A stretch of DNA of 64,000 nucleotides from Verrucomicrobium sp. GAS474 (GTDB taxonomy: Bacteria; Verrucomicrobiota; Verrucomicrobiia; Methylacidiphilales; GAS474): the NCBI RefSeq assembly GCF_900105685.1, contig NZ_LT629781.1, positions 1,736,001 to 1,800,000 on the forward strand, in the 5' to 3' direction. Numbering within the stretch: position 1 is the first letter of the stretch; the number at the start of each line of letters is the position of its first letter. This document shows, piece after piece, positions 1-64,000 of the stretch. The translations under genes were made by a program, and so were the position numbers. The notes below the pieces were generated by a model that ran no database searches, was not told the origin of the DNA, and saw nothing but the letters and a program-made list of their open reading frames with translations.

Positions 1-85
1 GTAAGTCATGCATTTCGTGGTGTACCCTTGCTCTCCTTGTTCACTTGGTATACAGGTTGCTTAAAATTCAGGTAAAATTACTTAT

Positions 86-1426
86 ATGTTAAACTTTTTA
101 AAGAAGCAATCGAGACTGGGTGATCATCCTTCCTCCACTCAGGACCTTCAAGGCCAGGTCGAGGCGATCCGTCGCTCCCAGGCTGTGATCGAGTTTAACC
201 TCGACGGGACGATCCTCTGGGCCAACGACCACTTCCTCTCCGCGATGGGCTACGAGCTGGAGGAGATCCGGGGCCAGCACCACCGGATCTTCGTCGACGA
301 GTCGACCGACCAGGAGGCCTACCGCCTCTTCTGGCAGAAGCTGGGCCGGGGCGAGTACGATTCGGGCAAGTACAAGCGGATCGCCCGGGACGGCCGCGAA
401 GTCTGGATCCAGGCCTCCTACAACCCGATCTTCGACCGCTTCGGGCGGCCGGTGAAAGTGATCAAGTACGCGACCGACATCACCGCCGAAGTCCTCCGCA
501 ACGCCGACGTCGCGGGCCAGCTCGACGCCATCAGCCGCGTCCAGGCCGTGATCGAGTTCGACCTCGACGGGACGATCCTGACGGCGAACGAGAACTTCCT
601 CGCGACCACCGGCTACACCCTCCGCGAGGTCCAGGGCCAGCATCACCGGATGTTCGTGAATCCCGCCGAGGCGAACAGCCAGGGCTACCGCGAGTTCTGG
701 CAGCGCCTCGGCTCCGGCCAGTTCGACGCCGGGCAATACCGCCGCGTCGGCAAGCACGGCCAGGGCATCTGGCTCCAGGCCTCCTACAACCCGATCTTCG
801 ACGCCGACGGGCGGCCCTTCAAGGTCGTCAAGTACGCCACCGACGTCACCGCCCAGATCGAGGCGACGCAGACCCTCCAGGACGCCCTCTCCCAGCTCTC
901 CGCCGTGATCCAGCAGAACGCCTCGAACGCGAAGGACGCCGATCAGGCCGCCGCGACGGCCTCGGCCATCACCGTGAAGGGCCAGGTCGTCGTCTCCGAC
1001 GCCGTGGCGAACATGACCGCCATCGCCGACAGCTCGAAGAAGATCGGCAAGATCGTCGGGATGATCAACGAGATCGCCTTCCAGACGAACATCCTCGCCC
1101 TGAACGCCGCCGTCGAGGCCGCCCGGGCCGGGGACTCCGGCGCGGGCTTCGCCGTCGTCGCCGAGGAAGTCCGCTCCCTCGCGCAACGGAGCGCAGTCTC
1201 GGCAAGCGACATCGGCGAGCTGATCGGCGACGCCCTGAAGCGGATCGAGAGCGGCCGCATCCGCGTCGAATCGATGGGGACGACGATGGAAAACATCTCC
1301 TCCTCCATCAAGCAGGTCGGCGGAACGATGTCGGAGATTCTGGGCGCGTCGGAGAACCAGGCGGCAGGGATGGAGAAGCTGAACCGCGCGATCGCACAGC
1401 TGAGCCACACGACGATCTTGAAGTAG
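86..1426 (+). CDS. Soluble methyl-accepting chemotaxis protein with two PAS domains
   Basis: Cytoplasmic chemoreceptor that would pass a sensory signal to CheA/CheW. Two PAS domains fill the first half (about residues 30-135 and 150-255); each opens with VIEF.LDGTIL.AN and closes with KYATD(I/V)T, and they are so alike that they look like an internal duplication. The rest is the MCP signalling domain, with the hairpin tip [17 protein letters not shown] starting at residue 329. No transmembrane segment is visible, so the ligand or cofactor is sensed inside the cell; aerotaxis or redox sensing through PAS is a family-based guess. The stalk after the tip is short (about 95 residues). The ATG at 86 is the first in frame after an AT-rich leader. 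No che gene is adjacent; a repeat element follows. Confidence 0.93.
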
Positions 1427-1436
1427 GCGGGGGGCG

Positions 1437-1733
1437 TTCCAAGCGTATCGCTTCCCTGGATGCCGCGGGAGCGGGGCAGCCCTTCGGGGCTGGCGCGGTC
1501 AACCCTGTACAGCTGGAGGCGACCCGCTTTATAGCCACAGAGGGGCTTCGCCCCTCCGTGACCTCCCCTTCGGAGGGCCTGAACTAGGCGGACGCGCTTT
1601 GGCGGCGCCTCGTCTCCGAACTGGATTAAAATCGGCTGCTTCCTGGAACGCCCGAGGGTACGAACTGAAGGGGTGGCGGTACCAATACGCCTAGACTCCT
1701 ATCGGAAGAGAAGCGTATGGGAGAGGGAGCGCT
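1437..1733 (+). repeat. Interspersed repeat, solo arm R1 (forward)
   Basis: This fills the convergent gap between the chemoreceptor and hpnG and holds no convincing gene. It is a copy of the roughly 250-bp repeat found eight times in the window. Recognisable parts in order: a CCTGTACAGCTGGAGGCG core near 1504, a GAGGGGCTTCGCCCCTC hairpin near 1540, AGGCGGACGCGCTTTGGCGG near 1586, a TGGATTAAAAT block near 1622, and a 3' end with ACTCCTATCGG near 1695 and AAGCGTATGGGA near 1711. It uses the CCACAGAGG variant in its first block and the other variant in the later blocks, so it is a mosaic. Confidence 0.85.
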
Positions 1734-1745
1734 TACGGAAGTCCC

Positions 1746-2492
1746 CTACCGCGCCATCTCCGCAATCTGCTCCACCCCATGCGACAAAGCCTTCCGGGCC
1801 GGGTTCAGGTGCGAGACGAAGCGGACGAAGGGGACGATGTCCCAGGGCCGCGCGAAGAGCGCCGCCAGGAGCCGGAGCGGGGTGGGCTGCTGCCGCACCA
1901 GGTCGAACGAGGCGTCGAGGATCTCCTGCGGGAGGACGTCGTCGAGGCCGTCGGAGACGACGCGGAGGGGGAGGAAGGGGACGCCGAAACGCTCGGCCTC
2001 GTCGGCGACGGCGGCGGTCTCCATGTCGACGAGGTCGAAGCCCTGGTCGGCCAGGGCGCGGCGGCTGGCGGGCGTGGCGGCGACGGCGGCGGCGCTGTGG
2101 AGGAGGGCGCGGCGGGTGTCGGGGAGCGCCTTGTCGAGCCACGGCGCGGCCGAGGGGGTGAGGTAGTTCGAGGCGACGAAGAGGGTGTTCCGGCGGAAGG
2201 CCGGCCCGGCCCGCAGCGCCCCGGCGTAGCCGGCGAGGACGAGGAGGCGGAGCGGCGTCAGCTTGCGGCGCTCCAGCTCCCGGGGCAGTTCGGCCAGGGC
2301 GAGGGCGGTCCGCCGCCGCGCGGTCTCGGCCCCCATGCCGACGATCAGGACGAAGACGACGGCCCCTTCCTTCCCGTCGAGGATCCCGACGTGGCACGGC
2401 ACCTCCTCGCCGAGGAGGATCGTCTTCCGCCGGTAGAGGCGATGGAGGAGGGGAGCCGCCTCGTTGTCGAGGGCGAAGGCGAAGGCGATCAT
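1746..2492 (-). CDS. hpnG: Hopanoid-associated nucleoside phosphorylase-like protein (HpnG family)
   Basis: Member of the PNP/UDP phosphorylase (MTA/SAH nucleosidase-like) superfamily. Visible signatures are a VDMETAAVADEAERFG stretch at 155-170, the Glu-containing ribose-binding region of this fold, and SDG at 180-182 with the usual catalytic Asp181. HpnG proteins release adenine from adenosylhopane on the way to ribosylhopane and bacteriohopanepolyols. The assignment rests mainly on position: it begins 19 bp after the stop of squalene-hopene cyclase on the same strand, so the two are probably one transcript. At 248 residues it matches the family. A general nucleosidase is the alternative. 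Confidence 0.8.
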   Translation of the reverse strand: MIAFAFALDNEAAPLLHRLYRRKTILLGEEVPCHVGILDGKEGAVVFVLIVGMGAETARRRTALALAELPRELERRKLTPLRLLVLAGYAGALRAGPAFRRNTLFVASNYLTPSAAPWLDKALPDTRRALLHSAAAVAATPASRRALADQGFDLVDMETAAVADEAERFGVPFLPLRVVSDGLDDVLPQEILDASFDLVRQQPTPLRLLAALFARPWDIVPFVRFVSHLNPARKALSHGVEQIAEMAR

Positions 2493-2511
2493 GGACTCGA
2501 ACTCTTCCGGG

Positions 2512-4620
2512 TCAGGCCGAGGCGGTGGGGGTCTCGGCTTCGGGCGCGGCGGAATCGCGCTGGCGGCGGTACTCGGCCATCTTCAGCGTCGAGGCGGCCC
2601 ACGCCTCGGCCTTCTTCGCCTGGTCGGCGCGGAGGCTGTTGAACGTGGCGAGGGTCAGGAGGGGCCAGTTGTTCCGGTACATGTCGTAGCGGAGGTAGAA
2701 GACCTTCGGGAAGCCGGTGCCGGTGATGAGGCTCTCGCTCCACGACCCGTCGGCGTTCTGCGTCCGGGCGAGGTAGTCGATGCCGCGCAGCACGCTGGGA
2801 CGGCTGGCGTCGCCGCAGGCGAGGATGCCCATGACGGCCCACGCGGTCTGCGAGGCGGTGCTCGTCCCCTGGCCCTTCAGGTGGGGATCGTCGTAGGAGG
2901 CGACGGTCTCGCCCCACCCGCCGTCCTCGTTCTGGCACGATTCGAGCCAGTCCCGGCCGCGGATGATCCAGTCCTGGTTCATGTCCTCGTCGATCGACTC
3001 GAGGCCGCGGAGGATCTGCCACGTGCCGTAGATGTAATTCACGCCCCAGCGGCCGTACCAGGAGCCGTCCTCCTCCTGCGTGTCCTTGATGAACTTGATC
3101 GCGCGCTGGATGAATCGCTCGCTCCGCTTCACCCCCATCATGCCGAAGAGCTCGAGGGCCCGGCCCGTGAGGTCGCTGCACGGGGGGTCGAGGATCGCGT
3201 TGTGGTCGGCGAAGGGGACATGCTCCAGCCAGCCCTTCGTGACGTCCTTGTCGAAGGCCGCCCAGCCGCCGCCCTTGCACTGGAAGCTGATGATCCACTT
3301 CTTCGCCCGCTCCATGACCTCGCGCTTCTGCTCGGGGTCCCGCGCCTCGATGAGGTGGAGGGCCATCATCACCTCGAGGGTGTCGTCGACGTCGGGGTAG
3401 TAGATGTTATTGTACTCGAAGGCCCAGCCGCTGTTCTCCGGGTGGGGATTCTTCACCGCCCAGTCGCCGCGATGGCGGACTTCCTTCGAGATGAGGAAGT
3501 CGGCCGCCTTCTGGAGCCGGGGATCGTTCGCGGGGAGGCCCGATTTCACGACGGCTCCGGCGGTGATCGCCGTGTCCCAGACGGGGGAGAAGCAGGGCTG
3601 GATGCGGTAGTCGTTCTCCGTCGCCGTGGCGTCGACGTGGAGGTCGTCGAATTCCTTCTTCGCCTTCTTCAGGAGCGGATGCTCGTCGGTGTAGCCGAGG
3701 GCCTTCAGGGCGATCACGGCGTACATCATCGCGGGATAGATCGCGCCGAGACCGTCGGAACCCTCGCCGACGCGGGCGACGAGCCATTCCTCGGCCTTCT
3801 TCAGCGCGATGCCGCGCGAGGGACGCCAGGGGAGGCGCTCCAGCCACTTCAACCCGAGGTTGATCGTGAGGAAGAAATTGCGGAAGGAGACCGCCTTCTT
3901 GCTCCACGGCAGGGCGACGTCGGCGTACTCGGTCCCGTAGGGGTAGAGCTCGTGGATCTGCTGGTGCTCGGGGAGGCGGCGGGTCGGCTTGAAGTGGTTG
4001 ATGATCGCCAGGGGGATCACCATCGTCCGGCTCCAGGCCGACATCTCGTAGATGTTGAAGGGGAACCAGTTCGGCAGCAGGATCAGCTCCACCGGGATGA
4101 TCGGGAGGTGCTCCCACGGGAAGAGGCCGAGGATGGCGAGGTTCAGCTTGCAGTACGTGTTGCACTTCGGGATCCCGCCGAGGCGGAGGATCGCGGCGTG
4201 GGCCTTCCGCATCTCGGGCTCGTCCGGGGTGAACCCGGCGAGCTTCAGCGCGAGGTAGCACTGGACGGTCGCGTTCACCTCGCTCGGGCCGGTCGGATAG
4301 ATGTTCCAGCCGCCGTCGGGGAGCTGCTCCTTCAGGATGTGCTTCACGCATTTCGACTGCTTGTCGTAGTCGATCTGGCGGAGCCAGTGCATGTAGAGGA
4401 TGTAATCGGCGGTGAGCGTCGAGTCGACGTCGAGCTCGCCGACCCAATGGCCGTCCCCGTTCTGGATCGAAAGGAGGAAGTCGCGCGATTTCTGGGTGGC
4501 CGCCTGGGCGCGCTGGTCGATCGCCGCCTCGGCCTCGAGGTTGAACACGGTGAAAGTCCGCTCCCGCTCCTTCAGGGAAGGCGAGGGGGAGGGTTGGGAC
4601 GGGACCGGAGACTGAGCCAT
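2512..4620 (-). CDS. shc: Squalene-hopene cyclase
   Basis: Cyclises squalene to hopene, the first committed step of hopanoid synthesis, as a monotopic membrane enzyme. The 702-residue length is typical. The catalytic DxDD motif is present as DVDDT at 410-414, and several QW-type repeats are visible, including QNGDGHW at 53-59, QNEDGGWGE and QNADGSWSE in the C-terminal third. A Pro/Ser-rich tail of about 15 residues precedes the first helix. It leads the shc-hpnG pair. No other hopanoid gene (hpnH, hpnC/D/E) is in the window, so squalene supply and side-chain genes must lie elsewhere. A repeat copy sits just upstream, between this start and the preceding gene. Confidence 0.97.
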   Translation of the reverse strand: MAQSPVPSQPSPSPSLKERERTFTVFNLEAEAAIDQRAQAATQKSRDFLLSIQNGDGHWVGELDVDSTLTADYILYMHWLRQIDYDKQSKCVKHILKEQLPDGGWNIYPTGPSEVNATVQCYLALKLAGFTPDEPEMRKAHAAILRLGGIPKCNTYCKLNLAILGLFPWEHLPIIPVELILLPNWFPFNIYEMSAWSRTMVIPLAIINHFKPTRRLPEHQQIHELYPYGTEYADVALPWSKKAVSFRNFFLTINLGLKWLERLPWRPSRGIALKKAEEWLVARVGEGSDGLGAIYPAMMYAVIALKALGYTDEHPLLKKAKKEFDDLHVDATATENDYRIQPCFSPVWDTAITAGAVVKSGLPANDPRLQKAADFLISKEVRHRGDWAVKNPHPENSGWAFEYNNIYYPDVDDTLEVMMALHLIEARDPEQKREVMERAKKWIISFQCKGGGWAAFDKDVTKGWLEHVPFADHNAILDPPCSDLTGRALELFGMMGVKRSERFIQRAIKFIKDTQEEDGSWYGRWGVNYIYGTWQILRGLESIDEDMNQDWIIRGRDWLESCQNEDGGWGETVASYDDPHLKGQGTSTASQTAWAVMGILACGDASRPSVLRGIDYLARTQNADGSWSESLITGTGFPKVFYLRYDMYRNNWPLLTLATFNSLRADQAKKAEAWAASTLKMAEYRRQRDSAAPEAETPTASA

Positions 4621-4675
4621 CGGATTAGGGTAGAGAGGCTGTTTTTGGTGTCAAGAGGGGGGCGGGGGGAGCTGT

Positions 4676-4935
4676 GGAGCGGGGGTGCCCGTTGGGGCTT
4701 GCGCGGTCAACCCTGTACAGCTGGAGGCGATCCGCTTTATAGCCCAAGAGGGGCTTTGCCCCTCCTGGAACCTCCCCTTCGGAGGGCCTTAGCTAGGCGG
4801 ACGCGCTTTGGCGGCGCCTCGTCTCCTCACTGGATTAAAATCCGCTGCTTCCCGAGCGTCCGAGGGTACGTACTGAAGGGGGAGCGGTACCCATACGCCC
4901 TGACTCCTATCGGGAGAGAAGCGTATGGGAGAGAG
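4676..4935 (+). repeat. Interspersed repeat, solo arm R2 (forward)
   Basis: Near-consensus copy of the 250-bp repeat, located upstream of shc. It runs from GGGGCTTGCGCGGTCAACCC near 4695 through the TGTACAGCTGG core, the AGAGGGGCTTTGCCCCTCC hairpin, GCTAGGCGGACGCGCTTTGG and TGGATTAAAATCCGCTGC to ACTCCTATCGGGAGAGAAGC near 4905. All four diagnostic blocks are of the 'a' type (tatagcccaagagg, ggcggcgcc, ggattaaaat, acgtactgaagg). No open frame in it has coding character. Confidence 0.88.
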
Positions 4936-5185
4936 GTCTTCAGGGGTTCAGCAGCGAGGAGATAGGACTGCATCCTTGGATGCTCCTTCCCATGGCTCGG
5001 CCCTTAAGGAGGTTAGATCCAGCGGAGTAGAGTGCGCGTATGAGATTAGCCTCTTGGATTGCGCCTCATCCACACCACGGCCTATCAGAGGGGCGGCGCA
5101 GCCTCTCTTGCATCTCTAAACGCGCGTCCGGCCTCCAGCTGCACAGGGAAATGTACCCGGTCCCGAAGGGCTGCCCTCTTCGCGA
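4936..5185. repeat. Gap after R2 ending in a decayed repeat fragment (R9, reverse)
   Basis: About 190 bp (4936-5127) show no gene or clear structure to my eye. Bases from about 5128 to 5182 (GCCTCCAGCTGCACAGGG followed by GGTCCCGAAGGGCTGCCC) match the 5' end of the 250-bp repeat in reverse orientation, with substitutions in the core (CTGCACAGG instead of CTGTACAGG). Together with forward arm R2 this may be the remains of a second type of arm pairing. Confidence 0.6.
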
Positions 5186-5190
5186 CCCCC

Positions 5191-6330
5191 CTACCTCCCC
5201 CGCTCAAACAAAACCCTCTTCCGACTCATCCGCCCCATGAGATAGCCCAGGAAGGCGAGAGCAAGGAGGGCCTTGAGCCAAAGATGGCTCCACGGACGAA
5301 TCCAATCGCCGTAACTGTCGCACCCTAGGAGGAGGACCAGCAGGACGAGGCATCCGGCTTCTCCCTTTCGCCCCATCGCCATCGCGTGGGCGAGGAAGGG
5401 GAGGACGACGGCGGCGAGGATGACGTAGGAGTTTTCCTCGGTCCGGGGGTTGAAGAGCATGAGGTAGGCCCCGGCGAGGGCGGCGATCCAGAGGGGGGCG
5501 TTGCGCGGGTCGTTCCGCGGCGCGGCGAGGGAGAGGAGGAGGACGCCGAGCGCCGCCCCGACGGAGACGAGGTGGAGGGTCTGCTGCGGGACGGGATGGC
5601 CGAGGAAGGTCCACAGGAGGCCGCCGAGGTCGCAGAAGCCGTGCTCGTCGGGCGATCCGGCGATCTTCAGCTTTTCGGCCATCAGCCGGTATTGGTCGAC
5701 GACGTAGCCGGGGGCGGTCGGGGCGAAGAGGAAGGGGACGAGGGTGAAGACGAGGAGCCCGGCGAGGAGCCGGAGCCGCATCGCCGGATAGACGGCGGCG
5801 GCGAGGAGGAGGGGGGCGGCGGCGATCGGCTTCAGCGCCAGCATCAGGAGGAGGAGGAGGGTGGCCATCGTCCAGCGGCGGGCGATCAGCTCCAGCGCGG
5901 CGAGGAGGAGGGCGGCGGCGAGGGCGATGTTCGTCTGGCCGTTGCGCGCGCTGGCGAAGGTCGAGGGGAGGAGGAGGAAGCTGAGGAGGGCGAACCAGCC
6001 CGCGTTGGGGAGCCCCGCCCGTTCCTGCCGCAGGTGGCCCGCCAGCCGCCAGACGGCGTAGGCGAGGAAGGCGAGGGAAAGGACGCGCCAGAGCACCTCG
6101 CCGAGGGCGAGGGGGAGCTGGGCGAAGGGAACGAAGATGAGCGCCGCCTGCGGGAAGTAGAGGAAACCATGGATCGAGCCGAGGTCGTAGAGGGGCGCGT
6201 GGGCGAGCCACAGCGCGGCGGCGTCCCGGTAGACGGTGACGGTGTGGGCTCCGGCGGTGCGGAAGACGACGACGGCGAGGATCGCGGCGTAGAGACCCCA
6301 GATCGTCCAGCCGGTGCGGAGGAGGCGCAT
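5191..6330 (-). CDS. GT87-family membrane glycosyltransferase (DUF2029)
   Basis: Polytopic inner-membrane protein of 379 residues with roughly ten hydrophobic segments. It resembles the GT-C glycosyltransferases of family GT87 (PimE-like polyprenyl-phosphate mannosyltransferases). The early TVYRDAAALWLAH segment carries the acidic residue expected at the first extracytoplasmic loop, and YFPQAALIF follows as in that family. These enzymes transfer a sugar from a lipid-phosphate donor to a periplasmic acceptor; the acceptor here is unknown. The gene starts 9 bp after the stop of the class-V aminotransferase and likely shares its transcript. The C-terminus is basic. Confidence 0.75.
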   Translation of the reverse strand: MRLLRTGWTIWGLYAAILAVVVFRTAGAHTVTVYRDAAALWLAHAPLYDLGSIHGFLYFPQAALIFVPFAQLPLALGEVLWRVLSLAFLAYAVWRLAGHLRQERAGLPNAGWFALLSFLLLPSTFASARNGQTNIALAAALLLAALELIARRWTMATLLLLLMLALKPIAAAPLLLAAAVYPAMRLRLLAGLLVFTLVPFLFAPTAPGYVVDQYRLMAEKLKIAGSPDEHGFCDLGGLLWTFLGHPVPQQTLHLVSVGAALGVLLLSLAAPRNDPRNAPLWIAALAGAYLMLFNPRTEENSYVILAAVVLPFLAHAMAMGRKGEAGCLVLLVLLLGCDSYGDWIRPWSHLWLKALLALAFLGYLMGRMSRKRVLFERGR

Positions 6331-6339
6331 CGGGAGACG

Positions 6340-7530
6340 CTAGGAGGAGAGCGCCTCGAGTACGAGATCGAAATCGGTCTCGGTGTTGTAGAAGTGGGGG
6401 GAGAAGCGGAGGTGGGGGTTGCCGTCGAGGTCCCAGCGGTGGGAGGCGGTGATTTTCTTCGCCTTCAGTTTGTTGAAGAGGGCGACGTAGTCGGCCTCGG
6501 AGGCCCCCGGCTTGCGGACGGTGAGGATGCCGGTCTTCGCCTCGAACCGGCCCGACGAGGCGGGGAAGGCGTCGGAGAGGACCTCGTATCCGGCCTTGCG
6601 GAAGAGGGCGGCCCCGTAGTCGTGGAGGCCGAGGAGGCGATCCTCGATCCGGTCGATCCCGAGTTGGAGGAGCATCTCCATCGAGGCCTTCATCCCGAGG
6701 ATGCCGAGGCCGAAGAGCGCGCCGCACTCGTAGCGGCGGCCGTGGTCGGGGAAGGCGATCTCCTCCTGCGCGATGAAGCGGGGGGAGGTGACGTTCCACG
6801 AACCGAGGAGGGCGGGGCGGAGCTTGGCGAAGTGTTCCTTCTTCACGTAGAAGATCCCCGCGCCGAGCGGGCCGAGGAGCCACTTGTGCGAGTCGGCGCT
6901 GAGGAAGTCGACGTAGGCGGCGTCGACCTCGGTCGCGCCGAGGGACTGGATCGCGTCGAGGCAGAAGAGGATGCCGCGCTTCTTCAGCTCGGTCCCGATC
7001 GTCTTGTAGTCGAGCCGGTAGCCGGTGAGGAAGTGGCACGAGGCGAGGGCGACGAGGCGGGTCCGCGGCGTGAGGGAGGCGAAGACGAGTTCGGGCGTCA
7101 GGTGGCCGGTGCGGGCGGGGGCGACGGGGACCGGCTTCACCCCCTGGCGGGCGAGGTCGGTCCACGGGTAGACGTTGGAGGGGTAGTCGCCCGGGTAGTA
7201 GACGACCTCGTCGCCCGCGTTCCACGTCAGCCCGGAGGCGACGAGGTTCAGGCCGAGGGCGGTCGGGCCGAGGAGGGAGATCTCCTCGGGCTGCGCCGAG
7301 ACGAGGAGCTTCGCGGCGACGGCGCGGGCCTGGTCGAGTTCCTGCGGGAAGCCTTCGTATTCCTGCGAGGCGATGGCCCCCTTGTGCGCGCCGAGCTGGA
7401 CGGCCTCCTCGGCGACCTTCGGCAGGGGGCAGACCCCGGCGTGGCCCATGAAGATGCCGTGGCGGGTGACGGGGAAGGCCGCGTGCCGCGCGGCCTCGTC
7501 GGGGAAGGTGAGGCGTTCGACGACAGGCAT
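6340..7530 (-). CDS. Class-V aminotransferase-fold PLP enzyme (isopenicillin-N-epimerase/desulfurase-like)
   Basis: A fold-type I PLP enzyme of 396 residues. Asp192 in LDAIQSLGA should bind the pyridine nitrogen and Lys216 in SADSHKWLLG should form the Schiff base. The sequence opens like isopenicillin-N epimerase-type proteins (HGIFMGHAGVCPLP). No Cys loop like that of IscS/NifS is visible near the C-terminus, so sulfur transfer of the usual kind is unlikely; a racemase, lyase or aminotransferase role on an unknown substrate is possible. It follows the NifS-like gene by 12 bp and precedes the GT87 gene by 9 bp, suggesting one operon. Confidence 0.8.
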   Translation of the reverse strand: MPVVERLTFPDEAARHAAFPVTRHGIFMGHAGVCPLPKVAEEAVQLGAHKGAIASQEYEGFPQELDQARAVAAKLLVSAQPEEISLLGPTALGLNLVASGLTWNAGDEVVYYPGDYPSNVYPWTDLARQGVKPVPVAPARTGHLTPELVFASLTPRTRLVALASCHFLTGYRLDYKTIGTELKKRGILFCLDAIQSLGATEVDAAYVDFLSADSHKWLLGPLGAGIFYVKKEHFAKLRPALLGSWNVTSPRFIAQEEIAFPDHGRRYECGALFGLGILGMKASMEMLLQLGIDRIEDRLLGLHDYGAALFRKAGYEVLSDAFPASSGRFEAKTGILTVRKPGASEADYVALFNKLKAKKITASHRWDLDGNPHLRFSPHFYNTETDFDLVLEALSS

Positions 7531-7542
7531 GGGAAGGAGGGG

Positions 7543-8718
7543 TTAGGCCTTGGCGGCCGGGGAGGCGGCGGGCCGGGGTTCGCGGAGCTCGGCGACGAAG
7601 CGGGGGAGGAGGTCGAGGACGGTCTCGATCTCGGCCTCGGTCGTGAGGTGGGAGAGGGAGAGGCGGATCGTCGAGCGGGCCTGCGACGGGGTGAGGCCCA
7701 TCGCGGAGAGGACGTGCGACGGCTCGAGGGAGCCGGTCGAGCAGGCCGACCCGGCCGAGGCGCAGATCTGGTGCTCGTTCAGCTTCAGCAGCAGGCCCTC
7801 GGCCTCGAGGCCGTCGAAGCGGACGCTGGCGGTGTTCGGGAGCCGCTCGGTGGCGTGCCCGTTCCGGTGGGAATTCGGGATGCGGGAGAGGATGCCGTTT
7901 TCCAGCTTGTCGCGGAGGGCGCGGGTCTGCGTCTGCTCGTCGATGAGGTTTTCCAGGGCGAGTTCGGCGGCGCGGCCGAGGGCGACGATGTGGGGAACGT
8001 TCTCGGTCCCGGAACGGCGTCCCTTTTCCTGCGACCCGCCGATGAGGAGGGGGGAGAAGCGGGTGCCGCTGCGGATGTAGAGGACGCCGACCCCCTTCGG
8101 GGCATGGAGCTTGTGGCCGGAGAGGGCGAGGAAGTCGCACTGCACCTGCTTCACGTCGATCGGGACCTTGCCGGGGACCTGGATCGCGTCGATGTGGTAG
8201 AGGACGCCGCGCGCCTTGCAGATCTTGCCGATTTCCTCGACGGGGAAGAGGACACCCGTCTCGTTGTTCGCCCACATCGTCGAGACGATGGCGGTGCCGT
8301 CGTGGATCGCGGCATCGACCTCGGCGGGATCGAGGGTACCGTCCTCGCGGACGGGGAGCCAGGTCACGGTATAGCCGAGGGTCTCCAGGTGCTCGCAGAA
8401 GCTGTGGACGGCGGCGTGCTCCACCTGCGTGGTGACGATGTGCTTCTTCCCCGTCGTGCGGAGGGCCGACCAGATGGCGGCGTTGTCCGACTCGGTGCCG
8501 CAGCTGGTGAAGACGATCTCGCGGGCCTCGGCCCCGATGAGCTTCGCGACCGACTCGCGGGCCTTCGTCACCGCCGCGCCCGCTTCCTTCGCCACGCGGT
8601 AGAGGCCGGAGGGATTGCCGTAGAACTCGGTGAGATAGGGAACCATCGCCTCGAAGACCTCGGGAGCCACGGGCGTGGTCGCATTGTTATCGAGATAGAT
8701 GGCAGCCTGAGTGTTCAT
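7543..8718 (-). CDS. Cysteine desulfurase (NifS/IscS type)
   Basis: Takes sulfur from cysteine for Fe-S clusters and thio-cofactors. It starts with the family signature YLDNNATTPVAPEV; His101 in QVEHAAV, Asp177 in HIDAIQ and the PLP lysine Lys203 in SGHKLHAPKG are all present. The catalytic cysteine is Cys326 in a SAGSACSTGS loop, as in NifS-like enzymes. At 391 residues it is full length. It heads a three-gene run with the second class-V enzyme and the GT87 protein. No IscU/SufE partner is adjacent. The repeat arm R3 lies just upstream of the start. Confidence 0.95.
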   Translation of the reverse strand: MNTQAAIYLDNNATTPVAPEVFEAMVPYLTEFYGNPSGLYRVAKEAGAAVTKARESVAKLIGAEAREIVFTSCGTESDNAAIWSALRTTGKKHIVTTQVEHAAVHSFCEHLETLGYTVTWLPVREDGTLDPAEVDAAIHDGTAIVSTMWANNETGVLFPVEEIGKICKARGVLYHIDAIQVPGKVPIDVKQVQCDFLALSGHKLHAPKGVGVLYIRSGTRFSPLLIGGSQEKGRRSGTENVPHIVALGRAAELALENLIDEQTQTRALRDKLENGILSRIPNSHRNGHATERLPNTASVRFDGLEAEGLLLKLNEHQICASAGSACSTGSLEPSHVLSAMGLTPSQARSTIRLSLSHLTTEAEIETVLDLLPRFVAELREPRPAASPAAKA

Positions 8719-8814
8719 AGGGGGGGAGGGACGAGAATGGGAGAAAAGGACCGAGTTTTCAAGAATTTACACCGCGACGCCAGTTCCGCCAGCACTGGGA
8801 CTGATGATTTCCCC

Positions 8815-9070
8815 CAAGCGTTCCTCTCCCGATAGGAGTCTGGGCGTATGGGTACTGCTTCCCCTTCAGTACGTACCCTCGGGCGTACTGGAACCATCCG
8901 ATTTTAATCCAGTGAGGAGACGAGGCGCAGGGGGAAACGCGTCCGCCTAGCTAAGGCCCTCAGAAGGGGAGGTTCCAGGAGGGGCAAAGCCCCTCTTGGG
9001 CTATAAAGCGGGTCGCCTCCAGCTGTACAGGATCGACCGCGCCAGCCCCGAAGGGCCGCCCCGCTCCCAA
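8815..9070 (-). repeat. Interspersed repeat, solo arm R3 (reverse)
   Basis: Reverse-orientation copy of the 250-bp repeat between nifS-like and glycosyltransferase genes. Left end TCTCCCGATAGGAGTC near 8828, right end TCCAGCTGTACAGGATCGAC near 9018. It is a mosaic: the hairpin block and the 3' block are 'a' type, but the middle carries the 'b' variant (GGCGCAGGGGGAAACGCGTC near 8924). It shares with R8 a private block (GGAACCATCCGATTTT near 8890). The remaining 96 bp up to the nifS-like start hold nothing I recognise. Confidence 0.87.
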
Positions 9071-9092
9071 CGCGCCCAAGAAAAGAACCCCC

Positions 9093-10211
9093 TCACCCCC
9101 CCTTCACAACTCCTTCCAACTCCCCCGCCATCGTCCGTGCCGAATCTTCCCAGCTCAGCGCCCCCGCGCGGGCCGCCGCCCCCTGGGCGAGGCGTTCCCG
9201 CCCCGCCGGATCGGCGATCAGCCGCTCCATCGCGGCGGCCCAGGCAGGCACATCCCCCCAAGGAAGGAGAAGCCCGCTCTTCCCGTCATCGACAGCGTCG
9301 CGGAGGCCCGGCACGTCGGCGGCCAGGGTCGGGGTCCCGCAGGCCCCGGCCTCGATCACCGAGAGGCCCCAGCCCTCCTTGCGCGAGGGATAGACGAGGG
9401 CGGTGGCCCGCCGCATGAGGGCGCTCTTCTCCTTCTCCGAGACCGCGCCGGGGAAGCGGACGAGGGTGCCGAGGCCGAGCTTCAGGACGAGGGCCTCGAG
9501 CCGGGCGCGGTCGTCCCCCGCTCCGGCGAGGACGAGGCGCGCCTCGGGCCGCCGCTCGACGACCTGGGCGAAGGCGCGGAGGACGACGTCGAGCGACTTG
9601 TACCGGCGCAGCCGCCCGACGTAGAGGAACGTGGCGGGATCGCAGGGCCGGGCATCGCCGGGCGTCTGCGCCTCGGTGGCGTGGCCGTAGAGGACGACGC
9701 GGAGGTTCTGCCTCGGCAGCCCCCGCTCGACGAGCTCGTCCCGCGTGCTGGCGCTGATCGGGAGGAGCGGCGTCTTGCGGTAGGCGAAGGGGAGCAGGGC
9801 CTCCCCGATGCGGATGAGCGTCCCTCCGAGGAGCCCGGCGGCGGAGAACGCCGTCTCCCCGAGAAGGTGGGGGACGATGGCGGCGACGGGGAGCTTCGGG
9901 AAAAACCACGGGAGGAAGAACGGCAGCTTGTCGATCCCCTCGACGACGAGGTCGTAGTCCCGGCCGTGGCGATTGACGTGGCGGGCGACGTTGAGGGTGA
10001 AGAGCGCCTCGGAGCCCCGCCGGATCAGGCCGAGGTGGTCGCTCCGCTCCTCGGCGGGCGCCCCCGGGAAGGCGGTGCAGAGGTAATCGACCTCCCATTT
10101 CCACGGCCCGGCGGGATCGGCGAGGCGGCTGAAGATCTCGCGCAGCGCCCGCTCGGCCCCGCCCGCGCGGGGGTTCTTCCAATCCCGGTATTCGACGAGG
10201 AGGAGTTTCAC
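9093..10211 (-). CDS. Glycosyltransferase family 4 (GT-B, group 1)
   Basis: Cytoplasmic retaining glycosyltransferase that adds a sugar from a nucleotide-sugar donor to a lipid- or glycan-linked acceptor. It begins VKLLLVEYRDWKNPRAGG with GGAERALREIF, the N-terminal glycine-rich acceptor loop, and has the GT4 donor-site E-x7-E pattern in KEGWGLSVIEAGACG. I start it at GTG 10211, whose bases overlap the stop of the upstream gene as GTGA, a coupled start; an in-frame ATG 210 bp further up would add 70 low-complexity Arg/Pro residues and overlap the neighbour, so it is rejected. The product is 372 residues. Likely role: envelope polysaccharide or glycolipid synthesis. Confidence 0.9.
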   Translation of the reverse strand: MKLLLVEYRDWKNPRAGGAERALREIFSRLADPAGPWKWEVDYLCTAFPGAPAEERSDHLGLIRRGSEALFTLNVARHVNRHGRDYDLVVEGIDKLPFFLPWFFPKLPVAAIVPHLLGETAFSAAGLLGGTLIRIGEALLPFAYRKTPLLPISASTRDELVERGLPRQNLRVVLYGHATEAQTPGDARPCDPATFLYVGRLRRYKSLDVVLRAFAQVVERRPEARLVLAGAGDDRARLEALVLKLGLGTLVRFPGAVSEKEKSALMRRATALVYPSRKEGWGLSVIEAGACGTPTLAADVPGLRDAVDDGKSGLLLPWGDVPAWAAAMERLIADPAGRERLAQGAAARAGALSWEDSARTMAGELEGVVKGG

Positions 10212-12724
10212 GCCTTGCGGGAGAAAAAGAGGAGGAAGCCGAGGAGCCCCGCCGTGGCGAGCCACGCGAGGAGGGAGAGGCCGAGGCAGAGCCCGTACCA
10301 GAACGGGGCCTCGAAGCGGAAGGTGACGGCGGCCCCGGGATGGGGGACGGGGGCGGCGAGGTAGGCGCCGAGGGCCTTGCAGACGGGAAGGGGATGGCCG
10401 GCCTCGTCGAAGGCCTTCCAATCGGGATGCCAGTTCTCGGGGACGACGACCCAGGCGGCGTCATAGGGGGCCGGGGCGAGGCGGATCGTTTCGGGGTTGA
10501 GGTTGGCCCGGTGGGGGGCGAGGAGGGGAAGCCGCTGGGAGGAGGGAAGCGGGGAATGGTCCTGGTCGTTGTCGTTCTGCTGCGGGAGGGCGATGTCCTC
10601 GTTGGAGTCGAGGGCGGGCTCGATCGTCCAGCGGCCCTTGCCGTAGAGGGCGAGGGATTGGGCGGGGGAGGCCGTCCCGGGGGCGACGAGGCGGGTGCGG
10701 CGGACGGGGAGGGCGAGGGCGGGCGCTCCGGCCCCGGGGACGGCGAGGACGGCGAAGTTCGGGTTCTCCAGGACGGCGGGGAAGAGCTTGCGGAGCTGGT
10801 CGGCGAAGGGGGCGGGGAGATCGGGATCGGTCTTGTCGAGGACGACGTGGGAGACGCCCGCGGCGGCGAGGGCGGCGGCGTAGGCCTCCGGGGTCTCCCG
10901 CCCGGCGTCGGCGAGGGCGCGGCTCCATTCCGGCTGGAGGTAGCTCATCGCCGCCTCGGTGTGGAGGGGGCGGCCCGTCTGGGCGGGGAGCTCGAGGTAG
11001 AAGTAGCGGCCCGAGAAGACGAGGGCGGTGCCGGGCTCGGTCTCCGCGTGGTCGCGGAGGAAGGCGGCGGCCTTCCCGTAATCGGCGAGGACGGCCTCGG
11101 CCTTCGGCTTCCCCTCGCCGGCCGGGAAGCCGTCCCGGAAGAAGGCGGCGTGGTAGGTCGAGAAATCGGTGAGGGTGGTGGCGACGAGGAGGAAGGGCGC
11201 GAGGAGGGCGAGCCGCGTGCCGGGGCGGAGCCCGGTGAAGCCCTGCCGCCACGCCAGCGCCCCGGCGAGGGCGATGCAGAAGCTTCCCCCCATGTTCCAA
11301 AACGAGGCCGGGGCGCGGATCTGGCCGAAGCCGGGGAGATGTTCGACGAGCGGGAAGAGGGGGACGACGAGCCAGAAGAAGGCGAGGCCGACGAGAATGA
11401 GGCGACGTTTCCAAAGCCAGTCTGGATCTCGTTCCTGATCTGCGCTGCGAAATAACGAAAAGATCAAAAGGATCGGGAAAAGAAGAAGCCAGATGAAGGA
11501 AGATGTTGTTAGCCGTTCACGTTGCGAAGAAGTCAGGGAGGTGAAGGCAAAGGAAGCCAGCAGAATGACGAGGGCGGCCTGGGCGAGGAGGACGAGCCAG
11601 AGGAGGGGGATCGACCAGTTCGCCATCTCGGCGGAGTGGGAGAGCAATTGGCGATGGGCCCCGAGGGGGGAGCGGACGCCGTAGGAGAGGGTGCCGAGGA
11701 GGAGCGCCCCGCCGACGAAGAGGCGGAAGAGGCCGCCCTCCCGCGTCCGCAGCCAGTCGCGCTTCGCCGCCAGCATCGCCGCGATGCCGGAAACCCACAG
11801 GATGCCGGAGTAGAAGGCGTCGGCCGAGGTGTGGAGCCCCTCCGGTGCATCGGCGAGGAGGAGGCCGCCCCGGTCCCAGAGGGAGAGGACGCTCTTCAGC
11901 GTGAAGCCGTCCTGCCAGACGGTGAAGGGATCGTGGGAGAAGAAGGTCATCCACCGCTGTTCCCGCAGCAGCGGCAGGAGGGGGAGGAGGGCGAGGGGCA
12001 GGGCGACGAGGGCGGCCCGGCCCAGCCGCAGGGCGAAGGCGAGGCGCTCTTCCCGCGTCGCCGGGAACGCGAAGGCGGCCCACGCGGCGAAGAGGGCGAC
12101 GATCGGCATGAAGAGGAGGGCGACCTTCGTCGAGGTCAGCAGCATCGCCGAGGTCCCCAGCGCGAGGGCGAGGACGGCGGGCCAGCCCCCATCCTTTCCG
12201 GGACTCTTGGCCACCCGCAGAACGAGCCACAGGAGGAGGGGGGCGAAGGGGAAGCAGGCGACGGTGCCGAGGTGCTCCGCCTCCGCCAGCCGGATCGCCA
12301 TCTCCGGGCAGAGGAGGTAGAAGGCCCCGGCGAGGGCCGCCGTCGTCGCGCACCCCGTCAGCTCGGCGGCGAAGCCGTAGAGCATCAGCGCGGCGAGGAG
12401 GGCGAGGCCGAGGGAGAGGAGCTTGTAGGCCTCCGTCGGCCCGATGCCGAGGGGGGCGAGGAGGAAGCGGCCTCCCTCGAAGTAAAGGACCTGCATCGCG
12501 GTCTGCCACATCGGGGCGAGGCTGACGCCGTGCATGTAGCTGGGCGTCCACCAGGCGATCCCGCCCGAGGCCCGGCAGGCGCTTTCCCAATCGTGGAGCT
12601 TCGCCAGCGGCAGGAGGAGTTCCCGCGCCCCCGCCGCCTGCCCCAGCCAGCCGTGGCCGACGAAGCCGAGGAAGGCCAGGGCGAAGGCGAGGAGGAAGAG
12701 GAAGGGAGGGCGGGGAAAGCGCAT
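10208..12724 (-). CDS. Large polytopic membrane protein, YfhO/GT-C-like
   Basis: About 838 residues with some twelve hydrophobic segments up to around residue 510, then a soluble periplasmic-type domain and a last transmembrane helix near the C-terminus. The layout, with RAPASFWNMGGSF after a long membrane domain and a SHVVLDKTDPDL segment in the distal domain, resembles YfhO-type GT-C membrane glycosyltransferases. The start is set at ATG 12724 (MRFPRPPFLFLL), directly before the first helix; the longer frame adds 14 unlikely residues. The stop overlaps the GTG of the GT4 gene, so the pair is translationally coupled. It is divergent from kdsD. The substrate is unknown. Confidence 0.75.
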   Translation of the reverse strand: MRFPRPPFLFLLAFALAFLGFVGHGWLGQAAGARELLLPLAKLHDWESACRASGGIAWWTPSYMHGVSLAPMWQTAMQVLYFEGGRFLLAPLGIGPTEAYKLLSLGLALLAALMLYGFAAELTGCATTAALAGAFYLLCPEMAIRLAEAEHLGTVACFPFAPLLLWLVLRVAKSPGKDGGWPAVLALALGTSAMLLTSTKVALLFMPIVALFAAWAAFAFPATREERLAFALRLGRAALVALPLALLPLLPLLREQRWMTFFSHDPFTVWQDGFTLKSVLSLWDRGGLLLADAPEGLHTSADAFYSGILWVSGIAAMLAAKRDWLRTREGGLFRLFVGGALLLGTLSYGVRSPLGAHRQLLSHSAEMANWSIPLLWLVLLAQAALVILLASFAFTSLTSSQRERLTTSSFIWLLLFPILLIFSLFRSADQERDPDWLWKRRLILVGLAFFWLVVPLFPLVEHLPGFGQIRAPASFWNMGGSFCIALAGALAWRQGFTGLRPGTRLALLAPFLLVATTLTDFSTYHAAFFRDGFPAGEGKPKAEAVLADYGKAAAFLRDHAETEPGTALVFSGRYFYLELPAQTGRPLHTEAAMSYLQPEWSRALADAGRETPEAYAAALAAAGVSHVVLDKTDPDLPAPFADQLRKLFPAVLENPNFAVLAVPGAGAPALALPVRRTRLVAPGTASPAQSLALYGKGRWTIEPALDSNEDIALPQQNDNDQDHSPLPSSQRLPLLAPHRANLNPETIRLAPAPYDAAWVVVPENWHPDWKAFDEAGHPLPVCKALGAYLAAPVPHPGAAVTFRFEAPFWYGLCLGLSLLAWLATAGLLGFLLFFSRKA

Positions 12725-12803
12725 CGAAGGGGACCGCCACCCTACCAATCCCCCGCCCCGGGACAAGTCTATGCGATGTTGTCATCGCCGATTCAATCGG
12801 CTA

Positions 12804-13826
12804 ATGGAAAGGATGGATTCCGTCCGCGCCCGCCCCGCCAAAGCCGCCTCCGCCCCGAAAGAGATCAGCCAGGCCCGCCGCGTCTTCGACATCGAGATCG
12901 ACGGCCTCCGCCGCGTCCAGAAGAAGATCGGCCGCTCCTTCCCCGCCGCCGTCGCCCTCCTCGCCTCGGCCGTCGAGAACGGGCGGAAGATCGTCGTCTG
13001 CGGCGTCGGGAAGTCGGGCAACATCGGGCAGAAGATCACCGCCACCCTCAGCAGCACCGGCTGCCCGGCGGTCATGCTCGACCTCCTCAACGCGATCCAC
13101 GGCGACCTCGGCGTCGTCTCCGAGGGCGACGTCATGATCGTCCTCAGCTACAGCGGCGAGACCGAGGAGCTCGTCCGCGTCCTCCCGATCTTCGCCCGGA
13201 TGGAGGTCCACATCATCGCCATCACCGGCAGGCCGAAGTCGACCCTCGCACGCAACGCCGACGTCGTCCTCGACGTCGGGGTCCCGAAGGAGGCCTGCCC
13301 GCTGAAGCTCGCCCCCACCACCAGCTCGACCGCCCAGCTCGTCCTCGGCGACGCGCTGGCGATGGTTCTGCTGGAGAAGCGGGGGTTCAAGAAGGAGGAG
13401 TTCGCCCGCTACCATCCCGGCGGCAGCCTGGGGAAGAACCTTCTCCTGAAGGTCTCCGAGGTCATGCGCCCGGCGGAGAGCCTCGCCATCCTCCCCGGCA
13501 CCGCCCTGGTCCGGGACGCCCTCCGGCAGTGGAACGTGAAGCGGACGGGGGCCGCCGTCATCGTCGGGAAGAAGCGGCAGGTCGTCGGCATCTTCACCCA
13601 CGGCGACTTCATCCGCCGCTACGAGACCGACCCCAACATCGGCAATGCCCGCCTGGCCGACGTCATGACGGCCAATCCGATCACCGTCCACGTCGGGAAA
13701 CTGGCCGCCGAGGTGCTCAATGTCTTCCAGAAGAATCGTATTGATGATCTTGTGGTTGTGGACGATACTAACCGCCCCGTCGGGCTCGTGGATGCCCAGG
13801 ACGTGACCAAACACCGCATCGTTTAA
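12804..13826 (+). CDS. kdsD: Arabinose-5-phosphate isomerase (KpsF/GutQ family)
   Basis: Converts ribulose-5-phosphate to arabinose-5-phosphate, the precursor of Kdo in lipopolysaccharide. A SIS domain comes first (CGVGKSGNIGQKI, SYSGETEEL), with the APTTSSTAQLVLGDALA segment typical of KdsD, followed by two CBS domains from VMRP to the C-terminus. Two close ATG codons (12804 and 12813) are both possible; translation from further upstream adds only a Cys/Arg-rich extension. It is 340 residues from 12804. efp follows after 27 bp and is probably co-transcribed. Its presence supports a Gram-negative outer membrane with Kdo. Confidence 0.93.
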   Translation: MERMDSVRARPAKAASAPKEISQARRVFDIEIDGLRRVQKKIGRSFPAAVALLASAVENGRKIVVCGVGKSGNIGQKITATLSSTGCPAVMLDLLNAIHGDLGVVSEGDVMIVLSYSGETEELVRVLPIFARMEVHIIAITGRPKSTLARNADVVLDVGVPKEACPLKLAPTTSSTAQLVLGDALAMVLLEKRGFKKEEFARYHPGGSLGKNLLLKVSEVMRPAESLAILPGTALVRDALRQWNVKRTGAAVIVGKKRQVVGIFTHGDFIRRYETDPNIGNARLADVMTANPITVHVGKLAAEVLNVFQKNRIDDLVVVDDTNRPVGLVDAQDVTKHRIV

Positions 13827-13853
13827 TAACGAGTTACAGAGAGATTTTTCAGT

Positions 13854-14417
13854 ATGTCCAACGCCAATGCCAACGACGTCCATAAAGGACAGGCCATCAA
13901 GTTTAACGGCGCCGTCTGCGTGATCCTCGAGACGCAGCACCGCACGCCCGGCAACCTCCGCGCCTTCGTCCAGCTCACCATCCGCAACCTCAAGACCGGC
14001 AAGTCGTCGGTCGAGCGCTTCGGCTCGAGCGACAAGCTCGAGATCGTCCCGATCACCCGGACGAAGTACGAGTTCAGCTACAAGGACGGCGAGGACTACG
14101 TCTTCATCGAGCCGAACACCTTCGACAACCTCACGCTGAGCCCCGACAAGGTCGCCAAGATCAAGGACTACCTCACCGAGAACCAGGCCGTCGAAGTTCT
14201 CTTCACCGACGAGGTCGTCGCCGAAGTCGAGCTCCCCTCGACCGTCACCCTGAAGATCGCCGAGTCGGCCGACGGCGTCCGCGGCGACTCCGCGAACAAC
14301 GTCATGAAGATCGCGATCCTCGAGACCGGCCTCCAGGTCCAGGTCCCGCTCTTCATCAAGGAAGGCGAGCTCGTCAAGATCAGCACCGAAGACGGCAAGT
14401 ATCTGAGCCGCGCCTAG
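13854..14417 (+). CDS. efp: Elongation factor P
   Basis: Translation factor that rescues ribosomes stalled on polyproline. The 187-residue length and three beta-barrel domains fit: N-terminal KOW-like domain to about residue 65, then two OB folds, ending in the expected YLSRA. The loop tip that enters the peptidyl-transferase centre reads [10 protein letters not shown], placing Asn at position 34, where E. coli has the modified Lys34 and other groups Arg. So the usual lysylation or rhamnosylation cannot act on that residue. No epmA/epmB/earP gene is nearby. A strong intrinsic terminator follows the stop. Confidence 0.96.
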
Positions 14418-14431
14418 GTCTTCAGACCCCC

Positions 14432-14470
14432 AAAACCGCCGCTTCCCGCAAGGGGGCGGCGGTTTTTTTT
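14432..14470 (+). terminator. Intrinsic terminator after efp
   Basis: GC-rich hairpin with arms AAAACCGCCGC and GCGGCGGTTTT around a TTCCCGCAAGGG loop region, running into a tract of eight T. It ends the kdsD-efp transcript. Almost the same hairpin follows cheW 2.4 kb downstream. Confidence 0.92.
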
Positions 14471-14656
14471 GTGCCGGTCCGGTCAATCATGAACCACAAG
14501 GGTGGTCGGACATTGACCTGCGTCCAAAGGGGGAGGAGTCGGAAAAGGATGAAAACTGAGGGGGAATACTCACGGGAAAGCGCCGAATTCCAGTAATATT
14601 ATGGGGTTGTGGGGATGAAGTCGTCATGCGGCATGCACGATGCGAGTATCGGTTTA

Positions 14657-16291
14657 ATGAAAAACTCGGATTGGACGATTGGTAAGCGGATTCTCGTCGG
14701 CTGCGCACTCTTGATTCTGATTAATACCGTGGTCGGCATCTTCAGCTGCATCAGTATTTCAAAGTTGAAGAGCCATACGGAAAGCATCGTGACGAACTGG
14801 ATCCCGGGCATCAACGACGCGGGAGCGATCAACGCCGAAATCCGGACGCTGAATCGGTTGATCCTTCAGCATATTTTGGCCGATACCCCCGAAGCCAAGG
14901 CGAAGGTCGAGACGACCTTCAAGACCCAGCTGGAACTGGTCGACAAGCTGGTGAAGGATTACGGCCAGTCGATCGATCCCGAGGAAAGGGAACTCTATGC
15001 CGCGATGACGCGCACGGTCGCCGCCTATATCGCCCAGGCGAAGGTCGTCGAGGGCCTGAGCGCGGCGGGGCAGGCCAAGGAGGCGCACGAGACCTTCGAC
15101 CAGCAGATCGTGCCGCTCTACGCCGCCGCCCGCGATGCCGTCGTCGCCGAGAACAAATACAATCAGAAGGGCGCCGACGTCGAGGGGGCCGAGACCACCT
15201 CGCTGGCGAAGTTTGCCTTTGCCGCCGTCGCCTCCAGCGTGGTGATCGCCTTCGTCGTCGGGCTGCTGACCGCCTTCCTCAATATCCGGAGCATCACGAC
15301 GGCCCTGAACGCCGTTTCCAGCTCGATCAACGACGGTTCGGCCCAGGTCGCCTCGGCGGCGGGCCAGGTTTCCTCCAACAGCCAGTCCCTGGCCGACGGG
15401 GCGAGCGAGCAGGCCGCCTCCCTGGAGGAGACGAGCGCTTCCCTGGAGGAGATCAGCAGCATGACGCAGCGCAACGCCGAGAGCGCCCAGAGCGCCCAGG
15501 CCCTTTCCGGCCAGGCCCGCGCGGCGGCGGAGACCGGCGCCCTCCGCACCGGGGAGATGCAGCAGGAGATGGCCGCGATCCGGCAGGCCAGCGACGAGAT
15601 GGGCGCGGCCATCGCCGACATCCGCGCCTCCGGCAACAACGTCTCGAAGATCATCAAGACGATCGACGAGATCGCGTTCCAGACGAACATCCTGGCGCTG
15701 AACGCCGCCGTCGAGGCGGCCCGCGCCGGGGAAGCCGGGGCCGGATTCGCCGTGGTGGCCGAGGAGGTCCGTTCCCTCGCCCAGCGGAGCGCCGACGCGG
15801 CCAAGGAGACAGCCCAGATGATCGAGGCCTCGGTGGCCCAGAGCGCCCGGGGCGTCGAGGTGAACCAGCGGGTCGCGGTCCGCGTCGCCAGCATCGCGGA
15901 GAAATCGGCGGGCGTCCGCGTCAGCCTCGACGAGATCGTGACGAAGGTCCGCGAGGTCGACGCGCTGGTGAGCTCGATCGCCTCGGCCTCGAAGGAGCAG
16001 ACGGAAGGGATCGGCCAGGTGACCAAGGCGGTTTCGGCCATGGACAAGGTGACCCAGAGCAACGCCGCCGGGGCCGAGGAGACGGCGAGCGCGGCCCAGC
16101 AGCTCGACACCCAGTCCCAGGAGTTGAGCGCCGCCGTCGATATCCTCGCCCGGTTGGTCAACGGGAGCGGCGGGCAGGCTCCTTCGCCGGCGTCGGCGCG
16201 AATCGCCCCGTCTGCCCCGCGCGCCCGGGTCACGGCCAGCCGGACCGCCCTCCAGGGGTCTTCCCGCGACAACGCCTTTCGGAACATGTAA
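14657..16291 (+). CDS. Transmembrane methyl-accepting chemotaxis protein (four-helix-bundle sensor)
   Basis: Inner-membrane chemoreceptor. TM1 is about residues 12-32 ([19 protein letters not shown]), followed by a helical periplasmic region of about 140 residues that looks like a 4HB_MCP sensor, and TM2 is about 183-205. No clear HAMP domain is seen; the signalling domain begins soon after TM2. The hairpin [17 protein letters not shown] is intact, flanked by [18 protein letters not shown] and [17 protein letters not shown], both methylation-type helices. The start is placed at ATG 14657 just before the TM1 region; upstream in-frame ATGs at 14609-14633 would add a polar extension. cheW follows 32 bp later, so the pair probably forms one unit. 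Confidence 0.93.
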
Positions 16292-16323
16292 TCGGGCGGG
16301 AAACCTCAATCGAACAACCCTTG

Positions 16324-16839
16324 ATGCAAACGACTTTGAAACAGGATGAAGCGGCGGCCCCAAGCCTGGCGGGGAAGTATCTGACCTTCGGCCTGGGCCG
16401 GGAATCCTACGGGATCGGCGTGCTGAAGATCCGGGAAATCATCCGGATGTTCGAGATCACGCCGGTGCCGGAATTGCCGAAGCACATCCGCGGCGTCATC
16501 AATCTCCGGGGGAAGATCATCCCGGTGATCGACCTGCGGTGCCGTTTCGGCATTTCCCGGGCCGAGGGCGAATCGACGGAACGGAACTGCACGGTGGTGG
16601 TCCACGTGGAGCGGGAAAACGGCGAGACGTGCCTGATGGGGCTGATCGTCGACGCGGTGGAGGAGGTCATCCTGATCCGTGAGGAAGAGATCGAGCCGAC
16701 GCCCCGTTTCGGCGGGGAACTCAGCGCGAGGTACATCCTCGGCATGGTGAAGATCAAGGGGAAGGTGAAGACCCTCCTCGACATCGACGCGGTGCTGGCC
16801 GCCGATGCGGCCGAGATCCTCGCGGGAGCGGCTGCCTAG
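16324..16839 (+). CDS. cheW: Chemotaxis coupling protein CheW
   Basis: Scaffold that bridges receptors to the kinase CheA. The 171 residues form a single CheW domain: KYLTFGLGRESYGIGVLKIREI at the N-terminal strand pair, then PELPKHIRGVINLRGKIIPV, the hallmark receptor- and CheA-binding segment, and a C-terminal ILGMVKIKGKVKTLLDID. ATG 16324 is preferred over an in-frame TTG one codon earlier. It follows the transmembrane receptor by 32 bp and ends in a strong terminator. No cheA is in the window. Confidence 0.95.
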   Translation: MQTTLKQDEAAAPSLAGKYLTFGLGRESYGIGVLKIREIIRMFEITPVPELPKHIRGVINLRGKIIPVIDLRCRFGISRAEGESTERNCTVVVHVERENGETCLMGLIVDAVEEVILIREEEIEPTPRFGGELSARYILGMVKIKGKVKTLLDIDAVLAADAAEILAGAAA

Positions 16840-16870
16840 GGCCAATCTCCCTCCAATCGGGCGTTTTTCT

Positions 16871-16906
16871 GCCGCCGCTTCCCGCAAGGGGGGCGGCGGT
16901 TTTTTT
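16871..16906 (+). terminator. Intrinsic terminator after cheW
   Basis: Hairpin GCCGCCGCTTCCCGC / GGGGGGCGGCGG followed by seven T. It is nearly identical to the one after efp, including the loop. The T tract overlaps the stop codon of the convergent 4Fe-4S gene. Confidence 0.9.
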
Positions 16907-17504
16907 AGGCCTTCTTCCCGGCGGCAACGATCTCCTCGCGGACTTTGGCGATGAGATAATTGCAGGCCTCGGGGCAGGGGAGGGGGATCGCGTCGGGCGC
17001 GGTTTCCGGCGCGGGCGTTCCCGGGCCCCATTGACGGCGGCGGAGGCACACCGCCTCGCATGTCCCGGCGATGGCGGCGCGGAGCGGCTCGCCCTCGTCG
17101 CCGCAGGTCTGGACGAGGCGGTACATGCCGGTTTGCCGCCGCGCGGTTTCGGAGAAGGGGACGGGGGGACGGGGATGCGCCCAGAACGGGAGGGCCGAGG
17201 GGTAGAGGGCGTGGAGGGCCTCGACGAGGGCGGGGAGGACGAGGGGGTGGGTGCGCCAGCCGTTCCGGAGCCCCCGCGCGACGCGGAGGGGGCGGTAGGT
17301 CCCGCTGGCGTCGGCCTTCCCGATCTCGCGGATGGCGGGAAGGTCGGCGAGGCGGCGGAGGCTTTTTCCGGCGGCGTCGGCGTCGACGCGATGGCGCAGC
17401 TCCCATCCCGCCGGGGAGGGAAGCAGGACGAGTTCCCCGAGGAAGACCGGCTTCCCCTCCGAGGCCTGCAGCCGGGCCTCAAGCGTTTGCGAAATGGAGG
17501 GCAT
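16905..17504 (-). CDS. 4Fe-4S protein resembling the DR2241 C-terminal domain, partner of CbiX
   Basis: A 199-residue protein with a cysteine set in its last third: QTCGDEG, then AGTCEAVCLRRR, then PCPEACNYLIAKV, a spacing that could bind a 4Fe-4S cluster. In Deinococcus DR2241 a CbiX chelatase is fused to a stabilising domain and a C-terminal 4Fe-4S domain; here the chelatase and this protein are separate, overlapping by 26 bp in different frames, which supports a split version of that enzyme. The family match is from memory of motif order, not a search. The N-terminal 110 residues (with WELRHRVDADAAG) have no motif I recognise. The start ATG lies inside the end of cbiX. Confidence 0.6.
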   Translation of the reverse strand: MPSISQTLEARLQASEGKPVFLGELVLLPSPAGWELRHRVDADAAGKSLRRLADLPAIREIGKADASGTYRPLRVARGLRNGWRTHPLVLPALVEALHALYPSALPFWAHPRPPVPFSETARRQTGMYRLVQTCGDEGEPLRAAIAGTCEAVCLRRRQWGPGTPAPETAPDAIPLPCPEACNYLIAKVREEIVAAGKKA

Positions 17505-18318
17505 CGAATTTGTCGACTTGGGCGACGATGACGTCGGCGATCCGGGGGTCGGTGCCGAGGGCGGGGGCGTACCAGAGCCGCCGCCCGTCGATCGCGTGGG
17601 GATTGAGGACGCCCTGCTCCCGCACGTTTTCGGTCATGCCGAGGAGGACCGGGATGTCCTCGTAGGAGTGGAGGCCGTCGGAGATGAAGAAGGGGACGGC
17701 GACGACGTTCGGCTGGGCGGCGATCGTCCGCCACTCCTTGATGAACGGGGCCTGCTCCATGAAGGCGGCGTGGCAGGCGGCGTAGGGACGGGGCCGGAGG
17801 GCGGCGATCCGGGCGGCCTGCTCGTAGACGATCTTCGTCGAGTTCTCGTTCAGGCCGGTGCCGTGGCCGATGACGAAGAGGGCGGTCGTTTCGGGATCGA
17901 GCGGCGGGACCCCCGAGGCGCGGACGACGACGGCGGCGCGCTCCAGCAGGACGTCGGTCATCGAGGGGTGGAGGCCGACGGGCTCGCAGTAGCAGAGGGT
18001 CTTGCCGTCGCGCCGGGTGATCGGGGAGCCGGGCTCGAGGCCGAGCTCGCGGGGGATCACCTCCTCGGTGAAGTAGCCGGAGCTGATGAAGTCGGGAACG
18101 ATGTAGACCCGTTCGGCCTCGACCTGGTCGAGGACGAAGCGGAAGTTCGGCTCCTCCTTCCAGAAACATTCGTGGACTTCGGCGAAGAGGCCCTGCTCCC
18201 GGATGCGGTCGGCATGGCGGTAGGTGGGCGTGCTGGAATCGGCGTTCAGCGTCGAGCCGTGCCCGGCGACGACGAGGGCGGCGCGGCGACGGGGCTGGGA
18301 TTCACGGGAGCCGGACAT
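17479..18318 (-). CDS. cbiX: Sirohydrochlorin chelatase, long CbiX type
   Basis: Inserts a divalent metal (Co, Fe or Ni) into sirohydrochlorin for cobalamin, siroheme or related cofactors. The 279 residues contain two chelatase halves, each with its metal-ligand signature: VVAGHGST (His20) and VIGHGTG with a following LNENS. ACHAAFMEQAPFIKEW and VPFFISDGLHSYEDIP also fit the family. The coding end overlaps the start of the 4Fe-4S partner gene, indicating coupled translation. It lies downstream of cheX and the microprotein on the same strand, 67 bp after the latter's stop. Which metal it handles cannot be told from sequence. Confidence 0.88.
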   Translation of the reverse strand: MSGSRESQPRRRAALVVAGHGSTLNADSSTPTYRHADRIREQGLFAEVHECFWKEEPNFRFVLDQVEAERVYIVPDFISSGYFTEEVIPRELGLEPGSPITRRDGKTLCYCEPVGLHPSMTDVLLERAAVVVRASGVPPLDPETTALFVIGHGTGLNENSTKIVYEQAARIAALRPRPYAACHAAFMEQAPFIKEWRTIAAQPNVVAVPFFISDGLHSYEDIPVLLGMTENVREQGVLNPHAIDGRRLWYAPALGTDPRIADVIVAQVDKFDALHFANA

Positions 18319-18385
18319 GAGGCATCCACACTATCGCCCGGGAGGGCCGGGGAGCAAGGCGGGAGGAGGAAGGACGGACGCCGTC

Positions 18386-18538
18386 CTAGGGATTGAACAT
18401 CTTCAGAATGTCGTCGATGTCATTCTGATTGTACTTGTCGTCGTCCTGCGACTGGTCGAAGGCGAGACCCTTTTCCTTTTCGGGAATGGCGATGGTCTCG
18501 TCGTGTTTTAGCAGACTCTCGCGTCCTTCATCGGCCAT
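18386..18538 (-). CDS. 50-residue acidic microprotein with a CheZ/FliM-like CheY-binding tail
   Basis: A small open frame starting MADEGRESLL and ending NQNDIDDILKMFNP. It is very acidic, with a hydrophilic middle, and lacks a signal or membrane segment. The C-terminal segment resembles the CheY-phosphate-binding helix of CheZ (SQDQVDDLLDSLGF at the C-terminus) and the N-terminal helix of FliM (SQ.EIDALL). It lies 123 bp downstream of cheX on the same strand. I see no Shine-Dalgarno sequence. Coding status is inferred from the motif and its position; the proposed role is presenting CheY-P to the CheX phosphatase, or serving as another CheY-P target. Confidence 0.55.
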   Translation of the reverse strand: MADEGRESLLKHDETIAIPEKEKGLAFDQSQDDDKYNQNDIDDILKMFNP

Positions 18539-18661
18539 GATTTCGATACGATAAGGAACCGAGGCGAAAACGCAAGGAGTGAAGATACCTAAGACTTAAG
18601 GCGGAAAGGAGGTCGAGATCGCCTCCATCGCACCCCTGTCGGAGGGGCGCTTTTCAGCCAC

Positions 18662-19147
18662 CTAGTCGGCCTTGACGAGGGCGAGGACGTGGAACGTCGC
18701 GCCCGAATCGACGACCTTGAACGTGAAGGCGCGGGAAATGGTGAAGCCCTTGCAGCTCACCGAAATCGAGGTGCCGCGGAGGACGTTCGGGATGCTGAGG
18801 GCCGAGTTGTATCCCTTGTCGGCCATGTGGGTCTTGATGTTCCCCGTCACCATGTTGGTGAACTCGCCGAGGACGTCGTTCTCCGCCCCCTCGTCGACGC
18901 CCGCCTCGTCGCCCGTGATGATCCCGGCCACCCGGCGGGAGAGGGCAGCGGGAAGGGAGAGATAGATGACCCCGGCGATGGCGGGACCGGCGAAGCTGAC
19001 GTTCCCCGTCACCTCGTGGAGCGCGTCGGCGGGATTGCCCGAAACGTCGATCGACTCGACCGGGGCGACCTCGAGGGAGGCCATCGTCGAGAAGATGCGG
19101 ACCACGGCGGAATTGAGGGAGGCGATGATTTCGGCGGCGACGTCCAT
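18662..19147 (-). CDS. cheX: CheX-type CheY-phosphate phosphatase
   Basis: Dephosphorylates CheY-P and so ends the chemotactic signal. The 161 residues match CheX: a glycine-rich strand (GNVSFAGPAIAGVIYLSLP) followed by the signature E-x2-N helix in DVLGEFTNMVTGNIKT, with Glu95 and Asn98 as the predicted catalytic pair. One ExxN motif is present, as in CheX, rather than two as in CheC. It is upstream of the small CheY-binding-like protein and cbiX on the minus strand, and divergent from the aldolase gene. Dimerisation through the edge strands is known for the family. Confidence 0.9.
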   Translation of the reverse strand: MDVAAEIIASLNSAVVRIFSTMASLEVAPVESIDVSGNPADALHEVTGNVSFAGPAIAGVIYLSLPAALSRRVAGIITGDEAGVDEGAENDVLGEFTNMVTGNIKTHMADKGYNSALSIPNVLRGTSISVSCKGFTISRAFTFKVVDSGATFHVLALVKAD

Positions 19148-19287
19148 ATGAGATTGGGGAAAGCGGGGCGATGATCGTTAAACCGATTCACTGCCACAAG
19201 CTAATTTCATTTCGCCATTCAATTTTTAATTTCAGTTAACGTTGTCGCCATAAAGAGAAACGCACCGGAAGGAGAATCTGCGGGAGA

Positions 19288-19325
19288 GGGGGAGGTGGTG
19301 CTTGCCAAAGCGAACGGCCTCCCCC
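19288..19325 (+). promoter_or_regulatory. Long GC stem in the leader of fba
   Basis: The arms GGGGGAGG (19288-19295) and CCTCCCCC (19318-19325) form a perfect 8-bp stem around a 22-nt loop, ending 17 nt before the aldolase ATG. No T tract follows, so it is not a normal terminator. It could shield or expose the start region, or stabilise the mRNA. It also argues against the longer in-frame start that would place this stem inside the coding region. Confidence 0.45.
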
Positions 19326-19342
19326 TAGTACGGTCACTAACC

Positions 19343-20299
19343 ATGATTGTCACCACAGCCGAACTCTTCAAGGTGGCCTACGGCAAATACGCCGTCGGGG
19401 CCTACAACGTCAATAACATGGAGCAGATCCTCGGCCTCTTCAAGGGGTGCGTCGATTCCAAGGCTCCCTTCATCATCCAGCTCTCCAAGGGCTCCCGGAA
19501 GTATGCCGACAAGCGGATGCTCGAGGCCCTGATCCGCACCGCGGAAGTGATCTATCCCGACGCGATCTTCGCCGTCCACCTCGACCACGGCGACGAGGAG
19601 ACCTGCTACGACTGCATCGACTCCGGTTTCTATAGCTCCGTCATGATCGACGCCTCGCACGAGGACTTCGCCGAGAACGTCGCCATCACGAAGCGCGTCG
19701 TCGAGCGCGCCCACGCCAAGGGCCTCAGCGTCGAGGCCGAACTCGGCAAGCTCGGCGGCGTCGAGGAAGACATCCAGGTCGACGAAGGCCACGCCTGCCT
19801 CACCAACCCCGAGGAAGCGATCGAGTTCGTGAAGCAGACCGGCTGCGACTCCCTCGCCGCCGCGATCGGCACCAGCCACGGCGCCTACAAGTTCAAGGGC
19901 CACCAGTCCCTCCACTTCAACGTCATCAAGTCGATCCAGGAAAAGATCCCCGGCACCCCGATCGTGATGCACGGCAGCTCCAGCGTCCCCGCCGAAGAGG
20001 TGAAGCGCATCAACGCCGCCGGCGGCACCCTCGACCCGAGCGCCTGCGGCGTCGACGAGAACGAGTACCTCCCCGCCGCCAAGCTCGGCGTGACGAAGGT
20101 GAACATCGACACCGACGGCCGCCTCGTCTGGACCCGCGTCCACCGCGAGTTCTTCAAGGAAAAGCCCGGCGAGTTCGACTTCCGCCCCCCCGGCAAGGTC
20201 TTCATCGAAGAGTACGCGAAGTTCATCGCGCACAAGAACGAGAAGCTCGGCTCCGCCGGCCAGGTCGAGACCGTCCGCGCGGCGGTGGTGAAGAAGTAG
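19343..20299 (+). CDS. fba: Class II fructose-bisphosphate aldolase
   Basis: Zinc-dependent aldolase of glycolysis and gluconeogenesis. HLDHGDE at 79-85 carries the catalytic Asp81 and zinc ligand His82, EAELGKLGG is the following metal/K+ loop, and GTSHGAYKF and MHGSSSVP supply the other zinc-binding and phosphate-binding segments. I begin at ATG 19343 (MIVTTAEL), where family homology starts; 16 extra residues upstream would cover a GC stem. The product has 318 residues. It stands alone, divergent from cheX, and ends in its own terminator. A related class II aldolase for another sugar phosphate is less likely given the NVNN and CGVDE segments. Confidence 0.93.
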   Translation: MIVTTAELFKVAYGKYAVGAYNVNNMEQILGLFKGCVDSKAPFIIQLSKGSRKYADKRMLEALIRTAEVIYPDAIFAVHLDHGDEETCYDCIDSGFYSSVMIDASHEDFAENVAITKRVVERAHAKGLSVEAELGKLGGVEEDIQVDEGHACLTNPEEAIEFVKQTGCDSLAAAIGTSHGAYKFKGHQSLHFNVIKSIQEKIPGTPIVMHGSSSVPAEEVKRINAAGGTLDPSACGVDENEYLPAAKLGVTKVNIDTDGRLVWTRVHREFFKEKPGEFDFRPPGKVFIEEYAKFIAHKNEKLGSAGQVETVRAAVVKK

Positions 20300-20317
20300 G
20301 TTCTTTCGTCCGATTGG

Positions 20318-20356
20318 AAAAAGGCGGCATCCCGTGGGGGATGCCGCCTTTTTTTG
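20318..20356 (+). terminator. Intrinsic terminator after fba
   Basis: AAAAAGGCGGCATCCC and GGGATGCCGCCTTTTTTT form a long perfect hairpin with a GTG loop and a T7 tail, 19 bp after the aldolase stop. Confidence 0.93.
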
Positions 20357-20406
20357 TGGGGATGAAGCCCTTTGGCTTCGCTTGTTATCGGGACGCGTGT
20401 TTCATT

Positions 20407-20664
20407 CCATACGTTTCTCTCCCGATAGGAGTCAGGGCGTATTGGCCCCGTCTCTCCCTATCGCTCGTACCCTCGGGCGCTCAGGGAAGCAGCGGATTTT
20501 AAAACAGTTAAGAGACAAGGCGCCGCCGAAGCGCGTCCGCCAAGTTCAGGCCCTCCGAGGGGGAGGTTCGAGGAGGGGCGAAGCCCCTCTTGGGCTATAA
20601 AGCGGGTCGCCTCCAGCTGTACAGGGTTGACCGCGCAGGTCCCGAAGGGCTGCCCCGCTCCGTG
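20407..20664 (-). repeat. Interspersed repeat, arm R4 (reverse) of composite element 1
   Basis: Left arm of a composite inverted-repeat structure in the convergent gap between fba and def. It reads CTCTCCCGATAGGAGTCAGG near 20417 to TCCAGCTGTACAGGGTTGAC near 20612. Blocks: hairpin and middle of 'a' type (ggcgccgccgaagcgcg), but the 'b' type for TTTTAAAACAG and the CCCTATCGCTCG end. With R5 it forms arms of about 250 bp that could pair over their whole length in single-stranded DNA or RNA. Confidence 0.88.
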
Positions 20665-20790
20665 GTGTTACCCAGCGTGGGTCTCCTAGGCGATCCGTGT
20701 CCCATACACCTCATCTTTCAAGCGCTCCTCTCCCATACGCTTCGTTTTCCATGCGCTTGGCAAACGGAACGTTTGGAAGACAACGCGCAC
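20665..20790. repeat. Centre of composite element 1
   Basis: Roughly 125 bp between the facing arms R4 and R5. It contains one diverged copy of the 47-bp unit that is triplicated in the second composite (here CCGTGTCCCATACACCTCAT... CAAGCGCTCCTCTCC), then CATGCGCTTGGCAAACGGAA with CGTTTGGAAGACAA. The last part matches the centre of the second element almost base for base. No reading frame in it looks coding, and I see no transposase fragment. Confidence 0.75.
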
Positions 20791-21057
20791 GGGGAAAGGG
20801 ATCGCGGAACGGGAACCGCCCTTCGGGACCTGCGCGGTCAACCCTGTACAGCTGGAGGCGACCCGCTTTAACGCCACAGAGGGGCTCCGCCCCTCCGTGA
20901 CCTCCCCCTCTGAGGGCCTGAACTAGGCGGACGCGTTTCCCCCTGTGCCTCGTCTCCGAACTGTTTTAAAATCCGCTGCTTCCCGGAGCGTCCGAGGGTG
21001 CGAGCTATAGGGAGAGACGGGGCCAATACGCCCAGACTCCTATTGGGAGCGAGGCGC
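20791..21057 (+). repeat. Interspersed repeat, arm R5 (forward) of composite element 1
   Basis: Right arm of composite 1, from GGGGAAAGGGATCGCGGAAC near 20791 to ACTCCTATTGGGAGCGAGGC near 21038; it ends at the stop codon of the peptide deformylase gene. All diagnostic blocks are the 'b' type (CGCCACAGAGG, GCGTTTCCCCCTG, CTGTTTTAAAAT, GAGCTATAGGGAGAGACGG). Confidence 0.88.
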
Positions 21058-21060
21058 GTC

Positions 21061-21621
21061 CTATTCCTTCGGCCCGTACTTCTCGACGATCTCGTCGAGC
21101 TCGTCTTTCACGTCGGCGCGCTCGGCGGGGCTGAGGAGGTCGATGAAGAGCTTGCCGTGGAGATGGTCGGTCTCGTGCTGGATGGCGACGGCGAGGAGGC
21201 CGGTGGCCTCGAACTCGAGGACTTTGCCTTCCATGGTCATCGTCTTCACTTCGACGCGCTTGCTCCGGTTCACGTCGGTGCGGAGGCCGGGGATGCTGAG
21301 GCAGCCTTCGCTGCCCGGTTCCTTCGCCTTGGTCCCGGTGACGACGGGGTTGATGAGGAAGAGGGGCATGTAGTCCTCGGGATTCACGGCCTTCCCGGCG
21401 ATGGTCATGGTGCTGGGGCGGTCGTCGATGCCGGTGACGTCGACGACGGCGAATTGGAGGGCCTGGCCGATCTGCTGGGCGGCGAGGCCGACGCCCTCGT
21501 GCTTTTCCATGGTGTCGAGCATGTCGTCGGCGAGCTGGCGGAGGGTGTCGTCGATGACCTTGATCGGGGCTCCTTTGGCGCGGAGGCGGGCGTCGGGGTA
21601 GTAGACCAGCGGAAGGATCAT
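21061..21621 (-). CDS. def: Peptide deformylase
   Basis: Removes the N-formyl group from new proteins. All three family motifs are intact: GVGLAAQQIG at 43-52, EGCLS with metal ligand Cys107, and QHETDHLHG with His149, Glu150 and His153. The 186-residue size and the charged C-terminal tail are ordinary. It is the last gene of a minus-strand run after tonB-exbB-exbD, with a 34-bp gap to exbD; no fmt gene is next to it in the window. Its 3' end abuts the R5 repeat arm. Confidence 0.96.
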   Translation of the reverse strand: MILPLVYYPDARLRAKGAPIKVIDDTLRQLADDMLDTMEKHEGVGLAAQQIGQALQFAVVDVTGIDDRPSTMTIAGKAVNPEDYMPLFLINPVVTGTKAKEPGSEGCLSIPGLRTDVNRSKRVEVKTMTMEGKVLEFEATGLLAVAIQHETDHLHGKLFIDLLSPAERADVKDELDEIVEKYGPKE

Positions 21622-21655
21622 GGGGGGGAAATCAGACGTGGGGATGGGCTGAAAG

Positions 21656-22114
21656 CTAAGGCGTCGCCGCGGCTGCGGCGGGATAGGCGGAGGCGTCGGG
21701 ATTGGCCTCGTTCGGCTCGGCGGTGAAGGTGGGGAGCTCGTCGATGCCGGCGATCTTGACGGCGTCCATGACCTTGATGACGATGCCGAAGGGGGCCTTC
21801 TTGCTCGATTTGAGGGCGAAGCGGGCGCGGGGGTCGGCGTCGCGTTTGCTCTTCAGGAGGGGGCCGAGCTCGGCGACGGTGATGAGGGTGGGGCCGAGGT
21901 AGACTTTCTCGTCCTCGGTGACGGTGATGATCTCGGGCGTGGTCTGCTGGGAGGCCTTGGCCTGGCTCGACTCGGGGAGGTCGAGTTTGATCTGCGGCTC
22001 CTCGCGCCGGAAGATCGAGGTGACGACGAAGAAGATGAGGATGATGCAGAGGATGTCGATCAACGAGACGATGTTGATGATCGGCGTCCGGTGGGGCTTG
22101 TTGCGGAAGCGCAT
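21656..22114 (-). CDS. exbD: ExbD/TolR-family proton-channel subunit
   Basis: Inner-membrane protein with a single N-terminal helix (residues about 14-32, INIVSLIDILCIILIFFVV). The conserved Asp in SLIDILCII is the proton-relay residue. A periplasmic domain of about 110 residues with an Ala/Pro-rich tail follows. With ExbB it uses the proton motive force to energise TonB (or a Tol-like partner). It follows exbB by 24 bp. The sequence is closer to the general ExbD/TolR family than to either named subtype, so the symbol reflects the neighbouring tonB-like gene. Confidence 0.85.
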   Translation of the reverse strand: MRFRNKPHRTPIINIVSLIDILCIILIFFVVTSIFRREEPQIKLDLPESSQAKASQQTTPEIITVTEDEKVYLGPTLITVAELGPLLKSKRDADPRARFALKSSKKAPFGIVIKVMDAVKIAGIDELPTFTAEPNEANPDASAYPAAAAATP

Positions 22115-22138
22115 GGGATGGGGGTCCGCGGGAGGGCG

Positions 22139-22801
22139 CTAGACCAGGGGGGGCGTCGTCGTCCCGGACGTTTCCTGCTCGCTGATGGTGTAGAGCTTGG
22201 AGAGGAGCTCGTTGCAGTAGCTTTCGAGCTCGACGGAGAAGCTCTCCACGCGGCGGCTGAAGATGCTGTAGGCGATGAGGGCGGGGATGGCGACGACGAG
22301 GCCGAAGACGGTGGTGTTCAGGGCCTCGGAGATGCCGCGCGCGATGGCGACGCCCTGGGTGGCGATCTGCTGGTCGCCGACGTTGCCGAAGATCTTGATG
22401 AGGCCGGAGACGGTGCCGAGGAGGCCGAGGAGGGGGCCGACGCCGACGGCGATCTCGAGGATGACGAGGCCGCGCTCGAGGCGGCTGATCTCGGAGCGGG
22501 CCTTGGTCTGGAGGGTCTCGGCGTTCTCGGCCTTCGTCCAGGTGGCGTTGCGGAGGGCGGTGCGGACGAGGCGGCCGAGGATCGTCTTGTCATCGGCGGC
22601 GGCCTCGACCTCGGCCGGGATCTGGCCGTAGCGGAGCCGCTCGATGGCGTCGGTGAGGAGGGGGTTGATGACGCGGTTGCGGCGGATCGCGAGGGACCGT
22701 TCGAGGAGGACGGTGAGGGAGATGAGGGAGGCGATCCAGAGGGGCACCATGAAGATGCCGCCGCGAACGAAGAACTGGGAAACGTCGTGGAAGAGGTCCA
22801 T
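22139..22801 (-). CDS. exbB: ExbB/TolQ/MotA-family proton-channel protein
   Basis: Polytopic inner-membrane protein with TM1 near residues 14-34, a cytoplasmic domain, and TM2 and TM3 in the C-terminal half (GLVILEIAVGVGPLLGLLGTVSGLI and TTVFGLVVAIPALIAY). The LLGLLGTVSG motif is the family signature. It forms the pentameric stator around ExbD. Encoded between the tonB-like gene and exbD on one strand. The 220-residue length is normal. Confidence 0.92.
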   Translation of the reverse strand: MDLFHDVSQFFVRGGIFMVPLWIASLISLTVLLERSLAIRRNRVINPLLTDAIERLRYGQIPAEVEAAADDKTILGRLVRTALRNATWTKAENAETLQTKARSEISRLERGLVILEIAVGVGPLLGLLGTVSGLIKIFGNVGDQQIATQGVAIARGISEALNTTVFGLVVAIPALIAYSIFSRRVESFSVELESYCNELLSKLYTISEQETSGTTTPPLV

Positions 22802-22912
22802 TCGAGGGAGATATGTAGGTGAACGGGGTTACAAAGACGAGAAGTTAAAGACGAGAATTAAAGCGGGGAAGTCGGCTGGAGGGACGCGGGAGGGGACGGG
22901 AGGTTACGGGGA

Positions 22913-24163
22913 TCAGTAGATGGAGAAGGTGATCTCCTCCCAGTAGCCGTCGCCGAGCTGCTGTTTCATGCTGTCGGAAAAGGGCTCGAAGGGGAGGCCT
23001 TCGCGGATCGCCTTGAGGGAGACGCCCTTCAGGACGTCGGCCTGGCCGCTGGAGGAGATGGCGGTGATCTGGTCGATCATGCCGTTGGCGCGGACGTAGA
23101 ATTTGAACCGGACCTCGCCGACGCCGAGGATGGTCATGTTTTTCTCGACGTTGATGTACCAGTAGGTGCCGATGGTCTTGTAGAGCTTGGCCTTGTAGCG
23201 GCCGATCTCGGTTTCCTTGGAATCGGGGGAGGGATCGCCGATTTCCTTCGGGGCGCCTCCGGCGATCTGGGTGCGGGCCTGGGCGAAGGAGGGGGAGGAG
23301 GGGGGCGGCGCGGCGGGGGAGGGATTCTGCTGCTGCTGGGCCTGTTGGTTTTGCTGCTGCTGTGGTTGTTGCAGGGTCTGCTGGGGGGCCGGCTGCTGGG
23401 TCTTTTCCTCGGGCTTGTCGGGGGAGGGCTTCGGGTTGGGCTTCGCGTCTTTCTTGCCGTCCTTGGCCCCGGCGGGGTCGGCGGGAGCGGGGAAGAGGGG
23501 GACGCCGTTGGCGCCGAGGACGGGGGAGTCCTGCTTCGGCAGGGCGGAGGGATCTTTCTTCGAGGGATCGCCGATGGGGGCGGGCTGGGCGGCGGTGGTC
23601 TTCGTCGGGTCCTTGGCGGGGTCTTTGGTCGGATTGGTCGCGCTGGTCTCCGCGGGCGAGGGGTCGGTCGGGCTGCTCTTCTGCGGGGTCTGCTGGGTTT
23701 TCTGGGGGGAGTATTGGGAGGGGGTGCTGTTGACGGCGGGGCTGGAGGGGGTGTTCTGCCAGACGAGGCCCGATTTGGTATCGCCGCTCATCGAGGGGAG
23801 GGAGGACTCTTTCTGGGCGGTCTCACGGCTTCTTAGGAGGGTGTTCCGTTCCGATTCGAGGACGGCGTTGGGATCGGCCTGGGCAGCCTCCTGGCTGGGG
23901 AGGGTGGGGATGAAGTCGGGCATCCGGGGATGGGCGGGCGGTTTCGGCGGGTCCTGGAGTTTCAGGACGGTGATGCGGGGGGGCGGCGGCGGGGGCGTGC
24001 CGGTGGGCCGGATCAACGGCATGAGGTGGTCGAGGGCGCCGGAGACAAACAGGAGGAGGACCCCGAGATGGATCAGTACGGAAACCGCGATGAGGACTAA
24101 GAACTGCGACTCGACCCGCGATTTCACTTCGCAAAAGTTAGAAGAGGCGGGACGAGTTGGCAA
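22913..24163 (-). CDS. tonB: TonB-like energy transducer with a long Pro/Gln-rich linker
   Basis: One N-terminal transmembrane helix (FLVLIAVSVLIHLGVLLLFV) is followed by a PPPPPP stretch, then about 230 residues rich in Pro, Gln, Lys and Ser, and a C-terminal domain ending in WEEITFSIY that resembles the TonB-C fold. The long disordered linker would span the periplasm. It drives outer-membrane receptors using ExbBD. The start could be this ATG or the GTG at 24127 (VKSRVESQF), just before the helix; the 12 extra residues are not hydrophobic. It is first in the order tonB-exbB-exbD-def, 111 bp from exbB. A TolA-like role is an alternative. Confidence 0.8.
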   Translation of the reverse strand: MPTRPASSNFCEVKSRVESQFLVLIAVSVLIHLGVLLLFVSGALDHLMPLIRPTGTPPPPPPRITVLKLQDPPKPPAHPRMPDFIPTLPSQEAAQADPNAVLESERNTLLRSRETAQKESSLPSMSGDTKSGLVWQNTPSSPAVNSTPSQYSPQKTQQTPQKSSPTDPSPAETSATNPTKDPAKDPTKTTAAQPAPIGDPSKKDPSALPKQDSPVLGANGVPLFPAPADPAGAKDGKKDAKPNPKPSPDKPEEKTQQPAPQQTLQQPQQQQNQQAQQQQNPSPAAPPPSSPSFAQARTQIAGGAPKEIGDPSPDSKETEIGRYKAKLYKTIGTYWYINVEKNMTILGVGEVRFKFYVRANGMIDQITAISSSGQADVLKGVSLKAIREGLPFEPFSDSMKQQLGDGYWEEITFSIY

Positions 24164-24355
24164 CCTCCCTTACTCCTCCTTCACGTTTATCGCTCCGGGT
24201 CCGCTTGGATGGGAAATATATGCAAAGGAGTTAGATGCAAGAGTACTTTGTGGGTATGTAGTAGGTAATTTTGCTCTGGAGGGTTGGTTTGACAATCAGG
24301 GGGGGCTCTTTACTTTAGAATGTGAAACACGACCTCAAATTCGGGCAAATAAGTT

Positions 24356-24598
24356 ATGGATCCCTCTGTTCGCAATATCAAAAGTGAAAAAATCGACGTT
24401 GAACGCAAGATTTTCATGTTCGATCTGAAAGAGAATGACCGGGGGCGCTTCCTCCGCATTACGGAAGATGTTCGGGGACGCAGGGATACGATCATTATCC
24501 CGGCCCCGGGCCTCGAAGAATTCCGTCGTGCCCTTGATAGCGTGATCGCGGCCAGCCGCGAGGCCGGTCCGCTTCCCGCCAGTTCTTTCCCTGTTTAA
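24356..24598 (+). CDS. PUR-domain nucleic-acid-binding protein (DUF3276)
   Basis: An 80-residue protein covering a single PUR repeat, the fold of eukaryotic Pur-alpha and of bacterial single-domain relatives such as Borrelia BpuR, which bind single-stranded DNA or RNA. Matching features are KIFMFDLKENDRGRFLRITE followed by the RRDTIIIP strand and a helix with LEEFRRALDSVI. It probably dimerises. It stands alone on the plus strand, divergent from tonB over a 190-bp AT-rich gap that must hold both promoters, and ends in a clear terminator. The target is unknown. Confidence 0.85.
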   Translation: MDPSVRNIKSEKIDVERKIFMFDLKENDRGRFLRITEDVRGRRDTIIIPAPGLEEFRRALDSVIAASREAGPLPASSFPV

Positions 24599-24614
24599 AG
24601 GGATTCTCGCGATT

Positions 24615-24666
24615 CAAAAAAACCGGATTTGCGCCTGCTTAACAGGTTGCAGATCCGGTTTTTCGT
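24615..24666 (+). terminator. Intrinsic terminator after the PUR gene
   Basis: AAAAAAACCGGATTTGC pairs with GCAGATCCGGTTTTT around an 18-nt loop and ends in a T tract. The rest of the gap up to 24770 shows nothing notable. Confidence 0.88.
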
Positions 24667-24770
24667 TTTCAGCGCGGACCGGGGAAACCGTGTCGATTCA
24701 ACCGGCGCGGGGGATGAATTGCGCTTTCGCGCCGCGTGCGATTTCAACAACCCGGCAGGATCAATTCACC

Positions 24771-25871
24771 CTACGGCGCGGATGAAGCGGGAGCGGAGGT
24801 CGGTGCCCCGGCGGCGGGTGCGGGCGTGGCCGTCGGCAGGGCGGCGAGGCGCTTCGCGGCTTCGGCGGCGACCTGCTTGATGCGGGGGTCGAGGCCCGCC
24901 TCGTTCGCCATCGCCTGGAGGGCGGGGATCGCCTCGCGGTCGCGGTAGTCGACGACGGCGAGGATCGCCTCGAAGCGGACGGGCGGCTCGGGATCGGTCA
25001 GGCATTTGCGGATCGCCGGAAGGCCCTCGGGGTCGAGCTGGTAGCGGAAGGCGCGGAGGCCCTGCTGGCGGGTGGCGGGATCGGGGGCGGTCAGGTAGGC
25101 GAGGAGGACGGGGGTGACCGATTTGTCCTGGACGGCGGCGAGGGAGAGGGTGGCGGCGCGGATGCGGAAGGGGTCGCCGCTCTGGAGTTCCTTTTGATAG
25201 GGGGTGAGGTCCTGCACCTGCCGGACGAGGGAGGTGAGGGCGATCTCGGCGTTGTGGCGGACGGTGCCGTCGGGATCGGTGACGACGCCGAAGAGGGGGG
25301 TGACGGCGCGGACGTCGCCCATGTTCCCGAGGGCGGTGGCGGCCTCGGAGCGGACGAACCACCATCGGTCCTTCAGGGCCTTCACGAGGGGCGGGATCGC
25401 CTTGGCGTTCTTCAGGCTGCCGAGGGAGACGACGGCGGCGCGGCGGACGTTGTCGTTCGGATCGTCGAGGAGGTTCATCAGTGGCCCGGCGGCCTCCGGC
25501 TCCCCGACCATGCCGAGGACGCGGGCGGCGGAGGTGCGGACGGCGGCGTCCTTGTCCTTCAGCGCGTCGAAGAGGAACGAGTCGGTGCGGCTGATCTCGG
25601 CGGTGAAGGCGCGGTAGCGGCTGTAGGCGAGGTCGACCCGCTCGGCCTTGAGGAGGAGGAGGATTTCCTCGCGGCGGAGGGTCTTGCTCTTCGGGTTCTG
25701 GACGAGGCCCGCCTGGAGGACTTCATAGGCGGAGGAGAACTGATTCGCAGCGACGAGGGCCTCGACCCGCTTCCGGGTCTTCCCTTCCTGGCCGCAGCCG
25801 GCGAGGCCGAGGGTGGCGATCAGGACGAGGCCCAGGCCGAGGCGGGCGGAGAAAAGGGACGGGGAACGCAT
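24771..25871 (-). CDS. HEAT-repeat lipoprotein
   Basis: Predicted lipoprotein: hydrophobic signal peptide with lipobox LAGC, the Cys at about residue 25 from ATG 25871. A TPR-like stretch (VEALVAANQFSSAYEVLQAGL) is followed by about six HEAT/PBS-lyase-type repeats (for example VRTSAARVLGMVGEPEAAGPLMNL is one unit in part, and VRRAAVVSLGSL another), then an Ala/Pro tail. Such scaffolds bind other proteins; the partner is unknown. I chose the second in-frame ATG (MRSPSLFSA), where the signal peptide starts; the longer form adds 12 residues. It is convergent with the PUR gene and divergent from the prenyl synthetase. Confidence 0.85.
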   Translation of the reverse strand: MRSPSLFSARLGLGLVLIATLGLAGCGQEGKTRKRVEALVAANQFSSAYEVLQAGLVQNPKSKTLRREEILLLLKAERVDLAYSRYRAFTAEISRTDSFLFDALKDKDAAVRTSAARVLGMVGEPEAAGPLMNLLDDPNDNVRRAAVVSLGSLKNAKAIPPLVKALKDRWWFVRSEAATALGNMGDVRAVTPLFGVVTDPDGTVRHNAEIALTSLVRQVQDLTPYQKELQSGDPFRIRAATLSLAAVQDKSVTPVLLAYLTAPDPATRQQGLRAFRYQLDPEGLPAIRKCLTDPEPPVRFEAILAVVDYRDREAIPALQAMANEAGLDPRIKQVAAEAAKRLAALPTATPAPAAGAPTSAPASSAP

Positions 25872-26003
25872 CGTCAGTGAGTCTAAGCATGCGGAGAGGC
25901 CCCGCAAGGAAATCCGAGCGGCGCGGCGGCATTAGATCGCGTCAGGAAAATCGAACCGGGCTTGCCCTTCCCGGTGATTCGTCATAAATTCGTTTTCATT
26001 CCT

Positions 26004-27110
26004 ATGGAGTCCGGCCTCAATTCCGCCAGCAGCCTAGGCCGCGTCACTTCGGCTTCGTTTCCTTCCTCCAAAGAGACGGAGGGGAACGGGACCAACGGGG
26101 CGGCCCATCCCCTCCTGAACGGCGGCCAGAATACGGAGGCGATCGCCGCCCGTCTGAAGGAACTCGACGCCCGGATCCTTTCGCAGGCGGCCCTCTTCGA
26201 CGCCGATATCGTCGCTTACCTGGAATACGTCCTCCGCTGCCACGGGAAGCGGCTCCGCCCCACCCTCGCCCTCCTCTGCGGCGAGGCGACGGGGGGGATC
26301 AAGGAATCCCACCTCGACGTGGGGACGATCGTCGAGATGATCCACCTCGCCACCCTCGTCCATGACGACATCATGGACGGCGCCTCGCAGCGCCGGAACC
26401 AGCCGACCGCGTCGAGCCGCTGGGGAGCCGAGATCTCGGTCCTCGTCGGCGACTGCCTCTTTTCCCACGCCCTCCGGGTCTGTTCCTCGAAGTTCCCGCA
26501 GGAGGTGAGCCAGGTCATCTCCGGGGCGGTCTGCGAGGTCTGCACCGGGGAGATACTCCAGACGCAGCGCCGCTTCGACCTCAGCCTCAGCTTCGACGAC
26601 TACATCAAGATCGTCCGGATGAAGACCGGGGAACTCTTCCGCGTCTCGTGCCACCTCGCGGCCTGGGCCAACGGGGCCTCGCCGGAGACCGTCGCCGCCC
26701 TCGGCAAGTACGGGGAATCGCTCGGCGTGGCCTACCAGATCTACGACGACTGCCTCGACTTCCTCGGGACCGAGGAGGAGGCCGGGAAGACCCTCGGCAC
26801 CGACCTCGAAAAGGGGAAGATCACCCTCCCGTTCCTCTACCTCCTCCAGTCGACGAAGGGCAACGCCCGCGCCCACGAGGCGCTGTGCGAGGTCCTGCTC
26901 CACGGCAGCCCGAAGGACCGCCAGACCCTCGTGGCGCAGGTGAAAGAGCAGGGGGCGCTGGCGCAGACGCTGGAAACCCTCGCCTCCCACCTCGACGCCG
27001 CCGCCGAAGCGCTGAACGTCCTGCCGCCCTCCGAGGCGAAGGAAAGCCTCGCCGCGATCCCGATCGCCCTGGCCGGGCACGTGGCGGTATTGACGGGCGG
27101 ACGGGCTTAG
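26004..27110 (+). CDS. Trans-polyprenyl diphosphate synthase (IspB/HepT-like)
   Basis: Makes the long isoprenoid chain for a quinone side chain by adding isopentenyl diphosphate units. The first aspartate-rich motif is VHDDIMDGASQRR and the second is YDDCLDFLG, both with Mg2+-binding Asp pairs. LRPTLALLCGEATGG precedes the first. The residues before DDxxD (EMIHLATLV) have small side chains, which in this family allows long products (C35-C45), though chain length cannot be fixed by eye. Start at ATG 26004 (MESGLN), 368 residues; upstream frame adds a hydrophobic 14-residue piece of doubtful value. A composite repeat follows directly. Confidence 0.9.
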   Translation: MESGLNSASSLGRVTSASFPSSKETEGNGTNGAAHPLLNGGQNTEAIAARLKELDARILSQAALFDADIVAYLEYVLRCHGKRLRPTLALLCGEATGGIKESHLDVGTIVEMIHLATLVHDDIMDGASQRRNQPTASSRWGAEISVLVGDCLFSHALRVCSSKFPQEVSQVISGAVCEVCTGEILQTQRRFDLSLSFDDYIKIVRMKTGELFRVSCHLAAWANGASPETVAALGKYGESLGVAYQIYDDCLDFLGTEEEAGKTLGTDLEKGKITLPFLYLLQSTKGNARAHEALCEVLLHGSPKDRQTLVAQVKEQGALAQTLETLASHLDAAAEALNVLPPSEAKESLAAIPIALAGHVAVLTGGRA

Positions 27111-27114
27111 GCGC

Positions 27115-27370
27115 GTGATTCTCCCGATGGGAGTCAGGGCGTATTGGCCCCGTCTCTCCCTATCGCTCGTATCCTCGGGCGCTCCAGGAAGCAGCGGATT
27201 TTAAAACAGTTAGGAGATGAGGCGCAGGGGGAAACGCGTCCGCCTAGTTGAGGCCCTCAGAACAGGAGGTCACGGAGGGGCGGAGCCCCTCTGTGGCGTT
27301 AAAGCGGGTTACATCCAGCTGTACAGGGTCGACCGCGCAGGTCCCGAAGGGCTACCCCGCTCGGTGGCGT
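27115..27370 (-). repeat. Interspersed repeat, arm R6 (reverse) of composite element 2
   Basis: Left arm of the second composite, starting 5 bp after the prenyl synthetase stop: CTCCCGATGGGAGTCAGGGC at 27121 to TCCAGCTGTACAGGGTCGAC near 27314. All diagnostic blocks are 'b' type, like R5. The second small hairpin is altered (CTGTTCTGAGGG in forward sense), which matches the sequence bordering the insertion in R8. Confidence 0.88.
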
Positions 27371-27570
27371 TATCCAGCGTGGGTCTTCCCAGGCGCTCCG
27401 TGTCCCATACGCCTTATCTCTCAAGCGTTCCTCTCCCAGGCGCTCCGTATCCCATACGCCTTATCTCCCAAGCGTTCCTCTCCCATGCGCTCCGTGTCTC
27501 ATACGCCTTATCTCCCAAGCGCCCCTCTCCCATGCGCTTGGCAAACGGAACGCTTGGAAGACAAGGCGCA
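27371..27570. repeat. Centre of composite element 2 with three 47-bp tandem units
   Basis: Between facing arms R6 and R7. Three head-to-tail 47-bp units occupy 27390-27436, 27437-27483 and 27484-27530; each starts CA(G/T)GCGCTCCGT and ends CCTCTCC, with a few substitutions. They are followed by CATGCGCTTGGCAAACGGAA and CGCTTGGAAGACAAGGCGCA, homologous to the centre of composite 1, which has only one unit. The difference in unit number accounts for most of the length difference between the two elements. Confidence 0.85.
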
Positions 27571-27850
27571 CGGGGAAAGGGATCGCGGAACGGGAACCGC
27601 CCTTCGGGACTTGCGCGGTCAACCCTGTCCAGCTGGAGGCGATCCGCTTTATAGCCCAAGAGGGGCTTCGCCCCTCCTCGAACCTCCCCTTCGGAGGGCT
27701 TTGGTTAGGCGGACGCGCTTGGGCGGCGCCTCGTCTCTTAACTGGATAAAAATCCGCTGCTTCCCTGAGCGCCCGAGGGTGCGAGCGATAGGGAGAGACA
27801 GGGCCAATACGCCCCGACTCCTATTGGGAGAGAAGCGTATGGGAGAGGAA
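27571..27850 (+). repeat. Interspersed repeat, arm R7 (forward) of composite element 2
   Basis: Right arm of composite 2, from GGGGAAAGGGATCGCGGAAC to ACTCCTATTGGGAGAGAAGC near 27820. Blocks one to three are 'a' type, the fourth (GAGCGATAGGGAGAGACAGG) is 'b' type. It ends about 60 bp before the sigma factor start, so the sigma gene's promoter lies in or next to the repeat. Confidence 0.88.
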
Positions 27851-27913
27851 CGCCCCACAGAAACCGGATCTATGCTTGCGTCCCGGTACCCCGGCGTACT
27901 ACCCTCCGGGCCG

Positions 27914-28510
27914 ATGCAGGATTCCGCGCCCTCTCCGGGCCCGACTGACCGTGATTTGGTCAGTCGGGCGCAGGAGGGCGATTTGGCGGCCTTCGACGAG
28001 CTGGTCCTCCGCTACGAAAAGCCGATCCGGGTGACGCTCTATAATATCCTCCTCCACCACGAGGATACGAACGATGCGCTGATCGAGACCTTCACGAAGG
28101 CCTACCAGAACCTCGCCTCGTTCCGCGAGGAGGCCCAATTCTCCACTTGGCTCTACCGGATCGCGAAGAACACCGCGCTGAACCAGATCCGGAAGCGGAA
28201 ACGCCGCCCCTTCTTTTCCCCCTCCCAGGAAGAGGAAGAAGAGTTTTACGAGGGTAATAATTTCATTGATAATAATATTTCGGCTGATGTGACCCGTCAG
28301 ATCGAGAATCAGGAGCTGCAAAATAAATTGAACGAATCGCTCTCCCGGTTGTCAGAAGAACACAGAATGGTTGTATCCCTCTTCGACGTTCAAGGCATGA
28401 GTCACGCGGAAATCGCGGCGATCATGAAATGCACCGAAGGGACCGTCCGCTCCCGCTTGTTTTACGCCCATAAGCAGTTGCAAAAGTTTCTCAAAGATTA
28501 TAAACAGTAA
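27914..28510 (+). CDS. ECF-type RNA polymerase sigma factor
   Basis: Alternative sigma factor of the sigma-70 ECF group. Region 2 (about residues 25-95) includes FDELVLRYEKPIRVTLYNI and STWLYRIAKNTALNQIRKRK; region 4 (about 140-190) includes the helix-turn-helix GMSHAEIAAIMKCTEGTVRS. A linker of some 25 residues between them is strongly acidic (EEEEEF). I start at ATG 27914 (MQDSAP); ATG 27872 is possible but would add 14 residues without homology. It is followed at 19 bp by a membrane protein of anti-sigma type and then a dead HtrA-like protein, so all three likely form one signalling operon. Confidence 0.93.
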   Translation: MQDSAPSPGPTDRDLVSRAQEGDLAAFDELVLRYEKPIRVTLYNILLHHEDTNDALIETFTKAYQNLASFREEAQFSTWLYRIAKNTALNQIRKRKRRPFFSPSQEEEEEFYEGNNFIDNNISADVTRQIENQELQNKLNESLSRLSEEHRMVVSLFDVQGMSHAEIAAIMKCTEGTVRSRLFYAHKQLQKFLKDYKQ

Positions 28511-28529
28511 CATCCCCTCGAGGTTCCCC

Positions 28530-29078
28530 ATGCTTTTCCGCAAAGATACCGCTGATTCCGCCCTCGATCCCCAGATCGCCGCCCTGCTCCGTTCCCGCCA
28601 GGCGATGTTCTCTGAGACCCCTTCCGTCCTTCCCGATCTCCACCGCCGCCTCCGGGCCTCGGCCATGCGCCGCGTCTCCGTCCGGGAGGCCCTCGTCGCC
28701 CGCGTCTCGAACTGGATCGAGGAGCACCTCGCCCTCCAGTCCGGTCTCCGTTATGCCGGTGCCGCCGCCCTCCTCGCCGCCGCCGTCGTCGTCGGCCTCA
28801 ACCAGGCCTCGCTCGGCGAGAACGCGGGCGCCCCGATGCTGACGCTGAAGTCCGAAGCCGCCTCGGCCGTCTCCCCCACTCTCGCCCTCGCCACCCCCGG
28901 CGGCCGGGTCGACTACGCGATGAACGACGCCCAGCCCTCGATGGTCGCCGCCTCGCTCACCCTCGACCAGCAGATCGACCGCAGCACGGTCGGCGGCGAC
29001 CTGAATCCGACCCCGGCGAATGCCCAGTATATCCTGCCCAAGGCCCCTTCGACCTATGATTCGGTCGTGGCGTTCTAG
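28530..29078 (+). CDS. Single-pass membrane protein, probable anti-sigma factor
   Basis: 182 residues: a cytoplasmic N-terminal part of about 70 residues rich in Arg and Leu, one helix at about 75-95 (YAGAAALLAAAVVVGLN), and an extracytoplasmic part of about 85 residues of low complexity. No zinc-binding HxxxCxxC motif is seen. The position immediately after an ECF sigma gene, 19 bp away, and the topology are the basis for the anti-sigma call; the sequence alone does not show a known anti-sigma domain. The next gene begins one base after its stop codon. Confidence 0.6.
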   Translation: MLFRKDTADSALDPQIAALLRSRQAMFSETPSVLPDLHRRLRASAMRRVSVREALVARVSNWIEEHLALQSGLRYAGAAALLAAAVVVGLNQASLGENAGAPMLTLKSEAASAVSPTLALATPGGRVDYAMNDAQPSMVAASLTLDQQIDRSTVGGDLNPTPANAQYILPKAPSTYDSVVAF

Positions 29079-29079
29079 A

Positions 29080-30168
29080 ATGGTCCGGGATACGCGCTTC
29101 CTCAGCCTGAGCTTCGGCTCGGCCTTCTCCCTTCTCGTACTGGCCTCGGCCTCCCTCGGCCTCGGCACCCTCCCCGCCCGCGCGGAGAGCGCCTTCGACG
29201 CCATCGGCACCCAGGTCAACAAGGTCTTTGAAAACGGCAAGGCCTCGGTCGTCCGGGTTCACGCCGCCCAGGCCCCCCTGCCGGGGACGACCGACAGCTT
29301 CGAAACCATCGGCTCCGGCTTCTTCATCGACAACAAGGGGACCCTCGTCACCGCCGCCTCGATCATCGGCTTCAGCCCGGCGGTCTCCGTCGAGGTCGGC
29401 GGGCTGCGGCTGCCCGCGAAGATCCTCGGCCTCGATCCGCGCAGCGGCGTCGCCGTCCTCCAGGTCTTCGACGGGATCACCCCGTTCCTCACCTTCGGCA
29501 AGGAAGAGGATGTCCACACCGCCACCCCGATCGTCGCCATCGGCTTCCCGCTCAACCTTCCCTCGGCGCCGAGCTTCGGGATGGTGACCGGGTTCGACAC
29601 CCAATACCTCGGCCGCTTCTTCTCCTGCACCCACCTCCGCACCAGCCTCCCGATCAGCCCCGGCCAGATCGGCGGCCCGGTCCTCGACGGGCGCGGCGGG
29701 GTCGTCGGGATGCTGATCATGGCGGCCGACGAGCGGAAGTTCGCCTACGCGCTCCCCGCCTCGGCGATCCAGAAGATCGTCACCGACATCGCCGTCCACG
29801 GGCGGGTCGAGTACGGCTGGATCGGCGTCGGCGTCGATCCCCGGTCGGACTCGAACGACGTGAAGATCACCCAGCTCTTTGAATCGACCCCGGCCTCGAC
29901 CAGCGGCCTCCAGCCCGGCGACACCGTCGTCCGCATCGGGCCGCGTGAGATCGCCAAGGCCTCCGACGTCATCGACGCCTCGTTCTACTCCGAAGTCGGC
30001 GACGACCTCGCCGTGGTGGTGAACCGGAAAGGGAAGCTCCTGACCTACAAGTTCACGGTGGGCGAGCGGCCCTCGCGGTTGCCGGTGCCGATCCCGGCCA
30101 TCGTGCCGACCTCTCCTGCGGATGTGCCGCAGCAGGCGATCCCGGTTCGTGCCGACCTTCCCCGCTGA
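29080..30168 (+). CDS. Catalytically dead HtrA/DegS-like protein with PDZ domain
   Basis: Exported trypsin-fold protein of 362 residues: signal peptide (about 1-35, ending ARA), protease-like domain (45-215) and one PDZ domain (about 225-320; YGWIGVGVDP, GLQPGDTVVRIG). Aligned by eye to DegS/DegP, all three catalytic residues are changed: the His of TN.HV is Ser94 (TAASII), the Asp of TDLAVL is Gly123 (SGVAVL) and the Ser of GNSGG is Ile197 (GQIGG). It should bind but not cut. The start is ATG 29080, one base after the anti-sigma stop; an upstream ATG at 29020 would overlap that gene. A role as periplasmic sensor or decoy for the sigma module is inferred. Confidence 0.85.
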   Translation: MVRDTRFLSLSFGSAFSLLVLASASLGLGTLPARAESAFDAIGTQVNKVFENGKASVVRVHAAQAPLPGTTDSFETIGSGFFIDNKGTLVTAASIIGFSPAVSVEVGGLRLPAKILGLDPRSGVAVLQVFDGITPFLTFGKEEDVHTATPIVAIGFPLNLPSAPSFGMVTGFDTQYLGRFFSCTHLRTSLPISPGQIGGPVLDGRGGVVGMLIMAADERKFAYALPASAIQKIVTDIAVHGRVEYGWIGVGVDPRSDSNDVKITQLFESTPASTSGLQPGDTVVRIGPREIAKASDVIDASFYSEVGDDLAVVVNRKGKLLTYKFTVGERPSRLPVPIPAIVPTSPADVPQQAIPVRADLPR

Positions 30169-30210
30169 CCTGTCGCAGCAGGCGATCCTGGTGAGTGGGC
30201 ATTCGGTTTT

Positions 30211-30545
30211 AGGAAAGGGATCGCGGATTGGGGAGTGCCCTTCGGGGCTGGCGCGGTCGACCCTGTACAGCTGGAGGCGATCCGCTTTATAGCCCAAGAG
30301 GGGCTTCGCCCCTCCTGGAACTTGTCTCCCGACCCTGCAAGTTAGTTTCCCCTTTACGAGGTATTGCGCTATCGCGCAGGCAGTCCTGTTCTGAGGGCCT
30401 TAGCTAGGCGGACGCGCTTTGGCGGCGCCTCGTCTCCTCACTGGATTAAAATCGGATGGTTCCGGTACGCTCGAGGGTACGTACTGAAGGGGTAGACGGT
30501 ACCAATACGCCTAGACTCCTATTGGGAGAGGTGCGCTTGGGAGGA
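30211..30545 (+). repeat. Interspersed repeat, solo arm R8 (forward) with a 69-bp insert
   Basis: Copy of the 250-bp repeat in the convergent gap between the HtrA-like gene and alr. From GGAAAGGGATCGCGGATTGG near 30212 to ACTCCTATTGGGAGAGGTGC. Between CCTCCTGGAAC and CTGAGGGCC lie about 69 extra bases (30322-30390) that no other copy has. All four diagnostic blocks are 'a' type and it shares the GGATGGTTCC.GTACGC block with R3. The gap from 30169 to 30210 carries a duplicated piece of the preceding gene's 3' end. No gene is seen in the interval. Confidence 0.87.
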
Positions 30546-30588
30546 ATCACGCGTCCCAGTGGTGGGGGAACCGAAGCGGCTGTACGGT

Positions 30589-31761
30589 TTAGAAATTCCG
30601 ATACACGCGCGGCAACTTCAACGACGTTCCCGTCACGATCTCGTATGAAATCGTATCGGCCCGCTTCGCCAATTCGTCGGCGGTGATCTCCTGCTTTCCC
30701 TGCCTGCCCAAGAGCACGGCTTCGGCTCCGGCGTGGAGTTTCCTCGCGGGGACGCGGCTGGCGTCGACGACGATCTGGTCCATCGTCACCCGGCCCCGGA
30801 TCGGGCAGCGGACGCCGCCGATGAGGACGTCGGCGTTGTTGGAGAGATGGCGGGGGTAGGTGTCGCCGTAGCCGACGGAGACGGTGGCGAGGGTCTGGGC
30901 CTGCGGCAGCGTGTAGGTCGCGCCGTAGCTGACGGTCGTCCCCGCCGCCGCCTTGCGGACGAAGGTGACGCGGGCTTTCCAGCTCAGGATGGGCCGGAGG
31001 TGTTTCGCGTCGGCGGGGCGGGGCGGGAGGCCGTAGAGGGCGAGGCCCGGGCGGACCCACGCGGCCCCGGCGACGGCGCGGGGATGGTGGAGGAGGCCGG
31101 CGCTGTTCGCCGCATGCCACGGCAATCGGGGGAAGAGGGCGCGGAATTTTCCGAAGAGGGCGAGCTGCCTGCGCGTCTTCGCGTTGTCGCTGTCGGCGCT
31201 GGCGAAGTGGGTCATGATGCCGACGATGCGGACGCGGGGGAGGTGGGCGAGGATCCGGCTCAGTTCCTTCGCCGCCTCGGCGGGCGGGAGGCCGAGGCGG
31301 CCCATCCCGGTATCGACCTTGAAGTGGGCCTCGGCGACGGCGTCGGGCCCCAGTTTTTGCGCGGCCTTGGCGAGGGTCGCCGCCTCGGCGTGGGTCGAGA
31401 GGACGGGCCAGCCCCGGAGCGAGAGGACTTCCTCCAATTCCTGCGGCAGGACGGGGCTGGAGAGGAAGACGGGCGCCGGGTCTCTTTCTTTGCCCGAGGC
31501 GCGATAGGCACGGAGCTCGTCGAGGTCGGCGAGGCCGATGACGGCGTCGGGGAGGCGGCGGAGGATCTCGGGGACGATCGGCATGCCGTGGCCGTAGGCG
31601 TGCGATTTCACCATCGCGATGAGCCGGGGGGCGGGGGCCTTGCCCGCGTGCCGCTTCACCGTCGCGCGGAGGAAGGCGAGGTTGTGTCGGAGGGCGGCCC
31701 CGTCGATCTCCAGCCAGGTGCGGAGCGGGGGGGCAGCCAGTTTTCTGCTCTTGGTCTTCAT
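30589..31761 (-). CDS. alr: Alanine racemase
   Basis: PLP enzyme that makes D-alanine for peptidoglycan. The N-terminal barrel carries the PLP lysine, Lys52, in AMVKSHAYGHG; the second catalytic base is the Tyr of VSYGATYTL; GRVTMDQIVVDAS near the C-terminus is a family signature. The start is ATG 31761 (MKTKSRK), which overlaps the tsaB stop as ATGA; a longer frame reading 78 more residues is Arg/Pro-rich noise from the other strand. 390 residues, a bit longer than usual because of the N-terminal tail. It closes the sppA-CPBP-thiL-tsaE-tsaB-alr run. Confidence 0.96.
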   Translation of the reverse strand: MKTKSRKLAAPPLRTWLEIDGAALRHNLAFLRATVKRHAGKAPAPRLIAMVKSHAYGHGMPIVPEILRRLPDAVIGLADLDELRAYRASGKERDPAPVFLSSPVLPQELEEVLSLRGWPVLSTHAEAATLAKAAQKLGPDAVAEAHFKVDTGMGRLGLPPAEAAKELSRILAHLPRVRIVGIMTHFASADSDNAKTRRQLALFGKFRALFPRLPWHAANSAGLLHHPRAVAGAAWVRPGLALYGLPPRPADAKHLRPILSWKARVTFVRKAAAGTTVSYGATYTLPQAQTLATVSVGYGDTYPRHLSNNADVLIGGVRCPIRGRVTMDQIVVDASRVPARKLHAGAEAVLLGRQGKQEITADELAKRADTISYEIVTGTSLKLPRVYRNF

Positions 31762-32354
31762 GCCACGGGCTCCCGGAGGTAGATCGGCTCCAGCGTTTCC
31801 CCGGCGGGGGGGACGAGGAGGTCGAAGTGGGGCAGGTGAAGGAAGTCGGCGGCGCGGGGCGGGAGGGCCTCCGGGATCATCGGGAGGGGATCGGCGCTGA
31901 CGGCGAGGGTGACCTTCGAGGCCATTTCCTCGACGCCGTCGCGCGGGAGGAGGAACGATTCCCGCTCCAGCGTGCCGAGGGCGTAGAGGGTGCAATAGTA
32001 TTCCCCCCGGCGGGCGTCGGCGAAGACACCGAGGCGGGTGACGTGGGGGAGCTGGCGGGCGATCGAATCGCTGCTCCGCGCGCCGACGATCGGCGTCCGA
32101 TGCGGCAGCGCGAGTCCCTGCGCGGCGGCGAGGGCGACGCGGATGCCGGAGAAGGAGCCGGGCCCGAGACCGACGATGATCTTCGTGAGGGGGCGGTCGC
32201 GGAGGTTGAATTTCGCGAGGGCGGGGAAGAGGGTCGTCGAGTGGCGCTCGCGCCCGCCCTGGCCGGAGAAGGTCTCGACCTGGAGGACGTTCCCGGCGGC
32301 GTCGCCGAGGGCGGCGGAGCCGTGGGAGGAGGAGGTGTCGATGGCGAGGATCAT
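31758..32354 (-). CDS. tsaB: tRNA t6A biosynthesis protein TsaB
   Basis: Non-catalytic partner of TsaD in the threonylcarbamoyl transfer to tRNA A37. The actin-like fold is marked by MILAIDTSSSHGSAALG at the N-terminus and GLGPGSFSGIRVALAAAQGLA around residues 65-85. At 198 residues it is at the short end of the family. It sits 43 bp downstream of tsaE and overlaps alr by four bases. tsaD and tsaC are not in the window. Confidence 0.93.
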   Translation of the reverse strand: MILAIDTSSSHGSAALGDAAGNVLQVETFSGQGGRERHSTTLFPALAKFNLRDRPLTKIIVGLGPGSFSGIRVALAAAQGLALPHRTPIVGARSSDSIARQLPHVTRLGVFADARRGEYYCTLYALGTLERESFLLPRDGVEEMASKVTLAVSADPLPMIPEALPPRAADFLHLPHFDLLVPPAGETLEPIYLREPVA

Positions 32355-32397
32355 GCGACGGAGGGGGAGGGAAGGATGGGGCTTCGGCGCGGGGGGG

Positions 32398-32856
32398 TCA
32401 AAACTCTTTCGTCGAGGAGGCTCCGACGGCGAAGCGGCGGCGGCCGTCGGGGAGCGGCTCGATCGTGAGGTGGAGGGTGGAGGCGGGGAGGAGCGGGGCG
32501 ATCCTCTCCGGCCATTCGACGACGGCGACGCCCCGGCCCTCGTCGTAGTCGAGGTAGTCCTCGACGCCGAAGCGGCGGGCCTCCTCGACGGTCTCGACGC
32601 GGTAGAGGTCGAGGTGGCAGAGGGGGAGGCGGGCTCCGGGATACTCGTGGACGAGGGAGAAGGTCGGGCTCGTCACGTCGCCCCGGTAGCCGAGGGCGCG
32701 GGCGAGGCCGCGGGTGAACTCGGTCTTCCCCGCGCCGAGGGGGCCGTGGAGGGCGATGATCTCGCCGCCCCGGAGGGTGGCGGCGAGGGCGGCGGCGAGG
32801 GCGTGGGTCTCCCCGGCGGTCTCGACGAGGGCGGGGAAGAGATCGGTCGCGCTCAT
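32398..32856 (-). CDS. tsaE: tRNA t6A biosynthesis ATPase TsaE
   Basis: P-loop ATPase that resets the TsaBD complex. Walker A is GPLGAGKTEFTRG with Lys44; TSPTFSLVHEY and HLDLYRV are the TsaE hallmark segments, and VVEWPERI is the following conserved strand. 152 residues is typical. The start codon lies one base after the thiL stop, so translation is probably coupled. Confidence 0.95.
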   Translation of the reverse strand: MSATDLFPALVETAGETHALAAALAATLRGGEIIALHGPLGAGKTEFTRGLARALGYRGDVTSPTFSLVHEYPGARLPLCHLDLYRVETVEEARRFGVEDYLDYDEGRGVAVVEWPERIAPLLPASTLHLTIEPLPDGRRRFAVGASSTKEF

Positions 32857-32857
32857 C

Positions 32858-33745
32858 TCATTTTTCCAGGTGGTCGTAGCCGCGTCCGAGGGAGGCGGGC
32901 TTTTCCCCCGCGCCCGGTTTCGTCAACGCGCCGATCCGGGTGAGGCGGAGGGAGGGGAAGGATTTCTTCCACGCCCGTTCGAGCCGGACGCGGGAGGCGG
33001 CGGGGGCGGCGAAGAGGAGTTCGTAGTCTTCCCCGTCGGTCAGCGCGGCGCGAAGGGTCGCCCGGGGCGTGCGCGGGATCGCCGTCCGGTCGAGGCGGAA
33101 GCCGCAGCGGCTCGCCTTGGCCAGCCGGGGGAGGTCGGCGGCGAGGCCGTCGCTGAGATCCATCGCGGCGGTGGCGAGGCCGTGCTTCGCGAGCCACGCG
33201 CCCTCGGCGAGGCGGGGCTCGAAGGCGAGGTGCTTGGCCCGGTTTCCGCCGCGCAGGGAGGCCCCGAGGGTGCCGGTGACCCAGAGGTCGTCCCCGGCCC
33301 GGCCGCCGGAACGGAGGAGCGGCCTGGAGGGAAAGGTGCCGAGGAGGGTGACGGAGAGGAGGAGCTTGGGCGAACGGGTCGTCTCCCCTCCGGCGAGGGC
33401 GACGCCGTGGCGGTGCGCCAGGGCCTCGATTCCGCGATAGATCGCGGCGATGCGGGCGGGGGAGAATCCGGGCGGCAACGCGAGGGTGACGAGGGCGTGG
33501 GTCGGCGTTCCCCCCATCGCGGCGGCGTCGCTCAGGTTCCGGGCCAGCGCCTTCCGCCCGACGAGGGGGCCGGGCGTCCGCGCGGTGAAGTGGAGCCCCT
33601 CGACGACGGCGTCGGTCTTGAAGAAGAGGGCGGGGCCTCCCTTTTGCGGGACGACGACGGCGCAGTCGTCGCCGGGGCCGACGGGCATCGAGGCCGAGGC
33701 TTTCCACTTCCGGGTCAGGGCGGCGATGAAGCGGTCTTCGTTCAT
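32858..33745 (-). CDS. thiL: Thiamine-monophosphate kinase
   Basis: Phosphorylates thiamine monophosphate to the diphosphate cofactor. Members of this PurM-like family bind Mg-ATP through aspartates: GPGDDCAVV (Asp26-Asp27), MDLSDGLAADLPRLA and DGEDYELLFA are all present. The 295-residue length is slightly short. It lies between a CPBP membrane protease and tsaE, with 9 bp and 1 bp spacing. No other thiamine gene is close. Confidence 0.94.
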   Translation of the reverse strand: MNEDRFIAALTRKWKASASMPVGPGDDCAVVVPQKGGPALFFKTDAVVEGLHFTARTPGPLVGRKALARNLSDAAAMGGTPTHALVTLALPPGFSPARIAAIYRGIEALAHRHGVALAGGETTRSPKLLLSVTLLGTFPSRPLLRSGGRAGDDLWVTGTLGASLRGGNRAKHLAFEPRLAEGAWLAKHGLATAAMDLSDGLAADLPRLAKASRCGFRLDRTAIPRTPRATLRAALTDGEDYELLFAAPAASRVRLERAWKKSFPSLRLTRIGALTKPGAGEKPASLGRGYDHLEK

Positions 33746-33754
33746 GGCTGGCGA

Positions 33755-34546
33755 TTAGGGAGTCGCCTTGCCGATCTCGGCGAGGAGGGCGGCGGCGCTG
33801 ATCGTATTGAACCAGAAATGGACGGAGAGGCAAAGGAGGAGGGAGCCCGACGTCTCGTAGACGATCCCTTGGACGAGGCCGAAGCCGAAGAGCGGGAGGA
33901 GGGTGGCCCAATGGCAGTGGATCCCGGCGAAGGCGGCGGCGGTGGCGGCGAGGGCGATGCCGGGCCGGACGGGGAAGGCGGCCTTCAGGACGGGATGGAG
34001 GAAGCCGCGGAAGAAGGCCTCCTCGCAGAGGGGGGCGAGGAGGAGGGCGGCGAAGAGAAGCTGGGCGAGGGCTCCGAAGTGGCGGGCCTTGAGGAAGAGG
34101 GCGACGGCGGGCTCGGGCGGGGTCGGGAGGCCGAAGTGGCGGAAGACCGCCTCGATCCCGGTGGCGAAGGCCTGGAGCGGGAGGAAGACGGCGAGGGCGA
34201 TGACGAGGCCGAAGCCGAGGGCACGGAGGGGCGGGACCGGCGCGCCCGGCCCGAAGCCGAAGTGGCGCGGCGGGGGGACCCCCTCCGAGGCGAGGACGAG
34301 GACGACGCCGACGAGGGCGACGAGGTCGAACCAGAACCCGCCGAGGGTGAGGGCGGTGACGACGATCGCGCCGACGAGGGCGATGCTTTTCTCCGGCGGG
34401 ACGGCGATCGCCGGGGCCTTGCCGAGGAGGGGGAAGCGGAAGCCCCGGCCCTGCAGCAGGAAGACGAGGGCGGCCTGCGCGGCGAGGGAAGCGGCGAAGA
34501 GGAGCCCCGGGATGAACCGGGGATGCTGCTCCAGGAAGGCGAGCAT
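33755..34546 (-). CDS. CPBP-family intramembrane metalloprotease (CAAX-like)
   Basis: Membrane protein of 263 residues with about seven hydrophobic segments. The Abi/CPBP motifs are visible: CEEAFFRGFL with Glu175-Glu176 and Arg180, then FAGIHCHW with His210, and SVHFWFNTI near the C-terminus, matching the glutamate and histidine active site known from the Rce1 family. Function in bacteria of this kind is mostly unknown (peptide maturation or self-immunity in some cases). It is in a housekeeping run between sppA and thiL, 9 bp from the latter. Confidence 0.88.
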   Translation of the reverse strand: MLAFLEQHPRFIPGLLFAASLAAQAALVFLLQGRGFRFPLLGKAPAIAVPPEKSIALVGAIVVTALTLGGFWFDLVALVGVVLVLASEGVPPPRHFGFGPGAPVPPLRALGFGLVIALAVFLPLQAFATGIEAVFRHFGLPTPPEPAVALFLKARHFGALAQLLFAALLLAPLCEEAFFRGFLHPVLKAAFPVRPGIALAATAAAFAGIHCHWATLLPLFGFGLVQGIVYETSGSLLLCLSVHFWFNTISAAALLAEIGKATP

Positions 34547-34565
34547 GGAAAGTTAGAGCCTGGCT

Positions 34566-35597
34566 CTAAAACCCGGCGACCGAGGCGGGGAGGTAGTAGA
34601 GGCGTCCGCTCTGGAGGTGGAACGCCGGGGAGCCGGCCGCCGAGGCGTTGAAGCCGGGGATCTCCAGCCGGAGCGCGGGCATGCGGGTCGTCACGCCGAG
34701 GGAGTGGAGGAAGCGGGCGGTGTCGAAGGGGGGGCTGTAGCGAACGACCTCGGCGTCGCCCAGCTTCGCGAGCTCGCGGCCCTTCGCCACGGCGTCCTCG
34801 AAGTAGCCGAGGTCGTCGACCAGGCCGAGGGCCTTCGCCTGCTTGCCGGAATAGATGCGGCCGTCGGCGATGCCGTTGCGCAGGCTCTCGACGTCGAGCT
34901 TCCGCTCCGTGGCGACGACGGTGACGAAGCGGTCGTAGGTCTCGTTGACGAGGCTCTGGACGAGGGCGAGCTCCTCCGGGGCGGGATCGCGGAAGGGGTT
35001 GAGCATGTCCTTCATCTTCCCCGACTTGATCACGAGGGCCTTCACGCCGACCTTCCCGGCGAGGTCCTTCACGTTGTAGGTCTCGAGGATGACGCCGATG
35101 CTCCCGGTGACGGTGAGGGGATGGGCGATGATCCACGAGCCGCCCATCGCGCTGTAATACCCGCCCGAGGCGGCCATCGATTCCATGTAGACGACGACCG
35201 GCTTGCCCGACTTCGCGCGGAAGTCGGCGACGTAGTGGTAGATCTCGTCGCTGGCGGTGACCTCGCCGCCGGGGGAATCGATGCGGAGAATGACGCCCTT
35301 CACGTTGGCGTCCTCGGCGGCCTGGCGGAGCTGGAGGCGGATGTCGTCGACCATCGAGTCGCCGAAGACCCCGGGGAGGCTCCCGCCGATCTCGCCGACG
35401 AGGTCGATCAGGACGAGCTTCGCCGTCGTCGTCCCCTTCGCCGGGAGGTAGCTCTCCTCGCTGAGGCCGGTCTTCGCGTCCTTCTTCATCGAGAAGGCGG
35501 CGATGAGCCCGAGGTTCAGGACGAGGCTGACGGCGAGGAGAAGGCAGAGCAGTACCCCGGCGCAGCCGCCGAGGAACGTTTTGAAGGGAGAGGCCAT
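34566..35597 (-). CDS. sppA: Signal peptide peptidase SppA (S49, short form)
   Basis: Membrane-anchored serine protease that degrades cleaved signal peptides. One N-terminal helix (residues about 9-35) precedes the S49 domain. The nucleophile is Ser144 in SMAASGGYY and the general base is probably Lys196 in SGKMKDML, the Ser/Lys dyad of the short Bacillus-type enzymes. IDSPGGEVTASDEI is another family mark. I take ATG 35597 (MASPFKTFL), 343 residues, since the 13 residues before it are polar and unconserved. It starts the minus-strand run leading to alr. Confidence 0.93.
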   Translation of the reverse strand: MASPFKTFLGGCAGVLLCLLLAVSLVLNLGLIAAFSMKKDAKTGLSEESYLPAKGTTTAKLVLIDLVGEIGGSLPGVFGDSMVDDIRLQLRQAAEDANVKGVILRIDSPGGEVTASDEIYHYVADFRAKSGKPVVVYMESMAASGGYYSAMGGSWIIAHPLTVTGSIGVILETYNVKDLAGKVGVKALVIKSGKMKDMLNPFRDPAPEELALVQSLVNETYDRFVTVVATERKLDVESLRNGIADGRIYSGKQAKALGLVDDLGYFEDAVAKGRELAKLGDAEVVRYSPPFDTARFLHSLGVTTRMPALRLEIPGFNASAAGSPAFHLQSGRLYYLPASVAGF

Positions 35598-35705
35598 GGG
35601 GTGCTGGAAGTTGGCACAGTCCCGGGGGGGCCGCAATCCCGGTGAAGGGGGGCGGGGTGCCGGGGAGGGAGGGCCGCCTCCCTCTCCCCGCGCTCCTTTT
35701 CCTCC

Positions 35706-36608
35706 CTACCGCGACGGCCCGGGCCGCGCGCTGTTCTGCGGGGCCGAGCTGTAATCGGGCTGGGGCGCGGCGGTGTTCGGCGCCGGGCTCGGCGCGGGAG
35801 GGGCGGGAGGGGCGGGAGCGACGGTGGTCGTGGTGGTGGTCGTCGCGCTGGTGCTGACCGTCGCGCTCGTCGTGCTTCCGCTCAGCGATTCGGGGGGCGT
35901 GGCGAAGGGGGTGCCGTAATTGGGGTCGGCGGCCTGGGCGCGCTGGGCCTGCTTCGCGGGGACGAGGAAGGAGTCGGAGATCAGCTTTCCGGTGTAGTAG
36001 CCGGAGAAGGTGAGGTAGCTGCGGAGGTCGTGGAGGATCGCCTTGCTCCGCTCGGGGGAGTTGCTCTTCGGCAGGTATTTCTTCGCGTAGCGGCGGGCCG
36101 ACTCGACGACGGCGAGGTTGTTCGCGTCATAGTCGGCATGCATCGTGAGGACGGTTTTTTGGGTCTCGACGTCCTGCATGAAGACGTCGACGACGATCCG
36201 CAGGGGGGGATAGATCTGTTCCTGGCTCAGCTTCACGAAGAGGATGGCGTCGGCCCCCGTCTCCTTCGCCTTCGCCAGGGCCTGGGCCTCGGTGATGGGG
36301 AGGTCGACCCGGGTCGAGGCGACGCCGGGATAGGGGATCATGATCCACCGCATCTTGTCCTTCAGCGCGGGGACGAACTGGCTCTCGAAGAGGGAGCGGG
36401 CCTGGTCCTCGACCGCGCCGCTCACGGGGAGGACGAGGATCTTCCCGGGCCAGAGCTGGATGGAACGGGTGACGACGGGAAGGTAATCACTGCCGAGGGG
36501 TTCGTCGGCGTAGAGGCTGGTCTCGTCGACGGCCATGCAGCCGCCCATGAGGAGGAGGCCGGAGGCGAGGACGACGATGGCGAAGCGCGAGAGGGTGGAG
36601 TGGGGCAT
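35706..36608 (-). CDS. Lipoprotein of unknown function with a Thr/Pro/Ala-rich tail
   Basis: Signal peptide with lipobox LLMGGC (Cys at 24). The following 190 residues contain alternating strands and helices, with ILVLPVSGAVEDQARSLFES and ILFVKLSQEQIYPPLRIVVD; the pattern of a strand 'KILVLPV' followed by a helix and a later strand 'ADAILFVKL' recalls GNA1162/CsgG/TolB-N-like outer-membrane lipoproteins, but I cannot name a family. The last 75 residues are Thr/Ser/Pro/Ala-rich and likely disordered. It is 108 bp from sppA and divergent from gltB. Confidence 0.7.
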   Translation of the reverse strand: MPHSTLSRFAIVVLASGLLLMGGCMAVDETSLYADEPLGSDYLPVVTRSIQLWPGKILVLPVSGAVEDQARSLFESQFVPALKDKMRWIMIPYPGVASTRVDLPITEAQALAKAKETGADAILFVKLSQEQIYPPLRIVVDVFMQDVETQKTVLTMHADYDANNLAVVESARRYAKKYLPKSNSPERSKAILHDLRSYLTFSGYYTGKLISDSFLVPAKQAQRAQAADPNYGTPFATPPESLSGSTTSATVSTSATTTTTTTVAPAPPAPPAPSPAPNTAAPQPDYSSAPQNSARPGPSR

Positions 36609-36983
36609 GGCGTTGGGGGTCGGCGGTTGTTCGACTAGGGACTCGTCAGGCGAGGCGCATCCATGCTGCCGTGAAATAGGAAAGCAGAAGTCGTTCCCGG
36701 AGGAAAGGAATCCTGGCGGCGGATCGAGGAGGGCGTGTCACGATAGCCGGTAAGATAGCCCGAAACGGGTCCGATTTCGAGCACTGGGGCGGGGGTCGGC
36801 ATCCAACTTGCTTGATAGCCGTTTCCGGTTCGCTTTTCAATGTTTCTCCAGAAAGCCAAGGGGAGGGTTTTACGAAAATTATGAGGAGTACGGAAAAAGT
36901 ACGCAAAAAAAGTAAAAATCGGTCCTATTCGTTGGAAATACCCTTGATCCCTAAGACAAAGTCTTTCATATCTTCTCACCGCC
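36609..36983. promoter_or_regulatory. 375-bp divergent control region between lipoprotein gene and gltB
   Basis: No gene is convincing here. The half next to gltB (36840-36965) is clearly richer in A/T than the surroundings, with runs of A and a GTACGGAAAAAGTAC near-repeat around 36898, suggesting promoter and regulator sites for gltB. I cannot point to a known operator, riboswitch or exact -35/-10 pair. Confidence 0.5.
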
Positions 36984-39900
36984 ATGTCTCTGAATCACTC
37001 GATCCTCACCCAGATGGGCTCTTTCAACGGAAAGGGGCTCTACGATCCGGCTTTTGAACACGACGCCTGCGGCGTCGGTTTCGTCGCGAGTATCAGTGGG
37101 GAACGCTCGGAAAAGATCCTCAAGACCGCCATCGGGTGCGTCTCGGCCCTCTCCCATCGCGGCGCGATGGACGCCGACGCGAAGACCGGCGACGGCGCGG
37201 GCGTCCTGACCCAGATCCCCTACGAGATCTTCCGGCCCGAGGTCGAGAAGCTCGGTCACAAGCTCTTCTCCGACAGCGATCTGGCCGTCGGCTTCCTCTT
37301 CCTCCCGAAGGACAACGCCTACGAGCAGGCCTTCTGCCGGAAGGTCGTCGAGGAGACCCTTTCCAAGCGGAAGCTCTTCGTCTTCGGCTGGCGCAAGGTG
37401 CCGGTGAAGATGGACATCCTCGGGGACAAGGCCCTCCAGACCTGCCCCGAGATGGAACAGGTCCTCATCGGCAAGCCCGAGGACGAGATCATCGGCGCCG
37501 AGGAATACGAGCAGGTCCTCTACCTCGCCCGCTCCGAGATCGAGTACCGGATCAGCCGCGCCGGGATCGAGAGCTTCTACGTCGCCTCGTTCTCCAGCCG
37601 GACGATCATCTACAAGGGCCTCCTCGTCTCCCCCCAGCTCGACAAGTTCTACCTCGACCTGCGGAACCCGAAGTACAAGACCTCCCTCGCGATCTACCAC
37701 CAGCGCTACAGCACGAACACCTTCCCCACCTGGCCCCTCGCCCAGCCCGTCCGCCTCATGGCGCACAACGGCGAGATCAACACGGTGCAGGGGAACCGCG
37801 TCTGGATGCGGTCCCGGGAAGCCCAGCTCGCCGCCTCCGTGTGGGGCGACGAGATCGAGTTCCTCCGCCCCGTGATCCAGCCCGGCGGCAGCGACTCGAC
37901 GAGCCTCGACAACGTCCTCGAGCTGCTGACGATGTCGGGCCGCGACCTCCTGCACAGCCTCATGATGCTCGTCCCCGCCGCGTGGCAGGCCGACACGAAG
38001 ATCACCCCGGAGCGGCAGGCCTTCTACCGCTACCACTCCTGCATGATGGAGCCGTGGGACGGCCCCGCCGCCCTCGTCGTCAGCGACGGCCGGACCATCG
38101 CCGCCTGCCTCGACCGGAACGGCCTCCGGCCCTCGCGCTACACCGTCACCTCCGACGGCCTCGTCGTCCTCGGCTCCGAGGTCGGCCTCGCGACCATCGA
38201 CGACAAGGTCGTGGTCGAGAAGGGCCGCCTCGCCCCGGGCGAGATCCTCGCCGTCGACACCGTCGGGAAGAAGTTCTGGCGGAACGACGAGATCAAGGAC
38301 TTCTACGCCGCCCGCCAGCCCTACGGGGAATGGCTCGCGCAGAACCTGAAGGAACTGAAGGCCGCGGCCTCCCTCGCCGCCGGCACGGCGGCCGACGGGG
38401 CGCTCCTGCCCCAGCAGCTCTCGTTCGGCTACAACGAGGAAGAGGTCGAGGTCATCCTCAAGGCGATGGCCGAGACGGGCGAGGAGGCGATCGGCTCCAT
38501 GGGAGACGACGCGCCCCTGGCCGTCCTCTCGCTCAAGTCGAAGCTCCTCTACGAGTACTTCAAGCAGCTCTTCGCCCAGGTCACGAACCCCCCGATCGAC
38601 CCGATCCGGGAGAAGCTCGTCATGTCGGTCGAGATGCCCGTCGGACGGGAATCGAACCTCCTCGCCGAGGGGCCGAGCCATGCCGACGTCCTCCTGCTGA
38701 AGAGCCCCATCCTGTCCAACGCCGAGCTCGACGAGATCCGGTCCCGCCCCGAGGCGAGCCTGAAGTCGCAGACCTTCTCCGTCCTCTTCCCCGCCGTCGG
38801 CGGCGAGGGCGCGCTGGCGAAGCGGCTCACCGACCTCCGCCGCGAGGTCGAGAACGCCGTCGACGCGGGCGTCACCCTTGTCATCCTCAGCGACCGGGGC
38901 GTCTCGGCCGAGATGGCCGGGCTTCCCCTCCTCCTCGCCGTCTCTGCCGTCCATCATGAGCTGATCCGGCGTGGCAAGCGGAGCCTCGCCTCGATCCTCG
39001 TCGAGGGCGGCGAAGTGCGGGACGTCCACCAGTTCGCCTGCCTCATCGGCTTCGGCGCGTCGGCGGTCAATCCCTACCTCGCCATCGCCACCTACCGCGA
39101 TCTGATCGAGAAGGGCTCCCTCAAGGTCGCCGACCCCGCAGTCGTCTGGAAGAACTACCGTTCCGCAATCGAGAAGGGCCTCCTCAAGATCATGTCGAAG
39201 ATGGGCATCTCGACCCTCCAGAGCTACCACGGTGCCCAGGTCTTCCAGGCCATCGGCATCCACGAGGACGTGGCGAAGGAACACTTCGCCGGAGTCATCT
39301 CGCGCGTCTCGGGCCTCGGCCTGAAGGAGATCGCCGAGGAGACCCTCAGCCGCCACATCCACGCCTTCGGCTCCGCGGAAGCGAAGCTCGTCGACGCCGG
39401 CATCTACCGCTACCGGCGGGACGGCGAAGTCCATGTCGTCACCCCCGCCCTCCTCCAGAGCCTCCATGCCTACGTCGGCATCAAGGGAATGGACAAGGCC
39501 GGGAAGCAGGAAGACTACCAGAAGTACGTCGATGCCGTCATGGCGGGCCAGCCCGTCGACCTCCGGCATTGCCTCCGCATCAAGCCCGGCACCCCGATCC
39601 CGATCGACGAGGTCGAGCCCCTGGAGGAGATTCGCAAGCGTTTCACCACCGCGGGCATGTCCCTCGGCGCGCTCTCGCCCGAGGCCCACGAGGCCCTCGC
39701 GATCGCGATGAACCGGATCGGCGGCAAGTCGAACTCCGGCGAAGGCGGCGAGGACAAGATCCGCTTCGGCACCATGGAGAACGGCGACTCGAAGAACAGC
39801 GCCATCAAGCAGGTCGCCTCCGGGCGCTTCGGCCTCACCGCCGAATACCTGGCCAGCGCCGAGGAGATCGAGATCAAGATGGCGCAGGGCTCGAAGCCCG

Positions 39901-41564
39901 GCGAGGGCGGCCAGCTGCCCGGCCACAAGGTCTCCGCCCTCATCGCGAAGCTCCGGCACAGCACGCCCGGCGTGATGCTCATCTCGCCCCCGCCGCACCA
40001 CGACATCTACAGCATCGAGGATCTGGCCCAGCTGATCTACGACCTGAAGCAGGTCAACCCGCGCGCCAAGATCTGCGTGAAGCTCGTCTCCGAGGCCGGC
40101 GTCGGCACCATCGCGGCGGGCGTCGCGAAGGCTCATGCCGACATCATCCTCATCAGCGGCCACGACGGCGGCACCGGCGCCTCGCCGCTTTCCTCCGTGA
40201 AGCACGCGGGCGGCCCGTGGGAACTCGGCGTCGCCGAGGCCCAGCAGGTCCTCCTGCTGAACAGCCTCCGGAACCGCGTCACCCTGCGGACCGACGGCGG
40301 CATGCGGACCGGCTTCGACATCGCCGTCGCGGCGCTCCTCGGCGCGGAGGAGTACAACTTCGGCACCATCGCCCTCATCGCGGCGGGCTGCGTCTACGTC
40401 CGCAAGTGCCACCTGAACACCTGCCCCGTCGGCGTCGCCACCCAGGACGAGCGCCTCCGGGCCAAGTTCAAGGGGACCCCCGACAACATCATCACGTTCT
40501 TCAACGGCGTCGCCCAGGAGGTCCGCGAGATCATGGCCTCCCTCGGCATGCGGACGATGAACGAGATGATCGGCCGCGCCGAGCTCCTCGAGCAGAAGGA
40601 GATCCCCGGCCATCCGAAGGCGAACACCCTCGACCTGAAGCCGATGCTCGCCGTCCCCCCCATCGACGAGACCGTCCCCCGGTACCGGACGTGGAACGCG
40701 AACACGAAGCTCGAGGAGCGGACCCTCGACGACGAGATCCTGCAGGACGCCAAGAGCGCCCTCCAGACCCGGCGTCCCGTCTCCCTCAAGTACAAGGTGA
40801 AGAACGTCAACCGGAGCGTCGGCACCCAGCTCTCCGGCGAGGTCGCCTATCGCGCCGGGGACGAGTCCCTGCCCGAGAACACGATCCAGATCGCCCTCAC
40901 CGGCAGCGCGGGCCAGAGCCTCGGCGCCTTCCTCGTGAAGGGCGTCCGCATCCACCTCACCGGCGAGGCGAACGACTACGTCGGCAAGGGCATGTCGGGC
41001 GGCGAGATCGTCATCGTCCCCTCGGCCTCGGCGACCTTCGCCGCGCACGACAACTCGATCCTCGGGAACACCAACCTCTACGGCGCGACGGGCGGCACGC
41101 TCTTCGCCCGCGGCAAGGCGGGGGAACGGTTCGCCGTCCGCAACAGCGGCGCCCTCTCCGTCGTCGAAGGGGTCGGCGACCACGGCTGCGAGTACATGAC
41201 CAACGGCCTCGTCGTCGTCCTCGGCGGCACGGGGAAGAACTTCGGCGCGGGCATGTCGGGCGGCCTCGCCTACGTCCTCGACCTCGAGGGGAACTTCGAC
41301 AAGCTCTACAATCCGGCGATGGTCGGGATCGACCGCCTCGGCACCGAGGACGAGGTGATCCGCACCGACGCGCAGGGCAATCCCCTGACGCTGAAGGCGA
41401 TCATCAAGCAGCACCTCGACGCCACGGGGAGCGCCCGGGCGAAGGAGATCCTGGCCGACTGGGAACGCTTCCGGACCCTGTTCTGGAAGGTCGTCCCCCA
41501 TCCCCCCGTCGCGGCGCTCGCCCCGGCGAAGCCCGCCGACCCGGTCGAGCCGGCGAAAGTCTAA
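36984..41564 (+). CDS. gltB: Glutamate synthase large subunit
   Basis: Transfers the amide of glutamine to 2-oxoglutarate. The order is typical: class II glutamine amidotransferase with nucleophile Cys29 in EHDACGVGF, implying removal of a 28-residue propeptide; a central domain; an FMN-binding synthase barrel with KPGEGGQLPG and SGHDGGTGASPLSS; a 3Fe-4S site with Cys1136, Cys1142 and Cys1147 in CVYVRKCHLNTC; and a C-terminal beta-helix with GGEIVI and ANDYVGKGMSGG. 1526 residues is full length. No gltD is adjacent, so the electron donor (small subunit elsewhere, or ferredoxin) is open. A double-ACT protein follows by 6 bp. Confidence 0.97.
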   Translation: MSLNHSILTQMGSFNGKGLYDPAFEHDACGVGFVASISGERSEKILKTAIGCVSALSHRGAMDADAKTGDGAGVLTQIPYEIFRPEVEKLGHKLFSDSDLAVGFLFLPKDNAYEQAFCRKVVEETLSKRKLFVFGWRKVPVKMDILGDKALQTCPEMEQVLIGKPEDEIIGAEEYEQVLYLARSEIEYRISRAGIESFYVASFSSRTIIYKGLLVSPQLDKFYLDLRNPKYKTSLAIYHQRYSTNTFPTWPLAQPVRLMAHNGEINTVQGNRVWMRSREAQLAASVWGDEIEFLRPVIQPGGSDSTSLDNVLELLTMSGRDLLHSLMMLVPAAWQADTKITPERQAFYRYHSCMMEPWDGPAALVVSDGRTIAACLDRNGLRPSRYTVTSDGLVVLGSEVGLATIDDKVVVEKGRLAPGEILAVDTVGKKFWRNDEIKDFYAARQPYGEWLAQNLKELKAAASLAAGTAADGALLPQQLSFGYNEEEVEVILKAMAETGEEAIGSMGDDAPLAVLSLKSKLLYEYFKQLFAQVTNPPIDPIREKLVMSVEMPVGRESNLLAEGPSHADVLLLKSPILSNAELDEIRSRPEASLKSQTFSVLFPAVGGEGALAKRLTDLRREVENAVDAGVTLVILSDRGVSAEMAGLPLLLAVSAVHHELIRRGKRSLASILVEGGEVRDVHQFACLIGFGASAVNPYLAIATYRDLIEKGSLKVADPAVVWKNYRSAIEKGLLKIMSKMGISTLQSYHGAQVFQAIGIHEDVAKEHFAGVISRVSGLGLKEIAEETLSRHIHAFGSAEAKLVDAGIYRYRRDGEVHVVTPALLQSLHAYVGIKGMDKAGKQEDYQKYVDAVMAGQPVDLRHCLRIKPGTPIPIDEVEPLEEIRKRFTTAGMSLGALSPEAHEALAIAMNRIGGKSNSGEGGEDKIRFGTMENGDSKNSAIKQVASGRFGLTAEYLASAEEIEIKMAQGSKPGEGGQLPGHKVSALIAKLRHSTPGVMLISPPPHHDIYSIEDLAQLIYDLKQVNPRAKICVKLVSEAGVGTIAAGVAKAHADIILISGHDGGTGASPLSSVKHAGGPWELGVAEAQQVLLLNSLRNRVTLRTDGGMRTGFDIAVAALLGAEEYNFGTIALIAAGCVYVRKCHLNTCPVGVATQDERLRAKFKGTPDNIITFFNGVAQEVREIMASLGMRTMNEMIGRAELLEQKEIPGHPKANTLDLKPMLAVPPIDETVPRYRTWNANTKLEERTLDDEILQDAKSALQTRRPVSLKYKVKNVNRSVGTQLSGEVAYRAGDESLPENTIQIALTGSAGQSLGAFLVKGVRIHLTGEANDYVGKGMSGGEIVIVPSASATFAAHDNSILGNTNLYGATGGTLFARGKAGERFAVRNSGALSVVEGVGDHGCEYMTNGLVVVLGGTGKNFGAGMSGGLAYVLDLEGNFDKLYNPAMVGIDRLGTEDEVIRTDAQGNPLTLKAIIKQHLDATGSARAKEILADWERFRTLFWKVVPHPPVAALAPAKPADPVEPAKV

Positions 41565-41570
41565 GGGATT

Positions 41571-42113
41571 ATGGCGGCCAGCCTCTACCCCTCGATCCAG
41601 GTCGGCACCCAGCTCGCCTTGTTCCTCACGAACAAGCCGGGCTCGATCGGCGCCGCCGCCGACGTGATCGCCCACGCCGGGGTCAACATCCTCGCGCTGA
41701 CGACCTCCGACACGGTCGACCACATGGTCCTCCGCGTCGTCGTCGACAAGCCGAAGACCGCCCTCCTGGCGCTCGAGTCGCACGGCACCCTCGTCATCGA
41801 GAACGAGGTGATCCTCCTGGAGGGGGCCAACCGCCTGGGGAGCCTCTCCACCATCGCGAACCTCCTCGCCGAGGCGAAGATCAACATCGACTACGCCTAC
41901 TGCGCCACCCCGTCGAACTCCAAGCAGGGGCTCCTCGTCCTCCGCCCCTCCGACGTCCCGAAGGCCCTCAAGGCGCTGAACAGCGCCGACCTGGGCCGGG
42001 CCGGGGAGAAGAAGTTCCTCGCCGCCGCCAAGGCCCGCGCCGCCCTCGAGCAGAAGGCGAAGGGCAAGGCCCTGAAGGCGACGCCCGCCGTCCGAGGCCG
42101 GGCGCGGGAATAG
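41571..42113 (+). CDS. Tandem ACT-domain protein
   Basis: 180 residues with two ACT domains: one at about 9-70 (LALFLTNKPGSIGAAADVIAHAG) and one at about 78-140 (GSLSTIANLLAEAKINIDYAY), followed by a basic, Ala/Lys-rich tail. ACT domains bind amino acids and control metabolic enzymes. Because it begins 6 bp after gltB it may sense an amino acid to control nitrogen assimilation; that link is inferred from position. A strong terminator follows. Confidence 0.85.
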   Translation: MAASLYPSIQVGTQLALFLTNKPGSIGAAADVIAHAGVNILALTTSDTVDHMVLRVVVDKPKTALLALESHGTLVIENEVILLEGANRLGSLSTIANLLAEAKINIDYAYCATPSNSKQGLLVLRPSDVPKALKALNSADLGRAGEKKFLAAAKARAALEQKAKGKALKATPAVRGRARE

Positions 42114-42118
42114 GGGAA

Positions 42119-42152
42119 AGGCGGGGCGATCCCCGCCTGTTTCCCTTCTTTT
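42119..42152 (+). terminator. Intrinsic terminator after the gltB operon
   Basis: AGGCGGGG and CCCCGCCT form a perfect 8-bp stem with a CGAT loop, followed by a pyrimidine tract GTTTCCCTTCTTTT. Confidence 0.82.
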
Positions 42153-42187
42153 CCCCGCTTTCATCCCCCCTTTCATCTCTGAAAGGC

Positions 42188-42250
42188 TCCCGTACGTGAA
42201 GCGTACGGCGGGTGAAATAGGATTGTAACAAACCCCTTCCGGGGTTACCT
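42188..42250 (+). promoter_or_regulatory. Two hairpins in the leuC leader
   Basis: The first is CCGTAC-GTGAAGC-GTACGG (42190-42208). The second is AACCCC-TTCC-GGGGTT (42231-42246), extended by GTAAC/TTAC flanks, and it ends 15 nt before the leuC ATG where the ribosome would bind. The arrangement suggests control of leuC translation, but no known motif is recognised. Confidence 0.45.
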
Positions 42251-42261
42251 TGATCGACTCT

Positions 42262-43641
42262 ATGACTCTTACGGAGAAAATCCTCGCCCGCGCCTCGGGC
42301 CGCACGCACGCCGCCCCCGGCGACAACATCTGGGTGAACGCCGACGTCCTCCTCACGCACGACGTCTGCGGGCCGGGGACCATCGGCGTCTTCAAGCGCG
42401 AGTTCGGCCAGGACGCGAAGGTCTGGGCGAAGGACCGCATCGTCATCATCCCCGACCACTACATCTTCACGGCCGACTCGATGTCGAACCGCAACGTCGA
42501 CATCCTCCGCGACTTCTCCCGCGCCCAGGGCCTCCCCTACTTCTACGACGTCATCGACGATCCCGAGGGGGCCTGGCACTTCGACGCGGCCCAGGGCCAG
42601 TTCAAGAAGCAGTACGGGAAGAATTTCGCCGGTGTCTGCCACACCGCGATGGCGGAGCGGGGCCACGTCCGCCCGGGCGAGATCCTCTTCGGCACCGACA
42701 GCCACACCTGCATGGGCGGCGCGTTCAACATGTTCGCGACCGGCATCGGCAACACCGACGCGGGCTTCGTCATGGGCACCGGCAAGCTCCTGGTGAAGGT
42801 CCCCGAGACGATGCGCTTCTACCTCGAGGGTGAGATGGCCCCCGGCGTCATGGCCAAGGACGTCATCCTCCACGTCATCGGCATGATCGGCTTCGACGGC
42901 GCCACCTACCGCGCCATGCAGTACGAGGGGCCGGGCGTCGGCTCCCTCTCCATGGACGACCGGATGACGATCGCCAACATGGCCATCGAGGCCGGTGCCA
43001 AGAACGGCATCTTCCCCGCCGACCAGAAGACCTTCGACTACGTCAACGAGCGGATCGCCGCCAACGGCACCCGTTCCAAGTACGAGCCCGTCGAGATCGA
43101 CCGCGACCAGAAGTTCGCCTACGACGCGAAGGTCGACCTCTCCGCGCTCGAGCCGACCGTCGCCATGCACCCGAACCCGGGCAACCGCGCCCTGGCGAAG
43201 GAACTCGGCAACATCGTCCTCGACCGCGCCTACGTCGGCTCCTGCACCGGCGGCAAGACCTCGGACTTCCTCGCCTTCGCCGAGATCATCCAGGGCCACC
43301 AGGTGAAGATCGACACCTTCGGCGTTCCGGCCACCCCCAACGTCGTCGACGAGCTGAAGACGACGATCTGGGACGGCAAGAGCGTCTGGACGATCATGGA
43401 GGACGCGGGCGTCCAGATGACCGAGAACGCCTCGTGCGCGGCCTGCCTCGGCGGCCCCGTCGACACCTTCGGCCGGATGAACAAGCCGCTGAAGTGCATC
43501 TCGGCCACGAACCGGAACTTCCCCGGACGGATGGGCCACAAGGATTCGCAGGTCTTCCTCGCCTCCCCCTACACCGTCGCGGCCTCGGCCCTCACGGGCC
43601 GGATCACCGATCCCCGGGAATACCTCTCCGTCGCCGTCTAA
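42262..43641 (+). CDS. leuC: 3-isopropylmalate dehydratase large subunit (LeuC / homoaconitase family)
   Basis: Isomerises 2- to 3-isopropylmalate in leucine synthesis with a 4Fe-4S cluster. The cluster ligands are the Cys of GSCTGGKTSDF and the pair in ASCAACLGGP. TDSHTCMGGAFN and DHYIF are active-site segments, and TNRNFPGRMG near the C-terminus is the usual substrate-contact loop. The GSCTGGK variant is the archaeal/LeuC2-like form, so a homoaconitase-like specificity cannot be excluded. Start at ATG 42262; an in-frame TTG four codons earlier is less likely. No leuD is adjacent; leuA lies 12.5 kb away. Confidence 0.92.
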   Translation: MTLTEKILARASGRTHAAPGDNIWVNADVLLTHDVCGPGTIGVFKREFGQDAKVWAKDRIVIIPDHYIFTADSMSNRNVDILRDFSRAQGLPYFYDVIDDPEGAWHFDAAQGQFKKQYGKNFAGVCHTAMAERGHVRPGEILFGTDSHTCMGGAFNMFATGIGNTDAGFVMGTGKLLVKVPETMRFYLEGEMAPGVMAKDVILHVIGMIGFDGATYRAMQYEGPGVGSLSMDDRMTIANMAIEAGAKNGIFPADQKTFDYVNERIAANGTRSKYEPVEIDRDQKFAYDAKVDLSALEPTVAMHPNPGNRALAKELGNIVLDRAYVGSCTGGKTSDFLAFAEIIQGHQVKIDTFGVPATPNVVDELKTTIWDGKSVWTIMEDAGVQMTENASCAACLGGPVDTFGRMNKPLKCISATNRNFPGRMGHKDSQVFLASPYTVAASALTGRITDPREYLSVAV

Positions 43642-43665
43642 GCGGCGGCTGCCACGGCTGATCCC

Positions 43666-43977
43666 ATGCGCCTCCTCGCCTCGCTCTCCGTCGCGCTCGT
43701 CCTCCTCCTCGGGGGCTGCGCGACGGTCGCGGGCGGGAACGCGGAGTTCAACTGGATCGTCTCGAAGGAAGGGGCCGACTTCAACAAGAGCGGTCCCGCC
43801 CAGGACGTTCCCGACCGCCACCTCGGCCTCGGCACCCGCCTCCGCATCATCGGCAGCAGCGGCGATTACTACAAGGTCCAGCTCGTCAGCGGCGAGACCG
43901 GCTTCGTCCCCACCGACGCCATCAACATGGCCCCGAAGGAAGACTCCGGCACCGGCCAGGGCCTCGGCAGCGGTTAG
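43666..43977 (+). CDS. Small lipoprotein with an SH3-like domain
   Basis: 103 residues: signal peptide with lipobox LLGGC (Cys at 18), then a short domain with DRHLGLGTRLRIIGSSGDYYKVQL and SGETGFVPTDAI, the pattern of a bacterial SH3 domain. Such domains often bind peptidoglycan or proteins. It follows leuC by 24 bp but has no obvious functional link. A T8 tract lies just after the stop (43986-43993), possibly part of a weak terminator. Confidence 0.75.
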   Translation: MRLLASLSVALVLLLGGCATVAGGNAEFNWIVSKEGADFNKSGPAQDVPDRHLGLGTRLRIIGSSGDYYKVQLVSGETGFVPTDAINMAPKEDSGTGQGLGSG

Positions 43978-44032
43978 GCAGGTCCTTTTTTTTGAGAATC
44001 GCCCCTCTCCATTTCAATATGAATCGAGGAAC

Positions 44033-44572
44033 GTGAGGCGATTCTGGATCGTGTTGGCCTGGATGGCCGGAGTGATCATCGGCGTCCCCGTGGCGCTGAT
44101 GGCGTATCTTTATTTTGTCTCCATTCCCCCCAAGGAAGAATCGTTGATTCGGAATTTCGCCCAGCATCGGGCGGAGTTCGAACAACTGCGCGGAATGTTG
44201 CAGGCCGATACCCATCTGGTTCGGGCGGCTGGCTGGGGGGTGCAAACGGTTGATCCGCTTTATCTTGGTCCTCAGTCCGGGAGCTCTTTTCCGGTTGAGC
44301 GTTACGATCTCTATTTGGCTCTCCTCAAAAAAGTCGATGGCGTGGGCGTCTCGCGTGGAGAAGGGGAAAACCCCGATGTCTTCATCCTTTTATGGGCGAC
44401 GGGATGGGCTGGAGATACCAAACACGTGGAGGTTTCCTATCTGAGCCGGGAACCTGCCGACATGGTTGAGCGCCTCTATGTTCATTTTCGCAAACGGCTG
44501 CCCTCCGAAGGGTGGAAACGACAGTATAAACGGATCGAGGGGAATTGGTATTTATCGACGGACATTTGGTAG
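44033..44572 (+). CDS. Membrane-anchored protein of unknown function, lower GC
   Basis: 179 residues with one N-terminal helix (WIVLAWMAGVIIGVPVALMAYLYF in part, residues 5-28), then a soluble domain with a Trp- and Tyr-rich C-terminal half ending WYLSTDIW. The only start in place is GTG 44033. I know no family. The coding sequence is clearly lower in GC than its neighbours and uses codons such as TTA, TTT and AAA that are rare around it, which may mean recent acquisition or weak selection. Confidence 0.65.
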   Translation: MRRFWIVLAWMAGVIIGVPVALMAYLYFVSIPPKEESLIRNFAQHRAEFEQLRGMLQADTHLVRAAGWGVQTVDPLYLGPQSGSSFPVERYDLYLALLKKVDGVGVSRGEGENPDVFILLWATGWAGDTKHVEVSYLSREPADMVERLYVHFRKRLPSEGWKRQYKRIEGNWYLSTDIW

Positions 44573-44611
44573 GATTGCTTTTTGGCCGCAGCCGGGATAC
44601 GATTTATCCCC

Positions 44612-45079
44612 ATGAAGGCCTCCACCGTTCTTCGCCGCCTTCGGGCGCGCTTCGGGACGGTCTTCTTTGGTGCGGCACTTCTCGCCGCCCTCTTCATCCT
44701 TTCTCTCCCTTCGTCGTGCCTCGCCGCCGTCTCTCTCTGCGGTGAAGGCATGCCGGTCGTTACAGCTATGGCTACGGCCAAGGCCGATGCCTGCGCGATG
44801 GAAGAGGGGACTTCGCCCTCTTGCTGCTGCACAGTTTCCTCTGCCGAGGATTCCCAGGCCTCCCTTCCGCAGGCACTGCCGCCCCTCACCCAGGGCGGCG
44901 TGAAGGCGGACTTCTCCGTTTCCCCGCTTTCCTTCCTCGTCGTCTTCACGACGGACGATTCCCGCACGGGCGGGGCCGAAGTCGCGGCCCTGGCCTCCTC
45001 GCCCCGTTTCCGTTCTGCCGCCTTCGCGGCTTCGGACGGAACGGCGGCCCGTTCCCTCCTCGGCTCGTGGTTGATCTGA
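44612..45079 (+). CDS. Cys-containing exported protein upstream of cusBA
   Basis: 155 residues from ATG 44612, with an N-terminal signal or anchor (FFGAALLAALFILSLPSSCLA). A segment SLCGEGMP.. ACAMEEGTSPSCCCTV holds five cysteines and several Met, a composition common in small periplasmic metal-binding proteins. No named family. It precedes cusB by about 118 bp on the same strand. A role in metal handling is inferred from composition and position. Confidence 0.6.
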   Translation: MKASTVLRRLRARFGTVFFGAALLAALFILSLPSSCLAAVSLCGEGMPVVTAMATAKADACAMEEGTSPSCCCTVSSAEDSQASLPQALPPLTQGGVKADFSVSPLSFLVVFTTDDSRTGGAEVAALASSPRFRSAAFAASDGTAARSLLGSWLI

Positions 45080-45197
45080 TCGCTCGTTCGTCCTGAACGA
45101 GACGGGCGCGGCATGGTCCTGCGCCCTTCGCCCCTCCGTCCTTTCGTCGGACCCGGCTCTATCGTGGCTTGGTTCCGGCGGATCAACCCGATCTCCC

Positions 45198-46547
45198 ATG
45201 AATCCGTTTCCCCCCCTCTCCGTCGTTCCCTCCCGCCGCCGCTTCCTCTACGGCATCGGCGCGGGCCTTGCGCTCGCCTTGGCCGGGTGCAGGGAAAGAC
45301 GCACCGAAAATCCCGTCGCCGACTACACCTGCGCGATGCATCCCGAGGTTCGCTCCCACGATCCGAAGGGGCATTGCCCGATCTGCGGGATGGATCTCAT
45401 CCCCGTGGCCTCGACGGCCGTTTCCTCCGCCTCCGCCGCCACGACGAAGGCCGATCCCTTCACGATCCCGCCGGAGCGGCTCGCCGCCATCGGGGTGCGG
45501 ACGGGGACCGTCGAGCGGAAGCGGGTCGCTTTCCCGCTGCGTGCCCCGGCGACGCTGGCCTACGACGAGGCCGGGTTCCGCGACATCAACGTGAAGGGCG
45601 GCGGGGGATACGTCGAGAATCTGGCCGCCAATTATGTCGGCAAGCCGGTCGCGAAGGGGGAGCGCCTGATGACCGTCCTCGTCGAGGATTGGATCGAGGC
45701 GCAGAAGGCCTACGTCGCCGCCTGGCGGGCGCGGAACCGGACCGGCGGGGCGAAGTTCACGCAGAACGCCTTCGCCGCCGACCAGGAACTGGAGCGGTTC
45801 CGCGCGCGGCTCCGCATCTGGGACCTCTCCGGGGCGCAGATCGCCGAGCTCGACCGCTTCGCCGCGACGGTCTCCGAGTTCGACCTCCGCACGGGGAAGG
45901 GACTCAAGGGGACGCTCGACATTCTCTCGCCGGTCTCCGGCTGGGTGACGGAGAAAAGCGCCGTCGAGGGGATGCGCTTCGAGGCGGGGCAATCGCTCCT
46001 CCGCCTCGCCGATCTCTCGACCGTCTGGGTCGAGGCCGCGTTCGACGAGGCGGCCGCCCGCTACGTCGCTCCGGGGACGGCGTTCACGGTCCGGGTCGAG
46101 GCCCTGCCCGATTTCCAAGCCGAGGCGCGGGTCGATTACCTCGCCCCCGGCTTCGCCGAGGGGAGCCGCCGCCGGACGGCCCGGCTTCGGCTCGCGAATG
46201 CCGACGGCCGCCTCTCCCCCGGGATGATCGCCTCGGTCGAGAGCGCGGTCGCCCTGGGCGAAAGGCTGGTCGTCCCCGCCTCGGCGCTGCTGCCGACGGG
46301 GACGCGGCAGGTCGCCTTCCTCGACAAGGGGGAGGGGCGGCTGGAGCCCCGCTTCGTCGTCGCCGGAGCCCGGTTCGGCGAGGAGGTCGAGGTCGTCTCG
46401 GGACTCGCCGAGGGGGATCGGGTGATCACGAGCGCGAATTTCCTGATCGATTCCGAGAGCCGCATCCAGGGGGCGCTGAGGGTCTTCGAGGGGGACGAGA
46501 ACCGGGGCAGTGAGGGCAACGCGGGAAATGAAGGGAGGATGCCGTGA
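45198..46547 (+). CDS. cusB: RND efflux periplasmic adaptor, CusB type, with heavy-metal-binding domain
   Basis: Membrane-fusion protein of a heavy-metal pump. A Tat/Sec-like signal with RRRFLYGIG and a possible lipobox LAGC is followed at about 35-65 by a metal-binding domain (YTCAMHPEVRSHDPKGHCP and CGMDLIP), then the hairpin, barrel and C-terminal domains of the CusB family (SPVSGWVTEKSAVEGMRF, GTRQVAFLDKGEGRLEPRF). The stop overlaps the GTG start of cusA (GTGA). Substrate probably Cu(I) or Ag(I). No outer-membrane CusC is in the window. Confidence 0.92.
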   Translation: MNPFPPLSVVPSRRRFLYGIGAGLALALAGCRERRTENPVADYTCAMHPEVRSHDPKGHCPICGMDLIPVASTAVSSASAATTKADPFTIPPERLAAIGVRTGTVERKRVAFPLRAPATLAYDEAGFRDINVKGGGGYVENLAANYVGKPVAKGERLMTVLVEDWIEAQKAYVAAWRARNRTGGAKFTQNAFAADQELERFRARLRIWDLSGAQIAELDRFAATVSEFDLRTGKGLKGTLDILSPVSGWVTEKSAVEGMRFEAGQSLLRLADLSTVWVEAAFDEAAARYVAPGTAFTVRVEALPDFQAEARVDYLAPGFAEGSRRRTARLRLANADGRLSPGMIASVESAVALGERLVVPASALLPTGTRQVAFLDKGEGRLEPRFVVAGARFGEEVEVVSGLAEGDRVITSANFLIDSESRIQGALRVFEGDENRGSEGNAGNEGRMP

Positions 46548-49500
46548 TCGGCTCGATCGCCGACTGGTGCGGGCGGAACCGCGTCCCGGTCTTCTTCCTC
46601 TGCCTGCTGGGGGCCGTCTGGGGCGTCGCCTCGCTCCATGAGACGAGCCTCGACGCCCTGCCCGACCTTTCCGACACGCAGGTCATCGTCACGGCGGAAT
46701 GGCCGGGCCGGAGTCCCGCCCTCGTCGAGGATCAGGTGACCTACCCGATCTCGAGCCGCTTCGTCTCGGCCCCCGGCGTCAAGGCGGTGCGCGGGCAATC
46801 GATGTTCGGCAAGGCCTTCGTCACGGTCCTCTTCAAGGAGGGGACCGATCTCTATTGGGCCCGCTCCCGCGTCGTCGAGCAGCTCGCCTCGGTGCGCGGG
46901 ATGCTGCCGGAGGGGATCGATCCCCAGATCGGCCCCGACGCGAGCGGCGTCGGCTGGATCTACCAGTACGCCCTCGTCGACCGGAGCGGGCGGCACAGCC
47001 TCGCCGAATTGCGGACGTTGCAGGACTGGACGCTCCGCTACGCCCTCGCCTCGGTCCCCGGCGTCGCCGAGGTCGCCCCGGTCGGCGGCTTCGTGAAGAC
47101 GTGGCAGGTGACCCTCGATCCGGCGAAGTTGAGCGCCTACGGCATCGGCGTCGCCGAGGTCGCCGACGCGGTCCGCCGGAGCAACGGCGAGGCCGGGGGC
47201 CGGACGCTCGAGGTTTCCGGGGCCGCCTACTTCGTCCGGGGGAGGGGATACCTCCGCGAGGCGGCCGATCTCGACAAGGCGGTGATCAGGGGGAAGGGTG
47301 CGTCGGCCGTCGTCGTCGGCCAGGTGGGCCGCGTCGAGGTCGTCCCCGACCTGCGGAACGGCATCGCCGAGTTCGACGGCGAGGGGGAGACCGTCGGCGG
47401 CATCGTCGTGATGCGGAACGGGGCCGACGCCCCGGCGACGATCGACGGGGTGAAGCGGAAGCTCGCCGCGCTGAAGCCCTCCCTCCCCGAAGGGGTCGAG
47501 GTCGTCGCCGTCTACGACCGTTCCGTCCTCATCGGGAAGGCGGTGGCGACGCTCCGGGACAAGATCGTCGAGGAGGCCCTCATCGTCAGCCTCGTCTGCC
47601 TCCTCTTCCTCGGCCACCTGCGGAGCGCGCTCGTCGCGATTCTCATGCTCCCGCTCGCCGTCCTCCTCGCCTTCATCCCGTTCCATGCGGCGGGGCTCTC
47701 CGCGAACATCATGTCCCTCGGCGGCATCGCCATCGCCATCGGGGCGATGGTCGACGCGGCCATCGTGATGGTCGAGGGCGCGCATCGGGAGATCGCCCGC
47801 CGCGGCGGCGCGGAGAGCGTCGCCGAGCGGACCGAGGCGGTCCTCTACGCGGCGCGGAAGCTGGGGCGGCCCCTCTTCTTCTCGCTCTTCGTCGTCGCCG
47901 TCTCGTTCATCCCGGTCTTCGCCCTCCAGGACGAAACGGGACGGCTCTTCCGCCCCCTCGCCTCGACGAAGACCTTCGCGATGTTCTTCGCGGCGCTCCT
48001 CTCCGTCACCCTCGTCCCGGCGCTGATGGTCCTCTTCATCCGGGGGAAGATCGCGCCGGAGGGGCGCAATCCGCTCAACCGTTTCCTCGAGGGGCTCTAC
48101 CGTCCCGCCGTCGACCTCGTCCTCCGTTTCCCGAGGCGGACCCTCGCCCTCGCCCTGCTCCTGGGGCTGGCGACGCTCTTCCCCCTCCTCCGCCTCGGTT
48201 CCGAGTTCATGCCGCCGCTGAACGAGGGGGACATCCTCTACATGCCGACGGCCCCGCCCGGGCTCTCCTCCGCCGAGGCGGCGCGGCAACTGGGGCGGCA
48301 GGATGCGATCCTGAAGGGCTTCCCCGAGGTCGAGAGCGTCTTCGGCAAGGCGGGACAGGCCGAGACGGCGACCGATCCCGCCCCGCTCTCGATGTTCGAG
48401 ACGACGATCCGGTTGAAGCCCGAGTCGGCCTGGAGGCCCGGGATGACGCGGGAGAAGCTCCTCGCCGAGATGGACGGGGCGACGCGGACGCCCGGGATGG
48501 CGAACCTCTTCTGGATGCCGGTCCAGACCCGGACCCAGATGCTCGCCACCGGCTTCCGCTCCGCCCTCGGCCTGAAGGTCTATGGCCCCGACACCGAATC
48601 GATCGACCGGGCCGCCCGCGAAATCGAGCGGGCGCTCTCCGACCTGCCGGGAACGCGGAGCGTCTTCGCGGAGCGTCTTTCCGGCGGCCGCTACCTCGAC
48701 ATCGTTCCCGACCGCGACGCCCTCGTCCGCTACGGGGTGACGGTCGCCGAGGTGAACGCCGCCGTCGAGTCGGCGATCGGCGGCGCGCCGGTGACGACAC
48801 TCGTCGCCGGGCGGGAGCGGTATCCCGTCGCCGTCCGCTACGACCGGCCCTTCCGCCAGGACGTCGAGGCGCTGGGGGAGGTCCGGGTCGGCGATGCGGG
48901 CCAGGGCATCCCGCTCTCCTCCGTCGCCCGGATCGCCTTCGCGGCGGGGCCGCCCGAGGTGCGGAGCGAGGGGGGACGCCTCGTCGGCTTCGTCCTCGTC
49001 GATCTCGATGCCTCGGTCGCCGACATCGGGGCCTACGTCGCCGACGCCAACCGGCGGATCGCCGAGCGGGTCCCTCTCCCCGCCGCGCAGGGCTACGCCG
49101 TCGAGTGGGCGGGGACGTTCGAGTCCCTCCGGAACGCGCAGCACGCCCTCGCCTTCGTCATCCCCGTCACCCTCCTGATCCTCGGCTTCCTGATCTGGCT
49201 TAACACCGGCTCGATGGCGCGGACGGCGCTGGTCCTCCTGGCGGTGCCGTTCTCCCTCATCGGGGCGTTCTGGCTCCTGTGGCTCCTCGGCTTCAAGATG
49301 AGCGTCGCCGTCTGGATCGGCCTCATCGCGCTGGCCGGGATCGACGCGGAGACCGGCGTGGTGATGCTCCTCTACCTCGACGAGGCCTTCGACGAGCGGC
49401 GGGCGGCGGGAACGCTCCGCACCCGCGCCGACACCCTGGAGGCGATCCGGGAGGGCGCGGTCCGGCGGCTCCGCCCGAAGGCGATGACGGTCTGCGCGAT

Positions 49501-49657
49501 CCTCTTCGGCCTCCTCCCGATCCTCTGGACCGAGGGGACGGGGAGCGAGGCGATGAAGCGGATCGCCGCGCCGATGGTCGGCGGGATCGTCACCTCGGCG
49601 CTCCTGGAGCTGCTCCTCTATCCCGTCCTTTATCTCCTGTGGCGGGGGCGGCGGTAA
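46544..49657 (+). CDS. cusA: Heavy-metal efflux RND transporter, CusA/CzcA type
   Basis: Inner-membrane proton-driven pump of 1037 residues with the twelve-helix, two-half RND layout. SLDALPDLSDTQVIV and GPDASGVGWIYQYAL are HME-RND marks; IDAETGVVMLLYLDEA in the second half and GAMVDAAIVMVEGAHRE in the first are the helices with charged proton-relay residues. GMANLFWMPVQTRTQML has the Met residues placed as in CusA, arguing for Cu/Ag over Zn/Co. The start GTG 46544 overlaps the cusB stop. Confidence 0.93.
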   Translation: MIGSIADWCGRNRVPVFFLCLLGAVWGVASLHETSLDALPDLSDTQVIVTAEWPGRSPALVEDQVTYPISSRFVSAPGVKAVRGQSMFGKAFVTVLFKEGTDLYWARSRVVEQLASVRGMLPEGIDPQIGPDASGVGWIYQYALVDRSGRHSLAELRTLQDWTLRYALASVPGVAEVAPVGGFVKTWQVTLDPAKLSAYGIGVAEVADAVRRSNGEAGGRTLEVSGAAYFVRGRGYLREAADLDKAVIRGKGASAVVVGQVGRVEVVPDLRNGIAEFDGEGETVGGIVVMRNGADAPATIDGVKRKLAALKPSLPEGVEVVAVYDRSVLIGKAVATLRDKIVEEALIVSLVCLLFLGHLRSALVAILMLPLAVLLAFIPFHAAGLSANIMSLGGIAIAIGAMVDAAIVMVEGAHREIARRGGAESVAERTEAVLYAARKLGRPLFFSLFVVAVSFIPVFALQDETGRLFRPLASTKTFAMFFAALLSVTLVPALMVLFIRGKIAPEGRNPLNRFLEGLYRPAVDLVLRFPRRTLALALLLGLATLFPLLRLGSEFMPPLNEGDILYMPTAPPGLSSAEAARQLGRQDAILKGFPEVESVFGKAGQAETATDPAPLSMFETTIRLKPESAWRPGMTREKLLAEMDGATRTPGMANLFWMPVQTRTQMLATGFRSALGLKVYGPDTESIDRAAREIERALSDLPGTRSVFAERLSGGRYLDIVPDRDALVRYGVTVAEVNAAVESAIGGAPVTTLVAGRERYPVAVRYDRPFRQDVEALGEVRVGDAGQGIPLSSVARIAFAAGPPEVRSEGGRLVGFVLVDLDASVADIGAYVADANRRIAERVPLPAAQGYAVEWAGTFESLRNAQHALAFVIPVTLLILGFLIWLNTGSMARTALVLLAVPFSLIGAFWLLWLLGFKMSVAVWIGLIALAGIDAETGVVMLLYLDEAFDERRAAGTLRTRADTLEAIREGAVRRLRPKAMTVCAILFGLLPILWTEGTGSEAMKRIAAPMVGGIVTSALLELLLYPVLYLLWRGRR

Positions 49658-49746
49658 CGGGCCGGGGACCGGGCGGGGATTGCAAACGGAAGGGAATGGA
49701 GTACGCTCTTCCACCCCTTCCGTCTCCTTTCCGTTTTCCCGATCCC

Positions 49747-51216
49747 ATGCCCGCCCTGCCCCGCAGCCCCTATTTCTGGGTCCTCTTCTCGACCGCCCTG
49801 GTCATCCTCGTCGCGGGCCTGATCCTCGGGTTTTTCGTCCAGGGTTGGCTCGCGTGGATCCTGGTCGCGGTCTACGTCGGGTTCGACGGCTGGCTCCTCG
49901 CCTCCTCCTACGCCGCGGCCCGGGCGGCGATCCAAGAGGAAAAGGAAAAGGAAAGGATGGCCCCCGGTCTCTCCCCGATTCCCGACTCCCCCCTGCCGCA
50001 GCCGGTCTCCCTCTCCCTCGTCATCTGCGCCCGGAACGAGCGGGCGGCGCTCCCCTTCATGTTGGAGACCCTCCAGAAGGCGCTCCGCAAGACCGAGCGG
50101 GCGGGCGAGGAGATCGACATCGTCGTCGTCGACGACGGCTCGACCGACGGGACCGGGGCGTGGATGCGGGACCATTTCATGATGCGGGCGGCGGGCGGCA
50201 CCGCCTCCGGCACGCCGGTCTTCGTCTCGCGCACGTGGCCGGGCCTCCGGCTCCTCGTGCGGAAGGGCGGCGGCAAGGCGTGGGCGCTGAACGAGGGTTG
50301 GCGGGCGACGGCCGGGGAGGTCGTCGTCACCCTCGACGCCGACACCCTCGTCGAGTCGGGCGCGCTCGAGGCGCTCCGCGCCTCCTTCTCCGCCGATCCG
50401 TTCCTCGCCGTTTCGGGCGGGGTGCTGACGCCCCAGTGCGCCCCGGGGACGGGCTGGCGCGGCGGGCTCTTCCAGTTCTTCCAGACCTTCGAGTACCTCC
50501 GCTCCTTCCTCTGGCGCGCCTCGTGGCGGCGGCGCGGCTGCCTCGTCCTCGTCTCCGGGGCCTTCGGGGCCTACCGCCGCCAGGCCCTCGCCGCCGTCGG
50601 CGGGTACGATCCGGGCAGCCTCGTCGAGGACTACGACATCGTCTACCGCATCCACCGCCACAGCGGGGAGATGGGCCTCGGCTGGAAGGTCGGCCTCTGC
50701 GGCGCGGCCCGCGCGGTGACCGACGTCCCGGCCCGCATCGCCCAGTTCCTGCGGCAGCGGCGACGGTGGTTCGGCGGCTTCCTCCAGGTCCTCTTCCGCA
50801 ACCGGGACATGGCCGGGAAGGCCCAGTACGGCACTGTCGGCTCCTACATGATCCCCCTCAAGGCCGTCGATTGCCTCCTCCCGCTCTATTCGCTGGCCGC
50901 TTCGGGCGTGCTGGTCTGGTTCCTCGCCACGGGGCGGATGTGGAACCCGATCATCCTGGCGATCCTCGCCGGGAAGTTCCTCTACGACGCGACCTTCCAT
51001 CTCCTCTCCGCCCGCCTCTGGCAACGGTGGCAGGGGGACCGGGGCCTCCTCCCGGGGGCGCTGCTGGCGACCTTCACCGAGCCCTTTTTCTTCCAGCTCC
51101 TCCGCCACTTCGGGGCGCTCCTCGGCTGGGTCGATTTCTTCCGCCGCCGGATCGATTGGACGCCGCAGCGGCCTGTCGTGGCGTTGGGGAGTGTGTCTGC
51201 GAATGAAGGGAAATAG
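49747..51216 (+). CDS. Processive-type family 2 glycosyltransferase
   Basis: Membrane glycosyltransferase of 489 residues. Two N-terminal helices (residues about 8-50) come before a GT-A domain with VVDDGSTDGTG, LDADTLVES (DxD), EDYDIVYR (acceptor ED) and QRRRWFGG (the QxxRW motif of processive synthases), then three or more C-terminal helices. This is the layout of poly-N-acetylglucosamine, hyaluronan or cellulose-type synthases; the product is not predictable. Start at ATG 49747 (MPALPRSPYF), just before the first helix; the longer frame overlaps cusA. It follows the cusBA pair by 89 bp but is probably unrelated. Confidence 0.9.
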   Translation: MPALPRSPYFWVLFSTALVILVAGLILGFFVQGWLAWILVAVYVGFDGWLLASSYAAARAAIQEEKEKERMAPGLSPIPDSPLPQPVSLSLVICARNERAALPFMLETLQKALRKTERAGEEIDIVVVDDGSTDGTGAWMRDHFMMRAAGGTASGTPVFVSRTWPGLRLLVRKGGGKAWALNEGWRATAGEVVVTLDADTLVESGALEALRASFSADPFLAVSGGVLTPQCAPGTGWRGGLFQFFQTFEYLRSFLWRASWRRRGCLVLVSGAFGAYRRQALAAVGGYDPGSLVEDYDIVYRIHRHSGEMGLGWKVGLCGAARAVTDVPARIAQFLRQRRRWFGGFLQVLFRNRDMAGKAQYGTVGSYMIPLKAVDCLLPLYSLAASGVLVWFLATGRMWNPIILAILAGKFLYDATFHLLSARLWQRWQGDRGLLPGALLATFTEPFFFQLLRHFGALLGWVDFFRRRIDWTPQRPVVALGSVSANEGK

Positions 51217-51253
51217 TTGCAATCGGGACCGGGTCGGGAAAGATAGGGGGCCT

Positions 51254-52060
51254 ATGATGCGACGTTTTCTGGGCTTGGTTCTGGGGTTGGTGTTGTTCTG
51301 CGCGGTCCTTCCCGCCTTCGCCGAGATCCCGGCGGCCGATGTCTGGCCCCTGCCGAAGCCCCCCGAGGGGGCGAATCCGGCCGAATTCGCTGCGCCCCGG
51401 ATGGATTGGGTCGACCGGGTTCAGGGAACGCTGAACCGGACCGAGGGGAAGCAGTACGATCTGATCTTCGACGGCGATTCGATCACCGACGGCTGGCAGA
51501 CCAAGGGCAAGACCGTGTGGGAGGCCCGCTACGCCCCGCTGAACGCCGTCGATTTCGGCATCAGCGGCGACAAGGTCGAGCACGTCCTGTGGCGTCTGAA
51601 GGAGGGCCAGGGCGCGAAGGCCGATCCGAAGCTCGTCGTCCTCATGATCGGGACGAACAACACCGGCCGCGACAGCGCCGACCAGATCGCCGCCGGGATC
51701 AAGAACCTCGTGGCGGCCTATCTCGTCCAATGCCCGCACGCCCGGCTCCTCCTCCTGGCCGTCTTCCCCCGCAGCGCGTTGCCGACCGACGCGGTCCGGG
51801 CGAAGATCAAGGAAATCAACAAGCAGATCGCGGCCCTCGACGACGGCGGCAAGCGGGTCACCTTCCTCGACATCGGCGACAAGTTCCTCCAGCCCGACGG
51901 CACCCTCACCGCCGACATCATGCCCGACATGCTCCATCCCAACGAGAAGGGCTACCAGATCTGGGCCGACGCCATCGCTCCCGAGATCGAGAAGACCTTC
52001 CCCAACGCGCCGAAGGGGAGCGCCGCCCCCGCCACCCCTCCCGCCCTGAAAGGACCCTGA
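51254..52060 (+). CDS. Secreted SGNH/GDSL hydrolase
   Basis: Signal peptide (MMRRFLGLVLGLVLFCAVLP, cleavage near AFA) followed by an SGNH hydrolase domain like platelet-activating-factor acetylhydrolase subunits. Block I is FDGDSITDGW (Ser nucleophile), block II is DFGISGDKVEH (Gly), block III is MIGTNNTG (Asn), and block V is DMLHPNEKGY (Asp/His). It should be an esterase for lipid or carbohydrate esters outside the cytoplasm. Start at ATG 51254; the next codon is also ATG. 268 residues. Confidence 0.9.
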   Translation: MMRRFLGLVLGLVLFCAVLPAFAEIPAADVWPLPKPPEGANPAEFAAPRMDWVDRVQGTLNRTEGKQYDLIFDGDSITDGWQTKGKTVWEARYAPLNAVDFGISGDKVEHVLWRLKEGQGAKADPKLVVLMIGTNNTGRDSADQIAAGIKNLVAAYLVQCPHARLLLLAVFPRSALPTDAVRAKIKEINKQIAALDDGGKRVTFLDIGDKFLQPDGTLTADIMPDMLHPNEKGYQIWADAIAPEIEKTFPNAPKGSAAPATPPALKGP

Positions 52061-52120
52061 CGAAAGGAATCGGGGGACGCGTTTGATCGGCGCGGGAAAG
52101 AGTGATAGGCTCTCTCCCGC

Positions 52121-52831
52121 ATGATCAAATCCTTTGTCCGTTCGGGCCTCTTCGCCGCCCTCGCCGGCGTCCTCGCCCTCTCCTTCACCGCTGCTTCCGC
52201 CTCGGCGGAGCGCCTGCCGAAGCTCGTCGGCGAGGCGATCTCGATCCTCGAGACGAAGCAGAACTCGGGCAAGCCGATCCCGCCCCGCATCCTCCAGCAG
52301 GCCCGCGCCGTCGCCTTCATCGAGGTGACGCGCGGCGCCTTCGGCTTCGGCGGCTCGGGCGGCGACGGCGTCCTCCTCCTCCGGCAGGCGAACGGCTCGT
52401 GGTCGGCCCCCTTCGCCTTCGGCCAGAACGGGGCGAGCGTCGGCTTCCAGATCGGCGTCGACGTCCAGCGTTACATCTACATCTTCAACACCGATCAGGG
52501 CTGGAAGCCCTTCGTCGGCGACGGCCACCTGAACTTCGAGGCGCTGGCCCGGGCGACGGCCGGTCCCGACTCCGACTCGACGGTCGCCGACTCGGGCCTT
52601 CCCCCGGTCGATCTCTACATCTATTCGGTCTCCAACGGCGTCTTCGCCGGGGCCGCCATCGGCGGCCAGAGCGTCGGCGGGGAGAAGGGCGTGAACCGCG
52701 CCGCCTACGGCACCGCCGACGCGGCGAAGATCTTCGACCCGAAGACCCTCATCCCCGATTACACGAAGCCGCTCTACGAATCGCTGAAAAAGGCCGGGGC
52801 GAACAAGAGCTGGTATAATCTCGGCAAGTAA
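52121..52831 (+). CDS. YSC84-domain lipid-binding protein
   Basis: 236 residues with a Sec signal peptide (cleavage near ASA-ER at about 30). The rest matches the Ysc84/SH3YL1 lipid-binding domain of bacterial exported proteins: ARAVAFIEVTRGAFGFGGSGGDGVLL and YIYSVSNGVFAGAAIGGQSVGG. Related domains bind phosphoinositides in eukaryotes; in bacteria the function is unknown. It ends 81 bp before the SRP RNA gene. Confidence 0.85.
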   Translation: MIKSFVRSGLFAALAGVLALSFTAASASAERLPKLVGEAISILETKQNSGKPIPPRILQQARAVAFIEVTRGAFGFGGSGGDGVLLLRQANGSWSAPFAFGQNGASVGFQIGVDVQRYIYIFNTDQGWKPFVGDGHLNFEALARATAGPDSDSTVADSGLPPVDLYIYSVSNGVFAGAAIGGQSVGGEKGVNRAAYGTADAAKIFDPKTLIPDYTKPLYESLKKAGANKSWYNLGK

Positions 52832-52912
52832 TTGGGGCCGAAGGGCGGGTTCCCCGGGGCCGTCCCCAGAACCGCCCTTGCAATTTCGGGGTGATCCCGT
52901 AATTTGATAAAG

Positions 52913-53004
52913 CCAAGAGCGGCAGAGCGCCGGCAGGGTAACCCCGCCAGGTCCGAAAGGAAGCAACGGTAACTTGACCGTCGTTGTTGCCGCTCTTGGT
53001 TTTT
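52913..53004 (+). ncRNA. ffs: Signal recognition particle RNA, small (4.5S) type
   Basis: The closing stem is CCAAGAGCGGCA with its partner TGCCGCTCTTGG at about 52989-53000. The diagnostic domain IV is intact: GGTAACCCCGCCAGGTC, then CGAAAGGAAGCAACGGTAAC with the GAAA-type tetraloop and the asymmetric bulge that binds Ffh. The 3' stem runs into TTTTTT, which acts as terminator. The RNA is about 90 nt with no Alu domain. It lies directly upstream of dnaX, a classic bacterial order. Confidence 0.95.
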
Positions 53005-53012
53005 TGCGTCCC

Positions 53013-54830
53013 ATGAGTGATCTTGATTTTGCCCTCACCTCCGCTGCCCCCGCTCCCGCTCCTGCGCCCTATCAGGTCTTCGCCCGGAAATACCGCCCCC
53101 GCACCTTCGCGGAAGTCATCGGACAGGAGCACATCACCCGTACGCTCTCCAACGCCATCGGGCAGGGCCGCCTCGCCCAGGCCTACCTCCTCGTCGGCCC
53201 GCGCGGCACGGGAAAGACCTCGACGGCCCGCATCATCGCCAAGGCGCTGAACGCCCCCGGCGGCCCCCAGATCGACTTCGACCCCGATTCCGAGATCGCG
53301 AAGGAAATCGCCGAGGGCCGCTGCATGGACGTCCTCGAGATCGACGGCGCCTCGAACAACGGCGTCGAGCAGGTCCGCGACCTCCGGGACAACGTCCGCT
53401 TCGCCCCGACGAAGGGCCGCTTCAAGATCTACATCATCGACGAGGTCCACATGCTGACCTCGGCGGCCTTCAATGCCCTCCTGAAGACCCTCGAGGAGCC
53501 GCCCGCCCACGTGAAGTTCATCTTCGCGACGACCGAGGTCCACAAGGTCCCCGCCACCGTCCTCTCCCGCTGCCAACGCTTCGACTTCCGCCGCATCCCC
53601 GACGCCGCCATCGTCTCCCACCTCGGCCACATCTGCGCCAAGGAAGGGGCGACGGCCGAGGAAGGGGCCCTCCGCGTCATCGCCCGCCACGCCGACGGCG
53701 GCCTGCGCGACGCCGAGGTCGCCCTCGACCAGGTCATCGGCTTCTTCGGGAACCGCGTCGAGGAGGCCGCCGTCCTGGAGATGTTCGGCCTCACCGGGAT
53801 CGGCCCCGTCGCCGACCTCGCCCGGGCCATCGTCCACGGGGACGCCTCCGGCCTCCTCCGGCAGAGCCGCTCCCTCGCCGCCGCCGGGAAGGACATCACC
53901 CGCCTCGCCCACGACCTGCTGAAATTCTTCCGCGACTTCGCCCTCTGGCAGACCGCCCCCGAGGCCGTCGAGGCCGAGCTGGCCGCCGGGGAAAAGGAGG
54001 CCTTCTCCGTCCTCGCCGCGAACCTCACCCCGCGCGGGACGATCGCGATCCTCGAGGAGCTGGGAACCCTCGAAGGGCGTCTCCGCTACGCGCTGAGCAA
54101 GGACGTCCTCTTCGAGGTGACGCTCCTCCAGCTCTCCCAGCTCCGGGAACGGGTCTCCATCGAGGCGATCCTCCACCGCCTCGGCGGGGCCGCGGAGGCC
54201 GGTTCGTTCTCCGCCGCGGCTCCGGCGGCGACGGTGGCCCCGGTCCCCGCTCCCGCCTCTCGCCCCGCTCCGGCGGCGGCGGCTCCGATTCCTGCTCCGG
54301 CGCCCGTTCCGGCGGCGGCAGCGGTCCCGGCTCCCTCTCCCGTTCCCGAAGCGGTCCCGGCCAAGAAGGTCGATCCGGCGAAGGTCTGGGCGCGGGCGGT
54401 CGCCCAGTTCGCCCAGGAGCGGCCCCTCGAGGCGGCGAGCATCGCCACGACGCGGGTCGCCGAAATGCGCGGCGACGAGATCGAGATCGCCCTGCCCGCG
54501 AACCTGAAGCACAAAATCGCCGCCTTCATGTCGCCCCGGAACATCCCGATCCTCCAGGAGGTCCTCCGCGCCGAGTTCGGCCGTCCCGTCGGGATCGTCT
54601 TCCTCGCCATCGACGAGGCGTCGAAGGACCCCGCCCTCATTCCCGCCCCCGTCGCCGCCCCGACGAACGAGCCTCCCGCGCCCTCCAACGCCGCCCCCGC
54701 GCCCGGCGCTTCGGCCCCGCTCTCCAAGGAGCCGATCCGGATCAGCGAGAAGGAATACAAGGACGATCCGCTGATCCGCAAGGCGCTCGACCTCTTCCAG
54801 GCCCGCGTCGTCTCGACCAAGAACAGCTGA
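53013..54830 (+). CDS. dnaX: DNA polymerase III subunit gamma/tau
   Basis: Clamp-loader ATPase. Walker A is GPRGTGKTS (Lys68), Walker B is IIDEVHMLT, sensor 1 is FIFATTEVHKVPATVLSRC and the SRC arginine finger region is intact. The N-terminal region YQVFARKYRPRTFAEVIGQ is the usual opening. Unusually, the zinc module between AKALN and GR.MDV (residues 81-102) has no Cys: it reads APGGPQ...DPDSEIAKEI where most DnaX have four cysteines. After residue 400 comes a Pro/Ala-rich linker and a C-terminal tau domain. I see no A-rich slippery site, so gamma may not be made. Start at ATG 53013, 8 bp after the SRP RNA. Confidence 0.96.
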   Translation: MSDLDFALTSAAPAPAPAPYQVFARKYRPRTFAEVIGQEHITRTLSNAIGQGRLAQAYLLVGPRGTGKTSTARIIAKALNAPGGPQIDFDPDSEIAKEIAEGRCMDVLEIDGASNNGVEQVRDLRDNVRFAPTKGRFKIYIIDEVHMLTSAAFNALLKTLEEPPAHVKFIFATTEVHKVPATVLSRCQRFDFRRIPDAAIVSHLGHICAKEGATAEEGALRVIARHADGGLRDAEVALDQVIGFFGNRVEEAAVLEMFGLTGIGPVADLARAIVHGDASGLLRQSRSLAAAGKDITRLAHDLLKFFRDFALWQTAPEAVEAELAAGEKEAFSVLAANLTPRGTIAILEELGTLEGRLRYALSKDVLFEVTLLQLSQLRERVSIEAILHRLGGAAEAGSFSAAAPAATVAPVPAPASRPAPAAAAPIPAPAPVPAAAAVPAPSPVPEAVPAKKVDPAKVWARAVAQFAQERPLEAASIATTRVAEMRGDEIEIALPANLKHKIAAFMSPRNIPILQEVLRAEFGRPVGIVFLAIDEASKDPALIPAPVAAPTNEPPAPSNAAPAPGASAPLSKEPIRISEKEYKDDPLIRKALDLFQARVVSTKNS

Positions 54831-54861
54831 CAGCGAACGCCAAGCACCTCCCCCCTTACCT

Positions 54862-55167
54862 ATGAACATTGCGAAGTTGATGAAGCAGGCCCAGCAGATG
54901 CAGGCCGAAGCGCAGAAAATGCAGGCCGAGCTGGCGACGAAGAAGTACGAGGCGACGAGCGGCGGCGGCGCGGTGAAGGCCGTGGCGAGCGGCGAGGGGA
55001 GCCTCCTCTCCCTCAAGATCGATCCCGCCATCGTGAAGGAAGGCGATGCCGAGATGCTGGAGGACCTCATCCTCTCCGCCGTCCGCGACGCGATCGACCA
55101 GGGCCGCAAGGAGGCGCAGGCCTCGATGTCGAAGCTCACCGGCGGCATGGGCCTGCCCGGGTTCTAG
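54862..55167 (+). CDS. ybaB: YbaB/EbfC nucleoid-associated protein
   Basis: A 101-residue DNA-binding protein of the YbaB/EbfC family: KLMKQAQQMQAEAQKMQAEL at the N-terminal helix and a C-terminal helix with LILSAVRDAIDQGRKEAQ. The Met-rich tail ends in GGMGLPGF, as typical. It is in the conserved dnaX-ybaB-recR order, 31 bp after dnaX. Confidence 0.95.
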   Translation: MNIAKLMKQAQQMQAEAQKMQAELATKKYEATSGGGAVKAVASGEGSLLSLKIDPAIVKEGDAEMLEDLILSAVRDAIDQGRKEAQASMSKLTGGMGLPGF

Positions 55168-55200
55168 TTCCCCCTCGGAAGACCGACCGCGCCTGCGACC

Positions 55201-55839
55201 GTGGCCGACTATCCCCCCAGTTTCAGCGAGCTGATCGCCGCCCTGCGGCAGCTTCCCTCCGTCGGCGCGCGGAGCGCGGAGCGGCTCGCCCTCTTCCTCG
55301 TCGGGGCCGGCCCCGAGGTCGGCGGCCGCCTTGCCGCCGCGCTGACGCAGGCGGGGCGGAACATCGTCGCCTGCCGGGAATGCGGCTTCTACGCGGAGCG
55401 CGAGGCGGAGGAAGGCCACGGCGGGGAGGAGGGCGTCCTCTGCCCGATCTGCCGCGACGGGAGCCGCGACGGCTCCCTCTGGTGCCTCGTCGAGCAGGCC
55501 GACGACGTGGTGAAGTTCGAGAAGGCGGCGGGCGGCGGCTTCCGCGGCCTCTACCACGTCCTCGGCGGGAAGCTCTCCCCGCTCGAGGGGATCGGCCCCG
55601 ACGAATTGCGGATCGCCCCGATGCTGGCCCGCCTCGCGACGCGGCCGCCGAAGGAAGTCATCCTCGCCCTCGGCACCGACGTCGAGGGGGAGACGACGGC
55701 CCTCTACCTCGCCCCCCTGCTGAAGGCGCGCGGCGTCGCCGTCTCCCGCCTCGCCACCGGGCTCCCCGCCGGGGGCGGCCTCGAGTTCGCCGACAGCGTG
55801 ACGCTGGGGTACGCATTGGCGGGACGGCGGGAAATCTGA
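55201..55839 (+). CDS. recR: Recombination protein RecR
   Basis: Part of the RecFOR gap-repair pathway. The helix-hairpin-helix segment is PSVGARSAERLALFLV, followed by a C4 zinc finger (CRECGFY and LCPIC), and a Toprim domain with VILALGTDVEGETTALYL. The last residues GLPAGGGLEFADSVTLGYA are the family's Walker-like end. The start is GTG 55201. At 212 residues it is normal size. It is last of the dnaX-ybaB-recR set. Confidence 0.95.
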   Translation: MADYPPSFSELIAALRQLPSVGARSAERLALFLVGAGPEVGGRLAAALTQAGRNIVACRECGFYAEREAEEGHGGEEGVLCPICRDGSRDGSLWCLVEQADDVVKFEKAAGGGFRGLYHVLGGKLSPLEGIGPDELRIAPMLARLATRPPKEVILALGTDVEGETTALYLAPLLKARGVAVSRLATGLPAGGGLEFADSVTLGYALAGRREI

Positions 55840-55850
55840 TATAGTAGGGG

Positions 55851-56063
55851 ATGAACAGCCTCGGCGATAACGGGAAGAAGCATCTTCGGAAAAGCGCGAA
55901 CAAGCTCATCTTCGGCGTCTGCGCCGGGGTGGCCGAATACCTCGACGTCGACCCGACCCTGGTCCGCGTCATCTGGGCGCTCCTCATCCTCCTGTACGGG
56001 ACCGGCGTCCTCGTCTACCTGATCCTGGCGTTGATCATGCCGAAGCCGGTCGGTTCCCTCTGA
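55851..56063 (+). CDS. PspC-domain small membrane protein
   Basis: 70 residues. The N-terminal KKHLRKSANKLIFGVCAGVAEYL with DVDPTLVRVIWALLIL is a complete PspC domain, with a single helix in the second half (ALLILLYGTGVLVYLILALIM). PspC proteins sense or protect envelope integrity. It begins 11 bp after recR and ends in a bidirectional hairpin. Confidence 0.9.
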   Translation: MNSLGDNGKKHLRKSANKLIFGVCAGVAEYLDVDPTLVRVIWALLILLYGTGVLVYLILALIMPKPVGSL

Positions 56064-56085
56064 TTTTTCAGGCTTTCTTCCGACG

Positions 56086-56123
56086 AAAAAGGGCGGCGCG
56101 GGAATTTCCCGCGCCGCCCTTTC
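56086..56123. terminator. Bidirectional terminator between the pspC-like gene and leuA
   Basis: AAAAAGGGCGGCGCGGGAA and TTCCCGCGCCGCCCTTT form a near-perfect palindromic hairpin; T-rich on the plus side and, read from leuA, on the minus side too (the AAAAA becomes TTTTT). It can serve both convergent transcripts. Confidence 0.9.
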
Positions 56124-56143
56124 CGTATTCCGCGATCGGGCCG

Positions 56144-57838
56144 CTACTTCTTCCCGGCCCGGTTCAGGGCGCTGACGACGGCCCCGATCGAGGCCGTCTC
56201 GATGCTCGTGTTGCGGCCCGCGCCGAAGACCGTCTTCCCGTCGGGGAACTTCAGCTGGATGTAGGCGATCGCCTCGGCCTTCGCCCCCGTCCCGAGGGCA
56301 TGCTCCGAGTAGTGGATGACCTCGAAGGGCCCGACGAGCGGGGAGATCGCCGCGACGAAGGCCGCGATGGGGCCGTTGCCGGTTCCCCGCACGGTCACGC
56401 CCTCGCCGTCGACGTTGAGGATCGCCTCGCCGCGGGCCGTCGGCGGCTTCAGGCGGTCGCTCTCGGAGTGGAACTCGATCAGGTGATACTTCGCCCCGGG
56501 CTGGGTGACGTAGACCTCGTTGAAGAGCGCGTGGATCTCCTCCGCGCTGATCTCACGGCCCAGCTTGTCGGCATGGTCGTTCGCCAGGGGGCCGAATTCC
56601 TTGTGCATCGGCTTCGGCAGGGCGAGGCCGTACTCGGTCTCCAGGACCCAGGCGACGCCGCCCTTCCCGGACTGGCTGTTGATGCGGATGATCTCGCCGT
56701 ATTCGCGGCCGATGTCCTTCGGGTCGATCGTCAGGTAGGGGACGTCCCACTGGCCCTTGAAGGCGGCCTCCTTCTGGAGTTTCATCCCCTTGTTGATCGC
56801 GTCCTGGTGGGAGCCGGAGAAGGCGGTGAAGACGAGGTCGCCGCCGTAGGGCTGCCGGGGGGGCACCTCCATCTTGGTCACCTTCTCGTACATCGCGCGG
56901 ATGCCGTTCAGGTCGGAGAAATCGAGGCCGGGGGCGACGCCCTGCGTGTAGAGGTTCAGCGCCACGATCACGATGTCGAGGTTGCCGGTCCGCTCGCCGT
57001 TGCCGAAGAGGGTCCCCTCGACGCGGTCGGCCCCGGCCAGCAGCGCCAGCTCGGTCGCGGCGACGCCGGTACCGCGGTCGTTGTGGGTGTGGAGGCTGAG
57101 GACGATCGACTCGCGGTTCTTCACGTGGGTCAGGAACCACTCGATCTGGTCGGCATAGACGTTCGGCATCGCCACCTCGACGGTGTCGGGGAGGTTGAGG
57201 ATCATCTTGGCCTGGGGCGTCGGCTGCCACTGGGCGACGACGGCCTCGCAGACCTCGAGGGCGAAGTCGACCTCGGTGGCGGAGAAGCTCTCCGGCGAGT
57301 ATTGGAACGTCACCTCGGTCCCGGGGAGGCGGCCCGCCTTCACGCGGTCCTGGATCCACTTCGTCCCTCGGACGGCGATGTTCACGATCTCGGCCTTCTC
57401 CAGCCCGAAGACGATCCGGCGCTGGGCGGGGGAGGTCGAGTTGTAGAGGTGGATGATCGCCTTCTTCGCCCCCTTCAGCGATTCGACGGTCCGCTCGATC
57501 AGGTCCTCGCGGGCCTGGACGAGGACCTGGATCGCCACGTCGTCGGGGATGCGGCCCTCCTCGATGAGGCGGCGCATGAAGTTGTACTCGGTCTCCGAGG
57601 CGGAGGGGAAGCCGACCTCGATCTCCTTGAAGCCGATCTTCACGAGGGCGTCGAACATCTCGAGCTTCTGCTCGATGTTCATCGGGACGGCGAGGGCCTG
57701 GTTGCCGTCGCGGAGGTCGACGCTGCACCAGCGCGGGGCGGCGGTGAGCTGGCGCGAGGGCCATTGGCGGCCGCTCATGTCGAACGGCATGACGACGGGC
57801 TGCATCGGACGGTATTTGGCGGACGGGACGGGGATCAT
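56144..57838 (-). CDS. leuA: 2-isopropylmalate synthase
   Basis: First committed step of leucine synthesis (acetyl-CoA plus 2-oxoisovalerate). The 564-residue protein is of the longer actinobacterial-like type: PRWCSVDLRDGNQAL is the catalytic N-terminal motif, with SLHTHNDRGTGVAATELAL (metal His-x-His) and LFGNGERTGNLDIV; the C-terminal third is the regulatory domain where leucine binds (GNGPIAAFVAAI and GRNTSIETASI). It has a long leader with a possible attenuator. No leuB, C or D is adjacent. Confidence 0.96.
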   Translation of the reverse strand: MIPVPSAKYRPMQPVVMPFDMSGRQWPSRQLTAAPRWCSVDLRDGNQALAVPMNIEQKLEMFDALVKIGFKEIEVGFPSASETEYNFMRRLIEEGRIPDDVAIQVLVQAREDLIERTVESLKGAKKAIIHLYNSTSPAQRRIVFGLEKAEIVNIAVRGTKWIQDRVKAGRLPGTEVTFQYSPESFSATEVDFALEVCEAVVAQWQPTPQAKMILNLPDTVEVAMPNVYADQIEWFLTHVKNRESIVLSLHTHNDRGTGVAATELALLAGADRVEGTLFGNGERTGNLDIVIVALNLYTQGVAPGLDFSDLNGIRAMYEKVTKMEVPPRQPYGGDLVFTAFSGSHQDAINKGMKLQKEAAFKGQWDVPYLTIDPKDIGREYGEIIRINSQSGKGGVAWVLETEYGLALPKPMHKEFGPLANDHADKLGREISAEEIHALFNEVYVTQPGAKYHLIEFHSESDRLKPPTARGEAILNVDGEGVTVRGTGNGPIAAFVAAISPLVGPFEVIHYSEHALGTGAKAEAIAYIQLKFPDGKTVFGAGRNTSIETASIGAVVSALNRAGKK

Positions 57839-57867
57839 GGGAAAACTCGGTTATAGACGGAATTGAA

Positions 57868-58031
57868 GGGAGAAACAACCCGACGCATCGGGTGACAGGG
57901 TGAACCCGGTTTTCTCCTCCGAAGGCGAGGGGCGAGCAAAGCGCAGCGAACTACGCAGGAAGCAGCCCCACGGCCCCGAAGGGGAAGCCGGGCCCGGTAA
58001 GTCGGGCGGAGAGAAGGGTAAGCTGCTTCAT
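57868..58031 (-). promoter_or_regulatory. Candidate leucine attenuator ahead of leuA (leader peptide plus competing hairpins)
   Basis: Read on the minus strand, an ATG at 58031 opens a 26-residue frame (MKQLTLLSARLTGPGFPF... ending GLLPA) with stop at 57951. Six residues are Leu, four of them CTT, a codon sparingly used by neighbouring genes. Downstream, CGGGT (57904-57908) can pair with ACCCG (57889-57893), or that same strand as ACCCGA can pair with TCGGGT (57878-57893, loop TGCG), which is followed by TTGTTTCT. So antiterminator- and terminator-like folds exclude each other, 40 nt before leuA. No Shine-Dalgarno is seen for the peptide. The 345-bp gap up to 58183 has no other recognisable gene; an unrelated structured RNA or repeat is the alternative reading. 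Confidence 0.45.
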
Positions 58032-58183
58032 AGGAAGGAAGCGTAAGATGCCTGATTTGAGGGGCGGAGTCAAGCCAGCCCCGATTGAGGAGAGTGGTTT
58101 CCGTTTTTCGATTTGTAGCGTGATGTGCTTCTTTTGGATTTTAAAAATGAACGAAACGGGCGCGGCATTGTCATATCCTCACT

Positions 58184-58657
58184 ATGAAATCCCTAGTGTG
58201 TGCGACGGCTCTGAGTCTGTTCCTTACGCCGATTTTATCCCAGGCGGCGACCTTCGACCAGCCGGTGACAGTAAAGGAGACGAAGAATCCCGATCAGAGC
58301 GTGACCCGGATCTATTCCCAAGGAGGTTCCGTGATCTTGCAGCAGGAGGTCGGTGCCGGGTCCGGCAGCATCGGGCAATTGGTCTTCTACAAAGACCGGG
58401 TGGTCGTCGACGACCGTGCGGGAAGTCGGCCTCTCGCCGGGGCGATGCGGACCGTTCCCTCGAACGATCTGAAGATCGCTGTGGTTTCCATCGCCGCCGA
58501 TGAGCTCAGTCCTGCGCGTCTCCGCATTTGTGACGTCGCGACGCAGGAGATCCTTTCCGAATTCTTCATCGACAAGGAGGGATTGATGAAGCCCGTCACG
58601 AAGGCGGAACACGATGCCGACCTTGCATTGCGCCGCCAGAAGCTGGCAGTGAAGTAG
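58184..58657 (+). CDS. Small exported protein of unknown function
   Basis: 157 residues with a Sec signal peptide (SLVCATALSLFLTPILSQA, cleavage near SQA-AT). The mature part is beta-rich (DQSVTRIYSQGGSVILQQEV, GQLVFYKDRVVVDD) and ends in a Lys-rich helix. I recognise no family. GC is lower than its surroundings, as for the 44.0 kb gene. It is divergent from leuA and convergent with the MRJP-like gene. Confidence 0.7.
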   Translation: MKSLVCATALSLFLTPILSQAATFDQPVTVKETKNPDQSVTRIYSQGGSVILQQEVGAGSGSIGQLVFYKDRVVVDDRAGSRPLAGAMRTVPSNDLKIAVVSIAADELSPARLRICDVATQEILSEFFIDKEGLMKPVTKAEHDADLALRRQKLAVK

Positions 58658-58677
58658 AGAGGTTTTTTAAATCCAGC

Positions 58678-58725
58678 CAGCCCTGACTTTGCCGCTTCGG
58701 TTTGCGGCAGCGTCAGGGCTTTTTC
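58678..58725 (+). terminator. Intrinsic terminator after the 58.2 kb gene
   Basis: AGCCCTGAC-TTTGCCGC with GCGGCAG-CGTCAGGGCT as partner, a TTCGGTTT loop, then TTTTTC. It ends the plus-strand gene just before the stop of the convergent gene. Confidence 0.85.
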
Positions 58726-58730
58726 ATGGT

Positions 58731-59888
58731 TCAGAGCTTCAGCCGATAGATCCGGAACGGCGGGCGGAAGCGGTTTTGGCCGTCGTGGAAGGCGGGCATG
58801 AGGTTGATCTGGGAGCAGGTGAGGTAGAGGTAGCCGCCGTGGAGGCTGTAGCTGTCGGGCCAGAGGAGGCGGGAGGAGTCCTGGATGAGGCTCAGCTTCT
58901 GGAGGTCGGGGGTGATCTTGATGATGCGGTTATTTTCGATGTCGCCCAGGTAGAGGTTGCCCTTGGCGTCCATCTCCATGCCGTCGGTGGCGACGAAGCG
59001 GCCGAGGGATTCGACCGCCGATTCGATTGGCATCTCGGGGACCTTCGGATCGCGGAGGAGCTCGGTGTCGATGCGGTAGAGTTTGTTGTCGGTGAGGGGC
59101 TTGAAGTAGAGCTTGTTCCTGTCGGGGCTCAGGGCGATGCCGTCGGAGTGGATCTTCGCCGGGCCCGCGGCGGTGGCCAGTTCCCGCCCGTCGACGACGA
59201 AGCGGTAGGCGGGGTCGGAGAGCGTCGAGGGATGGCCGTGGAGGACGAGGCGGGATTCGCCGGTGGCGAGGTTGAGGACGACGATCCCGCCGTTGCTCGA
59301 CGAGGTGAGGTAGGCGAAGCCCCGGGGGCCGTCGACCCGGATGTCGTTGAGATAGCTCTTCGCCCCGGCGACGGCCTCGGGGAAGCGGTAGACGCGGGTG
59401 ACCTTGTTCGTCTTCAGGTCGATGCGGACGACCTTGTTCGCGTGCTGGTAGACGTCGCCGAGGCCGATCCCGGCGGAGTCGACGACCCAGAGGGAACCCC
59501 AGTCGTCGGCGTAGACGGCCTGGGCGCAGACGAATTTATCCTGCCCGTTCTCGCCTTTCTGGAAGCTGTTCCACGTGGCGTCGGGGTAGGGCTTCGTCGA
59601 GCCGTCCTTCGCGACCTCGACGACGGAATAGCGGTGGGCGTCGAGCCAGTAGGGGTAGCAGACGAAGAGCCGCCCGCTGACCGAGACGGCGACGCCGGTG
59701 AACTGGTAGGTCGGATCGGCGAAGACTTCCTCGAGTGCCGGGGACGAAGGGGGAACGGGGGCCGGTGCGGGCTTGGGAGCCGGTGCGGGCGCGGCAACAA
59801 CGGCAGTCGAGGGGGTGTCGGCCCGCAGGGCGGCGGCTCCGGCAAGAAGGAGTAGGAGGGAGACGAGGGCGGGGAATCGGAAAGGCAT
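58731..59888 (-). CDS. Secreted beta-propeller protein, major royal jelly protein/SMP-30-like
   Basis: 385 residues: signal peptide, a short Ala/Pro linker, and a six-bladed propeller. LNDIRVDGPRGFAYLTSSSN and DGIALSPDRNKLYFKPLTDN with GLGDVYQHANKVVRIDL are the marks of the MRJP (yellow) family, related to gluconolactonases. Bacterial members are taken to be sugar-lactone or unknown hydrolases. Start at ATG 59888 (MPFRFPALV), one turn before the hydrophobic core; an ATG three codons upstream is equally possible. Not obviously linked to the ABC genes upstream. Confidence 0.8.
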   Translation of the reverse strand: MPFRFPALVSLLLLLAGAAALRADTPSTAVVAAPAPAPKPAPAPVPPSSPALEEVFADPTYQFTGVAVSVSGRLFVCYPYWLDAHRYSVVEVAKDGSTKPYPDATWNSFQKGENGQDKFVCAQAVYADDWGSLWVVDSAGIGLGDVYQHANKVVRIDLKTNKVTRVYRFPEAVAGAKSYLNDIRVDGPRGFAYLTSSSNGGIVVLNLATGESRLVLHGHPSTLSDPAYRFVVDGRELATAAGPAKIHSDGIALSPDRNKLYFKPLTDNKLYRIDTELLRDPKVPEMPIESAVESLGRFVATDGMEMDAKGNLYLGDIENNRIIKITPDLQKLSLIQDSSRLLWPDSYSLHGGYLYLTCSQINLMPAFHDGQNRFRPPFRIYRLKL

Positions 59889-59948
59889 GAAGACCATCTT
59901 AGCACAGGTGGGCGGAGGTTTCTATCGAGAGGATGATCCCGGAGCGGA

Positions 59949-60674
59949 TCAGGAAAGAAGGAACTGCCGGAGGCGGTCGCTCTGCGGGGTGGAGAGGATT
60001 TCCCGGCCTCCGGTTTCGGCGAGGCGGCCCTGGTCGAGGAAGTGGACGATGTCGGCATGGGCGCGGGCGAAGCCGAGGGAGTGGGTGACGAGGGCGAGGG
60101 CGATGCCCTGCTCGCGGAGGGTGAGGAGGTGGTCGAAGAGGATGCGCGCTTGTTCGAGGTCGAGGGCCGAGGTGATCTCGTCGAGGAGGAGGCACTGGGG
60201 CTTCAGCGCCAGGGCGCGGGCGAGGGCGGCCCGCTGGCGTTGGCCGCCGGAGACGGCGTTCGGGTGGCGGGAAAGGAAGGACTCCATCCCGAAGGTCTGC
60301 GCGAGGGGGGCGATGAGGTCGGCGATCTCCTCCTTCGATTTTCCGGCGCTCACGAGCGGGAGGGCGATGTTCTCCCGGAGGGTGAGGTGGGGCCAGAGGA
60401 AGAACTGTTGGAAGACGACGGTGAGCTTCGGCCAGGGCGGGGCGGGATTCTCCGCGTCCGGGAAGAGGTAGGGGACGCCGTCGATGCGGAGGGTGCCGCT
60501 GTCGGGCTTCTCGACGAGGGAGAGGGCGCGGAGGAGGGTCGACTTGCCGCCGCCGCTCGGGCCGACGATGGCGGTGATTTCCCCGGCGCGGAGTTCGAGC
60601 GAGAGGTCGTCGAGGACGGGTTGGCCGTCGCGCGTTTTCCGCAGGTTCTCCGCTTTCAGGAAAGGCGCGCTCAT
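59949..60674 (-). CDS. Polar amino-acid ABC transporter, ATP-binding subunit
   Basis: 241 residues. Walker A is GPSGGGKSTLLRALS, the Q-loop region VVFQQFFLWPHLT, the signature SGGQRQRAALARALA and Walker B CLLLDEITSALD, followed by the H-loop VTHSLGF. The HisP/GlnQ type is indicated by the short length and LWPHLTLRENI. Start at ATG 60674, 5 bp after the stop of the permease gene. It is the last gene of the operon. Confidence 0.93.
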   Translation of the reverse strand: MSAPFLKAENLRKTRDGQPVLDDLSLELRAGEITAIVGPSGGGKSTLLRALSLVEKPDSGTLRIDGVPYLFPDAENPAPPWPKLTVVFQQFFLWPHLTLRENIALPLVSAGKSKEEIADLIAPLAQTFGMESFLSRHPNAVSGGQRQRAALARALALKPQCLLLDEITSALDLEQARILFDHLLTLREQGIALALVTHSLGFARAHADIVHFLDQGRLAETGGREILSTPQSDRLRQFLLS

Positions 60675-60679
60675 TGTTC

Positions 60680-61357
60680 CTATTGTTCCGAGAGGTCGCG
60701 GGTGAAGCGGTGCTTGAGCCAGAGGGCGAGGCCGTTGAGCGGGAGGCAGACGGCGAGGAAGAGGACCCCGAGGGCGGTGTAGATCTCGACGGGGCGGTAG
60801 ATCGTCGAGTTGATCCGCTGGGCGACGCGGAAGATCTCCTCGACCGAGATGAGGCTCGCGAAGAGGGTGCACTGCAGCATCGTGACCTGGGCGGCGAGGA
60901 GGCCGGGGAGGATCTGCCGGAGGACGAGCGGGGCCTCGATGCGGCGGAGGATGGCGCGGCGGTCCATGCCGCAGACCTCGCCCGCGATCACGTATTGCCG
61001 GGGGAAGTCGGTGACGGCGTGGCGGACGATGTCGGAGACGAGGAAGACGTTCACCACCGAGAGGGCGAAGGCGGCGGTGTAGAAGGGATCGATGACGACA
61101 TCGAGGAGGCTCTGGAGCGGGTAGTGGAGCCAGAAGAGGAAGACGAGGAGCGGCATCCCGCCGAGGACGAAGGAGGCCCCGCGCACGGGCCAGCCGACGC
61201 TCTTCGGCAGGCGGGCCGCGGCGACGCCGAGGAGGCTGCCGAGCGCGAGGCCGCAGCTCCAGACGACGGCGCAGAGCTTCAGCGTGACGAGGAGGCCGCC
61301 CGCGAGCCCTTCCCGGTAGCGGACGAGGATGTCGGCGACGGAGTGGAGGAAGTCCAC
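60680..61357 (-). CDS. Polar amino-acid ABC transporter, permease
   Basis: 225 residues with about five transmembrane helices and a GVAAARL.. ..GGLLVTLKL opening like HisM/GlnP. The coupling segment with the EAA-like motif is VCGMDRRAILRRIEAPLVLRQILPG. Only one permease gene is present, so the channel would be a homodimer. It lies 9 bp after the binding-protein gene and 5 bp before the ATPase gene. Confidence 0.9.
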   Translation of the reverse strand: MDFLHSVADILVRYREGLAGGLLVTLKLCAVVWSCGLALGSLLGVAAARLPKSVGWPVRGASFVLGGMPLLVFLFWLHYPLQSLLDVVIDPFYTAAFALSVVNVFLVSDIVRHAVTDFPRQYVIAGEVCGMDRRAILRRIEAPLVLRQILPGLLAAQVTMLQCTLFASLISVEEIFRVAQRINSTIYRPVEIYTALGVLFLAVCLPLNGLALWLKHRFTRDLSEQ

Positions 61358-61366
61358 GGCTTGCCT

Positions 61367-62215
61367 TTATTTGGGAAGTTTTCCCGGCACTCGGTAAGGG
61401 GTCGAGAGGGGGAGGAGCGCGCCGGGGAAGGGCTCGTATTGCTTGATGAGGGTGTCGACGTAGCCGAGGTCGACGAGCTCGGCGAGGGCGTTGTTCAGCA
61501 TCGCCTTGAACTCGGGCTGGCCGCGCGGGATGAGCATGATGTTCGGGCAGACGCCGACGGGGGTGCCGTTGGAGACCTCGCGGAGGGTGCCGGGATTGTG
61601 GTCGAGGAAGTACTTGGCCGAGGCGGCCTCCTCGAAGACGAGGTCGGCCTTCTTCGTCGAGACGGAGAGGAGGAGGGAGGCGATGTCGGCGTTCTGGGGG
61701 AGGGAGTAGGTCTTGGCGTTGGGGAACTTGCTCTTCGCAATGACCTCGGTGACATCGCCGTCGACGGTGGCGATTTTCAGGTCGGGGTTGGCGGAGAGGA
61801 TTTGATCGAGGGACGCTCCCGGGGTGAAGCGCTTGTCGTCGGGCCGGGCGTAGGCGTTGACGGCGCTGTAGAAGAGGGGCATGGAGAAGTCGGCGAGGCG
61901 GGCGCGGGCGCCGGAGGCCCAGGCCATCATGACGACGTCGTAGCGGCCGGTCGCCAGCCCCTCGATCATCGTGCTCCACTGGCCTTCCTCCACGTAGGCG
62001 GTCTTCAGCTGGAGGTTGGCGGCGGCCTTGTCGAGGGCCTCGACGGCGATGCCGGTCAGCTTGCCGGTGTTGGGGTCCTTGATGACGCCGGGGGGCGAGG
62101 CGAGGTAGCCGACGCGGATCGTCCCGCTCCTCATCACCTTGTCGTAGGTGCTTTCGGGGGCGGCGAAGGCGAGGAAGGGGAGAAGGAGGAGGGCGAGAAG
62201 GGGAAGGGACTTCAT
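61367..62215 (-). CDS. Amino-acid ABC transporter substrate-binding protein
   Basis: 282 residues: a signal peptide (LPLLALLLLPFLAFA) and a type-II periplasmic binding fold of the family 3 kind (KVMRSGTIRVGYLASPPG, YDVVMMAWASGARARLADF, with a late GVCPNIMLIPRGQPEF). The ligand is a polar amino acid or similar, not deducible further. Its ATG overlaps the stop of the upstream EH_signature-like gene as TGATG, so expression of the transporter appears coupled to that gene. Confidence 0.9.
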   Translation of the reverse strand: MKSLPLLALLLLPFLAFAAPESTYDKVMRSGTIRVGYLASPPGVIKDPNTGKLTGIAVEALDKAAANLQLKTAYVEEGQWSTMIEGLATGRYDVVMMAWASGARARLADFSMPLFYSAVNAYARPDDKRFTPGASLDQILSANPDLKIATVDGDVTEVIAKSKFPNAKTYSLPQNADIASLLLSVSTKKADLVFEEAASAKYFLDHNPGTLREVSNGTPVGVCPNIMLIPRGQPEFKAMLNNALAELVDLGYVDTLIKQYEPFPGALLPLSTPYRVPGKLPK

Positions 62216-63234
62216 CAATCGAGCTGGTTGATCCGGTCGGGCCGGTCTTCCTCGGGCTCGTGCCAGGAGTGGTCGGCCTCGCCGGGGCGGCCGGGGGTGT
62301 TGCCGAAGAAGTGGGCGTTGAGGCGGCGGATGGGGGAGGGGGCGGTCTTGCCCTGCCAGGGGTCGAGGACGAAGCAGTAGATTTCCTTCCGGAGGTCGGG
62401 GAAGAGGAGGTCGACGCCGGTCGGGGCGGTGGCGGAGGGGGCGAGGCTCCAGTCGACGAAGGCGGAGAGGGTCCCCTCGGCGACGGCGACGGGGTTCTCG
62501 GCGAGGCGCTCGATCGCCTTGACGTAGGCGGCGCGGCCGAGGCCCCGGGTCAGGAGGGGGCCGGTGATCCCCATCTCGGCGAGGAAGTCCCGCGCCGATT
62601 GCTTCGTCGAGAGGAGGATGGTCTGGGCGATCTTCTTCGGGGCGAGCTCGACGGAGAAGAGCTCGTGGTCGAAGTCCTGCTGCCGCCAGAACTCGAGGTC
62701 GGTGAAGGTCTTTTGGAGGAGGGTCTTGCGGAGGAGCTTCGCGATCCACTCGATCCCCTCGCGGGAGGGGTCGAAGTCGGCGAGGTAGATCGGGATGAGG
62801 CGGCGGTGGTCGCGGGAGAACTTCGCCCGCTCCAGCCGCTGCCGGTAGCGGATCTGGAAGCGGGAGTGGAGGAGGAGGGGCTGGGGGGACTCGTACCAGA
62901 GGACCTGCCAGACGGCGCTCCAGTCGAGCTCGCCGATCTCCTCCCAGTGGTTGGTCTCGGCGGCGGCGAAGAACCGCTCGGCGAGGGCGGCGCGGTCGGC
63001 GGCGGGGAGGGGCTCCGGGAGGGTGATCGAGCCGACGTCGCGGAGGAGGGCGGTCCCGGCCTGGACGGTGCGGGGCGTGCCGAGGGAGAAACGCTGGCGC
63101 TGGAGGTTCTTCGTCTGGAAGGCGATCCGCTCCCGGAGGGTGCCGGGGAGGTTGCGGGGGATCGAATCGGGCAAGGCGCTGCCCGTCTTGCTTTTCTCCG
63201 GCTCCTGGGGCTGGGGCGTCGCCTTGGGACTCAT
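62215..63234 (-). CDS. EH_signature-like protein (ZorC-like)
   Basis: A 339-residue soluble protein. The middle and C-terminal parts (IYLADFDPSREGIEWIAKLL, then a Trp segment, ELAPKKIAQTILL and DFLAEMGITGPLLTRGLGRA) follow the order I recall for EH_signature domains, the hallmark of ZorC in type I Zorya anti-phage systems. It is shorter than described ZorC (about 560 residues). The gene immediately upstream is a ZorB-like MotB/OmpA gene, 13 bp apart, which strengthens the call; motif comparison was by eye only. The stop overlaps the ABC binding protein gene. No zorD helicase is downstream. Confidence 0.55.
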   Translation of the reverse strand: MSPKATPQPQEPEKSKTGSALPDSIPRNLPGTLRERIAFQTKNLQRQRFSLGTPRTVQAGTALLRDVGSITLPEPLPAADRAALAERFFAAAETNHWEEIGELDWSAVWQVLWYESPQPLLLHSRFQIRYRQRLERAKFSRDHRRLIPIYLADFDPSREGIEWIAKLLRKTLLQKTFTDLEFWRQQDFDHELFSVELAPKKIAQTILLSTKQSARDFLAEMGITGPLLTRGLGRAAYVKAIERLAENPVAVAEGTLSAFVDWSLAPSATAPTGVDLLFPDLRKEIYCFVLDPWQGKTAPSPIRRLNAHFFGNTPGRPGEADHSWHEPEEDRPDRINQLD

Positions 63235-63247
63235 GATCGGAGTGGAA

Positions 63248-64000
63248 TCAGGGGTTGCCCGTGGCGCCGTTGCCGGAGGGGAGGGACGCGGTGGTGGCGC
63301 TCCCGTTGCCGGTCTCGATCGCGCCCTGGGGCGGGAGGGGCGGGGCGGCGGGCCCGCTCCCGCCGGGGCTGCCGGGATTGGCGCTGCCGCCGGTGCCGCC
63401 GGAGGCGGACGGGGCGGCGGGGGAGCCGGGGAGGGAGATGGGGGGCATGGCGAAGAACTTCGGCGCGGCGAGGACGAAGCGGATGTCGATGCGGCGATTG
63501 AGCTTGCGGCCGTCCTCGGCGTTGTTGTCGCCGATGGGGCGGTATTCGCCGTAGCCGCTGATGCCGAGGAGCGATTGGTCGTGGCTGCTGAGGAGCTTCC
63601 CGAGGTCGGGCTCGGTGGCGATGATGGTGCGGTAGGTGGTGAGGGCGCGGGCGGTGGAGAGGTACCAGTTGTCGGGGAACTCCGGGGTGTGGATCGGCTG
63701 GTTGTCGGTGTGGCCCTCGATGTAGATCGAGTCGAGGCGGGAGGTGACGGGGGAGTTCTGGAGGATGGTCTTGATGATCGTCGAGACCTGCCGGATGACG
63801 TCCTCGCCCTTCGGCTTCAGGACGGCCTGGCCGACGTCGAAGAGGAGCTCGTTCGGGAGGTGGAGGACGCCCCGCTCCTCGTCGACCTGGATGACGATGT
63901 TCTTCTTGGCGGCCTCGGACTGGATCTTGCGGAGGAGCTCGGCGCGGATGCGGTCGGAGTTCGTGAGGATATCCTGGGCGGTGCGGAGCTGCCGGATGCT
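63248..64000 (-). CDS. ZorB-like MotB/OmpA-domain protein, 5' end beyond the window
   Basis: Partial: 250 residues are visible and the N-terminus lies past 64000. A coiled helix (AQDILTNSDRIRAELLRKIQ) precedes an OmpA-type peptidoglycan-binding domain: ERGVLHLPNELLFDVGQAVL, YIEGHTDNQPIHTP, DNWYLSTARALTTYR, GISGYGEYRP and NRRIDIRF. The NWxLS and SGYGE..NRRIDLRF pattern is closer to ZorB than to OmpA or MotB of flagella. About 60 residues of Gly/Pro/Ser/Ala tail follow the domain. A ZorA-like motor gene would be expected just upstream, outside the window. Confidence 0.75.
   Translation of the reverse strand, partial: SIRQLRTAQDILTNSDRIRAELLRKIQSEAAKKNIVIQVDEERGVLHLPNELLFDVGQAVLKPKGEDVIRQVSTIIKTILQNSPVTSRLDSIYIEGHTDNQPIHTPEFPDNWYLSTARALTTYRTIIATEPDLGKLLSSHDQSLLGISGYGEYRPIGDNNAEDGRKLNRRIDIRFVLAAPKFFAMPPISLPGSPAAPSASGGTGGSANPGSPGGSGPAAPPLPPQGAIETGNGSATTASLPSGNGATGNP

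Follow-up and report, generated by a model that had tools for sequence, protein, structure and literature searches.

A REP/BIME-like family of ~240-bp hairpin-rich intergenic repeats in Verrucomicrobium sp. GAS474

Inverted arms and composite elements in the window

The window analyzed here is a stretch of 64,000 nucleotides from Verrucomicrobium sp. GAS474, a cultured soil bacterium with a closed genome in a single contig of 3,763,444 bp. It contains two composite elements, each with a pair of inverted arms around a centre, along with further arms of the same repeat family:

1475-1709, minus strand: R1, a single class-A arm with convergent neighbours (family profile, gene calls)
4684-4917, minus strand: R2, the class-A member of a type B pair, in which outer ends face each other (family profile)
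4982-5175, plus strand: the diverged class-C2 partner arm of R2 (family profile)
8825-9060, plus strand: R3, a single class-A arm (family profile)
20418-20654, plus strand: left (L-type) arm of element 1, class A, equal to R4 (nhmmer, family profile 2-238)
20655-20814, no strand: centre of element 1, homologous across eight aligned composites
20815-21049, minus strand: right (R-type) arm of element 1, class A, equal to R5 (nhmmer, family profile 3-237)
27120-27356, plus strand: left arm of element 2 (family profile and composite alignment)
27357-27595, no strand: centre of element 2, with extra 47-bp tandem units (repeat finding, D7 family, and composite alignment)
27596-27831, minus strand: right arm of element 2 (family profile and composite alignment; site empty in the congeneric genome G002)
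30234-30529, minus strand: R8, a class-A arm with an internal insert of ~60 nt (ACTGCC...GGGAGACAAG) (family profile)

In element 1 the inner ends of the arms face each other, and the centre is made up of a shared left inner flank, tandem 'CTCCCAWRCGC' units and a shared right inner flank. The inverted arms that a preliminary description had placed at 20407-21057 are real: in addition to the profile matches, repeat finding recovers two inverted stretches without gaps within this interval, 106 nt at 91% complementarity and 91 nt at 89%. The spacer between them measures ~160 bp instead of the ~125 bp given earlier, and the centre, then called unique, has homologs in all eight aligned composites. 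A second element of like architecture with a homologous centre had also been proposed and is indeed present at 27120-27831; repeat finding yields cross-matches of 244-260 nt at 88-92% between the two elements, with the centre of element 2 being the longer one. Across the composites, centre length varies by tandem units of ~47 bp. R1, R2, R3 and R8 had been listed as solo arms; R1 and R3 are single, but R2 is paired with the previously missed arm at 4982-5175, the two forming a ~500-bp unit that is seen at 14 other places.

The ~60-nt insert of R8 recurs in seven other long copies, making eight in total. This module within the arm has the form ACTGCC-hairpin ... AGGGGAAACTAACTKGCAGGG ... GGGAGRCAAG, and its sites are window 30234-30529 and genome positions 185626, 317061, 579457, 1873047, 2145731, 2161542 and 3672100. 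A module akin to it is also seen within the loop of the main hairpin, resembling a separate, nested repeat. Another small repeat (CGCTTCGGTTCCGCCAGCACTCGGACGCGTGATT) borders the outer flanks of many arms in both orientations, for instance at window 8770-8820, and short 'CTCTCCCATACGC' units, the same that make up the tandem centre, likewise border arms. Elsewhere in the window, 15333-16178 has many paralogous DNA matches in GAS474 and its congeners, corresponding to a large paralogous gene family; 152-853 holds two direct-repeat pairs, 363-366 bp apart and 73-77% identical, within the ORF 86-1426; and 52911-53004 (plus strand) encodes the bacterial small SRP RNA (Rfam RF00169, 56.7 bits).

Family size, arm structure and placement relative to genes

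An iterative profile search, covering 411 kb collected around hits, detected at least 161 arm hits, which group into 118 intergenic clusters and amount to 0.93% of the genome. These copy numbers are drawn from the best candidates and are lower bounds, since a covariance model of the core adds about ten further places. Class A accounts for 108 hits above 150 bits, with a unit of ~236-238 bp, and 37 hits at 60-150 bits belong mostly to diverged classes. The inner-end 20-mer, with up to two mismatches allowed, has 119 genomic matches against none for its reversed control, and for the outer-end 16-mer the counts are 92 and none, which excludes chance as the origin of the arms; these whole-genome counts are of a similar order of magnitude to the profile count. 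The clusters comprise 83 single arms, 27 doubles and eight triples (35 multi-arm clusters), with inner ends facing each other in the eight aligned copies and outer ends facing in ~20 clusters. About one quarter of the chromosome, from 2.32 to 3.35 Mb, is nearly devoid of the family, with one cluster per 0.25 Mb where other regions have 7-17. The GAS474 genome announcement (PMC5786674) makes no mention of the repeat, and an exact 25-mer of the arm has no match in the genome_contigs collection. Carriage by plasmids, phages or viruses was considered and rejected, as the repeat has no match in the respective collections.

Each arm consists of short hairpins strung together over ~240 bp. In 32 diverse core sequences, 92.7% of the positions in consensus helices form standard pairs, compared with 88.2% in shuffled alignments (none of 500 as high), and the covariation score of 0.238 is likewise reached by none of 500 shuffles (0.178). 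Five helix pairs in this set are changed on both sides, and every pairing measure drops when the helix partners are slid against each other. The conserved core thus appears to display compensatory pairing, although the shuffles ignore kinship among copies and so offer support rather than proof. In a test of strand by exceptions to standard pairing, 57 GU stand against 10 AC, an asymmetry that comes mostly from one pair. A known RNA gene, which the preliminary description had named among the findings that would overturn its reading, can be dismissed, as no Rfam family matches at the gathering score and the sub-threshold matches near element 1 lie far below the cut-off.

To place the clusters relative to genes, we used approximate gene calls, made with an in-house finder that relies on codon usage and was seeded with genes confirmed by Pfam, rather than the annotation. 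By these calls, none of the 118 clusters falls inside a gene; 50 have convergent neighbours, 59 tandem and nine divergent ones. The gene pairs without a copy number 13, 156 and 21, respectively, which corresponds to a tenfold odds ratio for convergent pairs (Fisher p=1e-13). Between tandem genes, 56 of 59 clusters are closer to the 3' end of the upstream gene, at a median distance of 25 nt against 139 nt. The inner terminus, a G-run followed by CGCG, often directly abuts the stop codon: GGG immediately follows the stop in 58 of 155 neighbours compared with 6 of 79 controls, and the stop is TAG in 59 of 83 compared with 31 of 79. In the GTAG-tag test TAG plus a G-run was frequent at the inner end, with TAA and TGA occurring too. 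A TA or CTAG target duplication, suggested by TA at both ends, found no support, as the TA stems from the stop codons and is missing at ends that do not adjoin a stop. In a hand tally of single arms between tandem genes, 18 point the same way as the upstream gene and 23 the opposite way, a near-random split that lends no weight to an RNA role tied to one strand.

These observations bear on the proposal that the arms are structured non-coding RNA genes or SINE-like retroelements, with a plus-strand RNA that is both functional and mobile. The compensatory changes with plus-strand G-U intermediates, the optional insert modules at defined hairpins and the variable inner ends would fit such elements. 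However, along with the near-random orientation and the lack of an Rfam match, no reverse transcriptase (PF00078, RVT_1) was found in GAS474 or two congeners, which rules out a retroelement with a resident enzyme and renders the proposal very improbable.

Mosaicism and comparison with related genomes

Linkage between variable sites of class-A copies falls from an r2 of 0.33 at less than 10 bp to 0.03 beyond 80 bp, and all four combinations are found in 1708 of the 1769 biallelic site pairs. Because of this decay and the near-ubiquity of the four combinations, class-A copies are regarded as mosaics of each other; recurrent mutation may contribute to the signal. Among 91 full copies the pairwise identity averages 85.5% and peaks at 96.6%, values which argue against a very recent burst.

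The preliminary description had suggested looking for empty sites in related strains. In the congeneric metagenome-assembled genome (MAG) G002, the sites of element 2, R2 and R3 are empty with their flanking genes kept, the element 2 site measuring 771 bp in GAS474 against 31 bp in G002. At the R1 site G002 carries, with matching position and orientation, an arm from a different subfamily; hence homologous copies at the same sites elsewhere, held earlier to speak against a mobile unit, do occur at this one position, while the other three are vacant. G002 contains at least 58 diverged copies of the core, many of them at contig ends, and the core is absent at E<=1e-4 from the congener G001 and from 59 other genomes of the order. 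The outgroup is thin, consisting of this one MAG with copies and one congener without.

It has to be considered whether the family is immobile now, an old set of repeats in which only homologous recombination and gene conversion still shuffle sequence and copies come and go through deletion. The pairwise identities of class-A copies, which show no very recent burst, and their strong mosaicism are in line with this. Set against it are the three empty sites with retained flanking genes: their loss in G002 would be less parsimonious, with the copy-free G001 as the sole outgroup. We regard present immobility as improbable.

Mobilization and the likely nature of the family

The enzyme search took in the Y1, IS110 and RVT_1 families. 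The Y1/RAYT domain (PF01797) has no match in GAS474, E. coli and others being positive as controls, and IS110 (PF02371) is also absent; consequently, RAYT or IS200 mobilization from within the genome and an IS110 bridge-RNA element were both ruled out. G002 has two RAYT-like Y1 transposases of 151 aa (L202 and L203, on contigs C392 and C251), which have short inverted repeats of their own on either side that bear no relation to the arm; no linkage of these genes to arms was observed. No gene was called inside any copy in the 118 clusters, in agreement with the earlier claim that the element lacks a transposase gene. The family is not an insertion sequence, as it encodes no transposase. A transposase lying between nearby inverted arms was also sought, and the intervals examined contain either ordinary genes or ORFs that match nothing in Pfam; for example, the 739-bp interval at 207.4-208.2 kb encodes what we take, from its translation, to be the ribosome recycling factor. 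No recurrent terminus pair was found, and the longest word shared between flanks averages 6.98 compared with 6.72 in mismatched controls, a marginal shift in a test for target-site duplication that is weak on account of the ragged ends.

This evidence allows an evaluation of the foldback transposon or MITE model, under which the two-arm composite is the mobile form, moved by a transposase in trans, and single arms are its remnants. The left arm, centre and right arm are conserved in the eight aligned composites, and element 2 is an insertion relative to G002. Against this, the 83 single-arm clusters and ~20 type B pairs far outnumber the composites, the type B pairs have the opposite polarity, the flank words are barely longer than in controls, and GAS474 has neither a Y1 nor an IS110 transposase. 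Hence, of the mobile or recombining unit originally proposed, the multicopy nature and the lineage-specific insertion stand, but a discrete foldback element leaving solo arms as remnants does not agree with the predominance of single clusters, the opposite-polarity pairs and the failure to detect a recurrent terminus pair or target-site duplication; we consider this model unlikely. MITEs and foldback elements do resemble the family in being non-coding, with inverted ends and an inner tandem array, and a MITE with an internal minisatellite is described from Porphyromonas gingivalis (PMC4596501). The GAS474 family differs from them in showing no clear sign of short inverted repeats at its termini together with a target duplication, and in having arms that occur alone and in both pair polarities.

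The closest likeness is to REP and BIME repeats, which the preliminary description had excluded. Like these, the GAS474 family is extragenic, hairpin-forming and present in high copy, often in inverted pairs and with a mosaic arrangement, and is found mostly in convergent or tandem gene gaps, within ~20 bp of 3' ends, with termini abutting stops. Published REPs are placed convergently, less than 20 bp from 3' ends, and have termini able to supply TAG stops, all of which agrees with the placement of our clusters; they include GTAG and CGTC families, and Opitutus terrae is a verrucomicrobial example (PMC3733652). Stop-proximal REPs are reported to lower translation (PMC12306157). The differences are that an arm of ~240 bp with several hairpins, about 6-10 times the REP length, replaces one palindrome of 20-40 bp, that the genome has no RAYT, that the inner terminus is a G-run plus CGCG, and that composites hold a 47-bp tandem array. 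As the family departs from REPs in unit size and in lacking a cognate RAYT, while sharing the 3'-end placement, hairpins, inverted pairs and mosaics, we file it as a REP/BIME-like variant and not as a REP family. REPINs consist of two inverted units around a spacer and form a dispersed, non-autonomous population; the GAS474 composites are likewise two inverted units around a spacer, but in this family both pair polarities exist. REPINs are doublets of REPs that go with a RAYT (PMC3116915), whereas the GAS474 arms are ~10 times longer and the genome has no RAYT. The pneumococcal BOX and RUP repeats are comparable as small interspersed intergenic families of a bacterial chromosome, and they differ in sequence, host and composite arrangements (PMC3049150).

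Taken together, we favour the view that element 1 is probably one arrangement of a lineage-specific, non-autonomous mosaic repeat family that works like an oversized REP/BIME. Its unit is the ~240-bp chain of small hairpins set just behind stop codons, a position from which the arms would be transcribed into mRNA 3' ends; either orientation would serve, as both strands allow the hairpins to form. Such arms could form a structural obstacle there, protecting or terminating transcripts and keeping convergent genes apart, and the repeat would have depended for its spread on an activity from outside the element. A further possibility, which we hold to be rather doubtful, is a new non-autonomous mobile class: a ~240-nt multi-hairpin module with an optional insert module, which would integrate directly behind stops, exchange very short tracts and depend on an enzyme outside the RAYT, IS110-type recombinase and reverse-transcriptase groups. 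REP-type repeats are usually attributed to RAYT transposases acting on hairpins of 20-40 bp. A RAYT-less family of some 160 or more copies, with a unit several times that length, in the stop-codon niche suggests that this niche of mRNA 3' ends and convergent genes collects unrelated repeats, or that there is another mobilizing activity. As GAS474 is cultured and its genome closed, transcription and termination at arm sites are directly testable.

The oversized REP/BIME view would also allow inverted copies to recombine and thereby rearrange the chromosome. The block from def (deformylase) to a trypsin-like protease is inverted relative to G001, with both breakpoints at places that in GAS474 hold element 1 and R8; at the places read in G002, neither adjacency of the inversion is present. 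Both ends of an inversion that separates congeneric genomes are marked by copies of the family.

Follow-up and report, generated by a model that had tools for sequence, protein, structure and literature searches.

A predicted HtrA-fold pseudoprotease encoded behind an ECF sigma factor and an anti-sigma factor with an aromatic C-terminal tail

Three genes on the same strand occupy positions 27914-30168 of the window, that is, of the whole 64,000-nucleotide stretch of DNA analysed here. The first (27914..28510, + strand) encodes an ECF sigma factor of 198 aa, with matches to TIGR02937, Sigma70_r2 and r4_2. The second (28530..29078, +) encodes a probable anti-sigma factor of 182 aa with one predicted transmembrane segment, assigned by its position after the sigma gene and by the presence of zf-HC2 in its family. 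The third (29080..30168, +) encodes a 362 aa pseudoprotease of the HtrA/DegS fold, in which Trypsin_2 is combined with PDZ_2. The sigma and anti-sigma genes are separated by 19 bases, and a single base lies between the anti-sigma stop codon and the start of the HtrA-like gene. The order of ECF sigma factor, membrane anti-sigma candidate and HtrA-like protein given in the initial annotation was confirmed, and its coordinates were exact. The sigma factor scores 100 bits against TIGR02937 (cut-off 42.9), which places it among the ECF sigma factors. Its top NCBIfam match is RpoE TIGR02939, at 142.8 bits and below the cut-off of 236. The host genome is 3.76 Mb in a single contig.

A sigma-E-like promoter motif seen by eye 5′ of the sigma gene was dropped, as relatives show no enrichment: it was present in 7 of 144 upstream regions, versus 6.7 in shuffles. 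A looser version of the pattern was present in 22 of 144 upstream regions, versus 14.1 in shuffles with a shuffle maximum of 25. Both flanks of the operon carry a dispersed intergenic repeat (27574-27765 and 30212-30321). Further copies lie near positions 1454, 4662 and 20793, making five related copies in the window, and a 192-base repeat query returned 46 matches in the host genome, approximately 40 of them almost full length. Inside the repeat upstream of the sigma gene, a 47-base unit occurs three times in tandem (27387-27538). In addition, a 46-base tandem duplication (30101-30192) spans the stop codon of the pseudoprotease gene, and thus the final residues of this protein may be a recent extension.

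The product of the middle gene (P0002) contains a single hydrophobic stretch beginning at approximately residue 72. By itself it gave no informative Pfam or NCBIfam match, zf-HC2 included. A closer inspection of its family reveals that 10 of 50 members match zf-HC2, the anti-sigma zinc finger (best E 7.9e-9), and that homologues of P0002 follow the sigma gene throughout the family. On these two grounds the middle gene is assigned to an anti-sigma factor, its identity being taken from the family and its binding to the sigma factor being predicted; the membrane anti-sigma candidate of the initial annotation is thereby supported. Approximately half of membrane-bound class I anti-sigma factors are reported to be without the zinc motif, with zinc and non-zinc forms intermixed, and helix 4 of class I proteins is described as binding sigma region 2 (PMC7406223). 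In the protein from the window the zinc part is missing and the next conserved segment is kept. This cytoplasmic segment (28575..28667, +; family consensus LLxLKRxExPxxxYFxxFLxEFHRR) might, by analogy, be the sigma-binding helix 4, which we offer as a guess. Three family members (L147, L148 and L150) have long N-termini in which inspection by eye shows two occurrences of the LLxxKRxExP segment; the putative sigma-binding part may have been duplicated there. Several anti-sigma start codons were guessed, and the predicted N-termini of L059 and L101 are truncated. A search of solved structures with the anti-sigma alignment returned nothing useful (best E 0.059), and a structure prediction from two sequences had a mean pLDDT of 43, too low for use. 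Pfam searches of all three proteins, up to E 1, returned no RseB/MucB domain.

The third protein (P0001) matches Trypsin_2 (E 3.7e-19) followed by PDZ_2 (E 2.7e-10), the architecture of HtrA, DegP and DegS. A hydrophobic N-terminus, judged by eye, predicts that it is exported. By sequence, the solved structures closest to it are those of DegP, DegQ and AlgW. A single-chain structure model was built from P0001 and nine relatives (mean pLDDT 73, with many core blocks above 80). This model superposes on plant Deg1 (Z 32.0, rmsd 3.8, 298 aligned) and on DegS bound to an OMP peptide (Z 30.9, rmsd 4.7, 288 aligned), in keeping with the DegS-like fold originally proposed. P0001 falls below the cut-offs of both the DegS equivalog TIGR02038 (71.5 bits, cut-off 422.95) and NCBIfam MamO (34.3 bits, cut-off 800). 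The His-Asp-Ser triad of HtrA serine proteases is absent from P0001. The catalytic His position is taken by Ser94 (codon 29359..29361, +), the catalytic Asp position by Gly123 (29446..29448, +) and that of the nucleophile Ser by Ile197 (29668..29670, +). These three replacements, first read from the sequence of the window, hold both when P0001 is aligned to HtrAs of solved structure and within the alignments of its own family.

An intact triad placed elsewhere in the protein was also sought. No conserved His together with a replacement nucleophile was found across 114 family rows, and a relocated triad was rejected on this basis. It is true that the catalytic Ser is kept in 8 of the 114 dead-type rows and in one (L306) of 22 further members, which would favour a protein that has remained proteolytic through an active site at another place. 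However, both His and Asp are missing from every row with a retained Ser. Conservation of Ser, Cys or Lys nowhere reaches 70% of rows, and the only widespread His (76%) is not accompanied by a conserved nucleophile. We regard continued proteolysis of this kind as extremely improbable.

Conservation was followed across 141 loci, consisting of the window locus, 100 loci from relatives and 40 from a profile search of 387 phylum genomes; the 100 and the 40 are selections out of larger sets of matches, taken in order of match quality with controls added. At 107 of these loci an HtrA-like gene lies directly downstream of a sigma gene, and none of the 107 proteins has the catalytic His or Asp. Conversely, none of the 26 HtrAs with an H/D/S triad has a sigma gene in view, although these active proteins were retrieved by the query and profile of the family itself and are thus an incomplete sample of HtrAs. 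Eight further loci, the partial L143 included, carry the dead type without a visible sigma gene, and seven of the eight are close to the end of a contig. Neither His at position 94 nor Asp at position 123 is found in any of the 114 family rows (a count that leaves out the partial row L143). The same was true of the 22 additional sigma-linked members wherever these positions could be read. Loss of the triad, noted at first in a single protein, is class-wide, and none of the sigma-linked homologues examined has an intact triad. An active protease at the same operon position, which would speak against the initial annotation, was sought and none was found among the sigma-linked homologues.

A search of 142 relatives with P0001 gave 104 matches at E 1e-20 or better, some ordinary HtrAs included. 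One member (L193) lies outside the class but inside the phylum. A contig scan gave nine loci, with family membership for L049 alone; L207 contains masked bases. In a tree of HtrA proteins (88 of 138 rows, after thinning at 75% identity and removal of the triad columns) one branch with support 100/100 splits the active from the dead proteins, and the rows that keep Ser require two changes. Comparison of the pseudoprotease gene with its nearest relative gave pS = 0.38 and pN = 0.14 over 244 codons, indicating purifying selection. Local pseudogene decay was rejected, because the dead type is conserved family-wide and pN is well below pS. As judged from these comparisons, the arrangement of sigma factor, anti-sigma factor and dead HtrA is ancient and conserved across the class. 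In family f11 (L270, L271, L274, L275, L278, L281, L285, L287, L288, L291, L295-L297, L299) the protease domain is nearly unrecognisable, whilst the PDZ domain and an F-ended tail are kept. Part of the triad region of f11 members is unalignable from decay; the PDZ loop is retained.

The periplasmic part of the anti-sigma factor is poorly conserved but closes with the consensus YVLxxxPxxYDxxxxF. In the window, this C-terminal tail (29049..29075, +) ends in V-A-F and is a candidate PDZ ligand. The final residue is F or Y in all 50 rows of family alignment A1 and in 128 of the 129 anti-sigma factors whose gene is followed by an HtrA-like gene, the single exception being L190, which ends in Met. 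For anti-sigma factors without an adjacent HtrA-like gene the count is 5/18, a biased rate, since many of these loci were chosen because the anti-sigma match stopped before the tail. In these counts L118, which ends YETASVRF, was entered as F, and L071 was omitted as no sigma gene was in view. The background of final F or Y is 4.7% of 337 other long ORFs, which were picked mechanically and include some that are not genes. Moreover, every tail from the 22 additional linked loci, f11 members among them, ends in F. In genome G024 the pseudoprotease sits on a different contig; the anti-sigma tail is nevertheless VAF. Position -2 of the tail is non-hydrophobic in some deep branches. A nucleotide-level cause of the terminal Phe, such as overlap with the next start codon or a ribosome site, was rejected. 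The terminal codons TTC, TTT, TAC and TAT, and all three stops, occur alike at overlaps and at gaps of more than 12 bases (86 of 87 loci, L118 excluded), which places the conservation at the level of the amino acid.

On a tree of sigma factors built from 73 of 147 rows, at least five changes of the adjacent gene and at least four of the tail are counted. Random pairings gave 4 independent pairs; on average the tail went with the gene in 1.2, against it in 0.0 and showed no difference in 2.8. Four pairs are too few for such a test to reach significance, and the association between tail and gene depends on a small number of independent changes. Of the five aromatic tails without an adjacent HtrA-like gene, four belong to genomes in which no match reached pseudoprotease level. 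In family f34 (L272, L276, L277, L279), where the HtrA-like gene is absent, several tails end in DFGR or DFSR, which is perhaps another conserved ligand.

The PDZ domain of the pseudoprotease (29809..30054, +; PDZ_2) contains the motif W247-I248-G249-V250 (29818-29829, +), which aligns to WLGV of AlgW and marks the pocket for the last Phe of a ligand. In AlgW, residues W281, L282 and V284 are reported from mutant studies to hold the terminal Phe; both DegS and AlgW recognise C-termini of this kind, with positions 0 and -2 being decisive (PMC8545111). W247 is present in 99 of 114 family rows and G249 in 110 of 114, and the pocket persists even where the protease domain is hardly recognisable. 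The host genome also encodes proteins that could compete for such a pocket. Eight outer-membrane proteins have an aromatic C-terminus: BamA (GYQF), an Omp85-like protein (LAY) and six TonB receptors with a final F or Y (reading frames were chosen by eye; a seventh TonB match, weak and below the cut-off, was not counted). The initial annotation had allowed either misfolded proteins or lipids as the signal; the sequence evidence leans towards protein C-termini, as PDZ ligands, over lipids. It is very unlikely that the dead protease domain instead binds a metal or a lipid. MamO does bind metal (PMC4794232), and a family-specific His185 is found in 76% of the 114 rows. However, His185 is absent from whole branches, a second conserved His is absent, and it is the PDZ and not the protease domain that is best conserved in decayed members.

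The PDZ domains of the active HtrAs in these genomes retain the same pocket, and hence the tail could serve another protein. The tail might be read by an active HtrA, a site-2 protease or a tail-specific protease, leaving the pseudoprotease to sense something else. The host genome does encode a site-2 protease, and the five aromatic tails without an adjacent HtrA-like gene would fit. On the other hand, active HtrAs are also found in genomes with non-aromatic anti-sigma tails, and the association is with the pseudoprotease gene (128/129 versus 5/18). A different reader of the tail appears quite unlikely.

Taken together, these comparisons indicate that the protease is dead, that it is inherited with the sigma/anti-sigma pair class-wide and that the anti-sigma factor carries an aromatic tail of PDZ type. 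It is on balance probable that the three genes form a sigma/anti-sigma module whose third protein, the HtrA-fold pseudoprotease, works by binding. That it acts on the anti-sigma factor in this way, as first suggested, gains support from the conserved aromatic C-terminus, a feature absent from the initial annotation. The HtrA fold would have been kept as a peptide-binding scaffold. At rest, the PDZ domain likely grips the last residues of the anti-sigma tail in the periplasm, and the dead active-site cleft may perhaps hold the conserved YVL segment, as an uncut substrate. What would follow from binding is more tentative. While bound to the tail, the pseudoprotease may shield the anti-sigma factor against cleavage by a site-1 protease, in the way that RseB guards RseA, until unassembled OMPs with F or Y at their C-termini compete for the PDZ site and displace the tail. 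The freed anti-sigma factor would then be cut by a separate active protease and subsequently by the site-2 protease, releasing the sigma factor. The ligand-sensing domain of DegS and the shielding function of RseB would thus be combined in the pseudoprotease, and cutting would be left to other proteins.

The main rival to shielding is that the pseudoprotease presents the anti-sigma tail to an active HtrA, the two possibly forming a mixed trimer, and is needed for cleavage. The evidence from the tails fits equally well, and MamO, itself a dead HtrA, is reported to be required for proteolysis by its active partner MamE (PMC4794232). An active HtrA gene also lies approximately 5 kb from the pseudoprotease in genomes G100 and G069. 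However, the three active HtrAs of the host genome are distant from the operon, and a conserved partner protease in the operon was not seen among the loci examined, and we consider presentation unlikely. In G100 and G069 (family f17; G100:C14 19903-26770 and G069:C1 614298-621370) the active HtrA gene is opposite in direction to the pseudoprotease, and is a candidate partner or source.

The anti-sigma factor could be an OMP mimic whose C-terminus imitates the aromatic terminus of OMPs, its tail being weighed by the dead HtrA against stranded OMPs through plain competition at one PDZ site; we put this forward as a speculative proposal. If it is correct, OMP stress would be sensed stoichiometrically by a sensor without catalysis, and DegS-type sensing would have survived in these bacteria while DegS-type cutting was lost. 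The usual account of HtrA sensors is that a PDZ ligand switches the protease on. A class-wide sigma module without catalysis, but with a PDZ pocket and a matching tail, would show sensing to be separable from cutting, and would supply a little-studied class with an envelope-stress pathway.

The initial annotation knew of no described sigma module with a pseudoprotease. This agrees with a search of largely open-access literature, in which no pseudoprotease was reported in an ECF sigma operon; nor did the same literature contain an anti-sigma factor with an OMP-like PDZ tail. Already known are dead HtrAs (MamO) and partners that protect anti-sigma factors (RseB, TonB-dependent transducers). In E. 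coli, DegS cuts the anti-sigma factor RseA. The sigma-E/RseA/RseB/DegS/RseP system of that species resembles the present module in its ECF sigma factor, its membrane anti-sigma factor, its DegS-type HtrA-fold PDZ protein and a site-2 protease encoded in the genome. However, the HtrA-fold protein described here is non-cutting and is encoded in the operon, the anti-sigma factor, unlike RseA, carries the PDZ-type aromatic tail itself, and no RseB domain was found in the three proteins. RseB is described as a partner that protects the anti-sigma factor (PMC8103513). Shielding of an anti-sigma factor from proteolysis by a periplasmic partner is also reported for TonB-dependent transducers (PMC11637429), a likeness to the role proposed here, although the partner there is an outer-membrane receptor and not an HtrA fold. 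MamO of magnetotactic bacteria shares the HtrA fold, and its dead active site too has been retained in a protein with a non-catalytic role (PMC4794232). In contrast to the protein described here, it belongs to the magnetosome, carries a transporter domain, binds metal and has no sigma module. The AlgU/MucA/MucB/AlgW/MucE system of P. aeruginosa likewise pairs an HtrA PDZ domain with an aromatic C-terminus, a pairing that is predicted here. The AlgW PDZ domain reads the aromatic C-termini of MucE (WVF) or of OMPs (PMC8545111). There, however, the HtrA protein is proteolytically active and binds a ligand other than the anti-sigma factor, whereas here a dead HtrA would bind the tail of the anti-sigma factor itself.

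What the first reader, a model, noticed from the sequence alone, without database searches (positions are those of the whole stretch)
59949..64000. Zorya-like zorB-zorC pair coupled to an amino-acid ABC transporter
The last two genes look like ZorB (OmpA/MotB stator subunit) and ZorC (EH_signature). In known type I Zorya, zorC is followed by the zorD helicase. Here the stop of the zorC-like gene overlaps (TGATG) a periplasmic binding protein gene followed by permease and ATPase. Either this is a rearranged defence locus that has lost zorD, or a distinct motor-plus-EH_signature system that works with a transporter.
Basis: partly seen in the sequence, partly recalled or inferred. Interest (0 to 1): 0.75.

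Follow-up and report, generated by a model that had tools for sequence, protein, structure and literature searches.

The report
Cut-down Zorya motor with transporter genes
Two related bacteria carry the motor of a known anti-virus system without its known DNA-attacking parts, in one gene row with an amino-acid importer; this hints that the motor may have been put to another use, but that is untested.

Summary
Beyond 64000 there is a true zorA, so the locus is zorA-zorB-zorC'-SBP-permease-ATPase, six genes on one strand with gaps of -1 to 36 bases. ZorA and ZorB match Zorya profiles strongly. The 'zorC' gene is not EH_signature: it has no PF15611 match. It matches only the N-terminal half of ZorC, stopping about 110 residues before the E and H positions of full-length ZorC. 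No zorD lies nearby; the genome's one similar helicase is an ordinary SNF2 protein also found in a congener without the locus. The short zorC is no fresh wreck. A congener has the same order, the same stop and the same TGATG overlap at 74% identity, and a codon model shows purifying selection up to the last 70 codons. A third congener lacks zorA, zorC' and the SBP together. So this is a conserved, reduced Zorya derivative in one gene row with an importer. My best guess is that the motor serves or gates the importer; defence with a passenger transporter is the chief rival.

The parts
63248..64000 (-). zorB (368 aa; 3' part inside the window, gene continues to 64354 in window numbering). zorA (558 aa) lies just upstream, outside the window, at 64391-66067 in window numbering = L001:7391-9067(-).
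   Evidence: PADLOC ZorB1 1e-61 and ZorA1 2.4e-70; NCBIfam antiphage_ZorA_1 230.1 bits against a cut-off of 190; OmpA PF00691
62215..63234 (-). zorC' : N-terminal half of ZorC, 339 aa, without the EH half
   Evidence: 4 PADLOC ZorC models, best 6.4e-26 over positions 19-235 of 467; no Pfam match; alignment with 4 full ZorCs
61367..62215 (-). family-3 amino-acid binding protein, 282 aa, signal-peptide-like start; ATG overlaps the zorC' stop (TGATG)
   Evidence: PF00497 2.4e-17; boundaries
60680..61357 (-). ABC permease, 225 aa, GTG start
   Evidence: PF00528 1e-11; GlnP/Ehu-type models below their cut-offs
59949..60674 (-). ABC ATPase, 241 aa, GlnQ-like, last gene of the conserved block
   Evidence: PF00005 3.3e-32; GlnQ model 173.9 bits, below its cut-off of 379; start; also the end of the block in the congener

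Best explanation
A reduced derivative of type I Zorya that has become one gene row with a polar-amino-acid ABC importer. Shown: six genes in tight order; a ZorAB pair with the usual domains; a ZorC that ends before its EH half; no zorD; the same order, and the same short ZorC with the same stop, in a second species. Inferred: ZorA and ZorB still form the 5:2 ion-driven, peptidoglycan-gripping motor. With the EH half of ZorC and ZorD missing, the DNA-attacking arm is gone. The remaining ZorC half is the adaptor that reads the ZorA tail. Here the motor's output goes to the envelope and the importer (gating or energising uptake, or adjusting it to cell-wall state) instead of to phage DNA.
For: ZorA/ZorB profiles; ZorB SDLM aspartate, EGHTD and NRRID motifs kept in 4 of 4 aligned ZorBs. 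zorC' covers only about residues 1-290 of the 560-residue Klebsiella ZorC, whose residues 400 and 443 are E and H. Three canonical loci from plasmids have full ZorC (433-560 aa) followed by zorD or a helicase. Congener with the same order, stop and TGATG, its ATPase then leuA on another contig. Codon model omega: zorA 0.042, zorB 0.024, zorC' 0.060, its last 70 codons 0.087 with p=4e-6 against omega 1. zorA, zorC' and SBP are absent together from a third congener. The gene after the ATPase differs between the two species (MRJP-type in one, a nucleotidyltransferase in the other) while the block stayed whole. In print, deleting any type I component ends defence, and ZorABC was among the tested constructs (PMC11890865, section 6, part 1 of 2, read).
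Against: No experiment and no structure of a complex. Only two species of one genus have it, so order may persist by descent alone. Nearest plasmid relatives of the SBP sit in ordinary amino-acid operons without Zor genes. Simple counting gives a weaker signal for zorC' (dN/dS 0.54), and neutral drift left no stop in 62 of 2000 simulations. ZorC homology rests on PADLOC models and a 95.7% hhalign match to residues 60-223 only; NCBIfam and PDB phmmer found none. A physical link of motor and importer is pure inference, and co-transcription is inferred from spacing alone.
Confidence: 0.4

Rival explanations
1. Still an anti-phage system: ZorAB plus the short ZorC work with an effector encoded elsewhere in the chromosome, and the importer is a passenger that shares the promoter.
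For: ZorAB strongly conserved; ZorA passes the NCBIfam antiphage_ZorA_1 cut-off. A chromosomal SNF2 helicase with 39% identity to a ZorD core exists. Another genome of the phylum (G241) has zorABC with full ZorC and no zorD beside it.
Against: That helicase type is also in the congener without the locus and in other genomes (6 of 8 tested, own included), matches only the ZorD helicase core, and falls far below the ZorD cut-off (266.6 against 1500). Of the neighbours scanned, none matches a defence model at E<=0.001 apart from cross-matches of the ABC ATPase.
Confidence: 0.32
2. A new kind of defence in which the importer is the effector: on phage attack the motor, through the short ZorC, alters amino-acid or ion flow and stops growth.
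For: Tight conserved coupling to the importer and loss of the DNA arm.
Against: The importer looks ordinary; no such effector was found in the papers searched.
Confidence: 0.12
3. A relic: a Zorya locus decaying after losing its effector half, beside a transporter by chance.
For: NG86 dN/dS of zorC' is 0.54, the highest of the four genes tested; half the ZorC and all of ZorD are missing.
Against: Same stop, same overlap and no frame damage in two species at 74% identity. Codon model omega 0.06, third-position G+C 0.95.
Confidence: 0.1

Closest known systems
Zorya type I (ZorA-ZorB-ZorC-ZorD)
   Same: ZorA, ZorB and the N-terminal half of ZorC in the same order and tight spacing
   Different: ZorC ends before its EH half; no ZorD; an ABC importer follows instead; ZorA is 558 aa against 675-779 in the three canonical plasmid loci
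Zorya types II and III (ZorE; ZorF-ZorG)
   Same: share ZorAB with another effector
   Different: no ZorE, ZorF or ZorG model matched any neighbour scanned with PADLOC
Polar-amino-acid ABC importers (SBP family 3, GlnP/GlnQ-like)
   Same: binding protein, one permease, one ATPase in one row
   Different: joined to zorABC'; nearest plasmid relatives of the SBP (31.6% identity) sit beside arginase and amidase genes
Energised envelope motors ExbBD, TolQR, MotAB
   Same: 5:2 ion-driven motors that serve uptake, envelope or motility (PMC12905483 and PMC12505986, passages)
   Different: sequence is ZorAB, with a long cytoplasmic ZorA tail and an OmpA-type ZorB domain; no TonB/TolA partner was seen in the gene row

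Membership tests
Zorya type I | ZorA of the Zorya kind | tested here: met
   PADLOC ZorA1 2.4e-70; NF033914 230.1 bits over its cut-off of 190, while the type I ZorA1 equivalog scores 45.8 against 750
Zorya type I | ZorB with TM aspartate and OmpA-type domain | tested here: met
   PADLOC ZorB1 1e-61; SDLM aspartate and PG-domain motifs invariant in 4 of 4; the type I ZorB1 equivalog of NCBIfam is below cut-off, 28.1 against 400
Zorya type I | ZorC with EH_signature half | tested here: not met
   no PF15611; alignment ends near Klebsiella residue 290, before E400 and H443
Zorya type I | ZorD beside ZorC | tested here: not met
   SBP follows; only a generic SNF2 helicase about 1 Mb away
Zorya type I | Protects against phages | not testable with these tools
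   needs plaque assays
Zorya type I | Ser/Thr ring of ZorA around the ZorB aspartate | tested here: inconclusive
   conserved T and S columns in A2, not mapped onto a structure
Zorya type II or III | ZorE, or ZorF and ZorG | tested here: not met
   no such PADLOC match among the cluster and neighbour proteins scanned
Polar-amino-acid ABC importer | family-3 SBP, BPD permease and ABC ATPase together | tested here: met
   PF00497, PF00528, PF00005 over cut-off
Polar-amino-acid ABC importer | Named substrate | tested here: inconclusive
   every NCBIfam equivalog shown is below its cut-off

The most novel reading that the evidence does not exclude
A ZorAB motor that no longer serves DNA attack but is wired, through the N-terminal half of ZorC, to an amino-acid ABC importer: a Zor system with a transporter as its output, whether for nutrition, envelope sensing or defence.
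Probability: 0.3. Interest if true: 0.8.

Novelty: new variant of a known kind. Interest (0 to 1): 0.47.

Why it matters
In the accounts read (PMC11890865, PMC12904381) Zorya motors recruit DNA-attacking effectors. A conserved locus that keeps the motor and half of the adaptor but has no known DNA-attacking part would show which part of ZorC talks to the motor, and that the motor can be reused. It gives a natural truncation with which to test the open question of what ZorC does. No report of it turned up in the searches made, in an open-access library that lacks the main structural paper on Zorya.

Tried and rejected
AlphaFold2 of zorC' with two sequences gave mean pLDDT 35.4, so no fold search was run. 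Two viral-contig scans (ZorC alignment, ZorA alignment) matched 67 and 14 stretches and confirmed none. tblastn of the short ZorC found nothing in plasmids; a full ZorC found nothing in phages. The single genome-contig scan gave one relative, so phyla outside this one were not surveyed further, apart from plasmid, phage and viral records. The ML codon fit for the SBP ran to its boundary (distance without limit) and its omega is not used. Repeats and terminator-like sites in the gene row were unremarkable; no tRNA in L001. Considered and rejected: a frameshift hiding the EH half (the SBP starts on the last base of the zorC' stop, so nothing is left between); an orphan EH half elsewhere; the SNF2 helicase as zorD; the MRJP-type gene as part of the block (not there in the congener).

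Full report
What was checked. The window is G000:C1:1736001-1800000 of a one-contig 3.76-Mb genome. I took 12 kb beyond 64000 (L001). On the minus strand the order is zorA (558 aa), zorB (368 aa), zorC' (339 aa), family-3 binding protein (282 aa), permease (225 aa), ATPase (241 aa); gaps are 36, 13, -1, 9 and 5 bases.

Identity of the parts. ZorA: PADLOC 2.4e-70, NCBIfam antiphage_ZorA_1 over its cut-off; best PDB match 8qyk, ZorA. ZorB: PADLOC 1e-61; best PDB match 8vvn chain B, an entry that PMC11890865 gives as type I ZorAB of Shewanella. zorC': 4 PADLOC ZorC models, best 6.4e-26, but only to position 272 at most of 432-467; its congener behaves the same, 4 models, positions 6-271. No Pfam, NCBIfam or PDB sequence match of note. 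Yardsticks: the full ZorCs of Azospirillum and of G241 match the best models to near their ends, and PF15611 hits residues 252-447 of the G241 protein. Aligned with four full ZorCs (433-560 aa), zorC' ends near Klebsiella residue 290, while residues 400 and 443 there are E and H (that these are the EH residues studied in print is recalled). The last few zorC' residues are scattered by the aligner and carry no weight.

ZorD. In three plasmid loci ZorC is followed at once by ZorD or a helicase. Here the SBP follows. The genome's only match to Azospirillum ZorD is an SNF2 helicase about 1 Mb away, covering residues 471-948 of 970. 6 of 8 genomes tested, own included, have such matches, among them G001, which lacks the locus.

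Conservation. A 5.3-kb contig of a congener (record title 'uncultured Verrucomicrobium sp.'; L004) has zorA, zorB, zorC', SBP and the start of the permease, with the same TGATG. Another contig of that genome carries the ATPase and then leuA, as in the window except for the genes between; the two contigs were not joined. Identities: zorA 501/558, zorB 279/345, zorC' 235/317, SBP 223/283. G001, same genus, has no match to zorA, zorC' or SBP; its leuA has other neighbours. In 60 genomes (own and relatives) zorC' is found in 2, the window's own genome included.

Is the short gene kept by selection? A pairwise codon model (F3x4) gives omega 0.060 for zorC' (likelihood ratio 139.8) and 0.087 for its last 70 codons (21.3). 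NG86 counting gives 0.54, against 0.41 for zorB, 0.42 for SBP and 0.21 for zorA. Third-position G+C is 0.95, which makes counting under-rate and the model perhaps over-rate silent change; both lie below 1. Neutral simulation gave a mean of 3.3 stops, none in 62 of 2000 runs. I read this as a working short gene, not a wreck.

Distribution. ZorC profile: 2 of 387 phylum genomes. ZorC alignment: 5 of 384 class genomes, of which G000, G002 and G241 are convincing and two are marginal. ZorA profile: 16 of 387; only G000 and G241 score better than E 1e-11, the other 14 are weak and mostly in the coiled-coil part of the model. G241 has zorABC with a full ZorC and no zorD within the 19 kb read. SBP: 72 of 387 with a match, the best after its own 48.7 bits and 26% identity, so it has no close kin in the sample.

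How it may work. In print ZorAB senses envelope disturbance and recruits ZorC and ZorD to DNA (PMC11890865, passages and section 6, part 1 of 2; PMC12904381, passages), and each type I part is needed. With half of ZorC and all of ZorD gone, that output cannot run as described there. What remains is a motor, half an adaptor and an importer. I think reuse for the importer the most likely single account (0.4), with defence by an unlinked effector close behind (0.32).

Known or new. ZorA and ZorB pass as Zorya proteins; the locus fails two defining tests of type I. I file it as a new variant derived from Zorya, not as a type I member. No report was found; the library lacks the main Zorya structure paper.

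Limits. One genus, two species. No structure, no expression data, no phage test. Phyla beyond this one were seen only through plasmid, phage and viral-contig records and one genome-contig scan.

Noticed in passing
58731-59897 (-): A major-royal-jelly/Yellow-type beta-propeller gene (PF03022, 91 bits) 51 bases after the ATPase; in the congener the gap between ATPase and leuA instead holds a small nucleotidyltransferase (PF01909).
   Followed up: partly
L001:9167-9188 (outside the window, about 100 bases upstream of zorA): A 22-base block identical in both species, and a second conserved block next to the zorA start; a promoter-like site for the divergent sulfate-binding gene overlaps the first.
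   Followed up: partly
L001:9271-10314 and 10359-11462 (+): Two tandem sulfate/thiosulfate-type binding-protein genes divergent from zorA; no sulfate permease genes were recognised among the ORFs listed next to them.
   Followed up: no
L009 (G241):8642-12773 and 14658-18998: Another genome of the class has zorABC with a full EH-type ZorC but no zorD beside it, and a 1446-aa nSTAND-like protein upstream on the same strand that matches PADLOC PDC-M54A.
   Followed up: partly
63248-64354 (zorB, partly outside the window): ZorB has a long coiled-coil-like stretch between membrane helix and OmpA domain, also seen in the G241 and Azospirillum ZorBs, and a Pro/Gly/Ser-rich tail found only in the two congeners of the four compared.
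   Followed up: partly
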